Positions 1 through 44,181 of a stretch of DNA of 44,181 nucleotides are shown piece by piece. Source of the DNA: a virus; the IMG/VR virus record IMGVR_UViG_3300021475_000031, positions 1-44,181 of that record; one strand, 5' to 3'. Under the pieces are notes generated by a model, which was not told where the DNA came from, did no database searches, and was given only the letters and a program-made list of their open reading frames with translations. Both the position numbers and the translations under genes were made by a program. Each line of letters opens with the position of its first letter. Position 1 is the stretch's first letter.

Positions 1-88
1 ATAGGTGGCCATAATGGCCAGTGTCAAGACATTTGTTGAAAACTTTTTATTGCGCCTTGCGCACGTTCAAGCGCAAGATTAGGATGTC

Positions 89-194
89 ATGCTTAAAGAC
101 TTGAAATCAAACGAGAAACAAGCGCGATTTTTCAGCCGTCAAGTTTGAGCTCGAGCTCGCCGATCGCCGGCGCTCTCGCCCCACAGATTTTTAG
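89..194 (+). pseudogene. Deleted remnant of the 84-residue terminal-repeat ORF
   Basis: The ATG at 89 corresponds to 43858 in the right copy, and the first nine codons are identical. After that the sequence diverges, loses about 149 bp and stops at 146-148, giving a 19-residue peptide. The coding remnant can be followed to 194, which aligns with the stop codon at 44112. This copy cannot make the protein encoded at the right end. Function of the parent ORF is unknown. Confidence 0.65.
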
Positions 195-206
195 CCGCAA
201 GCCCAC

Positions 207-446
207 TTAAACGCCGTCACGCGCCAAGCTTGGCCTTTTTCGCGCGCCTCCAAATACATAAGCTCGTAAAGAGCGCAACAAGCGCGCCAAAGTCTCAACA
301 ATCGCCATCACCAAACAAGCTAACCTCAACCCAATCGCCTTCACCCGGCCAGCAATCGCAACGATCGCAACGCGGGTGGAATTGCCAACGCGCCTATATA
401 GCGCGCGCCCAACTAAGCGCCGAGCTCGAGCCGTGCAATGCGCCAC
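207..446 (-). CDS. Doubtful leftward ORF in the left intergenic region
   Basis: This GTG-started 79-residue ORF is basic and contains an alternating hydrophobic/Arg stretch. No family is recognised. It lies downstream of a leftward TATAAT box at 476-481, which is the only argument that it is expressed. It runs through the putative terminator at 223-240 and converges on the terminal-repeat ORF. Codon quality is not convincing. It may equally be non-coding. Confidence 0.2.
   Translation of the reverse strand: MAHCTARARRLVGRALYRRVGNSTRVAIVAIAGRVKAIGLRLACLVMAIVETLARLLRSLRAYVFGGARKRPSLARDGV
223..240 (+). terminator. Possible short terminator after the terminal-repeat ORF
   Basis: The palindrome GCCAAGCTTGGC (223-234) is followed by CTTTTT. 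The same structure is at 44141-44158 in the right copy, about 30 bp after the stop of the 84-residue ORF. The stem is only 4-6 bp, so it is a weak intrinsic terminator candidate. Confidence 0.35.
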
Positions 447-714
447 GATTGCTAGTCATTCCTATGTGTGACGTGATTATAGATCACGTGTTCATGACAC
501 ATAACATATTGATATAATTGATGATTGTTTGATGACATCACAATAGATGTGGACACGATGTGGACAACGGAAGCAAACACGCGTCGCGCAAATTTCAGCC
601 GAAAAAGCTTTTGCCCCCCACTCCCCGCCCTCGACCGGAACCGTCGCCGGGGGCCCCACCCACCTTGCGCCTCCCGGCCCAAGTCACACACCCGTGCCGT
701 AAGTTGAGCGGTGC
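447..714. promoter_or_regulatory. Gene-poor regulatory region with leftward promoter box and paired TGTGGACA sites
   Basis: No convincing gene is visible here. An AT-rich patch at 474-545 contains a leftward TATAAT (476-481, minus strand) overlapping CACGTGATCTATA (478-490 read on the minus strand). The same 13-mer overlaps the -10 of the integrase promoter at 28433-28445. Two TGTGGACA sites at 548-555 and 559-566 are spaced 11 bp apart, the same spacing as pairs around attP. This suggests shared binding proteins at the integrase promoter and this region. The -35 for the leftward box (TTATGT, 17 bp away) is poor. Confidence 0.45.
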
Positions 715-766
715 TTGACATGAGACGGTGAGACTGAAACTGTCTCAAGTGACTCAAGTGTCTCAC
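715..766 (+). promoter_or_regulatory. Rightward promoter/operator cluster ahead of the left gene block
   Basis: TTGACA at 715-720 could be a -35 element, though no good -10 follows at 17 bp. Overlapping it are four half-sites: TGAGAC at 721-726 and 729-734, and GTCTCA at 742-747 and 760-765. The inner pair forms a dyad with a 7-bp centre. CTCAAGTG is also repeated at 744-751 and 753-760. The cluster lies just upstream of the HTH gene at 780, so autoregulation or control by another phage regulator is plausible. Confidence 0.5.
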
Positions 767-779
767 ATCATGTTAGGTT

Positions 780-1070
780 GTGGGATGGCTTTCGCGAGCG
801 GAGTTGGGGCGGCGGGTTGGGCGGTCGAAGTCGATCATGAGCCGGGTCGAGAGGGGGACGGTTCAGGTGACGGTTCGATCGATGTTTGAGTTTAGCCGGG
901 CGCTTGAGATTATGCCCGAGGAGTTATTCGGGCCGGGGCCTGGCCGGGATTGTGACGGGCCGGCGCGGCGGGAGCGGCGGCGGGAGTTTTGGGCGAGGCA
1001 AGAGGAGATTGAGCATGGACAGACCAAATCCGTATCATCCGACGGGGAACGCGATTGCGGACGGGATTAA
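780..1070 (+). CDS. Small XRE-like helix-turn-helix protein
   Basis: The N-terminal half reads as an XRE-type HTH: ELGRRVGRSKSIMSRVERG at about residues 8-26, then a helix with FSRALEI near 38-44. The usual first helix of the fold is short or missing, because an in-frame stop lies just upstream and GTG at 780 is the first usable start. The C-terminal third is Arg/Asp rich and overlaps the next gene by 56 bp, so the true end of the folded part may be near residue 75. It sits directly behind an operator-like cluster, which suggests a local regulator. The cognate site is unknown. Confidence 0.55.
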   Translation: MGWLSRAELGRRVGRSKSIMSRVERGTVQVTVRSMFEFSRALEIMPEELFGPGPGRDCDGPARRERRREFWARQEEIEHGQTKSVSSDGERDCGRD

Positions 1071-1284
1071 GGCTCGGACGGATGCGTTGGTTGATGAATT
1101 GATGCGGGGTGTGGCGTCTGGGGGTCCGTCGACGCATCGGATGGCGGGGCTGGCGATGGAGAAGTATAGGGAGGCTTCGCATTGGGTTGGCCAGGCGTTT
1201 TTGAGCGAGGATTTTCTGGCGGGGGATGCGGGGGGATTGATTGAGGGGGAGCATGAGGAGCGGGACGGGCAGTCGGACCCGTGA
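1015..1284 (+). CDS. Hypothetical protein, 89 residues
   Basis: ATG at 1015 has a good ribosome binding site (GAGGAG, 1000s region just upstream), which decides the start even though the frame is open further left. The product is mostly helical and mildly acidic, with no signal peptide or membrane segment and no motif I recognise. It overlaps the tail of the preceding HTH gene and is followed 24 bp later by the 1309 gene. Position in the left early block suggests a small accessory phage function only. Confidence 0.55.
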   Translation: MDRPNPYHPTGNAIADGIKARTDALVDELMRGVASGGPSTHRMAGLAMEKYREASHWVGQAFLSEDFLAGDAGGLIEGEHEERDGQSDP

Positions 1285-1308
1285 TGGATTGGGGCTCGTA
1301 TTCGGCCT

Positions 1309-1602
1309 ATGAGCAAGAAGCTCACGCAAAATCAGCTGATAATATTGCGCCGGCGTTTGGATGGGCGGGCCAAAACGCCTTTTCTGCCGCGCGCCTTGGT
1401 TGCGGTGATGGGTGTGCTTCCGGGTCCGATCGGCAAGCGTGTGAGGCTGATGCTGTTGGGGTTTATGGTGCGCAGGCTGGCGCGCCAGGGTTATAGCCGG
1501 GAAGATTTCGACGCTCTTCTTGAAGTCGCCACGAAAGCTGACGAGGGGCAAGCCCAAGTCATCGAAACGGCGGAAGTGACGAAGAATTGGCGCATCCACT
1601 GA
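1309..1602 (+). CDS. Hypothetical basic protein, 97 residues
   Basis: The protein starts MSKKLT and is Arg/Lys rich in its first 60 residues, with a hydrophobic patch around residues 30-55 (LPRALVAVMGVLPG, VRLMLLGFMVRRL) that could be an amphipathic or membrane-associated helix. The C-terminal part is acidic. The first 18 coding bases (1310-1327) recur exactly at the start of the next gene (1623-1640), suggesting that the two 5' ends share ancestry. No family is recognised. Confidence 0.5.
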   Translation: MSKKLTQNQLIILRRRLDGRAKTPFLPRALVAVMGVLPGPIGKRVRLMLLGFMVRRLARQGYSREDFDALLEVATKADEGQAQVIETAEVTKNWRIH

Positions 1603-1621
1603 AGGACCGGGAGACGCGGCA

Positions 1622-1903
1622 TTGAGCAAGAAGCTCACGCTTGAGCAACGCGTTGCTCGGCTGGAAAAGTCGCTCAAGCATTTTTCCGACGGGCTTTGGC
1701 GCGTTGCGGATGAAGTCGCCGTGCTCCGCAAGGGCAAGCACAATCCGGCGCGCGAGGTGTTGGAAAGCCGGGTTAACACGCTCGAAAACAAGTTCTTCGC
1801 TTTCCAATGCGGGGCGCAAGCGCAAATGGAGCGCGACCGGGAGGCGATCGCGGAGGCGGAAAGGGGAGCCGTCCGCGAGGGGCTCGGGGCGAGGAAGGCA
1901 TGA
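1622..1903 (+). CDS. Hypothetical coiled-coil protein, 93 residues
   Basis: TTG at 1622 is chosen because the opening MSKKLT and its DNA match the start of the preceding gene. The product is highly charged. Heptad-like stretches (LEQRVARLEKSLKHF and VLESRVNTLENKFF, about residues 7-60) suggest a coiled coil. The stop overlaps the start of the next gene by four bases (1900-1903), so translation is probably coupled. Function is unknown; small coiled-coil proteins of this sort are frequent in phage early regions. Confidence 0.5.
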   Translation: MSKKLTLEQRVARLEKSLKHFSDGLWRVADEVAVLRKGKHNPAREVLESRVNTLENKFFAFQCGAQAQMERDREAIAEAERGAVREGLGARKA

Positions 1904-2349
1904 GCATCGGCCGGCAATTCGGCTTGCATGAGTTGCCGGGCACCGAAGAGCCGGCCCCGCAAGCCAAGCCGCGCACGGTAACGGCTGGCTTCGAAAGCCA
2001 AATTCGCGGCTATATCGACGCGATTTGGCTGAAGATCGCCGAGCTCGAGGGCCGGATCGACGATTTCGAGGGCTGGCGGACCGCGATCGCGCTGGCGCTC
2101 AAAGACGCGACCGGGATTGATCCGAGGAATTCGGCGCGGCCGTTGCTGGTTTCGCCATCGGGTCCGAGCACCACGGGGGACCTGATGGCGAAGGGGGAGG
2201 CGATCGGCGGATCGCCAAATCTTGCCGATCAAAGCAAGCCTCCCCCCAAGCCTTTCTTGAACAACAAACCTCGAGGCGCAAAACCTTGGGAGGCCGAGGG
2301 CGTCTCGAAAGCCACATGGTATCGGCGGCATAAGGAGGCGACGGCGTGA
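1900..2349 (+). CDS. Hypothetical protein with C-terminal HTH-like tail
   Basis: The 149-residue product has an N-terminal region predicted helical (residues 30-70, IWLKIAELEGRIDDFEGW), a Pro/Ser-rich linker, and a C-terminal WEAEGVSKATWYRRHK segment. That segment resembles the recognition helix of resolvase- or transposase-type HTHs that read GVSxxTxYRR. It may bind DNA, but no full domain is visible. It overlaps the neighbouring genes on both sides, indicating one transcription unit. Confidence 0.55.
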   Translation: MSIGRQFGLHELPGTEEPAPQAKPRTVTAGFESQIRGYIDAIWLKIAELEGRIDDFEGWRTAIALALKDATGIDPRNSARPLLVSPSGPSTTGDLMAKGEAIGGSPNLADQSKPPPKPFLNNKPRGAKPWEAEGVSKATWYRRHKEATA

Positions 2350-2825
2350 CCGACGAGCTCGACGCTCTGCTTGAACTCGCCGGCGGCCATGCCCGCGCCG
2401 TGCTTGTCGACATGAAAGACGAGCTCATTCCCACCTTTGTCATGATCGCCGACGGGGAAACCCTGTTCGCGCCTACGCCCTGGCGCGACGAAAAGGACAA
2501 GGCGAAGTACCTCGGCGCGGTGCGCGCCCTCATGAAAGAGCGCGGCGTCACCCGCTACAGCATGGTTTCGGAGGCCTGGACGGCGAAGCAGTCGGAAGGA
2601 TGGAAGCCCGGCATGCCGCAAGGGCCGCTGCCCGGCGATCGCCCAGACTGCAAGGAAGTCGTCATCGCGATCGCCGCCGACAAGGCGACGTCGAAGAGCC
2701 GCACATGGGACATCGTCAGGGGCGAAAGCGGCGCCGTCGTCGATCTACGGCTCGACCCGGCCGATATGAAGGACATAGGCGGCCGGATGGCGGAATTGCT
2801 GCGGCATAAGGGGGCGACGGCGTGA
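2346..2825 (+). CDS. Hypothetical protein, 159 residues
   Basis: GTG at 2346 follows a strong AAGGAGG site (2332-2338). The sequence is soluble, alpha/beta-like, with MKDELIPTFVMIADGETLFAPTPWRDEKDKAKYLGAVRALM split over residues 18-60 and a conserved-looking WTAKQSEGW near 79. No catalytic motif is clear. I have a vague sense that similar proteins occur in alphaproteobacterial podoviruses, but no named function is known to me. Its last codons and the following start are nearly identical to those of the preceding gene junction. Confidence 0.6.
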   Translation: MTDELDALLELAGGHARAVLVDMKDELIPTFVMIADGETLFAPTPWRDEKDKAKYLGAVRALMKERGVTRYSMVSEAWTAKQSEGWKPGMPQGPLPGDRPDCKEVVIAIAADKATSKSRTWDIVRGESGAVVDLRLDPADMKDIGGRMAELLRHKGATA

Positions 2826-3091
2826 CCGCGAACCGAGAAGCGAGAGCGGCGGCGAAACTCGCCAAGCGCTGCTATCCGATCTTTGCCGGCCAGGAGGCGG
2901 AAATTCAGGGCGCGGCGCTCGTCGACCTGGTGGCGCGCCATCTCGCCGGCCATGTCGCGGTCGGCGACGAGGAGGCGACCGCCGCCATGCGCAAAATGCT
3001 GCTCGAGGCGTTCATCATCGCCGTCAAGCAATTGGTGCCGATCGTCGACGCGGCGGATATTCAACCCGAGCTCAGGCGCCGCATGCAATGA
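2822..3091 (+). CDS. Hypothetical helical protein, 89 residues
   Basis: GTG at 2822 overlaps the previous stop in a GTGA arrangement. The small protein is Ala-rich and helical, with alternating hydrophobic residues (ALVDLVARHLAGH, MLLEAFIIAVKQLVPI) and no membrane segment long enough to be certain. Its stop overlaps the ATG of the small-terminase-like gene at 3088. Function is unknown; the tight coupling suggests it is made together with that protein. Confidence 0.55.
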   Translation: MTANREARAAAKLAKRCYPIFAGQEAEIQGAALVDLVARHLAGHVAVGDEEATAAMRKMLLEAFIIAVKQLVPIVDAADIQPELRRRMQ

Positions 3092-3543
3092 GTGACGATT
3101 GGGCGACGCGCACCGCCGATAAGTACATTCCCCGCTTGGGTTGCGACAGCGAGGCGGATATCGCCCGCATGCTGGTGCGCATGCGCGGCAATGTCAGCGA
3201 CGCGGCCGACGAGCTCGGGATCGAAAGCGCCGAGCTCCGTCGCATGATCCAGAAATCCGAAACGCTCGCCGCCGTCATGGCCGAAGTGATGGAAAGAAAC
3301 GTCGACAAGGCGGTCGGGATCATCCGCGACGGCATGGACGAGGAAAGCTACCTCGTCCGCTTCTATGCCGCCAAAGAGTTTTTGCGCACAGAAACCGGGC
3401 GCCGGCGCGGCTTTGGCCAACCGCATCAAACCCAGGTGGTGGAGGGAAGCGGCGGCGGCCGCGCCGTCATCGTGCTCAAATGGCTCGACGATAGTACGCC
3501 AGAGCCCAAGACAATCGAACAAATCGAAGGTCCGCTCAAGTAA
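3088..3543 (+). CDS. Small-terminase-like HTH protein
   Basis: The 151-residue product has an HTH-like stretch (GNVSDAADELGIESAELRRM, about residues 34-53) followed by a helical region with ERNVDKAVGIIRDGM and a basic TGRRRGF. This arrangement is common in small terminase subunits and related DNA-binding phage proteins. It aligns along most of its length with the protein at 40195-40461, so the genome carries two paralogues. TerS normally lies next to TerL; here the large subunit is 4.4 kb away. That keeps the assignment tentative. Confidence 0.5.
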   Translation: MSDDWATRTADKYIPRLGCDSEADIARMLVRMRGNVSDAADELGIESAELRRMIQKSETLAAVMAEVMERNVDKAVGIIRDGMDEESYLVRFYAAKEFLRTETGRRRGFGQPHQTQVVEGSGGGRAVIVLKWLDDSTPEPKTIEQIEGPLK

Positions 3544-3571
3544 AGAGGGAGTAGATCGTGGCAACGTGGTT

Positions 3572-3967
3572 ATGACCGACGAAGAAAAACACGCCATCCT
3601 CGATCAGATCGACGCGCTCGTCCAGGACCTTCGCGAGGACGGTCCCGACGCCGCCGATGGCAAGGTTGTCTGGCCGCCCGACGGGAACATGAGCCACAAG
3701 GACGCCCTCGCGACTTTGTTCGACATCGCGGACTGCGACCTCAGCCTGACCCTCTATGACGACACCGGCAACGTGATGACCAACGAATTGGCGGTCACGT
3801 TCAGCGGCACGCAAGTCTACCCAAACTCACCTGGCATGTACGATCACAAGCCGCTCAAGACATTGATCGAGGAAGAATTGGCGATCTACATCGCCGAGGA
3901 CGCTGAGGATTGGCCGATCTCGCGCTTGCTCAAGCGCTTGTTGCTCGCTTTCGAGGAGCCGGCATGA
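3572..3967 (+). CDS. Hypothetical acidic protein, 131 residues
   Basis: ATG at 3572 is preceded by GAGGGA; a GTG at 3566 is an alternative start. The protein is strongly acidic, with a beta-rich middle (LSLTLYDDTGNVMTNELAVTF near residues 58-78) and an acidic helical end. No family is recognised. It ends the plus-strand left block and is followed by oppositely oriented cargo genes. Acidic small phage proteins can be DNA mimics or host inhibitors, but nothing here proves that. Confidence 0.55.
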   Translation: MTDEEKHAILDQIDALVQDLREDGPDAADGKVVWPPDGNMSHKDALATLFDIADCDLSLTLYDDTGNVMTNELAVTFSGTQVYPNSPGMYDHKPLKTLIEEELAIYIAEDAEDWPISRLLKRLLLAFEEPA

Positions 3968-3982
3968 GGGCGCCGCTGAAAG

Positions 3983-4150
3983 CTACGTGTCGCCGTGCAT
4001 GACGACGCGGACAACGCCCCAAGCGGTGAGAACGGAGGCGGGCGAGAATAGGATCGCCCACGCCCAAAAGTTCCCCGTGAGGCGCCACGCCAGGACCGAA
4101 AACCCGAGCCCGGCGAGGCCATTGAAGAGCGCGGAAACGCCCTTCGACAA
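3983..4150 (-). CDS. Small two-segment membrane protein (TTG start)
   Basis: On the minus strand, directly after the PEP-CTERM gene and in the same frame, lies a 55-codon ORF. Its two hydrophobic stretches (ALFNGLAGLGFSVLAW and FWAWAILFSPASVLTAWGVV) are rich in Trp and Gly, typical of real membrane segments. The only start is TTG at 4150, two codons after the upstream stop, and no clear ribosome site is seen, so expression would depend on coupling or readthrough. Unlike most shadow ORFs it has a convincing protein composition. Function is unknown. Confidence 0.45.
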   Translation of the reverse strand: MSKGVSALFNGLAGLGFSVLAWRLTGNFWAWAILFSPASVLTAWGVVRVVMHGDT

Positions 4151-4153
4151 GGT

Positions 4154-4723
4154 TCAAGCGAGCTCGGCGAGCCGGCGGCCGCGCCGCATGCCGACAAGCC
4201 CGATCAGGCCGAAGCCGGCAACCAGCATCGCCCACGTCGCCGGCTCGGGAACGCTCGAGGCGGTCACCGTGCCGTCGATCGCAATGTGGATCGGCGCCAG
4301 GCCTGAAATCCCCGACACTTCGGCGAAGTAAGCCCCGGCGTTGACAATGTCGGGCCCGAGCTCGGCGCTTTGGCCGCCGAGGAAGTTGCTCAGCGGCGTG
4401 CTGTCGATCACGGCCCCGATCGGTTGGAACGGCGACACCGGGGCGCTCGAGGTAAAGTGGTTGAGCGACAAGAGGCCCCCCGTGATCCGCTGCGATCCGG
4501 TCGCGCTATCCGAGACGGACAAGGTCACCGTCTCCTTGACCGGCAAGGTGAACTCGAAAAACTGCATGAACCCAATGCCCGAGCCGGGCGTGTCCTCGGC
4601 CGGAAGCGCCAGCGATTGGTTGAACACCGCGCCGATGTTCTCGACGGTGATTTGGGTCGCCGCGTAGGCGGGCGCGGCGAAGGCGGCGAGAGCGGCAAGG
4701 GTGGCGAGAGTCAGCTTGTGCAT
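4154..4723 (-). CDS. Secreted PEP-CTERM protein (cargo)
   Basis: The 189-residue product begins with a signal peptide (MHKLTLATLAALAAFAAPAYA, cleavage near residue 21). A beta-rich ectodomain follows, and it ends with a PEPxxWA-type sorting signal: VPEPATWAML at about 158-167, a hydrophobic segment LVAGFGLIGLVGM, and the basic MRRGRR. In bacteria such proteins are exported by Sec, processed at PEP by an exosortase/archaeosortase-type enzyme, and released or attached to exopolysaccharide. No exosortase is encoded here, so the host would have to supply it. A GGGG-type ribosome site lies 7 nt upstream and its own promoter at 4751-4780. This looks like a lysogenic-conversion (moron) gene; the biological role is unknown. 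Confidence 0.85.
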   Translation of the reverse strand: MHKLTLATLAALAAFAAPAYAATQITVENIGAVFNQSLALPAEDTPGSGIGFMQFFEFTLPVKETVTLSVSDSATGSQRITGGLLSLNHFTSSAPVSPFQPIGAVIDSTPLSNFLGGQSAELGPDIVNAGAYFAEVSGISGLAPIHIAIDGTVTASSVPEPATWAMLVAGFGLIGLVGMRRGRRLAELA

Positions 4724-4750
4724 GGCAAAATCCCCAGGTGAGTAAGGCGC

Positions 4751-4780
4751 AATCTACGCACGACGCGATGACGAGGGCAA
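4751..4780 (-). promoter_or_regulatory. Promoter for the PEP-CTERM gene
   Basis: Read on the minus strand, TTGCCC (4775-4780), an 18-bp spacer and TAGATT (4751-4756) form a plausible sigma-70 promoter 28 bp before the start codon. It lies immediately downstream of a hairpin that would stop transcription from the preceding minus-strand gene, giving the cargo gene an autonomous unit. Confidence 0.45.
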
Positions 4781-4786
4781 GACGTG

Positions 4787-4814
4787 AGAAAGGCCCCGCG
4801 AAGGGGCCCTTCAA
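4787..4814 (-). terminator. GC-rich hairpin between two minus-strand genes
   Basis: GGCCCC (4792-4797) and GGGGCC (4803-4808) form a perfect 6-bp stem with a five-base loop, followed on the minus strand by TTTCTC. It lies just past the stop of the Pro/Gly-rich gene. The T tract is short, so termination may be incomplete. Confidence 0.5.
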
Positions 4815-4853
4815 GGTTGCGCCAGGCGCAACGTCGAGTCAAGCGCCAATCAA

Positions 4854-5426
4854 CTATTGCGGCGCGGGGTGCGGCCCTTGCGCGACCGCGACTTTCCAAG
4901 CCTGCTCGTCGGGCTTCCAAACCGCGACCACGATTTGGTCGGCGATATCAGCCGGCGGCGGCGGGAGCTCCTCGCCGGCCGGCGGAACCCAAGGCTGCGC
5001 CGGGCCAAGATCGCCGAGCTCGGGAATGCCAAAGCCAGGATCGACCGGGCGCCCAGGCCGCACCGGGCCCGTGCTCGGATATTCGGGGTTCCAAGAGCCG
5101 GGCGGGCGGTTGCCGACATGCGGCGGGCGCCCTTCCCAACCATAGCCAGGGTCGACCGGCCGGCCAGGCCGCACCGGCCCTTGGCTCGGATAGTCTGGAG
5201 GGCTCCACGAGCCAGGCGGCCGATTGCCGACATGCGGCGGGCGGCCGGGCAAGCCCTGGTCGGGGTAGGGCGGATCAGTTTCGGGGCCGCCGGGCAAACC
5301 CTGGTCGGGATAGCCGCCGCCGCCGGGGCGGCCGGGCCAGGGCAAGCCCTGGCCGGGCCAGGGCAAGCCCTGATCGGGTCGGCCGCCGCCTAGCGGGATA
5401 ATCACAGCATAAAACGGTTCTGGCAT
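4854..5426 (-). CDS. Pro/Gly-rich repeat protein
   Basis: ATG at 5426 follows AGGAG by 8 nt. The 190-residue protein opens MPEPFYAVIIPLGGG and continues with PDQGLP/WPGQGLP repeats. It then carries two copies of a roughly 40-residue unit containing GRPPHVGNRPPGSW and GPVRPGRPVDPG, and ends in a more ordinary domain (ADQIVVAVWKPDEQAWKVAVAQ). The repeats are also visible as DNA direct repeats. Similar Pro/Gly-rich proteins seem common near structural genes of Rhizobiales podoviruses (recollection, not checked). A virion or adhesion role is a guess. Confidence 0.6.
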   Translation of the reverse strand: MPEPFYAVIIPLGGGRPDQGLPWPGQGLPWPGRPGGGGYPDQGLPGGPETDPPYPDQGLPGRPPHVGNRPPGSWSPPDYPSQGPVRPGRPVDPGYGWEGRPPHVGNRPPGSWNPEYPSTGPVRPGRPVDPGFGIPELGDLGPAQPWVPPAGEELPPPPADIADQIVVAVWKPDEQAWKVAVAQGPHPAPQ

Positions 5427-5507
5427 GGTGCGCTCCTGCGAAAGGCCTTTCGGGAAGGCGGAATGAGCCTCGCACGTGGCCACGACGCGAACAAGACATC
5501 GTCACAA

Positions 5508-5536
5508 TTGATCTTTGAATTATTTGAGGCTCTAAT
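5508..5536 (+). promoter_or_regulatory. Candidate late (structural operon) promoter
   Basis: TTGATC (5508-5513), a 17-bp spacer and TCTAAT (5531-5536) lie in the only sizeable gap before the portal gene. Every downstream gene to 27392 except one insertion is on this strand, so this is the natural late promoter candidate. Confidence 0.5.
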
Positions 5537-5541
5537 CAGCC

Positions 5542-5566
5542 GGCCTTCAAGTGGCGCATGAAGGCC
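5542..5566 (+). promoter_or_regulatory. Leader hairpin upstream of the portal gene
   Basis: GGCCTTCA (5542-5549) and TGAAGGCC (5559-5566) form a perfect 8-bp stem with a nine-base loop, six bases after the predicted -10 box. It would lie at the very 5' end of the late mRNA and could be an antitermination or mRNA-stabilising element, or an operator. No T tract follows. Confidence 0.45.
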
Positions 5567-5626
5567 TGTTCGTCGATTGTTCCTGATTTGGTCGGGGGTC
5601 ACCGCCGAAAGTGAGGGCGGAAGTCA

Positions 5627-7954
5627 ATGCTCGAGCGCATCTTTTCCACTTTCAAAGAGGGCGGACCGGCCGGCGACAATTACGATCCGTCCGACCCCGA
5701 CAGTTACGAGCCGTACATTCAGACCCTCATTCGCGACAGCCGCGACTATGAGGGCTCTGTCCTGGCGGCCAAGCGCAACGAGGCGCAGCTTTATTACTAC
5801 GGCTATCTGCCGTCGTTATACCCCGACGGCACGCCCTACAGCGACATCCAAATCATCCAAGACCCGAACGCCACTTACGAGCAAATCCTCGGCCACGACA
5901 AGGAAACCCCCAACAAATCGAGCTACGTCTCGACCGACGTCCGCGACGCCATCATGCTCATGCTGCCGTCGCTCATCCGCCTGTTCGCCTCGAGCGAAAA
6001 CGTCGTCTCGCTCATTCCCCGCACCCAAGCCGACGTCGACGCCGCGCAACAGCAAACCAATTATATCAATTACGTTTTTTGGCAGGACAACCCCGGCTTT
6101 TTGATCCTTTACGGGGCGTTCAAAGACGCCATGACCGTGCGCACCGGGTTCGTGAAATGGTGGACCGACGACGTCAAAGAAAAGAAGCGCAAGACCTTCA
6201 TCAACCTCAACCCGCAACAGCTATCGCTCATCGCCCAAGCCGACCCGACCGCCAAGCTTGTCGAGCATGAGGACCCCGACCCGGCGACCGGCCTATTCCC
6301 GCGCGTCGTGCTCGAGTTTGAAGTCGACAAGCCGATCATCAAAGTCGCCGGCGTGCCGCCCGAGGAAATGCGCCTCGATCGCTTTGCGCGATCGTTCTCA
6401 ACCTCGAGGATCGTCGGCCATGAGAGGATCGTGCCGATCGATGAAATGGTCGCCATGGGCTACGACCGCGAGCTCTGCCTCGACTATCTGCAGGGCCAGG
6501 CGACCAACGAATTCACCATGGAGGCCCAACTCCGCAACCCCGGCCGCTATTCCGGCACGCGCATGGGCGACGGCGTCCTCTATGGCGAGTGGTACATCAA
6601 GGTTGACGGCGACGGCGACGGGATCGCCGAGCTCCGCTACATCTGCACCATGGGCGACGACTATCATATCGTCCACGACGAGACGGCCAATCGGGTAAAA
6701 TTCGCCGTCTTTGGCGTCGATCCGATCAGCCATACGATCGTCGGCGACTCGATCGCCGATTACACCAAAGACATTCAGAAGATCAAAACCAACATGACCC
6801 GCGCCGTGCTGGACAGCGCGGCCGAAAGCATCAACCCGAAAACTGTGGTCAACGAGCTCAACACCGACCTCGACGACGTCCTTAACGATGACGTCGGCGC
6901 CGTGATCCGCACGCGCGGCGACGTCAACAACGCCGTCGCCTTCAACAACGTGCCGTTTCTCGGCCAGCAAATGCTGCCGTTGTTCGAGCTCATGAACGAC
7001 ATTTTCCAGCGCCGCACCGGCTTGAGCGACGCCGCCAAAGGCCTCGATCCGAAGGCGCTGCAGAGCTCGACCTCGATCGGCGTCGAGGCGATCATCAACG
7101 GCGCGCAAGAGCGGACCGAGCTCGTCGCCCGGGTGCTCGCCGAAACCGGCTTTAAGGATTTGTTTACCGGCCTCTACAACGAGGTTTGCGAGGCCCCGAA
7201 CCAGCGCCGAACGCTGCGCATCAATGGCAAGTGGACCGATATCGACACGTCGACTTTCGACGCGTCCATGGGCGTTGAAGTCAACTCGACGCTCGGCAAG
7301 GGGTCGGACACCGTTCGGCTCATGACCCTCAACCAGATCAAGCAAGATCAACAGATGATTATGCAGCAATTCGGGGTCACCAACCCGGTTTGCGGCATCA
7401 CCGAATATTTGAACACGATTTCGGACATGCTCGATATCGCCAACATCAAAAACGTCGGCCGCTACTTCAAGACGCCAAGCCCGCAAGTCATGCAGGCGAT
7501 CGCCAACCAGCCGAAAGAACCGGACGCGATGACGCTCGCCGCCCAGGCGCAATATCAAAAGGTTAAGTCCGACACCGCGACCGCCGTCGGCCAACTGCAA
7601 CAGGCCCAAGCGAAGCAAGCGGCCGACGACGATTTCCGCCGCCAGCAATTGGCGGAAAAGACCGTCAACGACCGGGCGAAAATCCAACTCGAGGCGCAAA
7701 AGCTTCACGTCAGCCATGTCGAGAACATCGGCCGGATGGCGGCCGATATGTGGGGCTCGCAAATGGACGCCAGCGCTCAGCATCACCAAGCGCTGCAGGA
7801 CGCCGCCGTCGGCCATCACCAGGCGATGCAAGACGCGGCCGTCGGCCATCATCAAGCCTTTGTCGACGCGGCGATAGGCCATCACCAGGCCAACGCCGAC
7901 GTTGAAGCCGCGCAAATCCAGGCCGACGCGCAACCGTCCGATAGCGGTTCATGA
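5627..7954 (+). CDS. Portal protein (P22-type)
   Basis: This 775-residue protein has the length and layout of P22-like portals, the dodecameric ring through which DNA enters and leaves the capsid. A characteristic region reads TNYINYVFWQDNPGFLILYGAFKDA split over about residues 145-170, followed by GFVKWW. The C-terminal third is helical (the barrel), with Gln/Ala-rich coils and four tandem 11-residue repeats (HHQAxxDAAVG) at residues 719-762. The start ATG follows GGCGGAAG. The last four bases overlap the terminase start, so portal and terminase are translationally coupled. Confidence 0.88.
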   Translation: MLERIFSTFKEGGPAGDNYDPSDPDSYEPYIQTLIRDSRDYEGSVLAAKRNEAQLYYYGYLPSLYPDGTPYSDIQIIQDPNATYEQILGHDKETPNKSSYVSTDVRDAIMLMLPSLIRLFASSENVVSLIPRTQADVDAAQQQTNYINYVFWQDNPGFLILYGAFKDAMTVRTGFVKWWTDDVKEKKRKTFINLNPQQLSLIAQADPTAKLVEHEDPDPATGLFPRVVLEFEVDKPIIKVAGVPPEEMRLDRFARSFSTSRIVGHERIVPIDEMVAMGYDRELCLDYLQGQATNEFTMEAQLRNPGRYSGTRMGDGVLYGEWYIKVDGDGDGIAELRYICTMGDDYHIVHDETANRVKFAVFGVDPISHTIVGDSIADYTKDIQKIKTNMTRAVLDSAAESINPKTVVNELNTDLDDVLNDDVGAVIRTRGDVNNAVAFNNVPFLGQQMLPLFELMNDIFQRRTGLSDAAKGLDPKALQSSTSIGVEAIINGAQERTELVARVLAETGFKDLFTGLYNEVCEAPNQRRTLRINGKWTDIDTSTFDASMGVEVNSTLGKGSDTVRLMTLNQIKQDQQMIMQQFGVTNPVCGITEYLNTISDMLDIANIKNVGRYFKTPSPQVMQAIANQPKEPDAMTLAAQAQYQKVKSDTATAVGQLQQAQAKQAADDDFRRQQLAEKTVNDRAKIQLEAQKLHVSHVENIGRMAADMWGSQMDASAQHHQALQDAAVGHHQAMQDAAVGHHQAFVDAAIGHHQANADVEAAQIQADAQPSDSGS
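7781..7912 (+). repeat. Four tandem 33-bp repeats in the portal gene
   Basis: Units begin at 7781, 7814, 7847 and 7880, each encoding HHQA plus seven residues, mostly DAAVG or DAAIG at the end. They extend the predicted C-terminal helix of the portal barrel in 11-residue steps, the pitch of a three-turn helix. Copy number could vary between relatives. Confidence 0.9.
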
Positions 7955-9264
7955 GCGCGGCCGAGCTCGTCGAGCACGAAATCGAAGTCGCCTACCGGCC
8001 GCGCTCGTTTTTCAAGCCGCTGCACTCGAGCGACCGACGTTGGATTTTCGCGTGCTGCCACCGCCGCGCCGGCAAAACGGTGGCGATCGCCAACCATCTG
8101 ATCCGCGCCGCGTCCCGCAACCCGCGCAAATGGCCGCCGCCGCGCTACGGCTACGTCGGCCCTTCTTTCGACCAGGCCAAAGACCTCGTTTGGGGCTACC
8201 TCAAGCAATATACCGAGGACATACCGGGCGTTGTCCATCTCGAGGGCGAGCTCAAAACCATCCTGCCCGGCGGCGCGTCGATCAAACTCTATGGCGGCGC
8301 CGGCGCTTACCAGCGCATGCGGGGAATGTATTTCGACGGGATCGCGCTCGACGAATTCCCGCTCCTCGAGCCGACCGTGTTCGGCACCGTCGTCAGGCCA
8401 TGCCTGGCGGACTATCACGGGTGGGCGATCGTTTCGGGGACGTCGAACGGCGACGATCATTTCAACCAGCTACGGCTCAAGGCCGAGGACGATCCCGACC
8501 GTTGGGCCGTCTACATCATTCCGCTTTCGGCGACCGGCGAGGAGGCGCTCAAATACTCCGAACAGGAAGAGCTCACCAAGGATATGACGCCGGAGGAATT
8601 CGCCCGGGAAATGGAATGTTCTTTCGATGCGCCAATTGAAGGGGCGTATTACGCCGAAATCCTCAATAAACTGGCGTCAATGGGCCGGATTACCAAGGTA
8701 TCGGCAGACCTTTCGCAACCCGTCATCACCGCATGGGACCTTGGAATTCACGACTATACGTGCATTTGGCTCTATCAAGTCGCCGGGCGCGAGGTTCATT
8801 TCATCGATTACATTCAAGACAACAACAAAGACTTGGGCCATTATACCGATCTATTGCGCTTGAAGGCCAAGGCCGGCGGCTACAAGTTCAAGGCCCATTG
8901 CCTGCCCCATGACGTCGAGGCGCGCGAGCTCCAAACCGGGCAAAGCCGGCGCGCCTTCCTCGAAAACGAGCTCGACGAGCCGATCATCACCGCGCCCATG
9001 GCCTCGCCCGAGGACGGGATCGCCGCCTCAAGGGGGCTCATGGGCGTGTCATGGTTCGACGCGCAAGCATGCAAGAAAGGCCTGGCGATGCTGCGCGGCT
9101 ATCGCAAGGGCAAAATGGGCAAGCCCGTGCACGGGCCCGGCCCGCACAGCCACGGCGCCGACGCCTTCCGCACCTTCGCGACCGCCTTCCACCTGGTCGG
9201 CGGCTATCGCTCGCGCCGGCTCGGCCAGGGCGCGCTTAGGCGCAATATTCGGGGCTTGGTTTAG
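7951..9264 (+). CDS. terL: Terminase large subunit
   Basis: The 437-residue protein is a packaging ATPase-nuclease. Walker A is visible as CCHRRAGKT at about residues 35-43 and a Walker B-like IALDEF near 132-137. A C-terminal nuclease core begins with AWDLGIHDY near 260, where the Asp is a metal ligand; a later Asp near the HSHGADAFR segment (about 405) fits the last acidic site. It overlaps the portal stop by four bases. Length and motif spacing fit the Terminase_6-type family. It would dock on the portal and cut concatemers. Confidence 0.9.
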   Translation: MSAAELVEHEIEVAYRPRSFFKPLHSSDRRWIFACCHRRAGKTVAIANHLIRAASRNPRKWPPPRYGYVGPSFDQAKDLVWGYLKQYTEDIPGVVHLEGELKTILPGGASIKLYGGAGAYQRMRGMYFDGIALDEFPLLEPTVFGTVVRPCLADYHGWAIVSGTSNGDDHFNQLRLKAEDDPDRWAVYIIPLSATGEEALKYSEQEELTKDMTPEEFAREMECSFDAPIEGAYYAEILNKLASMGRITKVSADLSQPVITAWDLGIHDYTCIWLYQVAGREVHFIDYIQDNNKDLGHYTDLLRLKAKAGGYKFKAHCLPHDVEARELQTGQSRRAFLENELDEPIITAPMASPEDGIAASRGLMGVSWFDAQACKKGLAMLRGYRKGKMGKPVHGPGPHSHGADAFRTFATAFHLVGGYRSRRLGQGALRRNIRGLV

Positions 9265-9527
9265 TGGGGCCAACTCTGGGCGAGATAGTGGGACCAAAAC
9301 TCCTCGTTATCGAGGCCCTCATCAGGCGCAATGCCGTCCAACATCTCGGCCGGCGAGCGTTCTTCATGGAGCAAACGATCTAGCGCGGAAAGCCAACCAT
9401 AGATACGGTGGTCGTCTTTTACGGGGTTTGCTTCGAAGTAATCTAGCAGTTGTTCAAGGGCGCCCTTCATGCCGATCTTTATATATTCAGGCTTTCCTTT
9501 TTCAATGAGCTCGGCTGCGTTTAACAT
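9261..9527 (-). CDS. Antisense-oriented insertion gene, acidic protein
   Basis: This 88-residue gene lies on the minus strand between terminase and scaffold, convergent with terminase and overlapping its stop. The ATG at 9527 has a textbook AGGAGG 7 nt upstream, so the start is secure. A TTGACT at 9576-9581 (minus strand) could be its -35. The product is acidic and helical (GALEQLLDYFEANPV, HRIYGWLSALDRLLHEE) without membrane segments. Its orientation and private signals mark it as a moron expressed apart from the late operon. Function is unknown. Confidence 0.7.
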   Translation of the reverse strand: MLNAAELIEKGKPEYIKIGMKGALEQLLDYFEANPVKDDHRIYGWLSALDRLLHEERSPAEMLDGIAPDEGLDNEEFWSHYLAQSWPH

Positions 9528-9668
9528 CTGTTGGCCTCCTTTGAGCGCCTCTATGGAAGCGCCGATGGGGGGCTTAGTCAAGGTATTAGAATGGCGTTCA
9601 GGGTCGCTGGAGCGAAAGATGCATCCGCCGATACATAGTTGTCCACAAGTAAACTCGTTGCAACACCC

Positions 9669-9718
9669 TGTTATACGTCTAACATACATGCCGATGCATA
9701 CATGTTAAACGTCTAACA
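9669..9718. promoter_or_regulatory. Two TGTTA-N6-TAACA palindromes, 34 bp apart
   Basis: TGTTATACGTCTAACA (9669-9684) and TGTTAAACGTCTAACA (9703-9718) are near-identical dyads separated by exactly 34 bp centre to centre, in the divergent gap between the minus-strand insertion gene and the gene at 9739. The intervening bases also contain CATACATG/CATGCATAC repeats. They look like paired repressor operators. The regulator is not identified. Confidence 0.6.
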
Positions 9719-9738
9719 CATTGGCAGAAAGCCTTCCT

Positions 9739-10020
9739 ATGACCCGCACGACCAAGCCGCGCGCCAAGCGCACGCTCGAGGAAATGCGCGCGCTCAGCGA
9801 CGGGGCCAAGGCGATCCTGGCCGATCCGGCCTTTCTCCATGCCCGCGAAGAGCTTCAAGAACGGCTCGTGAACGCCCTCATTGCGGCCAAAACCACGGAT
9901 GAAAGGACCGACCTAGTTGCCAGCTTAAAGTGTTTGATGCAGATTGCCGCCGAAATCGCTGTACTCATGAACGATTACCGGGTGTCTTCTGATCGTGCCC
10001 GAGGGCCTCGACCAAGCTAG
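9739..10020 (+). CDS. Hypothetical helical protein before the scaffold gene
   Basis: ATG at 9739 is preferred over the upstream TTG at 9721 because the intervening residues look random. The 93-residue protein has a basic N-terminus (MTRTTKPRAKRT) and then amphipathic helices with AREELQERLVNALIAAKTTDERTDLVASL split near residues 36-65. It overlaps the scaffold start by 26 bp. Proteins in this position often take part in head assembly, but no specific family is recognised. Confidence 0.55.
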   Translation: MTRTTKPRAKRTLEEMRALSDGAKAILADPAFLHAREELQERLVNALIAAKTTDERTDLVASLKCLMQIAAEIAVLMNDYRVSSDRARGPRPS

Positions 10021-11191
10021 TTCCGCTTTCCAGGCGGCCATTAACCCGCAGGCGCCACAGCCTCGGGACACCGGCGGCCGTTTTCAATCCACTTCCCGCC
10101 CCGAACCGATGTTCGAACCGCGCCCGGTTGAGGGCGACGAGAAAACCGGCGACGCGCGCGACGCCGGCGACGATCCGCGCTTACTCGAACGTGAGAGGAG
10201 AATTGCCGATGGTCGGGCTGACGAAAGGGATGAGCGGGGCGAACCTGGCCAAGCGGCCGCCGAAACTCAAGGGGAGGGTGGCGAACGATCTTTACAGCGG
10301 CGGGGCGAGGAGCGCGGTGATGCCGCCCCCGACGATGGACACGAAGCCGACGAAGGGAAAGAGCCCAAGCCAAAAGGGGAAGGCGAAGATGAGCCCGACC
10401 CCGACGAGGGGGAGAAGTGGGCGCTAACGCTTAACGGCCAGCCGGTCGAAAAGCTCGAGGTTACGGTCGACGGCGAGGAAAAGCCGGTCAGTCTCGACGA
10501 GTGCATCAAAGGCTATATCCGCACCGAAACTTTCCACAAGCGCATGTCGCAAGTCGACCAGGCGCGCCAGCAAATCGAGGCGGAAGCCGGCAACGTCGGC
10601 CAGGCGCGCGGCGTCTACCAGCAAAAGCTCCAATATCTCGACACGCTCATTGCGCAGATGACGCCGCAAGAGCCCGATTGGGACAAGGAATTCGCCACCG
10701 ATCCGGCGGCCGCGCACCGCAAACAGAAAACCTATGGCGAGATTTACGCCAAGCGCCATTGGATCGATAGCGAACTGCAGCGCACGGCGCACGAGACGCA
10801 AGCCGAATACGACAAGCGCTCGAAAGACTTCGCCATCAACCAATTCACGGATTTCGTTAGGGAGGCAAACATCCCCGACGAAAAAGCGCTCACCGAAACC
10901 CTGACCCTCATGCGGTCTTACGGCCGCAAGGAAGGGTTTTCCGAGCGTGAGCTCGCCGAAACCTACGACAAGCGCATGCTGCGCGTGTTGCGGAAGGCGG
11001 CTCTTTACGACCAGGGGCAATCGAACAGGCCAAAGGCGATTATTCCTGGAAAAGGCAAGACGTTGACACCCGGAGTCGCTACGCCCGTAGGGAATGTGAC
11101 ACGCCGACATATCGACGAAGCCCAAAGCAGATTGGCAAAAACGGGACGCGTTGATGACGCTGCCCAAGTCATGGCTAGGCTAATTCGATGA
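9995..11191 (+). CDS. Scaffolding protein
   Basis: The gene directly precedes the major capsid gene and encodes 398 residues. The N-terminal 145 residues are very acidic and low in complexity. The middle is coiled-coil and Gln-rich (MSQVDQARQQIEAEAGN), and the C-terminus is basic, the usual layout of a procapsid scaffold that contacts capsid protein with a basic tail. GTG at 9995 is the assumed start. Another ORF with a strong ribosome site is nested in a different frame at 10209-10427. Confidence 0.75.
   Translation: MPEGLDQASSAFQAAINPQAPQPRDTGGRFQSTSRPEPMFEPRPVEGDEKTGDARDAGDDPRLLERERRIADGRADERDERGEPGQAAAETQGEGGERSLQRRGEERGDAAPDDGHEADEGKEPKPKGEGEDEPDPDEGEKWALTLNGQPVEKLEVTVDGEEKPVSLDECIKGYIRTETFHKRMSQVDQARQQIEAEAGNVGQARGVYQQKLQYLDTLIAQMTPQEPDWDKEFATDPAAAHRKQKTYGEIYAKRHWIDSELQRTAHETQAEYDKRSKDFAINQFTDFVREANIPDEKALTETLTLMRSYGRKEGFSERELAETYDKRMLRVLRKAALYDQGQSNRPKAIIPGKGKTLTPGVATPVGNVTRRHIDEAQSRLAKTGRVDDAAQVMARLIR
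10209..10427 (+). CDS. Candidate overlapping gene inside the scaffold gene
   Basis: In an alternative plus frame, ATG at 10209 is preceded by GAGAGGAG (10193-10200) with 8-nt spacing, a stronger site than most genes here. It opens 72 codons of a basic, Lys/Pro-rich peptide (MVGLTKGMSGANLAKRPP, then KPTKGKSPSQKGKAKM). The overlapped part of the scaffold is low-complexity and acidic, which tolerates a second frame. Against it, high GC makes long chance ORFs common and no homologue is known to me. Confidence 0.35.
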   Translation: MVGLTKGMSGANLAKRPPKLKGRVANDLYSGGARSAVMPPPTMDTKPTKGKSPSQKGKAKMSPTPTRGRSGR

Positions 11192-11201
11192 GGTCGGAGA
11201 A

Positions 11202-12182
11202 ATGGCAAAGGTTACGAACGCCTTTACTACTTACCAAGCGGTAGGCAATAGGGAAGATTTATCTAACGCCATCTATAACATTGATCCGTTCGACACGCCG
11301 GTTATGTCGGCTATTCGTCGGCGCAATGTGAAGAATAGGATTTTCGATTGGCAGACTGAGAACTTGCCGGTCGTCAACCCGAACAACGCGCAGCAAGAAG
11401 GTTTCCTCCTCCAAAACTCGCTCGCGCAGCCGACCATCCGGCAGAACAACGTCACTCAGATTTCCGAAAGAGATGCGACCGTTTCGGGCACTCAGGAGGA
11501 GAGCGACGCGGCCGGCAAAGGGAGCGAGATGGCCCACCAAATGGCGCTCGCGTCCAAGGTGCTCAAGTCGGACATGGAAACCATCTTGTGCGGCCGCCAG
11601 CCGCGCAACGACGGCAACGACACCGGCCCGACCGCCCGCACAACGGAAGCCTTCTCGCACTGGCTTGCGAGAGCAAAGGACAAGACCGGCGCGGCCAACG
11701 CGGCGATCGCGCCCGGCACCATCACGACCGGCGTTCCGGTCCTCGCCACCGACCCGTTTCCGGTTCCCGGGACGCCGGTTGAAATCACCGAGGCCATGCT
11801 CGGCGATGCGATGCAACAGGCCTACACCAACGGCGCGAGCCCGACTTTGTGGATCGTTCCGCCCGGCCCCAAGCGGACGATTTCGACGTTCGTCGGCCGG
11901 TCGACCACGCAAGTCTTAGTCGGCAAGACGGAAGTGGTTTCGACAATCGACGTCATCGCGACCGACTTCGGCCGGATCAAAGTCGCCCCGTCGCGGTGGG
12001 TTCCGGTCGACGTCGGCTTGCTGATCGACCCCGACTATGCGGCCGTCGCGTTCTTCCGCGCCTTCCGCCAGTATTTGATGGCGCGAACCGGCGACGGCGA
12101 AACCCGCATGATCGTCGTCGAGTGGGGACTCGAAATGCGCAACAGCCTGGCGCATGTCTTGTTCAACGGCATCATGAAGTAA
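11202..12182 (+). CDS. Major capsid protein (SU10/DUF5309-like)
   Basis: The 326-residue protein resembles HK97-fold capsid proteins of the SU10 type. It opens with a region containing DLSNAIYNIDPFDTPVMSAI (residues 19-38) and then NRIFDWQTENL, and has a long helix with KGSEMAHQMALASKVLKSDME. The C-terminal domain contains TIDVIATDFGRIKV, PDYAAVAFFRAF and the end MIVVEWGLEMRN, a typical finish for this family. RBS is GAGAA close to the ATG. It follows the scaffold by 10 bp and is followed by a stable hairpin. Confidence 0.88.
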   Translation: MAKVTNAFTTYQAVGNREDLSNAIYNIDPFDTPVMSAIRRRNVKNRIFDWQTENLPVVNPNNAQQEGFLLQNSLAQPTIRQNNVTQISERDATVSGTQEESDAAGKGSEMAHQMALASKVLKSDMETILCGRQPRNDGNDTGPTARTTEAFSHWLARAKDKTGAANAAIAPGTITTGVPVLATDPFPVPGTPVEITEAMLGDAMQQAYTNGASPTLWIVPPGPKRTISTFVGRSTTQVLVGKTEVVSTIDVIATDFGRIKVAPSRWVPVDVGLLIDPDYAAVAFFRAFRQYLMARTGDGETRMIVVEWGLEMRNSLAHVLFNGIMK

Positions 12183-12183
12183 C

Positions 12184-12212
12184 AAAAAAAGGGCGGCCCC
12201 TCGAGGCCGCCC
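12184..12212. terminator. Stable hairpin after the capsid gene
   Basis: GGGCGGCC (12191-12198) and GGCCGCCC (12205-12212) form a perfect 8-bp stem with a six-base loop. Seven A residues lie immediately before it (12184-12190), so the canonical stem-plus-T-tract reads on the minus strand. On the plus strand it lacks a T tract and may act as a partial attenuator or 3'-end protector for the abundant capsid transcript. Confidence 0.6.
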
Positions 12213-12258
12213 AACCCTTCGCTCTTCCCGCTCAAAGGAGAACCGAAGGGATCATAAC

Positions 12259-12558
12259 ATGCAGCGCGCCTTTGTCTATGCAGACGCCAACGGCGTGCGG
12301 CGGACCCTAATCGCCGACGACGAGCGGCCCGATCAATTCGTCGTCAAAACCACGCAAGATATCGAGCCGATCCTCGAGAGCGTCGCACGCGATCGCGAGC
12401 TCATGCGCAACACCGGCGACGCCAAGGTGCTCGGCCGCGTTCCGGTCGCCGTCGCCGAGCGCGCCGTGCATGAGGATTGGGACGAAAGCGATTGGCGGAA
12501 ATGGTGGAACGGCGAGGGCCGCGCCTTCCGCATCTGGAAACCGGGGGCGAACGTATGA
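12259..12558 (+). CDS. Hypothetical protein following the capsid gene
   Basis: The 99-residue soluble protein contains VYADANGVRRTLIADD at its start and a Trp-rich end (DEDW-like HEDWDESDWRKWWN). No family is certain. AAGGAG lies about 20 nt upstream, too far to be ideal, and a closer GAAGGG may serve. Its stop overlaps the start of the muramidase gene. Position after the capsid suggests a head or lysis-region protein. Confidence 0.6.
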   Translation: MQRAFVYADANGVRRTLIADDERPDQFVVKTTQDIEPILESVARDRELMRNTGDAKVLGRVPVAVAERAVHEDWDESDWRKWWNGEGRAFRIWKPGANV

Positions 12559-13142
12559 GCGCGACCCTGACCGACGAGGATTTCGCCCGCGCGGCGAAGG
12601 CGCTCAACGTCGAAGAGGCGGCCATTCGCGCCGTCGCCGAAGTCGAGGCCGCCGGCCAAGGCTTTATTTACGATGGCCGCCCGGCGATCCTCTACGAGGC
12701 CCACATTTTCCACGCCGAGACGAAGGGCAAGCACGCCGGCGGCAAGGATCGGCGCGGCGTCGCGTTGAGCTCGCCGAAATGGGATCGATCGCTCTATGGC
12801 GCGACCGGCGCGGCGCAACACGCCCGCTACGAGGACGCGCGCAAGCTCGACCCCGACGCGGCCAACAAGGCTTGCTCATGGGGCATGTTTCAAATCCTGG
12901 GCTTAAACCACAAGGCTTGCGGCTTCGACAATAGCCAAGACTTTGTCGACGCCATGTGGACCGGCGGCGCGGCGGCGCATTTGGACGCCTTCGTCGCCTT
13001 CGTCAAAGCCAACAATCTCGACGGCGCCTTGCGCCGTAAAGATTGGGCCGCCTTCGCGCGCGGCTATAACGGGCCCGCCTACGCCCAAAACGCCTACGAC
13101 AAGAAAATGGCGGCCGCTTACGCGCGGTGGGCCAAGAAATGA
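12555..13142 (+). CDS. Endolysin: N-acetylmuramidase (DUF3380-type)
   Basis: This 195-residue protein matches the pattern of the N-acetylmuramidase family (DUF3380/PF11860): IRAVAEVEAAGQGF at residues 24-37, where Glu31 is the likely catalytic acid, then AILYEAHIFH (45-54). Later come ACSWGMFQILGLNH and a closing ARGYNGPAYAQNAYDKKMA helix. It cleaves the glycan backbone of peptidoglycan at lysis. No signal peptide is visible, so release would need a holin. The start overlaps the previous stop (ATGA), and two small membrane proteins follow at once. Confidence 0.85.
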   Translation: MSATLTDEDFARAAKALNVEEAAIRAVAEVEAAGQGFIYDGRPAILYEAHIFHAETKGKHAGGKDRRGVALSSPKWDRSLYGATGAAQHARYEDARKLDPDAANKACSWGMFQILGLNHKACGFDNSQDFVDAMWTGGAAAHLDAFVAFVKANNLDGALRRKDWAAFARGYNGPAYAQNAYDKKMAAAYARWAKK

Positions 13143-13474
13143 TGGCCGCCGCCGCCGATTTCGTCCAACCGCCGCCGGTCCCGAAGATCATGGACTATCC
13201 GGCGTCTATCGGCCTCATCATCGCGGTTGTCTTGGTGACCGTCCTGCTCGTCGTTGTGAACCGCTTCGACGCCAGCGGCGGCACGCTCACGATTTCGCTC
13301 CTCATCGTGCTCGCGTTTATCAGCCTGGTCACCTTTTGCGCCTTTTTTACAATCCCAAACGATGAAATCACGGCCGGCGCGATCGGCGGCCTGGTCGCCG
13401 CGTTCGGCGCCGTGGTCGCCTACTGGCTCAGCCGTGGCCCGGCCAACAGGAAAGGCCCGCCCGATGCACCTTAA
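13139..13474 (+). CDS. Holin-like membrane protein
   Basis: ATG at 13139 overlaps the endolysin stop; GTG at 13127 is an alternative. The 111-residue product has three hydrophobic segments (IGLIIAVVLVTVLLVVV, ISLLIVLAFISLVTFCAFF, AGAIGGLVAAFGAVVAYWL) and a short charged tail. Three segments and coupling to the endolysin make it the best holin candidate. Small phage membrane proteins are hard to assign by sequence, so the role is inferred from context. Confidence 0.6.
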   Translation: MMAAAADFVQPPPVPKIMDYPASIGLIIAVVLVTVLLVVVNRFDASGGTLTISLLIVLAFISLVTFCAFFTIPNDEITAGAIGGLVAAFGAVVAYWLSRGPANRKGPPDAP

Positions 13475-13634
13475 CCCCGTCGTCATCCTCCTCATTGTCG
13501 TGCTCGTCCTGGCGTTCGGCGGCGGCTTTGTCGGCCCTTGGGGCTACGGCTACGGCTACGGCAATTATGGCGTCGGCGGCATCGGCACGATCCTCATCAT
13601 CCTCCTCATCCTCGCACTGTTGGGCTACCTATGA
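13464..13634 (+). CDS. Small hydrophobic Gly/Tyr-rich protein
   Basis: ATG at 13464 overlaps the previous gene by 11 bp. The 56-residue protein has two membrane segments (VVILLIVVLVLAFGGGF and TILIILLILALLGYL) joined by a Gly-Tyr loop (GYGYGYGNYGVGGIG). It recalls DUF3309-type small membrane proteins of proteobacteria. Next to the holin candidate it could be a second holin or holin modulator. That is inference. Confidence 0.6.
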   Translation: MHLNPVVILLIVVLVLAFGGGFVGPWGYGYGYGNYGVGGIGTILIILLILALLGYL

Positions 13635-14056
13635 GCGGTTGGTCCGATTGGATTTTCGGCAATCTGCCGCTGCAGCCGGTGCTCGGCGACCAGATCGATC
13701 CTGCTTATCAGCAGATGCCTAGCTCCAAGAATGTCGATGATCGACGCGCGGCGGCAGGGCCAGCACAATGGGCGTCGAGGCCGCACGATCAAGATTTTCA
13801 GTCGTACAACATGAGCGGCTACTACATGCCCTTCAACCTCGATGCCATCGATTGGCAGAGAAAGACTGGCTTTTTTAATCAAAAATTGCCGACAACGCCT
13901 ATGTCGGACCCCAATTACATTCCCACTGATCCGAGCATTGTGGCGCGCATCAAGGCGGCGCAGGACGCTCGGGATGTGACAAGTGATGGAGCGCAACCCC
14001 CCATAGGGGCGCAGCAAATCCTGAACGCCCTTCAATATTGGGGAGGCGGGCAATGA
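13631..14056 (+). CDS. Hypothetical virion-region protein, 141 residues
   Basis: ATG at 13631 overlaps the preceding stop (ATGA). The product is Gln/Asn/Pro-rich with aromatic patches (SYNMSGYYMPFNLDAIDW) and no membrane segment. The composition differs from neighbouring enzymes and fits an extended structural protein. Its codons are less GC-rich than those of flanking genes, which may indicate a different origin. The stop overlaps the adaptor gene. No family is recognised. Confidence 0.55.
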   Translation: MSGWSDWIFGNLPLQPVLGDQIDPAYQQMPSSKNVDDRRAAAGPAQWASRPHDQDFQSYNMSGYYMPFNLDAIDWQRKTGFFNQKLPTTPMSDPNYIPTDPSIVARIKAAQDARDVTSDGAQPPIGAQQILNALQYWGGGQ

Positions 14057-14679
14057 CCGACTTTTCCGACCTCAAGACGACGATCGCCGAATGGGCCAAT
14101 CGCCAGGATTGGGCGGACGCGCTCGTCACGTCTTTTGTTCGCCTGGCCGAACAGAAGTTCAATGCCGAGCTCCGCGTCGACCGCATGATCTGCTTTGCGG
14201 ACAACATCGTCACGCAACGGTGCTCGACGGTGCCCGACAATTGGCTGGCGATGGACCTCGTCAAAGTCGCCAACACCAATGGCGCCGACGGCTTCCTGCC
14301 GATCCACTATTTGGCGCGCGACGAGTTTTTCAACCTCCCCGACAAGTGGGCGCGGCGCTACTACACGATCGAAGGCCGCACGATCTATTTCGGCGGCTAT
14401 CCCGACGAAACCGAAGGCATTGAATACCGGATCGCTTATTTCGGCGAGGTTCCGGTCCTTTCCGACACTCAGCAAAGCTGGCTCTACACCAAATACCCGG
14501 GCCTCTATCTGCACGCCGCGCTCATGCACGCGAATTTGCACGCCGTCGGCGAAGAGCAATCGGCCGGCAACATGAAACAGTTGACCGAGGACGAAATCCA
14601 AAAGCTCAACGCGCTTTATCTGCGCTCGAAAGCCAGCGGATCGCGCGTCAATCGCTCTCGCGTGCGGTCATTCGGTTAG
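14053..14679 (+). CDS. Head-tail adaptor protein
   Basis: The 208-residue protein has the look of the short-tailed-phage adaptor family found below the portal (P22 gp4 / T7 gp11 functional position). Features include an N-terminal helix LKTTIAEWANRQDW, FVRLAEQKFNAELRVDRM (about 25-42), PDNWLAMDLVKV, YTIEGRTIYFGGYP (96-109), IEYRIAYF and a final helical KLNALYLRSKASG. Start ATG 14053 overlaps the previous stop; an upstream in-frame TTG at 14038 is less likely. Confidence 0.7.
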   Translation: MTDFSDLKTTIAEWANRQDWADALVTSFVRLAEQKFNAELRVDRMICFADNIVTQRCSTVPDNWLAMDLVKVANTNGADGFLPIHYLARDEFFNLPDKWARRYYTIEGRTIYFGGYPDETEGIEYRIAYFGEVPVLSDTQQSWLYTKYPGLYLHAALMHANLHAVGEEQSAGNMKQLTEDEIQKLNALYLRSKASGSRVNRSRVRSFG

Positions 14680-14687
14680 GTGGCAAA

Positions 14688-16814
14688 GTGACCGACAGTT
14701 GGACCGACAGCAACGGCGGCAACATTCCGAGCGATTGGACGCCGGGCGGGCCTTTGACGCCGGCCGACGAGTGGGCCGGTTCATGCGGGTGCGCGCCGGC
14801 TGACGGGCCCTCGATCGCCGACAGCGTCGTCATCACCGGCTCGCCCGGCACAGTCACGTCGGTTCAAAACGGCAAATCATTGTGGTCGCTCGTGCTCAAC
14901 GACGGCACGCCGGCGGCCGACTTCCGCATCGATCGGTTCGACGACACGGGGGCGCTCGCCGACAGCCCAATGACCATTGTACGGGCGACCGGCGTCGTTA
15001 GCTTCAACGATCCCGTCATGCTCGCCGAGGACCCGGTCGAGCCGCTCGAGGCGGCGACCAAGCAATATGTCGACGAGAACGCCGCCGGCATCCCCGACGC
15101 CCCTGACAATCAGACTTACGGCCGCACCGACGGGGCGTGGAACCTGGTCGTCCCGGCGAGCGGCGGCACTTTCACCGGGCAGACAAATCTGGCGGCGGGC
15201 GGCGCGGTGACAGGCGGCGCGCTCCTGTTCGCGGGGAACGCTGTTTGCTCATTGCCCACGGTTGCCCAGTTGCAGATCGGCGGCGGCTCCCTCGGCCAGG
15301 TTCCCGCCACCGATGGCGCCGGCAATTTGTCCTGGGTGACGCCGGTCACTGGCGGGCCTTACTTGCCCATTGCAGGTGGCACCGTCACGGGAAGCTTGAC
15401 GGTCAACCAGGTTTTGACCGTCCAGGGCAGCAATAGCTTAGTGCTCAACGCGCCTGTGACCGGCGGCAATCAGCGCTCCATTATGGGCATGGCTTCCAAT
15501 GTCGTGCGCTGGATTTTGACGCTCGGCGATCAGACGGCCGAAGGGGTCGGCAACGCGGGCTCGAATTTCGGCCTGGCGGCTTACAGCACGACCGGGGCCT
15601 TTCTCGGCAATTGGTTGACCATCGCGCGGGCGGACGGCTCCACGACCTTCAATGGGAGCGGCGTCACCATCGCGGGCGGGCTCGCGGTCAACGGGCTCCT
15701 CGCCCTCGCCAGCCTGAACAATCTTGCGATCTACGGCGGCGCGGCGGGGCAAGTGCTTTCGACCAACGGCTCGGGCATCCTGTCATGGATCAACCCCGGC
15801 CTCGCCGACGCGCCGAGCGACGGGCAATATTACGCCCGACACAATGCGGCTTGGGCAGTTGCGCCTGGCGGCATGACGGACGCGCCCAACGACGGCACGG
15901 CTTACGCGCGCAAGAGCCTCGCCTGGGCGCATCTCACTCACACCGACATCACCGACTGGACGGCGACGCTCGCGCCTTATGCGCTGACGACGGCGGTCCC
16001 GGTCGCCTCCTCGACCTTGCCCCTGGCGAGCGGCGTTGCGGCGGTGGGGACAAGCGCGGCTTACGCTCGCGCCGATCACGTCCACCCGGTCGATGCGAAC
16101 CCGCACGACAACCGCATCATCAACGGCAACTTCGCCATCAACCAGCGCGTCTATGCTTCTGGGACGGCGCTTCCGGCAGCTCCGGTGACGGCGGCCTATG
16201 GCCACGACCGCTGGAAGGCCGGGGCATCGGGCTGCACCTACACTTTCACGGCTGCGGTTCCCGACACGACCGTGACGATCACCGTTGGCACGCTGACCCA
16301 GATCATCGAGGCGGGGATGATCGAGGGCGGCGTCTACACCTTGTCGTGGACGGGAACGGCTCAGGCGCGCGTTTATCAGGGAACGCCAACGGGCAGCTAC
16401 GCGGCGAGCCCGGTCACGACAGCGTCATTGTCTGCGGGCGCAAACACTACAGTCGAGTTCAACGCCGGGACCGTGACGCGGGTCAAGCTGGAGATCGGCA
16501 ACGTCCCCACGCCCTACAATCGACAGTCGCTAGCCAAGAGCACGGCCGATTGCCAGAGGTATTACTGCGCAAGCGGCATCTTGTTGCTTGCTGGGTATAA
16601 CGCTGCCGGGGGTAGTGTATTCGAGACCTACGAATTTCCGGTTCAAATGCGAGCAGCGCCGACAATACCGGCGTTTGTTGGATCAACGCTCTCCAATTGT
16701 TCCGCGCTTGCTGTTTCGACTACGTACATTGGAAATGCGAATATTAACGCTACTGTCACCGCAACCGGCGCTGCGTTGGCGCAATTTCAGATGTTGGCGA
16801 GCGCGGAGCTTTGA
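14688..16814 (+). CDS. Tail fibre protein 1
   Basis: The 708-residue protein is Gly/Thr/Ala-rich and beta-repetitive, as in tail fibres. Residues about 62-105 and 265-320 carry two versions of a module with a GSN/TGA...IxRAxG..TF signature; the second fibre gene at 17004 has a third. KQYVDEN at about 124 marks a fibre coiled-coil entry. The C-terminal 230 residues begin NRIINGNFAINQRVY and contain GHDRWKAG, a receptor-binding fold frequently seen at fibre tips. GTG at 14688 follows GGTTAGGTGG. Confidence 0.75.
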   Translation: MTDSWTDSNGGNIPSDWTPGGPLTPADEWAGSCGCAPADGPSIADSVVITGSPGTVTSVQNGKSLWSLVLNDGTPAADFRIDRFDDTGALADSPMTIVRATGVVSFNDPVMLAEDPVEPLEAATKQYVDENAAGIPDAPDNQTYGRTDGAWNLVVPASGGTFTGQTNLAAGGAVTGGALLFAGNAVCSLPTVAQLQIGGGSLGQVPATDGAGNLSWVTPVTGGPYLPIAGGTVTGSLTVNQVLTVQGSNSLVLNAPVTGGNQRSIMGMASNVVRWILTLGDQTAEGVGNAGSNFGLAAYSTTGAFLGNWLTIARADGSTTFNGSGVTIAGGLAVNGLLALASLNNLAIYGGAAGQVLSTNGSGILSWINPGLADAPSDGQYYARHNAAWAVAPGGMTDAPNDGTAYARKSLAWAHLTHTDITDWTATLAPYALTTAVPVASSTLPLASGVAAVGTSAAYARADHVHPVDANPHDNRIINGNFAINQRVYASGTALPAAPVTAAYGHDRWKAGASGCTYTFTAAVPDTTVTITVGTLTQIIEAGMIEGGVYTLSWTGTAQARVYQGTPTGSYAASPVTTASLSAGANTTVEFNAGTVTRVKLEIGNVPTPYNRQSLAKSTADCQRYYCASGILLLAGYNAAGGSVFETYEFPVQMRAAPTIPAFVGSTLSNCSALAVSTTYIGNANINATVTATGAALAQFQMLASAEL

Positions 16815-16816
16815 CC

Positions 16817-17011
16817 ATGACCTACACGCAAGTCTGGGACGCCATACAGGGTCAAGTTAGCGATCAGATGATCCAGCGCGACAAGGACGGCGCGTTTATC
16901 CCGTTCGATGAAGCCAACATCGACCATCAGGAATATCTGGCGTGGCTCGACGAGGGCAACGAGCCGAAGGCCGCCACGCCGCCCGCTGTGACGGAGAGCG
17001 ATAATGGCTGA
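16817..17011 (+). CDS. Small tail-fibre-associated protein
   Basis: ATG at 16817 comes after a 2-bp gap from the fibre gene. The 64-residue product reads MTYTQVWDAIQGQ, then acidic text including IPFDEANIDHQEYLAWLDEGN, ending in a short acidic tail. The IPxDxxNxDxxxYxxWLxxGN pattern occurs in many phage fibre-linked small proteins, probably assembly factors. It overlaps the next fibre gene by 8 bp. Confidence 0.65.
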   Translation: MTYTQVWDAIQGQVSDQMIQRDKDGAFIPFDEANIDHQEYLAWLDEGNEPKAATPPAVTESDNG

Positions 17012-18251
17012 CACAAGCACTGCACACTACAACTTCGTCAAGCCGGAAGTTGGCGCGAGCGCGACCACTTGGGGCGCGAAGCTCAACTCCGACCTCGACA
17101 TGATCGACGCCCAGTTGTTCACCAGCGCGGGCGCGCTCAATTCGAACAACCTCAATTTGAGCAACAATCCCGGCACAGGGGTTTTAGGGTCGCTGACGTT
17201 CATCAACTCGACCGTTCCTCCCGGCCAGCAGAAACGCTGGGTTCTGGCCGAGGACGCCAGCGCCGAGGTTGGCGGCTCGGCGGGCTCCAACCTCAGCCTG
17301 ACCGCTTACAACGACACCGGGGCGCTCCTGTCGACGCCGATGGCGATCAACCGCGCCAGCGGCGCTGTCACTTTCGGCAACGCCACCAGCTTCACCGGCA
17401 CGGCGACTTTCGCGGCCATGAACGTCACAGGAGGAACCTTCGGCAATCTGACTGCGACCAACATCACCACGACCGGCATCCTTCACAGCAACAGCACGCT
17501 CACCGTTGCAGGCGCAACGACCTTAAGCGGCGGCCTTAACGTGACGGGCGCAACGACCTTAAACAGCGGCCTCAACGTGACGGGCGCATCGGCATTTAGC
17601 GGCGGCCTTACGGTGGCGAGCGGCGGCATTGGCATAACCGGCGGCCTTACGATGGCGAGCGGCCCGGCGACGCTAATCACCTTAAACGTTAGCGGACAGG
17701 CAAACTTCAGCGGCAACATCGCCGTAACGGGTTCGGGGAACTTCGCTAATATCAACCTGCCCGTCGCAGGCAGCATTTTCACTCCGACCGGGAATATTCT
17801 CACGACCGACGCTAGCGGGAGTTGGGGCGTGACCTGCGGCGGTTCCGGCAGTTTCATTCTCGAAAACAACAATGCCCTCAAGCCTGGCGGCGGACCCTGG
17901 GGGACGCTGTCCGACGAGCGCATTAAGACCGTGACGGGTGAGTACGAAGCGGGCCTCGATGAGGTGCTTCAGCTTCGTCCGGTGACCTATGTCTACAAGG
18001 GCAACGACGCGCGGACGGCTAAGGGAGAGAGCCCGAACCGGCACGCCGCTCAATCGGGCCAGCAGTTTGTCGGTTTCGTCGCCCAGGAGCTGGAGCAAAT
18101 CTTCCCCACCATGGTGAGCCAGCATGAGGGCTTCATCGATGGCCAGGAAGTGACTGATCTCAGGGGCGTCGATACTACAGAGCTTATTTATGCCTTGGTG
18201 AACTGCGTCAGGCAACTCAAGGCCGAGATCGAAGAGATGAAGGCGCGGTAG
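17004..18251 (+). CDS. Tail fibre protein 2 with S74 intramolecular chaperone
   Basis: This 415-residue fibre starts with a virion-binding region (residues 1-60). The shared GSN...AY..TGA module follows at about 88-125, then 11-residue beta repeats (TTLSGGLNVTGA type, about 165-230). The C-terminus is a Peptidase_S74 domain from about residue 300: LSDERIK holds the Ser-Asp/Lys self-cleavage signature, followed by PVTYVYK, VGFVAQELEQIFP and a final coiled coil. Such domains trimerise the fibre and then cut themselves off. The fibre probably binds a host surface polysaccharide. Confidence 0.85.
   Translation: MADTSTAHYNFVKPEVGASATTWGAKLNSDLDMIDAQLFTSAGALNSNNLNLSNNPGTGVLGSLTFINSTVPPGQQKRWVLAEDASAEVGGSAGSNLSLTAYNDTGALLSTPMAINRASGAVTFGNATSFTGTATFAAMNVTGGTFGNLTATNITTTGILHSNSTLTVAGATTLSGGLNVTGATTLNSGLNVTGASAFSGGLTVASGGIGITGGLTMASGPATLITLNVSGQANFSGNIAVTGSGNFANINLPVAGSIFTPTGNILTTDASGSWGVTCGGSGSFILENNNALKPGGGPWGTLSDERIKTVTGEYEAGLDEVLQLRPVTYVYKGNDARTAKGESPNRHAAQSGQQFVGFVAQELEQIFPTMVSQHEGFIDGQEVTDLRGVDTTELIYALVNCVRQLKAEIEEMKAR
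17510..17640 (+). repeat. Tandem 33-bp repeats in tail fibre 2
   Basis: Consecutive units of about 33 bp, each containing a version of CTTAACGTGACGGGCGCA, encode 11-residue beta-solenoid turns with the pattern GLNVTGA. Copies are imperfect toward the 3' side (GLTVASG, GLTMASG). These could change fibre length by slippage or recombination. Confidence 0.7.
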
Positions 18252-18252
18252 A

Positions 18253-19893
18253 TTGTCCACTCAATTTAGGCCGCTTGAAATTCCGCCCGGCGTCGTCGCC
18301 AAGCCGACGAAGCAAATGAACTCATCCAACTGGTCAGAAGTGAACCTTTGCCGGTGGGTGGAAAGCCAGCTCACGCCAGTCGGCGGCCAAGCGCTGTACA
18401 CCAACGTGGTCGACGGCGTCGAAACCTACGCCTTCGCCTCGCGCTGCAAGCGCATCCACGGCTGGTTCGGGCTCGATCAGGTTTACCGCATCGCCTACCT
18501 GTGCGAGGCCCATCTCTATGTTGATGAAGGCGGCACGCTGACCGACATCTCGCCTGGGACAGGCGTGACGGATGTCAACTACAGCCAGGGCGACTACAGC
18601 GACGGCCTTTATTCCGGCGCGGCCACTCAGCCCATACAGCCGCCGTTCATCGGCGCAGGCGGCTATGGCGAGGGACTTTACAGCGACGCCACTTATGGCA
18701 CGCCGCGCGCGGAGAACGACACCGTCCTCCTAGACAAGGTCCCCGATGCTTTCAGCCTCGATAATTTCGGGTCGATCCTCTACGCGATGACCTCGCCCGA
18801 CGGGCGGCTATTGATGTGGGACCCGGCGGTGGGCGGCGAGGCGGTGGAGCAACCGGCGTCGGACGGGCGCGGCCCCGTACCGAAGGGGCGCTCCTTTGTG
18901 GTGACGCAAGAGCGTTTCATCGTCATTTTTGGCTCGACCGACGACGGCACGGTTGACGGCGGCGGCCCGCGACGGTTCGCTTGGTGCGATCAGGAAAACC
19001 CAGGCGCCTGGGATTACAGCAATCTCACCAGCCAAGCCGGGTTCCTTGACATCGAGCCCGCCTCGCCCATCATCACTGCAATCGCGACCCGCTTCGGGAC
19101 GTTGTTCTGGACCGGGAAGAAGGCCTACGTCAGCCAGTTTCTCGGCATCCCCTACGTCTACAATTACGTCGAGCTGGCGAGCAACTGCACGCCCTGGTCG
19201 CCCCAGAGCATGACGACAACCGCCTCGTTGACCTTGTGGATGTCGCAGCAGGGGATGTTCTCGTTCGACGGCACGTCGATTGCGCCAATCGCCTGCTTGG
19301 TCAGGCCGTGGGTGGACGACGACATCGACATCCTCAACGTGCGCGAGCAGGCGTGCATGGTGCATGTCGGCAACTTCAACGAGGTCTGGTGGTACTTCCC
19401 GCAAAGCGGCCAGCCGTACAACACCAGGGTGATTATCTACTCCTACAAGGAGGGATGGTGGTCGCAGGGGCGGATGAGCCGCTCGGCGGGCATCACGGCG
19501 TCCTATACCGCCCACACCATCATGGCCGACGGTCTCGTCGCCTACGAGCATGAGGCGAACAACACCTATCCCCCCGACGTGCCTCTACCTTGGGCCGAGA
19601 CGTTCGACTTGAACCTCAATTCGGGCGCCAGGCTCACGACGATCAAGCAATTGTTGCCCGACGTTGAGGGCGACATAAACAACCTTCTTTATTCGATCTT
19701 CTATCGCAACTCGCGCTCGACCGGCACGCCCGAGCTCCAAACCACGCCCAAGCCCGTGCGCTCGGACGGCTACGTCGATTTACGCACGACGGGCCGCGAT
19801 ATTCGGCTGCGCATCGCGCTCGCCGGCCCGCAAGTTTTGCCGGTCACCGTCGGCCAACATCTCGTCGACAGCGTTTCGAGAGGCGATCGCTAA
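18253..19893 (+). CDS. Tail tube / DNA-stabilization protein (P22 gp10-like position)
   Basis: The 546-residue protein opens PLEIPPGVVAKPTKQMNSSN and SEVNLCRWVESQLTPVGG, with the feel of packaged-DNA stabilisation (P22 gp10) and tail tubular B proteins. Beta-propeller-like repeats follow (GLYSGA..., GEGLYSDATYGTPRAEND; FIVIFGSTDDG; RFAWCDQENPGAWDY). A Trp-rich segment with EVWWYFPQSG and YSYKEGWW near 380-400 is characteristic. TTG at 18253 starts directly after the fibre stop. Likely role: nozzle of the short tail closing the portal channel. Exact family is moderate confidence. Confidence 0.65.
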   Translation: MSTQFRPLEIPPGVVAKPTKQMNSSNWSEVNLCRWVESQLTPVGGQALYTNVVDGVETYAFASRCKRIHGWFGLDQVYRIAYLCEAHLYVDEGGTLTDISPGTGVTDVNYSQGDYSDGLYSGAATQPIQPPFIGAGGYGEGLYSDATYGTPRAENDTVLLDKVPDAFSLDNFGSILYAMTSPDGRLLMWDPAVGGEAVEQPASDGRGPVPKGRSFVVTQERFIVIFGSTDDGTVDGGGPRRFAWCDQENPGAWDYSNLTSQAGFLDIEPASPIITAIATRFGTLFWTGKKAYVSQFLGIPYVYNYVELASNCTPWSPQSMTTTASLTLWMSQQGMFSFDGTSIAPIACLVRPWVDDDIDILNVREQACMVHVGNFNEVWWYFPQSGQPYNTRVIIYSYKEGWWSQGRMSRSAGITASYTAHTIMADGLVAYEHEANNTYPPDVPLPWAETFDLNLNSGARLTTIKQLLPDVEGDINNLLYSIFYRNSRSTGTPELQTTPKPVRSDGYVDLRTTGRDIRLRIALAGPQVLPVTVGQHLVDSVSRGDR

Positions 19894-20172
19894 ATGGCCA
19901 ACCAGCCCACGCCGCGCACCGTTCAACCGCCGCCCGATCTTCCGAGCATGCCCGACGTCTCGGCGCAGCTATCGGGCTATCTGCGCAATTTCTCTTTGTG
20001 GTGCCGGCACGGCTTCGCCGACAAGCCTTCGATCAATCAACCGCTCAACGGCGTCATGTTGCAGGCGATCGATGCGCCGGCCGGCACGACGCCGGAAATT
20101 TGGATGCTTCAAGTTCGAACGGGCGGCGCTTTCGTGCTTACGCAAATGCCGCTCGGCGGCGGCAAGCCGTGA
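19894..20172 (+). CDS. Hypothetical tail-region protein, 92 residues
   Basis: The start ATG abuts the previous stop. The N-terminal 30 residues are Pro-rich (MANQPTPRTVQPPPDLPSMP) and the rest looks like a small beta domain ending LQVRTGGAFVLTQMPLGGG. No family is recognised. It is coupled to the next gene by a GTGA overlap. A small structural or assembly role is likely from context. Confidence 0.55.
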   Translation: MANQPTPRTVQPPPDLPSMPDVSAQLSGYLRNFSLWCRHGFADKPSINQPLNGVMLQAIDAPAGTTPEIWMLQVRTGGAFVLTQMPLGGGKP

Positions 20173-20549
20173 ACGCGATCACACCCAACGCCGAAGCCTA
20201 CCGCGAGAAGCTCGCGAAGGCGCTGGCGCGCGCCGGCGATTTGTACGCGCTCGACGACCTCCTCGAGCGCATCGCCGACGGCCGCATGCAAGCTCATGTT
20301 TCACGTGAAACAATCGCCGTAACTGAAATCAGCGTCTACCCTAAAAGGCGCGTCCTCACTATCATCATCCTCGTTGGCGACCTCGAGGATGGCGAGAATT
20401 TGCATGCGCAAGTTCTCGATTTCGCGCGCAAAATGAGTTGCGACGCGATCGTCACTCAGGGTCGTGTCGGGTGGGCGCGCCTGGCGAAATCCCATGGCTG
20501 GAAAACCGTGTCTGAAAACATGGTTTTCTGCAAAGAGGTTTCACCATGA
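20169..20549 (+). CDS. GNAT-like protein of the virion gene cluster
   Basis: The 126-residue product has an N-terminal helix (YALDDLLERIADGRMQ) and an alpha/beta core VLTIIILVGDLEDGENL followed by ARKMSCDAIVTQGRVGWARLAKSHGWK. The last segment, with the GRxGWxR...GW pattern, recurs in GNAT-fold-like proteins encoded among podovirus tail genes. The acetyl-CoA loop is not obvious, so enzymatic activity is doubtful. GTG at 20169 overlaps the preceding stop. Confidence 0.55.
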   Translation: MNAITPNAEAYREKLAKALARAGDLYALDDLLERIADGRMQAHVSRETIAVTEISVYPKRRVLTIIILVGDLEDGENLHAQVLDFARKMSCDAIVTQGRVGWARLAKSHGWKTVSENMVFCKEVSP

Positions 20550-21985
20550 GCGGCGGCGGCACAACCCAAACCACGCAATCGCAAAACACGACGCAGCTTC
20601 CGCCATGGATCAACGACGCCGCACAGCAAAACTACGCCTTTGCGCAAAACGTCGCGCAGCAACCATTGCAGCAATATCAGGGGCAAATGGTCGCCGATCC
20701 TGGCGCTCAGATGCAGCAAGCTTGGAACACGGCCGCCGCCGGCGGCAACGCTGGCCAGGATCAATATAACGGGGCGCAAGCGGGCTACCTCGGCGTCATG
20801 GGGCAGACGCCGCAAAACGTGACGGCCGGGCAATTGAGCTCGACCAATCTGCAGCCGTACATGAACCCGTACACGCAAAGCGTCATCAACGCGACGCTCC
20901 CCGTGATGCAGCAAAATCTCGCGCTTTCGCAAAACCAAAATCAGAACCAGGCGAACGCGGCGAACGCCTTCGGCGGCTCGAGGCAAGCGGTCCAACAGGG
21001 CGTCACGCAAGCCCAAGGCGCGCAGGGCATGGCGCAAATGGCGGCGCAATTGAACCAGGCCAACTATGGCCAGGCGCAAACGGCGGCGCAAAGCGATATC
21101 GCCACCAACTTACAAGCTCAGCTTGCCAACCAATCGGCACAGCAAAACCAGGCCGGCCTCAACGTCCAGGCGGCGAGCGGCTTGACCGGGCTCGGCAACG
21201 CCGCCCAGGCGAACCAAGTCAAGAATTTCGGCGAGCAAGTGACCGCCGGCTCGCTCGAGCAACAGCAAGCGCAAAACCAGATCAATGCGCAGATGCAGAA
21301 ATTTCAACAGGCTTGGGCCTACCCTGGCCAGCAATTGGGCGTTCTACAGTCAGCGCTTGGAATGACGCCCTACGGCCAAGCGCAGCAAGGCCAGTCGACG
21401 ACGCAGACGCAGACCTCGCCCGACCTGGCGATGAGCGCGCTCGGCGGCCTCGGCATGCTCGGCTCTATGTTTGGCTCCGGCGGCATGTTCGGCGCCAGCG
21501 GGGCTTTCTCGGGCGCGCTCTCCGATCGCAGCATGAAAACCGACATTACCAAGATTGGCGTGCACAAGCCGACCAAGCTTCCGATTTACGCCTATCGCTA
21601 CAAGGGCGACCCGAAAACCTACGCGAAAGCGGTCGGCCCGATGGCCGAGGACGTCGCCAAGACGTTCGGGCCAGGCTCAACCGCGCCGATCCCTGGCGGC
21701 GGCGGCAAGATGATGGTTCACCCCGCGATCATGGGCGCGCTCGGCACGCCTGGCAGCGGCGCGACGCCAGGCGGCGGCATGACGCCGGGCGCCAATATGA
21801 TGCCGGCGCGGCCTCGAGGCGTGAGCCTGGCGACGCCGAACCTTGGCGCGATCGGCAGCGGCCCGCTTAGCCCGCCGGTCCCAATGGGCGGCGTTGGCGC
21901 GCTCGGCGGCAATCTGCGCGCCGCTCGAGGGCCGACCGCTCGCCGGCCGCGCATGCCGCAAATCCGAGGGGCGCTCGGTGGCTGA
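20546..21985 (+). CDS. Gln-rich ejection-type protein with S74-like domain
   Basis: The 479-residue protein is Gln/Ala/Asn-rich for 300 residues, starting with QLPPWINDAAQQNYAFAQ, typical of internal or ejection proteins in alphaproteobacterial podoviruses. At about 325 it has LSDRSMKTDI, IYAYRYKGD and PMAEDVAKTF, matching the start and middle of Peptidase_S74 chaperones. The long terminal coiled coil is replaced by a Gly/Pro-rich tail. Ser-Asp and Lys of the cleavage motif are kept. The tail of this gene overlaps the next start by 8 bp. Role in DNA ejection is inferred. Confidence 0.65.
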   Translation: MSGGGTTQTTQSQNTTQLPPWINDAAQQNYAFAQNVAQQPLQQYQGQMVADPGAQMQQAWNTAAAGGNAGQDQYNGAQAGYLGVMGQTPQNVTAGQLSSTNLQPYMNPYTQSVINATLPVMQQNLALSQNQNQNQANAANAFGGSRQAVQQGVTQAQGAQGMAQMAAQLNQANYGQAQTAAQSDIATNLQAQLANQSAQQNQAGLNVQAASGLTGLGNAAQANQVKNFGEQVTAGSLEQQQAQNQINAQMQKFQQAWAYPGQQLGVLQSALGMTPYGQAQQGQSTTQTQTSPDLAMSALGGLGMLGSMFGSGGMFGASGAFSGALSDRSMKTDITKIGVHKPTKLPIYAYRYKGDPKTYAKAVGPMAEDVAKTFGPGSTAPIPGGGGKMMVHPAIMGALGTPGSGATPGGGMTPGANMMPARPRGVSLATPNLGAIGSGPLSPPVPMGGVGALGGNLRAARGPTARRPRMPQIRGALGG

Positions 21986-23267
21986 CGTCAACACGGATTT
22001 CGACCCTCGCTTTGGCGATCCGCTCAACGCCTTCATTGCGGCCGCGAACGCGCAGGGCATTAAGACCAACGTCATTTCGGGCCGTCGCACCGCCGAGGAC
22101 GGCAAACAGCTTTGGGCCAATTACCAGGCCGGCAAGGCGGGCCAGCCGTTGCCTTTCCCCGATCGCGGCTTTGTTCCGCTCGCAGCGCCGCCCGGCACAT
22201 CGTTGCATGAGCGCGGCCTCGCGGCCGACGTCGAGGCCGCCGACCCTAACCAGCAAGCGCAGCTATGGGCGCTCGCGCCAAAGTTCGGATTGACCGCGCT
22301 CGGGATGAAAGACCCGAACCATTTTCAAATCGCTAACATCCCGGCGAGCTCCTCGAGCTCGAGCCAGACCGCCGGCGTCGCGCCCGTCACGCCCGCGCCC
22401 GCCGCGCCGATCAATGCGAGCCTCGCCGGTTCGTCGTCGCCGCTCGCCGGCTCGCATGCGCAATACATTCAGAATTACGCCAAATCGATCGGCCTCGACC
22501 CCAACCTGGCGCTCGGGATCGCCAACGCCGAGGGCTTGAAGGCTTGGAGCGCGTCGAACCCGAACGCCGCTTCCACGGTCGACGTCGAGGGCGGCAAGCC
22601 GTTTTCGTTCGGCGACTTTCAATTGAATGTGCATCCTGGCGCCATGGGCGCGAAGGCGATCGCCGCCGGCATTGATCCGACCAACCCGAACCAATGGCAA
22701 GCGGCCGACCGTTTCGCCCTCGACCAAATGAAGGCCGGCGGCGTGAGCCCGTGGAAGGGCGATCCGGTCGCGGCCGCCTATCTCAACAGCGGCCAGGCGC
22801 CGGGCCCGATCGATCCCTCGATCCTGGCGCACGGCGGGACCTCGCCGCCGATCCCCACCGACGGCTCGACGACGGCGGCGGCCACGCCGGCCAACAATCT
22901 CTTTCCAGGCTTCACCACGAAGAGCGCGAGCGACGACTTCACCAAAAACGCGACGGCGCTCGACAAGGCGATCCACGGCGATCAAAGCCCTGGCGATGAG
23001 GGCGCCAAGGCGGCGGCGTTCAACTTCCTGCCGGCGCGCAACGTCTCGCCGCTCCTCGGCATGTCGAACCAGATTTACGGCAACACGCTCACGAGCATGC
23101 AAACGCCGGCGCAATGGAGCTCAGCCGCGCCCGGTCAAAACCCCTATTCCAACGTCGGCGGCGCGGCGATCGGCGGCCAGTTCGGGACGCAACTCGGCTC
23201 CATGCAGCAGTTGCAGCAAATGCTCGCGATGATGGGCAATCCTTATGGAGACGCCGGCTATGGGTGA
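21978..23267 (+). CDS. Two-domain virion peptidoglycan hydrolase (M15 peptidase + transglycosylase)
   Basis: GTG at 21978 begins a 429-residue protein. Residues 10-118 form a VanY/M15-like D,D-peptidase: SLHERGLAADV supplies His77 and Asp84, and HFQI supplies His115 as zinc ligands. After a Ser/Ala/Pro linker, residues 160-265 look like a lysozyme-superfamily transglycosylase: LDPNLALGIANAEG with Glu185 as catalytic acid and FSFGDFQLN. The rest is low complexity. Lying among ejection proteins and far from the endolysin, it probably opens the cell wall during genome entry. Confidence 0.75.
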   Translation: MADVNTDFDPRFGDPLNAFIAAANAQGIKTNVISGRRTAEDGKQLWANYQAGKAGQPLPFPDRGFVPLAAPPGTSLHERGLAADVEAADPNQQAQLWALAPKFGLTALGMKDPNHFQIANIPASSSSSSQTAGVAPVTPAPAAPINASLAGSSSPLAGSHAQYIQNYAKSIGLDPNLALGIANAEGLKAWSASNPNAASTVDVEGGKPFSFGDFQLNVHPGAMGAKAIAAGIDPTNPNQWQAADRFALDQMKAGGVSPWKGDPVAAAYLNSGQAPGPIDPSILAHGGTSPPIPTDGSTTAAATPANNLFPGFTTKSASDDFTKNATALDKAIHGDQSPGDEGAKAAAFNFLPARNVSPLLGMSNQIYGNTLTSMQTPAQWSSAAPGQNPYSNVGGAAIGGQFGTQLGSMQQLQQMLAMMGNPYGDAGYG

Positions 23268-23688
23268 GACAACCTTTAGGAGCAAGATCGATTTCGCCCA
23301 TGAAACCGGATGCTGGCCGTGGGTCGGCGCGGTTGATGCGTATGGCTATGGCCAATTTCAACGGTGCACGAAAGCCCATCGTTTTTCTTGGCAAGTCCAC
23401 CGTGGGCCTATCCCAAACGGTAAATGCGTTCTTCACCGCTGTGACAATCGACGCTGCGTAAATCCAGCGCATCTATTTATTGGCAGTCACGCCGACAACA
23501 ATAAAGACATGGCCAAGAAGGGCCGACACGGCCGCCGCAAGATAACTAATGATCAGGTGCGCGAAATACGCGCCTCGTCGCTGACGCAGAAAGAGCTCGG
23601 TCGCAAATATGGGTTGGATCAAACAACGATAAGCGACATCAAGCTTGGTTATACCTTCAAGTATGTTTCAGGAGGTACAGATGGCTGA
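23260..23688 (+). CDS. Free-standing HNH homing-type endonuclease
   Basis: ATG at 23260 is chosen because GGAG lies 8 nt upstream. The 142-residue protein has CWPWVGAVDAYGYGQF near the start, AHRFSWQVHRGPIP, and the HNH core CVLHRCDNRRCVNPAHLFIG with GSHADNNKDM, the HNH_3-type pattern of phage homing enzymes. A small C-terminal HTH (LTQKELGRKYGLDQTTISDI) probably gives DNA recognition. It sits between two ejection-type genes, overlapping the first by 8 bp, and is best seen as a selfish insertion. Confidence 0.85.
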   Translation: MGETTFRSKIDFAHETGCWPWVGAVDAYGYGQFQRCTKAHRFSWQVHRGPIPNGKCVLHRCDNRRCVNPAHLFIGSHADNNKDMAKKGRHGRRKITNDQVREIRASSLTQKELGRKYGLDQTTISDIKLGYTFKYVSGGTDG

Positions 23689-24352
23689 CGTCCCGACCTT
23701 CTCGCCAAATCCCTACGCGAACTTCGATCCCAGCCAGTTCACCAACCCGTATTCGAACTTCTATGGCAAGGCGCTCCCGTGGCCGTCGAGCTACGCCGGC
23801 ACGCCGACCAACGCTCTCGGCCAGCCGATCGCCGCGCCGCAGGGCATGACGCTCAACAACACGCCGGCCCAACCGCAAGCGCCGGCGGCGGCGCCCGGCG
23901 GCGGCGCGGGCGGGTGGTTTCAAATTGCGCCTGGCGTCATGGGGTACGGCAGCCCGCAGACGGCGAACCAGGGCCGATTGGTGCAGACAAGCGCCGGCGG
24001 GCAAGTCTCTGGCGGCGCGGCCAGCGTGAACGCCGGCTTGCAAGGCGGCCAGAATATCCCGGCGCAATATCAATTCATGCCGCAACAGCAACAGCAGCAA
24101 GCGCCCCAGGCGGCCGCGCCGGCCGCGGCGAACAATTGGCAGCAGACGCTATCGATGCTCGCCAACCCGGGCCACGTCACCACGCCAGGCGCGACCGTGC
24201 CGCAAGCGCCGACGAGCAACCAGCCCGGCCCTGGCGTGCTGCAGAACTTCCTCGCCAATTGGCAACCGGCCTCGAGCGGCGCCGGCTCGGGCTTCACGCA
24301 AAATTTCAACTCGATCTTGCGCGGCCTACAGGCGCAGCAAAAGGGGAGTTGA
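23681..24352 (+). CDS. Gln/Pro/Ala-rich structural protein
   Basis: ATG at 23681 has a strong AGGAGG at 23670-23675. The 223-residue protein is low complexity, with FSPNPYANFDPSQFTNPY at the start, several GGGAGGW patches and a run QQQQQQAPQAAAPAAA. It belongs compositionally with the ejection-type cluster. The opening MADV is shared with the hydrolase at 21978, hinting that the HNH gene landed next to a related 5' end. No enzymatic motif. Confidence 0.6.
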   Translation: MADVPTFSPNPYANFDPSQFTNPYSNFYGKALPWPSSYAGTPTNALGQPIAAPQGMTLNNTPAQPQAPAAAPGGGAGGWFQIAPGVMGYGSPQTANQGRLVQTSAGGQVSGGAASVNAGLQGGQNIPAQYQFMPQQQQQQAPQAAAPAAANNWQQTLSMLANPGHVTTPGATVPQAPTSNQPGPGVLQNFLANWQPASSGAGSGFTQNFNSILRGLQAQQKGS

Positions 24353-24356
24353 GCGC

Positions 24357-25706
24357 GTGCCTGGCAGCATCTTGGACTTTCTCGCGGCGGCGGCGGGCCA
24401 TCCCGATCCGGCCGACCAGATTGCCGCCCGTTTGGGCCAAATGCCGGGCCAACCAGGCTCGCCGCAAGGCCCGCAACCTCTCGCCGGTCCTCAGCCCTCC
24501 GCAGGCCCGCCGGCGGGGCCTGCCGGTCCTCCTGGCGCCTCGGGAGGGCCGGCGGGTGCGGGCGGGGCTCCTGGCGGGGCCGCGCCGCCGCCGCCGCAGC
24601 CTATGGCCACCCAAACGCCGCCCGACCTCGGGCAGATGTTCGTGCAATTGATGCAGCGCCAGCAAGCCGACCAGGGCTTTAATCGGGGCTTGGGCATGCT
24701 CGCCGCCGGCTTCGCTCAGCCGCGCGATCGCGCCACCATGGTTGACGCGATGAGCCAGGGCAGCGGTCAAGACGCCGGCGGCCTCATGAGCAACCTCATG
24801 AAGCTGCAGCAATACAATATCGAACAGCAACAAATGGCCGCCTATCGCCAGGCGATCCCGGGCATGCTGGAAAAGGCGGGGATCGACCAGAGCTATGCGC
24901 CGCTCGTCATGGCCAACCCCGACATTCTTTCGAAGATTGTCGAGAACCAAGCCGGCGTAAGCGGCAACCCGGCCTGGCAAGCCCAAATTAAGGCGGAAGC
25001 CGCTTACGCCGCCGCCGGTAAGTTGCCGCCGTGGACGCCGCACGATCCGACCTCTTACGACGCGTGGACGAAGGCGAACACGGCGAGCACCGTCGCGACA
25101 GAGAAAACGCAAGCCGACGACCTTGTCGCCGACAAGCATAATTTTGCGCCGGCGCTGGCGAACTACGACAAGACGATCGGGCAAATCGATCAGTTCATGA
25201 CGCCCCAAATGCAGGAGGGCGCAAAGCAATTCCTCGGCACAGTCAACCAGGCGCGGCCGGTCGCTTGGATGGACGCGAACGGCAAGGCCGCTTACGCCCT
25301 CTACAAGCAAATCATGGCCGGGCAGTTTTCCGCCGGTACGCAAGACTTCAAGGGCGCGGGCCGCATCACTCAACAGGAGCTCACGCAAGACGCGCCGTCG
25401 CAAAGCACCATGGGCTCGCTCAATCAGGACCCGGCGGATTTCTTTGCCGGGGCGCAAAAGTACCGCGATCAGTTGGCGCAACATCGCGCCAATCTGTTCG
25501 GCGCGGCGCAACAGTCGACCGACCCGAGGCTATCCGACACGGACTACGCGAAATATGTCGCGCCCAATTTGGACGTTTTCGGCGGGCCGAGGCGGGACAA
25601 CGACTTTAGCAAGATGAGCGACGCGGACGCGACGAAGGCCGTCGCAAATCTCTCGGCCGGGTCGACGTTCATCGGCCCCGACGGGAACGTGCACAAGAAG
25701 AATTGA
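24357..25706 (+). CDS. Ejection-type internal virion protein, 449 residues
   Basis: GTG at 24357 follows AAGGGGAG. Residues 20-85 are Pro/Gly-rich collagen-like text. Residues 90-330 are long Gln/Ala helices (MFVQLMQRQQADQGFNRGLG, MSNLMKLQQYNIEQQQ), ending near KMSDADATKAVANLSAGS. Helical, Gln-rich proteins of this length in this position are usually injected with the DNA. Also notable is GRITQQELTQD near 340. Function is inferred from composition and neighbours. Confidence 0.6.
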   Translation: MPGSILDFLAAAAGHPDPADQIAARLGQMPGQPGSPQGPQPLAGPQPSAGPPAGPAGPPGASGGPAGAGGAPGGAAPPPPQPMATQTPPDLGQMFVQLMQRQQADQGFNRGLGMLAAGFAQPRDRATMVDAMSQGSGQDAGGLMSNLMKLQQYNIEQQQMAAYRQAIPGMLEKAGIDQSYAPLVMANPDILSKIVENQAGVSGNPAWQAQIKAEAAYAAAGKLPPWTPHDPTSYDAWTKANTASTVATEKTQADDLVADKHNFAPALANYDKTIGQIDQFMTPQMQEGAKQFLGTVNQARPVAWMDANGKAAYALYKQIMAGQFSAGTQDFKGAGRITQQELTQDAPSQSTMGSLNQDPADFFAGAQKYRDQLAQHRANLFGAAQQSTDPRLSDTDYAKYVAPNLDVFGGPRRDNDFSKMSDADATKAVANLSAGSTFIGPDGNVHKKN

Positions 25707-25709
25707 GCC

Positions 25710-27392
25710 ATGGCTTCCTGGCGCGACATGTCGACCCCGCTCAACCCGTCGCCGGCGGCCGCGCCTCCTCCCGCGCCGGCGGCCGCCGCACCCTCGAGTG
25801 GGGGCGGCGGATGGCGCGACCAATCGACGCCGCTCGCTCCCCCTTCGCCCGCGCCAGCGGCCGCAGCGCCCGCACCGCCAGCGCCGCCCGCGCCTTCGGG
25901 GCCCGAGCCGGGCGCGCCCGATTGGCTACCTGGCGCGACCTGGCTTAGCCACATGAGCCGCGTCCTCGACGACGCGGCCACGTTCGGCCTGGCCGACAAG
26001 CTCGGCGATCTTCCCGGGACCGGAACCAACGTCGCGGCCGAGCGCGCCAAGACGCAAGCGGCGGCGGCCGATGTCGGGCCGGTCGCTTCGACGGCGGCGC
26101 AAATCGGCGGCTACATGGCTGGCCCCGGCGAGCTCGGCATAGGCTCGAGGATCGGCGGCGCGCTCGCGCCTGGCCTGGCCAAGCTTCCGCTCACCGGCGC
26201 GGGCAAGTGGCTCGGCGGCGTGCTCGGCGGCGGGGCCGAGGGCGCGCTCGCTGGCGGGGGCGGGGCGCTCGGCCATGGCGGGACAACTGACGACGCGGAA
26301 AACGCGGCCCTATGGAGCGGGGCGCTTGGCGCGGGCGCGAGCACGCTCGGCGGCGTTACGGACGCGCCGGTCGGGCCGAGGGCGAACGCGCCGGGCTATG
26401 TGCCGAAAACTCCGCCCCTGCCGTCGGCGGTATCGATCCCCGACCTCGAGGCGGCCACGACGAAGGCTTACGATCCGCTCAACCGCATCTTGTTCGACGG
26501 CAAGGGCGAAGTGCACCCCGAGCTCGACGCGGCCGACCAGGCGATCGCGAATATCGACTTGACCGGCCAACAGAGCAAACTCGCCAAGTCGACCATGGCC
26601 GAAGTGGCCAACCTTCGCGCCAGGCCGCAATTCACCGCCACCGATATCCAGAAGGCGCAAGGCCGGCTCGACGATATCGCCTCGAGCCCGAACGCCACCG
26701 ATCAAGACAAGTGGATGGCTCCCCGCTACAGCGACGCGCTCGAGAACGTCTTGCAAAACGGCTTGCCGCAAGCCGGCGTGCCGAACGGCGCGCAACCGAG
26801 AGGCTATGCGGCCTATGTTCGCGACCAAGGCGACCTCGCGCACGGCCAGGAAATGGACGCCAAGCGATTGCAAGATTGGCAATTGAAGGCGGCCGCCGGC
26901 GGGCCCGACATTGGCAGTCAAGCCAAGTCCTACCTCTCGAGCCCAACCGGCATGAAGCTAACGCCAGGGCCAAACGCCGCGCCGCCCGTCGGGCCGGCTT
27001 ATCCAGGCTCGCCGATGTTCCAAGCGACGCAAGACCTTGCGGCGACCGCCAAGCCCGACGCGCAGCCGCCTTGGTATTTGAAACATACGGTTATCGCGCC
27101 GATCGCCTTCGGCGCGGCCAACGAGGCCGTCAACGCCTATACGGGCGTGCACCAATCGCCGTTAACGCGGATCGGCGAGGACGTGGCGGCGTTCCCGCTC
27201 TTGATGGGCGGCTTTAAGGGCTATAGCTCGGCCGCGACGGCCCTCAACAGGGCGGCTCAACAGCGCGCCTTGCAGACCGCCCAAGTCGCCGCGTCGACCG
27301 GCGCATACCGCGCGCCGTTCAACCCGCAAATCGCCGGCCCCTTGAGCGACGCGGCGCGCAAGATGATCTTCGGCGAGGCGGCCGGTCAGTGA
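25710..27392 (+). CDS. Ejection-type internal virion protein, 560 residues
   Basis: The first 75 residues are Pro/Ala-rich with two copies of WRDMSTPL / WRDQSTPL. Residues 85-215 are a Gly/Ala-rich segment (AAQIGGYMAGPGELGIGSRI, LGGVLGGGAEGALAGG) with membrane-active character, and the rest is helical. This pattern, a Gly-rich amphipathic stretch followed by helices, is common in podovirus proteins that line the trans-envelope channel. It is the last gene of the late operon and overlaps a convergent small gene by 7 bp. Confidence 0.6.
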   Translation: MASWRDMSTPLNPSPAAAPPPAPAAAAPSSGGGGWRDQSTPLAPPSPAPAAAAPAPPAPPAPSGPEPGAPDWLPGATWLSHMSRVLDDAATFGLADKLGDLPGTGTNVAAERAKTQAAAADVGPVASTAAQIGGYMAGPGELGIGSRIGGALAPGLAKLPLTGAGKWLGGVLGGGAEGALAGGGGALGHGGTTDDAENAALWSGALGAGASTLGGVTDAPVGPRANAPGYVPKTPPLPSAVSIPDLEAATTKAYDPLNRILFDGKGEVHPELDAADQAIANIDLTGQQSKLAKSTMAEVANLRARPQFTATDIQKAQGRLDDIASSPNATDQDKWMAPRYSDALENVLQNGLPQAGVPNGAQPRGYAAYVRDQGDLAHGQEMDAKRLQDWQLKAAAGGPDIGSQAKSYLSSPTGMKLTPGPNAAPPVGPAYPGSPMFQATQDLAATAKPDAQPPWYLKHTVIAPIAFGAANEAVNAYTGVHQSPLTRIGEDVAAFPLLMGGFKGYSSAATALNRAAQQRALQTAQVAASTGAYRAPFNPQIAGPLSDAARKMIFGEAAGQ

Positions 27393-27520
27393 CCGCAAAG
27401 AAAGACGGCCGCCATTCCGATCGCGCCGAGCGCCGAGACGGCAAACCAGCCGATCGCGGCCAGGGTCGACTTGCGCATGTCGCGCCTGTTCATCGCGAGC
27501 CATTGCTCTTCAACTGACAT
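27386..27520 (-). CDS. Small single-span membrane protein, 44 residues
   Basis: On the minus strand, ATG at 27520 is preceded by AGGAG seven bases upstream, a strong start. The peptide begins MSVEEQWLAMNRRDMRKS, then one hydrophobic span (LAAIGWFAVSALGAIGMAAVFL), ending CGH. The basic stretch before the span fits a cytoplasmic N-terminus. It is the last gene of a three-gene minus-strand cluster and converges on the late operon. A holin-like or antiholin role is possible but unproved. Confidence 0.65.
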   Translation of the reverse strand: MSVEEQWLAMNRRDMRKSTLAAIGWFAVSALGAIGMAAVFLCGH

Positions 27521-27554
27521 TTTTTTCTCCTGAAATGAGCGGTAGGTTGAGCGG

Positions 27555-27770
27555 TTATTTCGGCGCGATCGTCAGCGGCGCGTCCAAATGGACATTGATT
27601 GTTTGCGGCTGACGGCTAATCCAGTTGGACAGCGCCAGCACGCTACCGCCGAAGATCGCAGCGGCGCCGATAATCGCGGCCAGCGCCTTCCATGGCTCCC
27701 AACGCGCTTGCGCCTGGTAGAGCCGCAGTTGGGCCTCGAGCAGTTGGGTCGCTCTTGTATCGTCGGTCAT
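27555..27770 (-). CDS. Small membrane protein with short extracytoplasmic tail
   Basis: ATG at 27770 starts a 71-residue protein: an N-terminal helix TRATQLLEAQLRLYQAQARW, a membrane segment (ALAAIIGAAAIFGGSVLALS), then about 25 residues with INVHLDAPLTIAP. This layout resembles phage Rz- or holin-like small proteins. It lies 34 bp upstream of the 44-residue membrane gene on the same strand. The pair may be an accessory lysis or superinfection unit. Confidence 0.6.
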   Translation of the reverse strand: MTDDTRATQLLEAQLRLYQAQARWEPWKALAAIIGAAAIFGGSVLALSNWISRQPQTINVHLDAPLTIAPK

Positions 27771-27826
27771 TCGGTTGCCTCTCGCGCAACATATAGCGCG
27801 CGGCCATTGTGGCTTCAAGCCAGCGG

Positions 27827-28087
27827 CTAAAACTCGCGGCGCCGAGCACGCAAGACGCCCTCAGGGATCATTTGCCCGTCGAGCATTGCAGTCATGTCAG
27901 CGAGCCGGATCGGGATTTCTGAGATTGTCCCGATACTCAGCGCCGTCGGCAGCGCTTTCCGGCAAATCTCGATCGCCTCCGCGCGGGTGAATTGGCCGGC
28001 CGATAGAAAGCCGGGGTCATAGCCCCACCCGCCAGCTTTCCACCAGCCGGCATGTTCGTTCGACCACACGAGATAGATTTCATCCAT
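27827..28087 (-). CDS. Hypothetical protein, 86 residues
   Basis: ATG at 28087 is chosen because upstream in-frame text is random. The product starts MDEIYLVWSNEHAGWWKAGG and contains RAEAIEICRKALPTALSIGTISEIPIRLAD split over residues 34-63. This looks like a small alpha/beta domain seen in many Rhizobiales phages, often annotated as hypothetical. It heads a short minus-strand cluster next to attP. No named function. Confidence 0.6.
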   Translation of the reverse strand: MDEIYLVWSNEHAGWWKAGGWGYDPGFLSAGQFTRAEAIEICRKALPTALSIGTISEIPIRLADMTAMLDGQMIPEGVLRARRREF

Positions 28088-28279
28088 CAATCTGTCCTCG
28101 GCGCGCGAAATGTGAAGCTGTAAGAGCCGTCGGCATGAAGCGTGACGTCCGCGCCGTTCTGGCTTTCTGCGCTTGTCCACACTGTGTCCACATAGACGGG
28201 AAGGTGCTCTGTGGACAGCCCCTTTATTTAAGCCTTTCCGAGGGCCTGGTTTTCTTTTATTTTTCAGGGGCTTAGGAAG

Positions 28280-28324
28280 TGGTGCCCAGGGGCGGAATCG
28301 AACCACCGACACCGTGATTTTCAG
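28280..28324 (-). other. attP core derived from tRNA-Phe(GAA) 3' half
   Basis: Read on the minus strand, these 45 bases run from the anticodon loop (CTGAAAA, anticodon GAA) through the 3' anticodon strand TCACG, variable GTGTC, T stem GGTGG, loop TTCGATT, CCGCC, acceptor strand CCTGGGC, A and CCA. That is a perfect class-I tRNA 3' half. The 5' half is absent, so it is not a tRNA gene. Integrases of this type recombine such a fragment with the host tRNA and restore it. Confidence 0.88.
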
Positions 28325-28418
28325 GCGCGTCGGGCGTCCACACTAACCCCTATGTGGACCGACGAACGCAACCCACCAATCCGTGCAGATAGTTGTGTTT
28401 CTCGGTGTTTCACGGCTC

Positions 28419-28447
28419 TTGACTGGTGCGAGCACGTGATCTATATA
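28419..28447 (+). promoter_or_regulatory. Integrase promoter
   Basis: TTGACT (28419-28424), 17-bp spacer, TATATA (28442-28447): one of the best sigma-70 matches in the window. CACGTGATCTATA at 28433-28445 overlaps the -10 and recurs in inverted orientation at 478-490, so a common regulator is likely. Two TGTCCACA sites follow within 40 bp and could allow integrase autoregulation. Confidence 0.65.
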
Positions 28448-28523
28448 CACGTGCGACGCTGTTTTTTGTCCACATCCTGTCCACATCGTGGAACCCCTAG
28501 AGAAACAAGGCAGAACCAAAAAA

Positions 28524-29738
28524 ATGAAACCGCTCACTCAGAAGATCGTTGACGCCACGCCCGCGCCGAAAACCGGCTTCAAGGAATTGCGCGAGCGCGG
28601 CCTCGTGCTCCGCATTTCGGCGACCGGCGCCAAGTCGTGGTCGTTTGAATTTCGATCGCCGCTCACCAAGAAACACGCGCGCATTTCGTTTCCGGCGACG
28701 TCGCTCGCCAACGCGCGCGATATCGTTCACCGCCATCGTGTCGCGCTCAGCGAAGGCAAAGACCCGAGCGTCGAAAAGCGGGAGGCGGTTGTTGCGCTGC
28801 GCGCCGAGCATGCGCGGCAAACGACCGTGCGCGCCTCGCTCGATATGTACGAGCCGGGCTTCCTCGCCGATGCGCCGCTCAAGCAAGCCTCGCGGCTCGA
28901 TCGCATGCACCGTTTGAGGCGTATCCTCGCGCCGCTCATGGAGCGCGCCGTGTCGTCGATTTCGCAGCCCGAAATCGTCCGCTTCCTCGACGCCGTTCGA
29001 ACCAATAGCGGGCCGATCGCCGCCAACCGCGCGCACGCGGAAATTCGCGCTTGGCTCGGTTGGGCGAAACTCCGCGAGCATGCGCCCGACAACGTGCTCG
29101 ATCGCGTGCCTAAGCAAGTGAGCGAGAAGAGCCGCGAGCGCGCCCGGGTGCTGACCGACGCCGAGCTCGCCGCGATGATGAGCGGCACGACCGACGGCTC
29201 GACATTTTCCGACTTCATGCGCGTGCTGTTGCATACCGCGATGCGCCGCGATGAAGGCGCGAGCATGCAGCCGAATTGGCTCGACTTCGAAGCGCGCACG
29301 ATCACAATCCCGGCGGTCGTGTCCAAGACTGCCCGCGCGCGCACAATCCCGATGGCCGAGGCGATTGCGCCGATGCTCGAGGCGCGCGTCGAAGGCCTCC
29401 CGCCGGTCGGTTATATCTTCGGCGAGGGCTCGGGCTTCCGCGCGCCCTTGCAAGGTTGGGACAAGCAAACCACGCGACTGCGCGCCGCCATGCCGGCCGG
29501 CGATCGTTGGACGTTGCACGATATCCGCCGCACCGTTGCGACGCGCATGCACCAGGCGAGAGTCCATCCGTTGGTCGTTGAGGATTTGCTCGGCCATTTA
29601 ACGGGCGTCCGCAAGGGCGTGGCCGGCGTCTACAACCAGGCCGAGACTGTTGAGGATCAAAGGCTCGCGCTCGCCGATTGGGCGGCCAAGCTGGCGTCGT
29701 TTACGAACGTCGTCGCGTTCAAGCGGGCGGCGGCTTAA
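28524..29738 (+). CDS. int: Tyrosine integrase
   Basis: The 404-residue protein carries all catalytic residues of tyrosine recombinases: Arg241 (HTAMRRDE), Lys268 (SKTARARTIP), His332 and Arg335 (LHDIRRT), His358 (LLGHLTG) and Tyr370 (VAGVYNQ). The N-terminal arm-binding domain starts KPLTQKIVDATPAP and has RGLVLRISATGAKSW, the DUF4102-type pattern of tRNA-targeting integrases. ATG at 28524 is favoured over GTG at 28488, which adds 12 unlikely residues. It acts on the adjacent attP core and converges with the excisionase-like gene, overlapping it by 20 bp. Confidence 0.92.
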   Translation: MKPLTQKIVDATPAPKTGFKELRERGLVLRISATGAKSWSFEFRSPLTKKHARISFPATSLANARDIVHRHRVALSEGKDPSVEKREAVVALRAEHARQTTVRASLDMYEPGFLADAPLKQASRLDRMHRLRRILAPLMERAVSSISQPEIVRFLDAVRTNSGPIAANRAHAEIRAWLGWAKLREHAPDNVLDRVPKQVSEKSRERARVLTDAELAAMMSGTTDGSTFSDFMRVLLHTAMRRDEGASMQPNWLDFEARTITIPAVVSKTARARTIPMAEAIAPMLEARVEGLPPVGYIFGEGSGFRAPLQGWDKQTTRLRAAMPAGDRWTLHDIRRTVATRMHQARVHPLVVEDLLGHLTGVRKGVAGVYNQAETVEDQRLALADWAAKLASFTNVVAFKRAAA

Positions 29739-29931
29739 TCCGCCCGCTATCGAGCCAGGCGTCGAGCTCGTTGGCCCACAACAACCAACGGTTCGACCCT
29801 GGCCGCTTGGTCGCCGGCGGCCCTTTGCCGGCCTTCACCAATCGGCGAAACGGCTCAGTGTGCATGCCGACGCGTTTCGCGGCGTCCTCGAGGCCTAACA
29901 ATTCGCCTCGCGAGCTTTGCATCGTGCTCAT
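29719..29931 (-). CDS. Excisionase-like HTH protein
   Basis: The 70-residue protein reads GLEDAAKRVGMHTEPFRRLVKAGKGPPATKRPGSNRWLLWANELDAWLDSG across residues 13-62. This is the winged HTH of the MerR/AlpA/Xis type (helix-turn-helix, small wing with NRW, closing helix with W). Position at the 3' end of the integrase, as last gene of the leftward operon, supports an excisionase or directionality factor. It could also be a general AlpA-like regulator. Confidence 0.7.
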   Translation of the reverse strand: MSTMQSSRGELLGLEDAAKRVGMHTEPFRRLVKAGKGPPATKRPGSNRWLLWANELDAWLDSGRIKPPPA

Positions 29932-30299
29932 TGGAACCTCTGTTCACGCCAGCGCTTGAGCGCCCGCCTCGATCTGGCGCGCCCGTTCTTGGCGCGCCTC
30001 CGGTCGGCGACGGGATGACAGGCCGAGCAAAGCAGGGCCAAGTCTTTAGGCAATTCCCGCCCTAGCCGTTTGTATGTCTTATGGTGCAATTCGAGCATGA
30101 TCGTTAAGCATCCGCATTGTTCGCACCGCGCCCCGCGTTCGCGGACCAAACCCCATTTCAAATCTTGCCATTCTTGACTGTTGATCCGCTCGAGATACCG
30201 GGCTCGCCAACCGTCGGTTACGACGACTTGACGATTTTCAGGTCGAGCAATCCCTGGCCCGGCCGCCGAAAAGGCTGGACGGTCCTCGACGACGCCCAC
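29928..30299 (-). CDS. HNH nuclease-like protein
   Basis: The core is clear: a region with RYLERINSQEW, then CEQCGCLTIMLELHHKTYKRLG and CSACHPVADRRR, an HNH fold with two Cys pairs, common in phage and bacterial HNH nucleases. No ATG is available. GTG at 30299 is the nearest upstream start and overlaps the preceding gene by about 80 bp, so the true N-terminus may be near 30230 using a rare start. The stop overlaps the excisionase start. May act in packaging, recombination or host DNA degradation. Confidence 0.65.
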   Translation of the reverse strand: MGVVEDRPAFSAAGPGIARPENRQVVVTDGWRARYLERINSQEWQDLKWGLVRERGARCEQCGCLTIMLELHHKTYKRLGRELPKDLALLCSACHPVADRRRAKNGRARSRRALKRWREQRFQ

Positions 30300-30586
30300 T
30301 CGAGGAGCTCGGCGTTGCACGCTTCCAGGGCCGCCAGGCGTTTGGAAAGTAAGGTGAAGCGCTCGCCGGCCGACGGCGAGGGCGGCGGGGGTTTGAGCTT
30401 GCGCTTGGTCTTGAGCCTCACGTTGCGGACATGCACTTCGTGACAACCCATTTCAGCGGCGACGCGGCGATCCGACCAGTCGTCAATGTAGCTCGCGCCT
30501 TCGCCATCGATCGGGCAGACTTTGTCGAGCAGTTTTGAGACTTCAATCGCCGCACCAAGGTCAAGGTACACGCGTTTCTCCGGCAT
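30218..30586 (-). CDS. Hypothetical protein with HTH-like segment
   Basis: The 122-residue protein has an N-terminal helical part (YLDLGAAIEVSKLLDKV), then SDRRVAAEMGCHEVHVRNVR (about residues 38-57) that resembles a helix-turn-helix. A basic Pro linker and a C-terminal coiled coil (LLSKRLAALEACNAELLEWA) follow. DNA binding with dimerisation is plausible. It lies within the leftward recombination operon, 12 bp from its upstream neighbour. No named family. Confidence 0.55.
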   Translation of the reverse strand: MPEKRVYLDLGAAIEVSKLLDKVCPIDGEGASYIDDWSDRRVAAEMGCHEVHVRNVRLKTKRKLKPPPPSPSAGERFTLLSKRLAALEACNAELLEWASSRTVQPFRRPGQGLLDLKIVKSS

Positions 30587-30598
30587 CTCTTGCCTCCC

Positions 30599-30943
30599 TC
30601 ACTGAAAACTCGGATCGCTGTCATTGCCGCCGTCGGCGCCGGCCATGGAGCGCAAGAGCTCATAGATTTGCCGCGTCACGGTCCCGTCGGGCCTCGAGCA
30701 CACCCGCCGGCCGAGCCGATTGCGATGGCGGTTGACCATTTCGATCGCGTCGGCGAGCGCCGCGTCGAGCAACCGCTGGCGCTCCTCCTCCTCGTTAGGC
30801 TCGTAGCGTCTCGGCGGCGGCGTCTCGGCGACCTCGGCGAGCGCGGTAATGATCGCCTGGCGGCCGACCTCGCCCGCGACCTCGTCAAGATCAGCGACGT
30901 CGGCGCGGGCGAGCGCCTCACGCAATGACGGCCGTTGGTTCAT
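30599..30943 (-). CDS. Hypothetical protein, 114 residues
   Basis: The start ATG at 30943 overlaps the stop of the upstream HNH gene (ATGA), which decides the start. The protein is helical and charged, with DLDEVAGEVGRQAIITALAEV at residues 19-39, a Pro-rich hinge and LLDAALADAIEMVNRHRN. No motif or family is recognised. It is translated with the HNH protein in the early leftward operon. Confidence 0.55.
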   Translation of the reverse strand: MNQRPSLREALARADVADLDEVAGEVGRQAIITALAEVAETPPPRRYEPNEEEERQRLLDAALADAIEMVNRHRNRLGRRVCSRPDGTVTRQIYELLRSMAGADGGNDSDPSFQ

Positions 30944-31347
30944 AGTCCATACTCCCTTGCGATGCGTGACTTGCCGGCGGCGACTTTGAGCTTGGGCTTC
31001 GGCTCTTTGCGGGCGCCCCAATTGATCTTGCGCGCCGGCGGCTTGTTGGCGCCAACGTGCGCGCCCTCGAGCCGCACCGCCTTGCCGATATGGCCCTTGT
31101 CCTCTTCCGTCTTGACCGGGTGGCAGACCGCGACGCACAGCAATTGCCCGTCGGCCGGCGTGAGCTTGCGCAATAGATCGGCCGCCGGCCGCAAGCCCTC
31201 GGCGATGACATGGTCGATTTGATAGTCGGCTTTCTTCGGGCACCAGCGGCCGCAGCGCTCGCAATGCACGCGGCCCTGCGCATCGGAGGCGCGCCCGCGA
31301 ATGGCGATCCGATCGCCGAGCGTGAATTCGCGGCGCGCGCGTCTCAT
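30940..31347 (-). CDS. HNH endonuclease
   Basis: The 135-residue protein has CERCGRWCPKKADYQIDHVI (about residues 29-48), then LLCVAVCHPVKTEEDKG, giving two Cys pairs around the metal-binding DH motif. This is a classical small HNH nuclease, with a basic Lys/Arg tail likely to touch DNA. It overlaps neighbours at both ends. In phages such proteins may help terminase or attack host DNA; here it sits in the recombination operon, away from packaging genes. Confidence 0.75.
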   Translation of the reverse strand: MRRARREFTLGDRIAIRGRASDAQGRVHCERCGRWCPKKADYQIDHVIAEGLRPAADLLRKLTPADGQLLCVAVCHPVKTEEDKGHIGKAVRLEGAHVGANKPPARKINWGARKEPKPKLKVAAGKSRIAREYGL

Positions 31348-31574
31348 GGCCGCTTCTCCGAAAGTCTCTTCAGGGTGTTTCGAGCTGCCTTCAGCGGCTC
31401 AAGTTTCTCCTGCGCTTGCTCAACGGTTATTTCGCCGAGGTTGACGCGCCACTGATACATGAAAGCCCAGAAATAAATGCACCCATCGATCTCTTCGATT
31501 TGCTTGGACAGGGTGCGGCGCCTCTTGATCTCGGCGTCGATGAGCTTCTTGATTTCGGGGGGCGTCGCGCTCAT
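31344..31574 (-). CDS. Hypothetical helical protein, 76 residues
   Basis: ATG at 31574 overlaps the upstream stop. The product is two long helices: EIKKLIDAEIKRRRTLSKQI and VEQAQEKLEPLKAARNTLKR, joined by an aromatic patch (GCIYFWAFMYQW). It could be a small coiled-coil accessory protein. No family is recognised. Tight overlap with the HNH gene downstream suggests coordinated production. Confidence 0.5.
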   Translation of the reverse strand: MSATPPEIKKLIDAEIKRRRTLSKQIEEIDGCIYFWAFMYQWRVNLGEITVEQAQEKLEPLKAARNTLKRLSEKRP

Positions 31575-32242
31575 GCGGCCGCCGGCAAAAAGCGCTCGGC
31601 GTCGGCGCGCATGCGCTCGAGCTCGGCAATGCTCTCTGGCCCGTCGAGCCTGGCCTTGGCCATGAGCTCGGGATAGCCGGTCGCGATCGACTCCTCGATT
31701 TCCTCCCGCGTCGCCTGACGCCCTCGCGCCCACCAATCGACGTGGGTCGGCTCGGCGAGCCGGATAAGCCAACCGTTGCCGGCGTTGAACGGCCTAAAGG
31801 CGCTTTCCCAAAGCGCGATCGCGCCAGGATTGCGGGCGATCATTTCGCCGGCGACCGCGTGCGGGATTTCCTCGAGGCCGGCCTCGTTGCGCCGGCGGGC
31901 CGGCACGGTCAGGAACGGGCAGGCGGTTGCCGAATATTCCATGCAAGCGCGGTGACCTGGCGGCTCCATGGTTGTGCGATTGACGGCGCACATCGGGCCG
32001 ATGGCAAAGACTTGATGCACGCCGAGCGGCTCGCCGCAAACCCAACAGAGGCGTTTCTTGACCGCGTACTCGCGCTTGCCGCTGGCGAGCACGCGAAAGT
32101 CTGGCTTAGCGTTGGGCGTGTATTCGCGCATGACCTCGCGGCCGTCTTTGAACCAAGCGACGAACCACGGGACCGGATAGCCGCGCTCATCTTGAGGCAA
32201 GCGCGCAATGCGGATCGGCGGCGAGGGCAGTTTAACAGGCAT
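31571..32242 (-). CDS. Conserved phage protein with Cys-pair zinc motif
   Basis: The 223-residue protein contains LPQDERGYPVPWFVAW near the N-terminus, KRLCWVCGEPLG (about 63-74), IGPMCAVNR and HRACMEYSATACPFL, i.e. several Cys residues placed to bind zinc. I recognise this layout from hypothetical proteins widespread in phages and in actinobacterial and proteobacterial genomes; function is unknown. It starts 3 bp from NinB and overlaps the gene below, so it belongs to the recombination operon. Confidence 0.65.
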   Translation of the reverse strand: MPVKLPSPPIRIARLPQDERGYPVPWFVAWFKDGREVMREYTPNAKPDFRVLASGKREYAVKKRLCWVCGEPLGVHQVFAIGPMCAVNRTTMEPPGHRACMEYSATACPFLTVPARRRNEAGLEEIPHAVAGEMIARNPGAIALWESAFRPFNAGNGWLIRLAEPTHVDWWARGRQATREEIEESIATGYPELMAKARLDGPESIAELERMRADAERFLPAAA

Positions 32243-32245
32243 GTT

Positions 32246-32617
32246 TCACCCCGAGAAAACGACGCCCCTTTGCAGGCCTTGCGAGTAAATTGTCTCAATT
32301 AGGTCCGCGAATTCCTCCTTGTTGAGCTTGCGCGAGCTATAGCCGACCGCGACTACGCCGCCGTCGAGCGCCGGCACCCACTTGCACTGATAGCCCATGG
32401 CTTTCATGAAAACGCATTTCCAATCTTCGGGCTCGTAGGTTTGGGGCGGATCGCCCCACGGCAGTTGCGCCGAAACCTCGTTGAGCAACGCCCACATGAG
32501 CCGGTTTTGCGCGAGCGTGCGCGGATCGTCGACAAGTTCGAACGTCGCGCCGACCGGCGCGGCCTTGAGCGCCGCCATGAGCTCGGCCCGGTTCGTCTCG
32601 GTTATCGTGAGCCTCAT
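32246..32617 (-). CDS. ninB: NinB/Orf-family recombination mediator
   Basis: The 123-residue protein carries the hallmark RTLAQNRLMWALLNEVSAQL (about residues 33-52) of the lambda NinB (Orf) family, followed by YEPEDWKCVFMKA and SSRKLNKEEFADLIETIY. Orf binds single-stranded DNA and SSB and can replace host RecFOR during phage recombination. Its stop is close to the next gene and its start overlaps the nuclease stop, which fits joint action with exonuclease and annealing protein. Confidence 0.85.
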   Translation of the reverse strand: MRLTITETNRAELMAALKAAPVGATFELVDDPRTLAQNRLMWALLNEVSAQLPWGDPPQTYEPEDWKCVFMKAMGYQCKWVPALDGGVVAVGYSSRKLNKEEFADLIETIYSQGLQRGVVFSG

Positions 32618-33234
32618 GCGGCGGCCACGGGATAGAGCTCGTCAAGCTTGAGGAGCTTGGCGCCGATCTCGCCGATAAAGTCGCGCGCGTCGGCCTCCAT
32701 GCCGGCGATGATCGTCGCGTCGCGCATGACGCGCTTTTGGAAGAATTGCAGCGGGTCGGGAAAGCGCGGATCGTAAGAGACGAAATCCCACCATTGGCGG
32801 CCCGAGCACGCCATCGCCCAATGGAGTTGCGGCAAGTGATCCTCGGGCACGGCTTGCTCGAGGAGCGTGCGCAGATGCGTCGCCGACGTCGGGCATTTGA
32901 GCTCGAGGCCGCCATCGTCGCCGACCAGGCTATCGGGCGAGGCGTGCGCGCCTTCAATCGTGGGGTGCGGGATAAGGCCGATCTTGATGACCGGAAGGTT
33001 GGTCAGGAAGGCGTAGGACGCGCGCGCCTCGTCCTCATGGTCGCGACCCCAATACATCGGATTGGAGCGCTTGGCCGGTACGCCCGTGATGCGCTCGGCG
33101 GCGAGCTCATAGAGGTAATCCATTGCCGCCGCCGTGCGATCGCCGCGCTTGAGGCGTGATAGGGCGACGCCGATCTTGGACGCGCCGAGCGAACCGCAGC
33201 GCGCCTCAAACCATTCATCTGATCGTTGCTCCAT
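32614..33234 (-). CDS. Lambda-exonuclease/YqaJ-type recombinase nuclease
   Basis: The 206-residue protein fits the lambda Exo / YqaJ family. QRSDEWFEARCGSLGASKIG at residues 3-22 includes the conserved GxSxxxxxxG start. Glu67/69 lie in WGRDHEDEA, and ASPDSLVGDDGGLELKCPT provides Asp101 and Glu111-x-Lys113, the metal-binding nuclease motif. LPQLHWAMACSG follows as the usual next helix. It resects double-strand ends 5' to 3' so that ERF can anneal the strands. Confidence 0.88.
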   Translation of the reverse strand: MEQRSDEWFEARCGSLGASKIGVALSRLKRGDRTAAAMDYLYELAAERITGVPAKRSNPMYWGRDHEDEARASYAFLTNLPVIKIGLIPHPTIEGAHASPDSLVGDDGGLELKCPTSATHLRTLLEQAVPEDHLPQLHWAMACSGRQWWDFVSYDPRFPDPLQFFQKRVMRDATIIAGMEADARDFIGEIGAKLLKLDELYPVAAA

Positions 33235-33238
33235 CGCG

Positions 33239-34093
33239 TCATCCTGTTCGGTAGACCGCGCCGATATGCCGGGCGAGCGGCAGGGGAATTTTGGCGATCA
33301 TCGCACTCGCCATCTTGCGGCGCGGCGATGCTGACGGGAGGGCAGCGGGTCCGGTGTCAAACCACACGGCCCCGCTGCCGTGATGCTTCACTCCCTCGCC
33401 ATGCTCGCCGGGGTTGGTCAGATGCTTTGTATGCGGGTGCCCATCGCGCCGATTTAGATGAGCAGCAATCTTGCGGCCGTCGGGGTTCATGCCCTTGCCG
33501 CTCGTCGTATTGTGCGCGACGTTGAACCATGAGCCGCCGTTGTTCTTTCGAGCGTGATGATCGCGCCATCCTTCATTTGCAAAGCCAGTCCACCCGATGC
33601 CGGGAACGTTAGCGCCGCAGCCATCGGCTTTCGCCGCCTTGAGCGTGATCGGCATGAGCGCCGGCACGTCTCCCCACAGATAGAACGAGCCGAAATTCCA
33701 ACGCGCACGGCCGACCCATTTCTGCGCCCCGCGCACGTTCTCAACGATCAGCGGGACATGCCGGCCCGCCGCCTCGCACGCCTCGCGCTGGATGCGGAAA
33801 CACGTCTCGAATAGTTCATTGTCGGGCGGCGGCAGCGCCCTCGCGCGCGTCCACGGCATGGCGCGGTAGCTGTAGGCCTGGCAGGGTGGCGAGGCGACGA
33901 TCAGCGCAGCGTCCTTGAATTGCGAGCCGTGCAGCGTGCGCACGTCCTGAACGACCAGTTGCGCCGGGTAGCGGTGCTCGCCGTATTCATGGCGCTCAAT
34001 GTCGAAGCCGATCACTTCATAGCCCTCGGCCATCAGGCCCTCGGTCCAGCCGCCGAGGCCGCAAAAGAGATCGATCGCCAGCGGACCGCTCAC
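33239..34093 (-). CDS. C5 cytosine DNA methyltransferase
   Basis: The 284-residue enzyme shows motif I (AIDLFCGLGG, residues 6-15), motif II-like IGFDIE, the catalytic motif IV ASPPCQAYS (Cys71) and motif VI VPLIVENVRG (Glu118). A region rich in His, Gly and Asn and a closing SPRRKMASAMIAKIPLPLARHI stand for the target-recognition and motif IX-X part. No restriction partner is visible, so it is an orphan phage methyltransferase, probably protecting phage DNA or altering host expression. It overlaps the ERF gene stop. Confidence 0.88.
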   Translation of the reverse strand: MSGPLAIDLFCGLGGWTEGLMAEGYEVIGFDIERHEYGEHRYPAQLVVQDVRTLHGSQFKDAALIVASPPCQAYSYRAMPWTRARALPPPDNELFETCFRIQREACEAAGRHVPLIVENVRGAQKWVGRARWNFGSFYLWGDVPALMPITLKAAKADGCGANVPGIGWTGFANEGWRDHHARKNNGGSWFNVAHNTTSGKGMNPDGRKIAAHLNRRDGHPHTKHLTNPGEHGEGVKHHGSGAVWFDTGPAALPSASPRRKMASAMIAKIPLPLARHIGAVYRTG

Positions 34094-34938
34094 GGCGCGG
34101 CATGGGCGGCGCGGCGCTTTTTCTCGTTGAGGAGGGCGGCCGCGCGCTTGAATTGCGACATGCGCATTTCGGCGATCGATGGCGCGCCGATCGTCTCGAG
34201 GAAGACGGCCAGGTTGCTCTCAGTGTCGCGGATGAGCGTCTCGATATAGACGACGTCATCGGGCTCGATAACCGGGTCCTCGGGGCCGCCGCCAGCGCCG
34301 TCGTCATCGCGGCCCGCGCCTATGCCGAGCGCTTCCTTGAGCGTGTAGCGCTGCAGATAAGTGACCGTCGAGGCGATCGCCTGATTGGGGTTTTTCCTGC
34401 CGCTCTTGTCCGCCTCGCCCTCGAGGGAGTTTTCCTCACTATAGCCGTCGCGGTGCGACAAGATGCACGTGACTTTGATCTTGGCGCCGTCCTGCGCTGA
34501 CTTGTGGCGATAGCTCAGTCCGTATTTGGACAATACGGGGTCGACCACGACGCCGATGTCCGCAAGCTCCTCGTATTTGTATTGCGTGCGGCCTTGCTGG
34601 TCGCTGTGCTCAAAGTCGACTTGGCGGGTTTTGATGATCGGCCCAAACTCGCCCTTGGCGTCGGCGAGCGCGGCGTAAAAGGCTCGGCGGGCGTCGGCTA
34701 GGCTCACGCGCTCGCGCAAGCCCATGAGGCGCTCGAATTTCTCAATGTCGACGTCGGGATCGCGCGCCGCGTTGGCGATCATGAGGAGGATCGGATCGGA
34801 AGGCTGCGCCCCGGCGGGAGCAAGGGCTTGCGGTGCTCGCTCTCCCGCCGGGACTAGCTCGGCCGATGCGGGGGGGGCCTCGGCCGGGCGTTCGCTGGCC
34901 TTGTCGATCGGTGGATTAGGTGGATTGGAGCGCCGCAT
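34090..34938 (-). CDS. erf: ERF-family single-strand annealing protein
   Basis: The 282-residue protein has an ERF core at about residues 80-215: RRAFYAALADAKGEFGPIIK, YKYEELADIGVVVDPVLSKY, GLSYRHK, and NPNQAIASTVTYLQRYTLKE, followed by LGIGAGRDDDG. ERF proteins anneal complementary strands in RecA-independent recombination. The first 45 residues are Pro/Ala linker. The start lies about one base from the predicted transcription start, suggesting leaderless mRNA. It heads the leftward operon with exonuclease and NinB. Confidence 0.88.
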   Translation of the reverse strand: MRRSNPPNPPIDKASERPAEAPPASAELVPAGERAPQALAPAGAQPSDPILLMIANAARDPDVDIEKFERLMGLRERVSLADARRAFYAALADAKGEFGPIIKTRQVDFEHSDQQGRTQYKYEELADIGVVVDPVLSKYGLSYRHKSAQDGAKIKVTCILSHRDGYSEENSLEGEADKSGRKNPNQAIASTVTYLQRYTLKEALGIGAGRDDDGAGGGPEDPVIEPDDVVYIETLIRDTESNLAVFLETIGAPSIAEMRMSQFKRAAALLNEKKRRAAHAAP

Positions 34939-34945
34939 GCGCCCG

Positions 34946-34974
34946 ATGTTGGTGCGGGGCGCTCAACAAGTCAA
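34946..34974 (-). promoter_or_regulatory. Leftward early promoter for the recombination operon
   Basis: On the minus strand, TTGACT (34969-34974), 17-bp spacer and CAACAT (34946-34951) precede the erf ATG by about 8 bp. The heptamer GCTCAAC, found three more times around the repressor gene, lies in the spacer at 34961-34967, so repressor binding here would block the operon. A DnaA-box-like TTGTGGATA sits just upstream at about 34978. Confidence 0.5.
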
Positions 34975-35014
34975 GCGTTGTGGATAGTGCTCCACAGGGA
35001 ACGAAAAGCCCCGT

Positions 35015-35320
35015 TTATGACTCCGAAATATCGACAGCGCGGCGCTTGTAAAATGCGTTTCGTTCGCGACTCATGCGTTGCTCTTCACGCAACGAGGGAA
35101 TGGGTTTTACGAACAATTCATCGGGCCGGATTTCGAGCGCCTCGCAAAGGCGCAAAAACATGGTCGTGTTCCAGTCGAAAGAACCCGTTTCGTAACGGGA
35201 GATTAGGCTTTTCGACGTCTCGGCCTTATCCGCGAGTTGCTGTTGCGTCAAAAAACGGAATTGCCGCCACTCCTTGAGGAAGTGTCTCGGGTGTCGTTTT
35301 CGTTTTGACAAGGTTGACAT
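35015..35320 (-). CDS. CI-like repressor (XRE HTH)
   Basis: The 101-residue protein has a full XRE HTH: WRQFRFLTQQQLADKAETSK and SLISRYETGSFDWNTTMFLRL (about residues 18-58), then CEALEIRPDELFV. There is no peptidase domain, so induction would not follow the LexA/RecA self-cleavage route. It lies between the leftward recombination and rightward replication operons. A dyad AGGTTGA-N7-TCAACCT (35311-35331) covers its own start codon, pointing to autoregulation. Confidence 0.8.
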   Translation of the reverse strand: MSTLSKRKRHPRHFLKEWRQFRFLTQQQLADKAETSKSLISRYETGSFDWNTTMFLRLCEALEIRPDELFVKPIPSLREEQRMSRERNAFYKRRAVDISES

Positions 35321-35432
35321 GTGCTCAACCTAGCACGCGTGGCCAGTTAGTTGTCAACAGGCCATCTGTGCGGCCCTTGACTTGACTTGCGCCCGGCTCA
35401 ACTCTTGGGGGCTTTCGCTCAACAGGGCCCCC
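35311..35432. promoter_or_regulatory. Lysis-lysogeny switch region
   Basis: This divergent gap holds a dyad AGGTTGACATGTGCTCAACCT split as 7-7-7 bp at 35311-35331. GCTCAAC also occurs at 35396-35402 and 35417-35423, and TTGACTTG repeats at 35377-35389. On the minus strand TTGACA (35352-35357) with an 17-18 bp spacer could start transcription a few bases before the repressor ATG. No convincing rightward -10 is seen. The heptamer also occurs in the leftward promoter. Confidence 0.55.
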
Positions 35433-36065
35433 ATGCGCTCCATCAACAAAACAAATCGGGTCCCACGAGAGCGGCTTATCGCGGCGCGCGAGCACGCGGG
35501 CTTGACGCGGCCTCAACTGGCGGACCGGCTAAAGTTCTCGCGCAGCTACGTTTTTCGGGTCGAAGTCGGGGAGATTGACCCCGACGTCGGGCGCATGGCC
35601 GCCTGGCTCGCGGCGCTCGGCGACGGCGCCGATCCGGCCTTGTTCGAACGTCATCGCAGCATCGCCAAGTGGGGCGGCCTCGAGCCGAGCGAGGATCAAA
35701 TCACCGCCGCCGTCGTCGAGCATTGGAAAACCCTTGGCGTGCCGGGCTCGCTCGTCGCCGCAATCCCCAACAAACGCGCCTTTGGCCAGGCCGGGCTCAC
35801 CCGAGGCTTGCCCGACTTGCTCGTCCTCTCGCCGCAGCTAGGCCGGTTCACGGGTTATATCGAGCTCAAGCGCGGGCGCGGCCGCCGGATCGTCGGCAAG
35901 TGGGGCAAGGTCACTCGGCGCGGCCGGCTCAGCGGCGAGCAAACCGATATCGGCAAGCTCCTCGTCGAGCGCGGCGTGCCTTACGCCGTTTGCTTGGGCC
36001 GCGACGAGCCGATCAAGATTTTGGAGGCGTGGGGGGCAGTCCGACCAGCCATCAAGGCGGCGTAG
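35433..36065 (+). CDS. HTH (XRE) fused to VRR-NUC nuclease domain
   Basis: The 210-residue protein combines two domains. Residues 11-65 form an XRE HTH (ERLIAAREHAGLTRPQLADR, then FSRSYVFRVEVGEID). Residues 87-200 are a VRR-NUC PD-(D/E)xK fold: SEDQITAAVVEHW, AGLTRGLPDLLVL (Asp128), GYIELKRG (Glu144-x-Lys146), LSGEQ (Gln170) and GVPYAVCLG. It occupies the Cro position, first gene of the rightward operon. Phage VRR-NUC proteins usually cut branched DNA and stand alone. ATG 35433 is chosen over an upstream TTG at 35382. Confidence 0.8.
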   Translation: MRSINKTNRVPRERLIAAREHAGLTRPQLADRLKFSRSYVFRVEVGEIDPDVGRMAAWLAALGDGADPALFERHRSIAKWGGLEPSEDQITAAVVEHWKTLGVPGSLVAAIPNKRAFGQAGLTRGLPDLLVLSPQLGRFTGYIELKRGRGRRIVGKWGKVTRRGRLSGEQTDIGKLLVERGVPYAVCLGRDEPIKILEAWGAVRPAIKAA

Positions 36066-36069
36066 CCCC

Positions 36070-36261
36070 ATGAGCCTCGCGCTCACAGTCCGCGCGATGG
36101 TTGCGGCCGGCTGTACGGCCGAGCAAATCATCGCGGTCGTTGAAGCTCTTGAGGCCGCCGCCAAACCCGACAAACGCTCGGCCGTCGCCAAACGCCAGGC
36201 CCGCTATCGCGAACGCAAGCGCAAGCCGTCCAATGTGATCCTGTTCCCGAGGCGGCCATGA
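36070..36261 (+). CDS. Small basic protein paralogous to the next gene's N-terminus
   Basis: The 63-residue protein begins with helices MVAAGCTAEQIIAVVEALEA and ends in a basic segment (RQARYRERKRKPSNVILFP). The same sequence type, MIAAGFTLEQAITAAKIVE then RQARNRRYYENRKR, opens the following protein, so the two are related by duplication. The region resembles DNA-binding basic patches near N-termini of phage replication proteins. Stop and next start overlap (ATGA). Confidence 0.6.
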   Translation: MSLALTVRAMVAAGCTAEQIIAVVEALEAAAKPDKRSAVAKRQARYRERKRKPSNVILFPRRP

Positions 36262-36977
36262 GCATCGCGGCCGCCATTGAGAAAATGATCGCCGCCGGCT
36301 TCACGCTCGAGCAAGCGATCACGGCCGCGAAGATCGTCGAGGGCGAGCTCGCCGGCGAGCCTCAAACGACCGCCCGCCAAGCCCGAAATCGACGCTACTA
36401 TGAGAACCGCAAGCGTCTTAATTCAGACGCTTTAAGACGCCCGCAAGACGCGTCTGAAACCGTCTTAAAAGCGTCTGAAACCGTCTTAATTAAGACGCCC
36501 CTCGCGCGCGTAGAAGATAATCCTTCAACTATAGAGCTATCTGGAAAGGGAAGAAAGAATATAGGCGCACAGCGTCTTAAAACGCCGCGCGACTTCCTCC
36601 TCGAATGCCTCTTGCCCGAGAACGCCGACGGCGTCCTGGCTTCGCGGAAAGCCATGCACCGCCCGCTGACCGGCCGCGCCGCCCAATTGCTGGCCAAAGG
36701 CTTCCTCGCGACCGCCGATCCCAACGCCGCCGCCGAGATGATGATCGCTCGAGGATGGCAGGGTTTCAAACCCGAATGGTTCGACAATGAGAGGCGCTCA
36801 AATGGACAACAACAAGGGCAATCGAGGAGACGTTCACTTTCTGACGTTGCACCAGACTTCATCAAACGCATTGACGAAAAGTTCGCCTACCTCGACGAAG
36901 TGCGACCCGCGCACGGCGGCGAGGAAAGCGGCCCAACTGTTCGGATGTTACAACCGGAACGAGGCAAACGACCCTGA
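36258..36977 (+). CDS. Replication initiator candidate (lambda O-like position)
   Basis: The 239-residue protein has an N-terminal helix-plus-basic module (residues 8-52), a low-complexity hinge at 55-110 encoded by an iteron array, and a C-terminal region with PRDFLLECLLPENADGV, GRAAQLLAKGFLATADPNAA and RGWQGFKPEWFDNE. Presence of repeats plus an AT-rich tract inside the gene mirrors lambda O and its origin. Sequence similarity to known O proteins is not evident by eye, so the role is inferred from the DNA structure and position. Confidence 0.6.
   Translation: MSIAAAIEKMIAAGFTLEQAITAAKIVEGELAGEPQTTARQARNRRYYENRKRLNSDALRRPQDASETVLKASETVLIKTPLARVEDNPSTIELSGKGRKNIGAQRLKTPRDFLLECLLPENADGVLASRKAMHRPLTGRAAQLLAKGFLATADPNAAAEMMIARGWQGFKPEWFDNERRSNGQQQGQSRRRSLSDVAPDFIKRIDEKFAYLDEVRPAHGGEESGPTVRMLQPERGKRP
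36411..36580. other. Iteron array and AT-rich tract: putative replication origin
   Basis: The 9-mer GCGTCT(T/G)AA, or its complement, occurs at about 36413, 36422, 36432, 36450, 36460 (first base C), 36471, 36481/36490 (palindrome GTCTTAATTAAGAC) and 36572. The cluster is followed by a purine- and AT-rich stretch at 36511-36565 in an otherwise very GC-rich genome. This is the layout of phage origins in which an initiator binds iterons and melts adjacent AT-rich DNA. Confidence 0.7.
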
Positions 36978-37473
36978 AATCTTCATCACGGCGATGACGG
37001 CGATGCTCGCCTGCTATCCCGAGCTCGTCGTCGATCGTGTGTGCGATCCGATCCGAGGCTTGCCGGCGAAAAACAGGTTCTTGCCCGCGATCGCGGAAAT
37101 CCGCGAGGCGTGCGAGCGCGAGATGATTTGGCATGACGCCGTCGAGCGGCGCGATCGCGAGCGGCGCCACACCGCCGAAGTGCTCGCCCCGCCATCCGAC
37201 AAGCCGACGGCCGAAAGCCGGGCTCGCGTGCGCCAGGCGGCCGACGAGCTCCTCGCCGAGCTCAACGCCCGGGGCGAGCCGCGCAAGATCGATTTCAAGC
37301 CGCCGCGTAGCCCGAGCGAGGCCGAAGTCGCGCGCCGGCATTTCGAGGCCAGGTTGCCCGAGCTTGCCGCAGAATATGCCGCGACGCCGCCCAAGCTTGG
37401 CCCTGCGCTGCAAAATTATTCGGCGAAAAATCCCGACATATTGGGGGAAGCCAAACGGGAGGATTGCGGTTGA
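36802..37473 (+). CDS. Replication-module protein (helicase-loader position)
   Basis: ATG at 36802 is preceded by GAGAGG at suitable distance, and the gene overlaps the upstream gene by 176 bp in another frame. The convincing part starts near residue 30: ARKAAQLFGCYNRNEANDPE, AMLACYPELVVDRVCDP, GLPAKNRFLPAIAEIREACE, then charged helices. I recall such proteins, with VDPxxGLPxxxxFLPTIAEIREACE-like text, next to replication genes of alphaproteobacterial phages. A P-like loader role is inferred from gene order only. Confidence 0.6.
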   Translation: MDNNKGNRGDVHFLTLHQTSSNALTKSSPTSTKCDPRTAARKAAQLFGCYNRNEANDPEIFITAMTAMLACYPELVVDRVCDPIRGLPAKNRFLPAIAEIREACEREMIWHDAVERRDRERRHTAEVLAPPSDKPTAESRARVRQAADELLAELNARGEPRKIDFKPPRSPSEAEVARRHFEARLPELAAEYAATPPKLGPALQNYSAKNPDILGEAKREDCG

Positions 37474-37476
37474 CAC

Positions 37477-37746
37477 ATGCACAACCTAGCGCCCAAGTTG
37501 AGTCGGTTTTGCCGGGGAAAAGGGAGGGCCTGGGAGTTGAAAAAGGCGAAGCTGCGCCGCCGCGTGGAAGAGCTCGAGGCCTCGCTTTCCGACTTGGGGG
37601 TTTTGGCCTCCAAGTTGGAGATTGCCGACGAAACCGATCTCAGCTTCGTCGGCTCGTTGCCGGCGCGCGACATGCGCGAATTCATGAGCCTTTGGCGTGA
37701 TTTGCACCAAGATTATCTTCGCTTCGGGGCCCGATCCCGAGCGTGA
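37477..37746 (+). CDS. Small coiled-coil protein, 89 residues
   Basis: It starts four bases after the preceding stop. A basic N-terminus is followed by a coiled coil (LKKAKLRRRVEELEASLSDL, residues 21-40) and an acidic helical end with MREFMSLWRDLHQDYLRF. It is the last plus-strand gene of the replication operon and its 3' end overlaps the convergent membrane gene by 65 bp. Function is unknown. Confidence 0.5.
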   Translation: MHNLAPKLSRFCRGKGRAWELKKAKLRRRVEELEASLSDLGVLASKLEIADETDLSFVGSLPARDMREFMSLWRDLHQDYLRFGARSRA

Positions 37747-37975
37747 CTTCTATTTGCTCGAGCCGGACTTTGGTGTGGCTGACTTGCTCCATGATCGTGC
37801 GCATATCCTTGCTCAGCGTCGTGGCGGCGACGCGCAGCAAAATCCCGACATAGACGAGCGCGATTGAGCTAACGATGATCCCGAGGGCGCAAACGCTAAT
37901 GCCGACGGTTTGCACAATATCGACCAAACGGTCGGAATTCTCGTGCGCCACAAGAGCGCCTTCCAGCGTCGCCAT
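37682..37975 (-). CDS. Small membrane protein with coiled-coil tail
   Basis: ATG at 37975 (or 37981) starts a 97-residue protein: a soluble N-terminus (MATLEGALVAHENSDRLVDI), one membrane segment (VGISVCALGIIVSSIALVYVGILL) and a helical C-terminus RTIMEQVSHTKVRLEQIEVTL. The arrangement suits an inner-membrane anchored phage accessory protein, e.g. a superinfection or lysis modulator. It overlaps the end of the plus-strand replication operon. No family is recognised. Confidence 0.55.
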   Translation of the reverse strand: MATLEGALVAHENSDRLVDIVQTVGISVCALGIIVSSIALVYVGILLRVAATTLSKDMRTIMEQVSHTKVRLEQIEVTLGIGPRSEDNLGANHAKGS

Positions 37976-38080
37976 GTCCATAAGCCCCCACGTTAGGCCC
38001 CGTTGAGCGCGTGTCAACGCAAGCCCTTGTGCAAGGTTCCGGCCAGGATGGCCAGGCGCAACTAGCCATATTTGTGGAGG

Positions 38081-38635
38081 TTAGGCGACCGCGACGGCGT
38101 TTGAAACGGCCGGCGTCGAGCCGGCGGGGTTGGTCGCCGTCACCTGGCAACTGACCGACGTTCCGCTATCGGCTGCAACGAGCACGTGGGTTGCGGCGGT
38201 CGCGCCGGCGATCGGCGTCACGCCGCGCCGCCATTGGTAGGCGTAGGACGTCGGGACATAGGTCCAGTTGCCCATGGTGCAGCTAAGCGTCGAGCCGACC
38301 GTCGCCGTGCCGGAAACGACCGGCGGGCTCGTCATGACCGGCGGCAAGACTTTGCTCAGTTCGGCCGTGATCGCGTTCGACATCTGCAGCGGCGTGAGAT
38401 TGCCCGCCCGGCCGGCGTTGACGACAAGCAAAATATCGTTGGTGAAACGCGAATTGAGCCGATGGCCAGGCTTCAAGCCGGTTGGCGCGGCCTTGAGCGT
38501 CGTATCGCCCTTGGTCGTGTCGGGGTTAAGCGCCGCCGCGATCGCGTTGAGCTCGGCCGCCCGGGTCGTATAGGCGGGATGGATCATCGCGGTGAGTTTG
38601 ATTTGGCTTTGAAAGTCGGCGACTTGATAGCTCAT
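38081..38635 (-). CDS. Ig-like domain protein
   Basis: The 184-residue product has an N-terminal helical part (ADFQSQIKLTAMIHPAYTTR, LTPLQMSNAITAEL) and a C-terminal bacterial Ig-like fold from about residue 103. Strands include VVSGTATVGSTLSCTMGNW, SYAYQWRRGVTPIAGAT and SVSCQVTATNPAGSTPAVSN. Ig-like modules on phages usually decorate the capsid or tail and stick weakly to carbohydrates. The ATG at 38635 overlaps the preceding stop. A virion surface role is likely. Confidence 0.7.
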   Translation of the reverse strand: MSYQVADFQSQIKLTAMIHPAYTTRAAELNAIAAALNPDTTKGDTTLKAAPTGLKPGHRLNSRFTNDILLVVNAGRAGNLTPLQMSNAITAELSKVLPPVMTSPPVVSGTATVGSTLSCTMGNWTYVPTSYAYQWRRGVTPIAGATAATHVLVAADSGTSVSCQVTATNPAGSTPAVSNAVAVA

Positions 38636-39501
38636 GATCGGCGGCCCTTGAACAGATCGGCGAGGTTGAGGGTCGTATAGATCGGGTTGCTCGAGAGCGG
38701 CCCTCGGCCGCTGCCGGGCACTTGATATTGCGCCGTGCCGAACCTTGGATTTGCGATCGCCGCCGGCGCGCTCGGCGCCTGGCCTTGGCCGCCAAGGTTC
38801 TTTGGCCGGCGCGGCGGCAAAGGGCTCGAGCCGCTCGAGGCGCTCGAGCCGCCAGGCGTGGGCGTATCGCTCGGCGAGCCAGTGGGCGTCGGGCCGGCCG
38901 TGCCGCTTGAGCCGCCAGGGCCGGGCGTCGACCATGACGGATAATTTTGCGGGGTCGGCGAATAGGGGCGGTGCGGCTGGCCGGGGTTGGTGACTTGCGG
39001 GCCTGGCATGCCGCCGACGCCGCTCGGCCGTTGCATCCATAAATTGGTCGGCGCTTGGTCGTCGGACGCCGTCGGCGTCGGTTGCATGACGCCGGCGCCG
39101 GCGATCGCCGCTCGAGCGTAAGGGTTCATGTTGCCGAGCATGGCGAGCGGATTGAAGCCGCCGCCGGCCGCCGGGCCGCCGGGGCCGTTCATCGGTTGGC
39201 CTTGCTGAAATGTCGACGCGCCGGCTTGGGCCGGAAAGCCCATCGATGGCGCCCCAGGCGTGGCGCCTTGGCGGCCAAGCACGCCGCCGCCGGGCATGAG
39301 GCCTTGCGGGCCGCCGCTATAGGGGCCTACGGCGCCGCCTGGCGCGTTGGGCACGCTCGCGCCGGGCGAGGGTATCAATTGCCTCAGCCAGTCGGGAAGG
39401 CCGCTAGACGGCCCTATAGAGCCGTCGGGAAGCGTCGTCCAACCTGGCGGCATGCGATAGGGGCTATTCCAATCGCTGCCCGTCATGTCGGTGACCGGCA
39501 T
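38632..39501 (-). CDS. Gly/Pro/Ser-rich low-complexity protein, 289 residues
   Basis: The protein is mostly disordered: SSGLPDWLRQLIPSPGA, MLGNMNPYARAAIAGAG and a long PTPTGSPSDTPTPGGSSASS tract. It resembles linker or ejection-type virion proteins and is coupled to the Ig-like gene. The 3' quarter contains PRRPKNLGGQG and ends with LADLFKGRRS. No enzymatic motif. It may tether the Ig-like protein or fill the capsid; both are guesses. Confidence 0.5.
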   Translation of the reverse strand: MPVTDMTGSDWNSPYRMPPGWTTLPDGSIGPSSGLPDWLRQLIPSPGASVPNAPGGAVGPYSGGPQGLMPGGGVLGRQGATPGAPSMGFPAQAGASTFQQGQPMNGPGGPAAGGGFNPLAMLGNMNPYARAAIAGAGVMQPTPTASDDQAPTNLWMQRPSGVGGMPGPQVTNPGQPHRPYSPTPQNYPSWSTPGPGGSSGTAGPTPTGSPSDTPTPGGSSASSGSSPLPPRRPKNLGGQGQAPSAPAAIANPRFGTAQYQVPGSGRGPLSSNPIYTTLNLADLFKGRRS

Positions 39502-39502
39502 G

Positions 39503-39904
39503 TTAGCGCCGGTTCACGGGGTCGGCGGCGACTTGGGTCGGGCTCACGCCGGCGACGGTGCGCGGCCTATCTCGAGGATCGCGCTCGTCGAGCCTGGCCT
39601 TGCGGCGCTCGATCCCTTCCTCGGTCATTTCCTCGGATCGCTCGCGCTGTTCCTGCGCGATCGTGCGCACGGGCTCCTCTTGAAGCCGGGTCGCGGCGAG
39701 CTCCTCGGTTCGAAGCTTGTTCTCTTGCGGGTCGGGGCCCTCGCCGGGGATATCGCGCGCATAGCGCGAGCCGGGCGGATAGGTCTGCGCGGGCCCGACG
39801 GTCACGCCAGGCGCGGGTCGGTTGACCGGCGGGGGTTGGGTCGGCCTGGCGGTCGGCGGCTGTTGGGGGGCCGGCCTCGCCGGCGGTTGCGGGGTCGTCG
39901 GCAT
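39503..39904 (-). CDS. Pro-rich / charged disordered protein, 133 residues
   Basis: The first 45 residues are Pro-rich (MPTTPQPPARPAPQQPPTAR), the rest is highly charged helix (RLQEEPVRTIAQEQRERSEE, GIERRKARLDERDPRDRPR). It starts 15 bp after the upstream gene and ends one base before the next. It looks like an intrinsically disordered phage protein. Function is unknown. Alternative: a virion-associated linker. Confidence 0.45.
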   Translation of the reverse strand: MPTTPQPPARPAPQQPPTARPTQPPPVNRPAPGVTVGPAQTYPPGSRYARDIPGEGPDPQENKLRTEELAATRLQEEPVRTIAQEQRERSEEMTEEGIERRKARLDERDPRDRPRTVAGVSPTQVAADPVNRR

Positions 39905-39919
39905 GGTCGGCTCCTCGGG

Positions 39920-40135
39920 TTAGCGCTTGCTGTGGTCGTCGGGCTTGGCTTTGTCGGGCGTCTTGGCGTCGCGGCGCTGGCCTTCCTCGGCCGCTTCGCT
40001 ATGCCCGCCGGTCGACGGGCCGCCAGGTTCGCCAGGGAGCGGATTATTCGGGCCGCTGCCTTTGCGCGTCGGGTCGACGCGATCGCGATCGGGGCGCGCG
40101 TCTTTGGGATCGTTGGGGTTTTCTGGGTTTGGCAT
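39920..40135 (-). CDS. Small hydrophilic disordered protein, 71 residues
   Basis: ATG at 40135 is selected because GAGGAG lies about ten bases upstream. The peptide is almost entirely charged or Pro/Gly (MPNPENPNDPKDARPDRDR, GHSEAAEEGQRRDAKTPDKA). Such text is found in small phage proteins of unknown function. The start-proximal ribosome site is the main evidence that it is translated. Confidence 0.5.
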   Translation of the reverse strand: MPNPENPNDPKDARPDRDRVDPTRKGSGPNNPLPGEPGGPSTGGHSEAAEEGQRRDAKTPDKAKPDDHSKR

Positions 40136-40194
40136 TTGGGGCAGTCTCCTCACTTACGCATAGGAAACGCACGAACGCCTGATTTGGTAGCACG

Positions 40195-40461
40195 TTATCG
40201 CCAAGCTCTAAAGCGCCCCTTTAAGAGTAGCGCGGCCGCCTCGAGGCGCTTCAACTTGTCGCCGCTGTTCATTCCCTCGAGCAGGATTTTCTCGGCCTTG
40301 TCGAGATTGCGCTCGGTCGCCTCGAGCGCCTCGGCGCGCAATGCCGGATTGTCGCTTACAAACTTGCGCAAGTCGGCGCTTGGAACGTCGAGCGCTCGCG
40401 CCGCCAGGCCTACGCTGCCCTTGGCCTCGAGGAGGGCGCGCCTGACTTCATCAATGTTCAT
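40195..40461 (-). CDS. Second small-terminase-like HTH protein
   Basis: The 88-residue protein aligns over its length with 3088-3543: KGSVGLAARALDVPSADLRK corresponds to the HTH there, and ERNLDKAEKILLEGM to ERNVDKAVGIIRDGM. It lacks the C-terminal extension of the longer paralogue. Either could be the true small terminase or a regulator. It overlaps the zinc-ribbon gene by 11 bp. Confidence 0.55.
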   Translation of the reverse strand: MNIDEVRRALLEAKGSVGLAARALDVPSADLRKFVSDNPALRAEALEATERNLDKAEKILLEGMNSGDKLKRLEAAALLLKGRFRAWR

Positions 40462-40975
40462 CAGACTTCATCAGAGGGTGCGCCATGCGCTTGCGCGCCG
40501 CCGCCACCCTATCCATGCACTCTTGCCGCTGGCGGATGATAAGCCGCCGCAAGGCGCCCTCGAGCGATCGGCGCCGATCTATAGTCCACGCGCGCGGCTT
40601 ATGCCTGGCCGGGCCGCCGTACAGAAGCGCGCGCAAGTGGGCGATCCGCGTTTCCTTGTCGTGATGCTGGCAACGATAGAGGAGGCCGTCGCACCGCCGG
40701 CAAACGAGGCGGCCATCCTCGGTCAATCGCAGCGTTCGGGTGCGGTGGCCGCATTGAGGGCAAACGAAAAACGACCATCCGCCGCCGTTGGGGAATTGCG
40801 TATGCGCGAGCTTGACCTTGCGCTCAAGTCCGTCGCCCATATTGACCGAAATTGCCGACATGCTCGGCGTGACGACGCCGGTCGCTCTCAGCCTCGAAAT
40901 GCCGATCGCCGGTAAGTCGTCTTTGCTTAGCGGCCTCGCAGGAGCATGTCGTGACGGGCCGGAACGCAATTGCAA
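40451..40975 (-). CDS. Zinc-ribbon protein
   Basis: A four-Cys ribbon is clear: FVCPQCGHRTRTLRL followed by LVCRRCDGLLYRCQHH. A basic C-terminal region (RRRSLEGALRRLIIRQRQEC) could bind nucleic acid. The upstream part ISRLRATGVVTPS resembles the start of conserved hypothetical proteins of this type, so a TTG start at 40975 (overlapping the previous gene) is taken; ATG at 40861 is the conservative alternative. It may be a transcription or replication accessory factor. Confidence 0.55.
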   Translation of the reverse strand: MQLRSGPSRHAPARPLSKDDLPAIGISRLRATGVVTPSMSAISVNMGDGLERKVKLAHTQFPNGGGWSFFVCPQCGHRTRTLRLTEDGRLVCRRCDGLLYRCQHHDKETRIAHLRALLYGGPARHKPRAWTIDRRRSLEGALRRLIIRQRQECMDRVAAARKRMAHPLMKSDEH

Positions 40976-41403
40976 AATAGCTCCGCATCGATGAGGCTTT
41001 GCGCGCCTAGCAAGCCGACGGCCTGGCCCAATTGCTGGTTTTGATATTGCTGCGCGCCCTGATTGTAGAAGTTTTGCGCGTTCATCGCCGCTTGGGCGTT
41101 GTGTTGCGCCAGCATATTTTGCTGCGCTTGCATCTGGGCGGCCGCTTGCTGCAGGGCGATTTGAGGCGGCCGGCCAAGCGCTCGCTCGCGCCAGATATCG
41201 ATAAGCTCTTGATCGCGCCGGGCTTGCGCGTTGGCGGTGGCGATCGCGTCCTCGAGCTCGGCGATCCTGACGATTAGAGCGGCGTTTTCCTCATATTGGC
41301 GATCGCGCTCGGCCTTGAACTCGGAGCGCCTAGCAACTTGGACCGATTTGGCCTTGGCGGCGACGCCGGCGAGCACAAAAGCCAGGACGCTCGAAATCGA
41401 CAT
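40927..41403 (-). CDS. Membrane-anchored coiled-coil, Gln-rich protein
   Basis: The 158-residue protein has an N-terminal hydrophobic segment (ISSVLAFVLAGVAAKA) followed by a coiled coil (FKAERDRQYEENAALIVRI, AELEDAIATANAQARRDQEL). A Gln/Ala-rich part (QQAAAQMQAQQNMLAQHNAQ) comes next. The pattern is seen in spanin-like and virion proteins. A lysis-spanin role is conceivable, but no lipoprotein partner is seen. Function is unknown. Confidence 0.5.
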   Translation of the reverse strand: MSISSVLAFVLAGVAAKAKSVQVARRSEFKAERDRQYEENAALIVRIAELEDAIATANAQARRDQELIDIWRERALGRPPQIALQQAAAQMQAQQNMLAQHNAQAAMNAQNFYNQGAQQYQNQQLGQAVGLLGAQSLIDAELFCNCVPARHDMLLRGR

Positions 41404-41454
41404 TGGGACGCCTCCCGAAGTTGCGCCATAATCAATCCGCCTTATCGGGCGCCG

Positions 41455-41670
41455 TCAAGACTTGATCCCGAGCTCGCGCCTTATGTTGGAATGGCGGACC
41501 GCCAGGCGGACGAAAAGCGCAACGACCTCGGGGATTTTGTGCGGCCGGCCGTTGCGCTCGCCTTGCTCCCACCCGCCGACGGCGCGCGGGGAGACGTGGA
41601 AAACCTCGGCAAATTCGACTTGCGTCAATTTGAGCCTGTTTCGCGCTTCTTTGAATTCGCCCGGGGTCAT
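41455..41670 (-). CDS. Small XRE HTH regulator
   Basis: The 71-residue protein reads EFKEARNRLKLTQVEFAEVF then HVSPRAVGGWEQGERNG, a standard XRE helix-turn-helix with the WE-G turn of Rv2021c/YgiT-like antitoxin regulators. It could be the regulator of the right-arm palindromes, or part of a stand-alone control unit. It is preceded by a small membrane protein gene, with a strong ribosome site (AAGGAGAAACG) before the ATG. Confidence 0.75.
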   Translation of the reverse strand: MTPGEFKEARNRLKLTQVEFAEVFHVSPRAVGGWEQGERNGRPHKIPEVVALFVRLAVRHSNIRRELGIKS

Positions 41671-41687
41671 GGTCGTTTCTCCTTGGG

Positions 41688-41855
41688 TTATCCGAGCGCG
41701 CCGACTTTGGAGGCGATGCGCAGCAACAGCCACAGGGCCGGGGCGCCGAAAACGGCGAGGACGCCGTAAAGGCCGCCGACCATCCATGTGAGCAACCGCA
41801 GATCGGATCGAACCGAGGCAAGCTCCGCCCGGAGTGCTCCCAATTGCAGAGCCAT
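41688..41855 (-). CDS. Small membrane protein, 55 residues
   Basis: The minus-strand ORF starts at 41855, overlapping the end of the upstream gene by one base region. It opens MALQLGALRAELASVRSDLR, a short coiled coil, then a hydrophobic part with WMVGGLYGVLAVFGAPALW and LLLRIASKVG. This coiled-coil plus membrane pattern matches many small phage proteins and is too regular to be chance. It lies just before the XRE gene. Function is unknown. Confidence 0.65.
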   Translation of the reverse strand: MALQLGALRAELASVRSDLRLLTWMVGGLYGVLAVFGAPALWLLLRIASKVGALG

Positions 41856-42065
41856 TTAGGCGGCCTCTTCGAGCGACCATCGCAAAATGACGTCGGAATG
41901 GCTCTCGCCGGGCCCACGGGCCCGGTTGAAGTTGTTGAGCGTCATTTTATCCAGCCAAAGGTAAAAGCCGCCTGACGGGCTACCTTGGGCCTCCAGTCGC
42001 CTATGCTCGGGAACGCCCGTGCATAGGGCCGCGTAGGCGGCGGCGCTGATTTCAATTCGGATCAT
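41856..42065 (-). CDS. Hypothetical protein, 69 residues
   Basis: ATG at 42065 starts MIRIEISAAAYAALCTGVPE, then GGFYLWLDKMTLNNFNRARG and GESHSDVILRWSLEEAA. It looks like a compact alpha/beta domain; no named family. A degenerate palindrome (TGGCCAAAATGGCT at 42087-42100) lies 22 bp before the start and may place the gene in the right-end regulon. The following gene starts at 41855, immediately adjacent. Confidence 0.6.
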   Translation of the reverse strand: MIRIEISAAAYAALCTGVPEHRRLEAQGSPSGGFYLWLDKMTLNNFNRARGPGESHSDVILRWSLEEAA

Positions 42066-42147
42066 AGTTAACTCGTTGGTTTGGGCTGGCCAAAATGGCT
42101 GTTTTATATTGTGGCAAATTGTTGAGCGCTTATCAACGGGCGGAATT

Positions 42148-42624
42148 TCACGCTCTTGTGACTTGGCCGCGCCGATCGACGCGGACCGCACAACCCGCGC
42201 GGAGCAAATCGACCGCGCTGCCGATGCCCCATGGCATGGCCTCATAGTCCGGTAAGCTTTCGGGATAACGCGCCATAAGCGCGTCAACGATCGCCTTGGC
42301 GGTCGACATCTCCCATGCGTCATGCTCGCAAGCCTGATAGTCATAGAAGCGCGCAAGCTTGGCGATCGCGGCCGGCTTGGCGATCCGGCGCTTGAAACGA
42401 TAGGCGCGAGCCTGGCGAAGGCCGCGCGCCATTTCAACGCGCATGTCATGGCCTTTCGGCCGCGCGTGCACGCGGTAGCAAGCTTCGAAGCTGGCCACAT
42501 TCTCGCGCAGGAGCTCGCGGCCGAACGCGGTCAAGTTGAGGAGCTTGCGCCCGTGCGGGTACAAGCGCGAATAGGCGGTGACGAGGATATCAATATCGAA
42601 GTTGGAAACGACTAAGCAGGACAT
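42148..42624 (-). CDS. Conserved hypothetical protein of plasmid/phage type
   Basis: The start is taken at ATG 42624, with AAGGA about 9 nt upstream, so that the palindrome at 42642-42656 lies before the gene. The 158-residue protein begins MSCLVVSNFDIDILVTAYSR and contains FYDYQACEHDAWEMSTAKAI and LPDYEAMPWGI. I recall similar proteins on phages and mobile elements; function unknown. Upstream in-frame ATGs (42738, 42762) would put the operators inside the gene and are less likely. Confidence 0.65.
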   Translation of the reverse strand: MSCLVVSNFDIDILVTAYSRLYPHGRKLLNLTAFGRELLRENVASFEACYRVHARPKGHDMRVEMARGLRQARAYRFKRRIAKPAAIAKLARFYDYQACEHDAWEMSTAKAIVDALMARYPESLPDYEAMPWGIGSAVDLLRAGCAVRVDRRGQVTRA

Positions 42625-42835
42625 TTGAGCGGGTTCCTTATTGGCCATTGTGGCCAGTTGGTTAACGTGGCTTGAGGATGACGTGGCAGTAATAGGCGCC
42701 CGAAGTGCTGACGGCGCCGGCGCGCCCATTTTGAGCATGCTGGTTTCCTTCATTTTGGCCATTGTGGCCAGTTGTCGCGCACAATCGCGCGCCTATGCCC
42801 TCGAACCATTCGAACTCGAGGGCATAAACTCGCGA
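42625..42835. promoter_or_regulatory. Leader with two palindromes and a long hairpin
   Basis: Palindromes TGGCCATTGTGGCCA lie at 42642-42656 and 42756-42770. An 11-bp perfect inverted repeat, TATGCCCTCGA (42794-42804) with TCGAGGGCATA (42816-42826), has an 11-base loop and no T tract. No separate gene is convincing, although ATGs with AAGGA sites follow each palindrome on the minus strand (42738, 42624). The hairpin could separate the 22-codon ORF from the gene downstream. Confidence 0.5.
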
Positions 42836-42904
42836 TTAGACGCGGCCGCTTGCCACCATGAACAGGGCGAACGCGAGCGAGAGGGCGGTGAGGGCGGTTT
42901 CCAT
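42836..42904 (-). CDS. Candidate 22-residue hydrophobic peptide
   Basis: On the minus strand, ATG at 42904 follows AAGGCG by seven bases and opens METALTALSLAFALFMVASG plus RV, then stop. The text is a single short membrane-type helix. It lies 15-30 bp behind a palindrome and 34 bp from a promoter, so it is placed exactly where a first gene should be. Tiny ORFs occur by chance, so this needs transcript or translation evidence. Confidence 0.4.
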   Translation of the reverse strand: METALTALSLAFALFMVASGRV

Positions 42905-42918
42905 AGGTTTCGCCTTTC

Positions 42919-42974
42919 TGGCCATTATGGCCACTTCCGAGCCGCGTATAACTGGCCACAATGGCCAGTGTCAA
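42919..42974 (-). promoter_or_regulatory. Palindrome-controlled promoter P2
   Basis: Minus-strand TTGACA (42969-42974), 18-bp spacer, TATACG (42945-42950). The palindrome TGGCCACAATGGCCA (42953-42967) fills the spacer, and a second, TGGCCATTATGGCCA (42919-42933), lies 34 bp downstream in the leader. Binding of a repressor would block polymerase. The -35 overlaps the stop codon of the upstream gene. Confidence 0.75.
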
Positions 42975-43705
42975 GACACAACAAAGCCGCTTGTGTCGCG
43001 CTTGGCGCGCAATCCCTTCGGCGAAAGGCCGATAACGAACGGGCCACGCGCCAGCGTGCTGGCGTTGTCAAGGTGGCGCAAGTCGTGTTGATCGCCGTCA
43101 AGCACGGCGTGGCCAAGGTAGCGCGCGGGCTTGTCGCCCGCGAACACAACCGCAACGTTGCCGCCAGCCGCTAGAACGCGTGCGCAATCGGCCTCGTTTG
43201 TCTCAGAACGCGAAAAAGTGACGTGGTAATTGGGGGCGAGCTTGCCTTGCGCATGCGCCAAGGCTTTGGCCACGGATTTCGTATAGTCGACAAACTGGAC
43301 ATCGGCGAATTGATCGAAAATCGCGCGTGGCCAATTGATGTCGGTTGCGCCATTGAGACGCACGCAAAGCTTTAGGCCTTTGTTGCGCGCGGTCGTTTGG
43401 GCGCGCTTGATCCCCGCGAGGAGCTCGCCCATGAATGCTTGGCGATCGCGCATGAACATTTGCGCCTTGGCCTTGCGGCTGTCGCGCACGCTATTGGTAT
43501 CGGTCTCCTGATTTGAGACCATGCCCGCTTGGCCGGAATACCAGCCAAGGCAAAGCGCAAGACAGCCGGCCGAAGCATGAGGGCAAAGATTGCCGACACC
43601 GCCTGTCGAGGCGGGCGCCATATAGTTGATTGCATTGAGGTAGCCAAAGCCGCGCGCCTTGATCGCCTTGGCGCTGTCGAGTGAGAAAAAGCGTTTGAAT
43701 TGCAT
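42971..43705 (-). CDS. Cys-cluster phage protein (GP88 / DUF7227-like)
   Basis: The 244-residue protein contains NLCPHASAGCLALCLGWYSG at about residues 39-58, three to four Cys residues spaced as in metal or Fe-S binding loops. RDSRKAKAQMFMRDRQAFM and LCVRLNGATDINW follow. This matches, from memory, phage and plasmid proteins called GP88 or DUF7227, sometimes described as radical-SAM-like; the function is unknown. A GGAGTTACATCAA leader provides its ribosome site. Expression is driven by P1 at 43767-43796. Confidence 0.75.
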   Translation of the reverse strand: MQFKRFFSLDSAKAIKARGFGYLNAINYMAPASTGGVGNLCPHASAGCLALCLGWYSGQAGMVSNQETDTNSVRDSRKAKAQMFMRDRQAFMGELLAGIKRAQTTARNKGLKLCVRLNGATDINWPRAIFDQFADVQFVDYTKSVAKALAHAQGKLAPNYHVTFSRSETNEADCARVLAAGGNVAVVFAGDKPARYLGHAVLDGDQHDLRHLDNASTLARGPFVIGLSPKGLRAKRDTSGFVVS

Positions 43706-43740
43706 TTGATGTAACTCCGTTAACCTGGCTTGCTCCTAAC

Positions 43741-43796
43741 TAGCCACAATGGCTAGCTGCAAGTCAGATATAGGTGGCCATAATGGCCAGTGTCAA
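43741..43796 (-). promoter_or_regulatory. Palindrome-controlled promoter P1
   Basis: Minus-strand TTGACA (43791-43796), 18-bp spacer and TATATC (43767-43772). TGGCCATAATGGCCA (43775-43789) occupies the spacer. A second palindrome, TAGCCACAATGGCTA (43741-43755), lies 34 bp downstream, in the leader of the 42971-43705 gene. The arrangement duplicates P2 exactly. The same upstream palindrome is present in the left terminal repeat at 6-20. Confidence 0.75.
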
Positions 43797-43857
43797 GACA
43801 TTTGTTGAAAACTTTTTATTGCGCCTTGCGCACGTTCAAGCGCAAGATTAGGATGTC

Positions 43858-44112
43858 ATGCTTAAAGACTTGAAATCAAACGAAAAAATCGCGATGATTT
43901 TTCAGCTAGAGCAATTGTTCGAACATGACGAAACGAGCGCCATCATTGCAACGCTTCACCGCATTGCCGAACGCAAGGCCTTTTCCTTCACGCGCGGCCG
44001 CCAGGATTATCAAATCGCGCTACGCTGGCAGGAACTCGCGGACGCATTGCACGCCGTCAAGTTCGAGCTCGAACTCACCGATCGCCGGCGCTCTCGCCCC
44101 ACAGATTTTTAG
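43858..44112 (+). CDS. Terminal-repeat protein, 84 residues
   Basis: The soluble product begins MLKDLKSNEKIAMIFQLEQL, contains RIAERKAFSFTRGRQDYQIA and ends with a helical EFELELTDRRR-like charged tail (KFELELTDRRRSR). No family is recognised. It is divergent from the palindrome-controlled minus-strand cluster and is followed by a possible small terminator. The left copy is deleted, so it is dispensable in at least one variant or was lost in part of the population. Confidence 0.6.
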   Translation: MLKDLKSNEKIAMIFQLEQLFEHDETSAIIATLHRIAERKAFSFTRGRQDYQIALRWQELADALHAVKFELELTDRRRSRPTDF

Positions 44113-44181
44113 CCGCAAGCCCACTTAAACGCCGTCACGCGCCAAGCTTGGCCTTTTTCGCGCGCCTCCAAATACATAAGC
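44113..44181. other. Right terminal non-coding tail
   Basis: The last 69 bases hold a GCCAAGCTTGGC palindrome followed by CTTTTT (44141-44158) and otherwise show no gene. They are identical to 195-263 and join to the left regulatory region if the genome is circular. Confidence 0.6.

Follow-up and report, generated by a model that had tools for sequence, protein, structure and literature searches.

The PEP-CTERM/exosortase pathway has been described as cellular machinery tied to exopolysaccharide (EPS), and most of its substrates are without an assigned role. Closest to the gene described here are the FxDxF PEP-CTERM proteins (NF038126) and their exosortase (EpsH/Xrt), whose substrates likewise have a signal peptide, a beta-rich ectodomain and a PEPxxWA tail. 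Phage morons, or lysogenic-conversion genes, resemble it as accessory genes that lie between essential genes, often with a promoter or terminators of their own. Superinfection-exclusion envelope proteins such as SieA of P22 (PMC10883804) would offer an analogy, as phage-encoded proteins of the host envelope that are expected to alter exposure to phages.

The phage genes that we describe differ from all of these. In contrast to the cellular FxDxF/exosortase system, the phage versions are carried by phages that lack an exosortase and form a separate, distant clade. Whereas most proteobacterial PEP-CTERM genes have a sigma-54 site upstream (PMC1569441), no strict sigma-54 consensus was found upstream of the family genes (there was one loose match, at locus L154), and one phage group, D, has consensus sigma-70 promoters, unlike the cellular genes. 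The PEP motif, described as near-invariant in cells (PMC1569441), is relaxed at its third residue in roughly one in four phage members. Unlike morons, the phage genes swap their ectodomains in frame while the export and sorting signals stay in place; some are found in contigs that have no integrase, and those of groups C and E stand among structural genes. Unlike SieA, the phage PEP-CTERM proteins, whose role in exclusion is putative, would depend on exosortase for their C-terminal sorting and would have modular ectodomains. A literature search, with most subscription journals outside its scope, found no earlier description of phage-borne PEP-CTERM cargo; to our knowledge, the phage as carrier and the exchange of ectodomains are new, whereas the protein class itself is known.

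The window, by which we mean the whole stretch of DNA that was analysed, is a 44,181-bp IMG/VR record with genes for the small terminase subunit (terS), portal, large terminase subunit (terL), scaffold, major capsid protein (MCP), integrase, Erf, a RecE-like exonuclease and a repressor. It is a temperate podovirus-like phage, presumably from soil, and its PEP-CTERM gene is placed between terS and portal (Table 1). The Pro/Gly-rich protein encoded upstream, which probably starts at the ATG at 5426, matched no Pfam or PHROG family, and its gene is a frequent, not obligatory, neighbour of the PEP-CTERM cargo: in groups A and D it adjoins the cargo, and in other phages it is placed elsewhere. The window also encodes a phage DNA methyltransferase (33239–34093, minus strand) between the RecE-like exonuclease and Erf genes.

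Table 1. Features of the cargo slot and its surroundings in the window phage.
Feature	Position	Strand	Remarks
Terminase small subunit, one slot flank	3088..3543	+	phrog_2538
PEP-CTERM protein gene, FxDxF family, type 1 ectodomain	4154..4723	-	189 aa
PEPxxWA-CTERM sorting signal	4157..4252	-	residues 158-189: VPEPATWAM, hydrophobic span, MRRGRR
Ectodomain	4253..4657	-	residues 23-157; predicted beta-sandwich; invariant residues; family dN/dS 0.26
Signal peptide part	4658..4723	-	residues 1-22, MHKLTLATLAALAAFAAPAYAA; hydrophobic peak at residue 4; kept between ectodomain-swapping phages
Promoter-like block before PEP-CTERM gene	4757..4782	-	conserved; plausible only
GC-rich hairpin upstream of PEP-CTERM gene	4788..4812	-	conserved in group A phages
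Pro/Gly-rich repeat protein upstream of PEP-CTERM gene	4854..5483	-	PDQGLPG repeats
Second promoter-like block copy, before Pro/Gly-rich gene	5471..5496	-	weak on its own
Portal protein, other slot flank	5627..7954	+	phrog_1216, E 2e-114
Tyrosine integrase	28488..29738	+	phrog_1, PF00589; phage temperate

Judged by its sequence, the product of this gene is a PEP-CTERM protein. The reading frame is strongly coding (position-specific GC 0.62/0.52/0.87). The C terminus matches PF07589 of Pfam (30.4 bits; cut-off 20.7) and NF035944 of NCBIfam (38.5 bits; cut-off 35), and residues 8–181 match the FxDxF model NF038126 of NCBIfam (58.7 bits; cut-off 50), a cut-off under which several sisters of the protein fall (27.7–40.6). 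Only one open reading frame of the window has the tripartite C-terminal signal, which never appeared in 100 Markov-1 genomes matched in size. A hydropathy test places the two most hydrophobic 19-mers at residues 4 and 161, where they fit a signal peptide and a C-terminal transmembrane segment; the same test found no transmembrane segment between the two, and the protein contains no cysteine. An AF2 model (mean pLDDT 66) agrees with a beta-rich ectodomain. The three elements claimed in the sequence-only reading (signal peptide, beta-rich ectodomain, complete PEPxxWA signal) are all borne out by translation, hydropathy, the AF2 model and the CTERM models; the search with PEP-CTERM models that it had suggested passed every cut-off. 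Structure matches of the ectodomain models were weak (TM 0.2–0.4, to carbohydrate-binding modules and other beta-sandwiches), and we drew no fold identity from them. No PHROG match was found for the protein or its ectodomain at E up to 1; it thus has no match to a structural PHROG, which would mark a virion structural protein, and has export and sorting signals.

Two scans of IMG/VR yielded 43 close relatives (54–100% identity, nearly all 54–76%), all of them in phage-contig loci with portal, terminase, MCP, integrase or DNA polymerase genes as neighbours; named phages gave no match to type 1, the ectodomain of the window protein, or to type 2, a second ectodomain introduced below. The earlier idea of a phage-borne accessory cargo with an exosortase-type signal is upheld by these relatives, with CTERM models over cut-off. 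It also withstands comparison with structural proteins, because the C-terminal signal is present in every close relative whose C terminus is covered and the ectodomain has no PHROG match. The third motif residue is not proline in 10 of 37 distinct relatives (PEA, PEL, PET or PEI). The full-length alignment of 27 sequences has 51 invariant positions, and the ectodomain has a dN/dS of 0.26 (median of 744 pairs); the type 1 ectodomain is under purifying selection.

The family occupies at least eight genomic contexts. The gene lies between portal and terS on the opposite strand, the arrangement of the window (A), faces the integrase (B), lies between portal and MCP on the late strand (C), precedes the DNA polymerase (D), lies between fibre and terL (E), is upstream of another terL family (F), lies between terS and terL (G) or is beside a helicase (H), and a few further contexts exist. 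The gene tree clusters by context but requires 13 label changes against a minimum of 9, so contexts are not strictly sorted by the tree. A small membrane protein of 56–59 aa, with two hydrophobic segments flanking a Tyr/Gly-rich middle, is encoded at L006 (2060–2233), L008 (9753–9932), L145 (3455–3625) and L134 (1087–1266); in group E its gene immediately precedes the PEP-CTERM gene, and in L134 it lies elsewhere. One 52-kb contig (IMGVR_UViG_3300021475_000019; loci L146 and L153) contains two versions of an integrase and PEP-CTERM region. We rejected tandem prophages as the explanation, as the versions are about 80–91% identical and share a 127-bp identical overlap, which suggests assembly through two strain variants.

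Cellular relatives were sought with the ectodomain profile in some 1,580 genomes, a total that includes repeat visits, sampled from the order and family of a Bradyrhizobium (397 and 392), the family of a Rhodoblastus (199), the order of a Phenylobacterium (200) and at class level (385). No close cellular copy was found in this sample. The only match was a remote one (L168), an FxDxF protein of 'Rhizobiales bacterium 65-9' that is encoded directly upstream of an exosortase gene; this exosortase is XrtV-like and over the cut-off of the generic exosortase model, and a sugar-nucleotide transferase gene is nearby. A contig scan of cellular genomes gave, among the matches listed, C-terminal or distant matches, and an MCP search in 289 genomes gave a best match of 43%. 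No exosortase gene was found in the 31 phage records searched.

In a sister phage (L031), the slot of the window is filled by a PEP-CTERM protein with an unrelated ectodomain. A survey of relatives of the portal found nine such proteins, which we term type 2, and a scan for them returned 79 type 2-like loci, mostly full-length matches, representing 64 distinct proteins after clustering. BLAST detected no similarity between type 1 and type 2 ectodomains at E below 0.01, and none between a third type and type 1; type 1 and type 2 both model as beta-rich folds. Four of the slots (A, B, D and E) were found with type 2 and slot C with type 3, and the genes beside them encode products up to 97–100% identical to those beside type 1. 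More than 100 related phage contigs share the PEP-CTERM tag and differ in the domain that it would display.

Where the exchange begins and ends was read from a cross-type comparison of DNA in 11 phage pairs over slots B, C and E; because pairs share members, these are not 11 events, although the three slots are independent. Upstream homology ends 37–60 nt inside the gene, in the signal peptide, in 8 of the 11 pairs and about 49 nt before the gene in the other 3. In all 11, homology returns close to the PEP codon (no more than 11 nt away), 93–113 nt from the end of the gene; the CTERM part and stop codon measure 93–102 nt. The flanking DNA of slot C is 79–91% identical, and the aligned DNA runs more than 1.5 kb into the downstream region. 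Tails are slot-specific, as with LAWAGLRRGKxxRFA in slot B under both types, and part of the tail similarity may reflect functional constraint. Because homology breaks off in or before the signal peptide and resumes close to the PEP codon, we conclude that the ectodomain has been replaced in frame, with the export and sorting signals on either side kept. Six loci (L285, L288, L289, L290, L313 and L315) have a type 2 gene plus a second PEP-CTERM gene with an ectodomain of another cluster, and PEP-CTERM proteins with yet other ectodomains are encoded near large or tail genes at L016, L037, L038, L039, L042 and L046. As other viral contigs carry further ectodomains, with the context seen for a few, the PEP-CTERM habit of phages may be wider.

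The gene had also been proposed to form an autonomous unit opposite to the late operon, with an upstream hairpin (4787–4814) and promoter (4751–4780). The hairpin is real at the span given in Table 1 (fold z −2.4); eight group A phages share it, and two of its positions show paired changes. Its T-run in the window is weak and it is absent from the terminator-scan list; it is probably the terminator of the Pro/Gly-rich gene. For the promoter, no sigma-70 consensus was matched at the proposed site (best 8/12), but an alignable block (TCTTGC..GTCA..CGTGCGTAAAT) is present at the promoter-like site in eight phages, and a window promoter upstream of the PEP-CTERM gene is plausible on these grounds. 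Three matches to the block occur in the window against 1.0 expected. Autonomy is clearer in other groups: in most group B members the gene is flanked, on at least one side, by a GC-rich terminator, and in group D the gene is preceded by TTGACA-17-TATAAT promoters with 11–12 of 12 matches. Strong terminators were found upstream of 10 of 42 family members and 13 of 514 other genes at these loci, and downstream of 10 of 42 and 16 of 514, and promoters with 11–12 of 12 matches before 5 of 42 and 6 of 514, counts that are not independent because the groups consist of related sequences. An own transcription unit is thus supported in groups A (by the hairpin, the promoter being only plausible), B and D, and the promoter and terminator scan recognised none in groups C, E, F and G. 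The orientation opposite to the late operon holds for the phage group of the window but not for all relatives, as the genes of groups C and E lie among structural genes and on their strand, in late operons.

The in-frame exchange makes exosortase-dependent display the best reading of the family. The phage accessory protein would be exported through its signal peptide, and its PEP-CTERM tail would hand it to the host exosortase; in the established pathway the signal peptide is cleaved and the exosortase is then thought to act at the PEP motif (PMC1569441; PMC11980579). The exosortase would anchor or release the beta-sandwich domain at the surface of the infected cell or in exopolysaccharide. 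Soil phages of several backbones would keep the slot and swap the displayed domain between signal peptide and sorting tail, and because the tag is kept while this domain is exchanged, phages appear to redecorate infected cells through the host exosortase. The benefit would most likely be a changed surface to which competing phages adsorb, or through which they inject, poorly; we propose such superinfection exclusion for lysogens and integrase-less phages alike. To the reading as a whole, an exported phage cargo that is sorted by the host exosortase and whose ectodomain alters the infected-cell surface against rival phages, we assign a probability of roughly 0.6. More tentative, and a little short of an even chance, is the modular form of this proposal, in which signal peptide and exosortase tail make up a slot for recombined, unrelated ectodomains that serve phage-versus-phage exclusion.

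The gene had at first been taken for a lysogenic-conversion gene. One that helps the lysogen through EPS binding, aggregation or biofilm, with no part in phage competition, would suit the window phage and group B, which are temperate by their integrases; the group B genes are neighbours of the integrase and are flanked by terminators, and a cellular PEP-CTERM protein, PepA, promotes flocculation (PMC9850573). The label may fit the window phage and is too narrow for the family. Neither a tyrosine integrase nor a serine recombinase was present in five near-complete contigs, from group C (43.7 kb), group D (44.0 and 44.8 kb), group H (76.8 kb) and L162 (43.3 kb); the nearest match to the group D polymerase (57.5%) belongs to a virulent Ochrobactrum phage (PMC7139368); and in groups C and E the gene is part of late operons. 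Recurrent ectodomain exchange is also more like an arms race, and we regard lysogen benefit as unlikely, if with an appreciable chance of being right. The late position of the group C and E genes, with no recognised unit of their own, would suit an envelope protein that changes the surface or matrix of the dying cell so that progeny escape from debris or EPS; units of their own are seen in groups B and D, and the near-perfect sigma-70 promoters of group D suit early or constitutive expression, which leaves such a late role improbable. Retention of the tail while the ectodomain is replaced could also come from a decoy, with which the phage saturates the host exosortase and suppresses sorting of host surface proteins, only the tail being of consequence. 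Strong conservation of the type 1 ectodomain, needless for a pure decoy, disfavours this, and we hold it to be very unlikely. PEP-CTERM genes are common in some Alphaproteobacteria, among the matches listed, so that an ordinary bacterial gene might have been picked up by chance or joined by contig mis-assembly; this is scarcely credible given that there are 43 loci, that fixed slots between structural genes of phages recur, that selection is purifying and that no close copies were found in the sampled genomes.

Phage-borne PEP-CTERM cargo has consequences for annotation, in that PEP-CTERM genes in viral contigs should stay and not be trimmed as host contamination. The natural ectodomain-swap variants are testable exosortase substrates. 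With such substrates in phages of several lineages, and with precise exchange of the domain between their two signals, the host surface would be a battleground that phages reach through the exosortase pathway.
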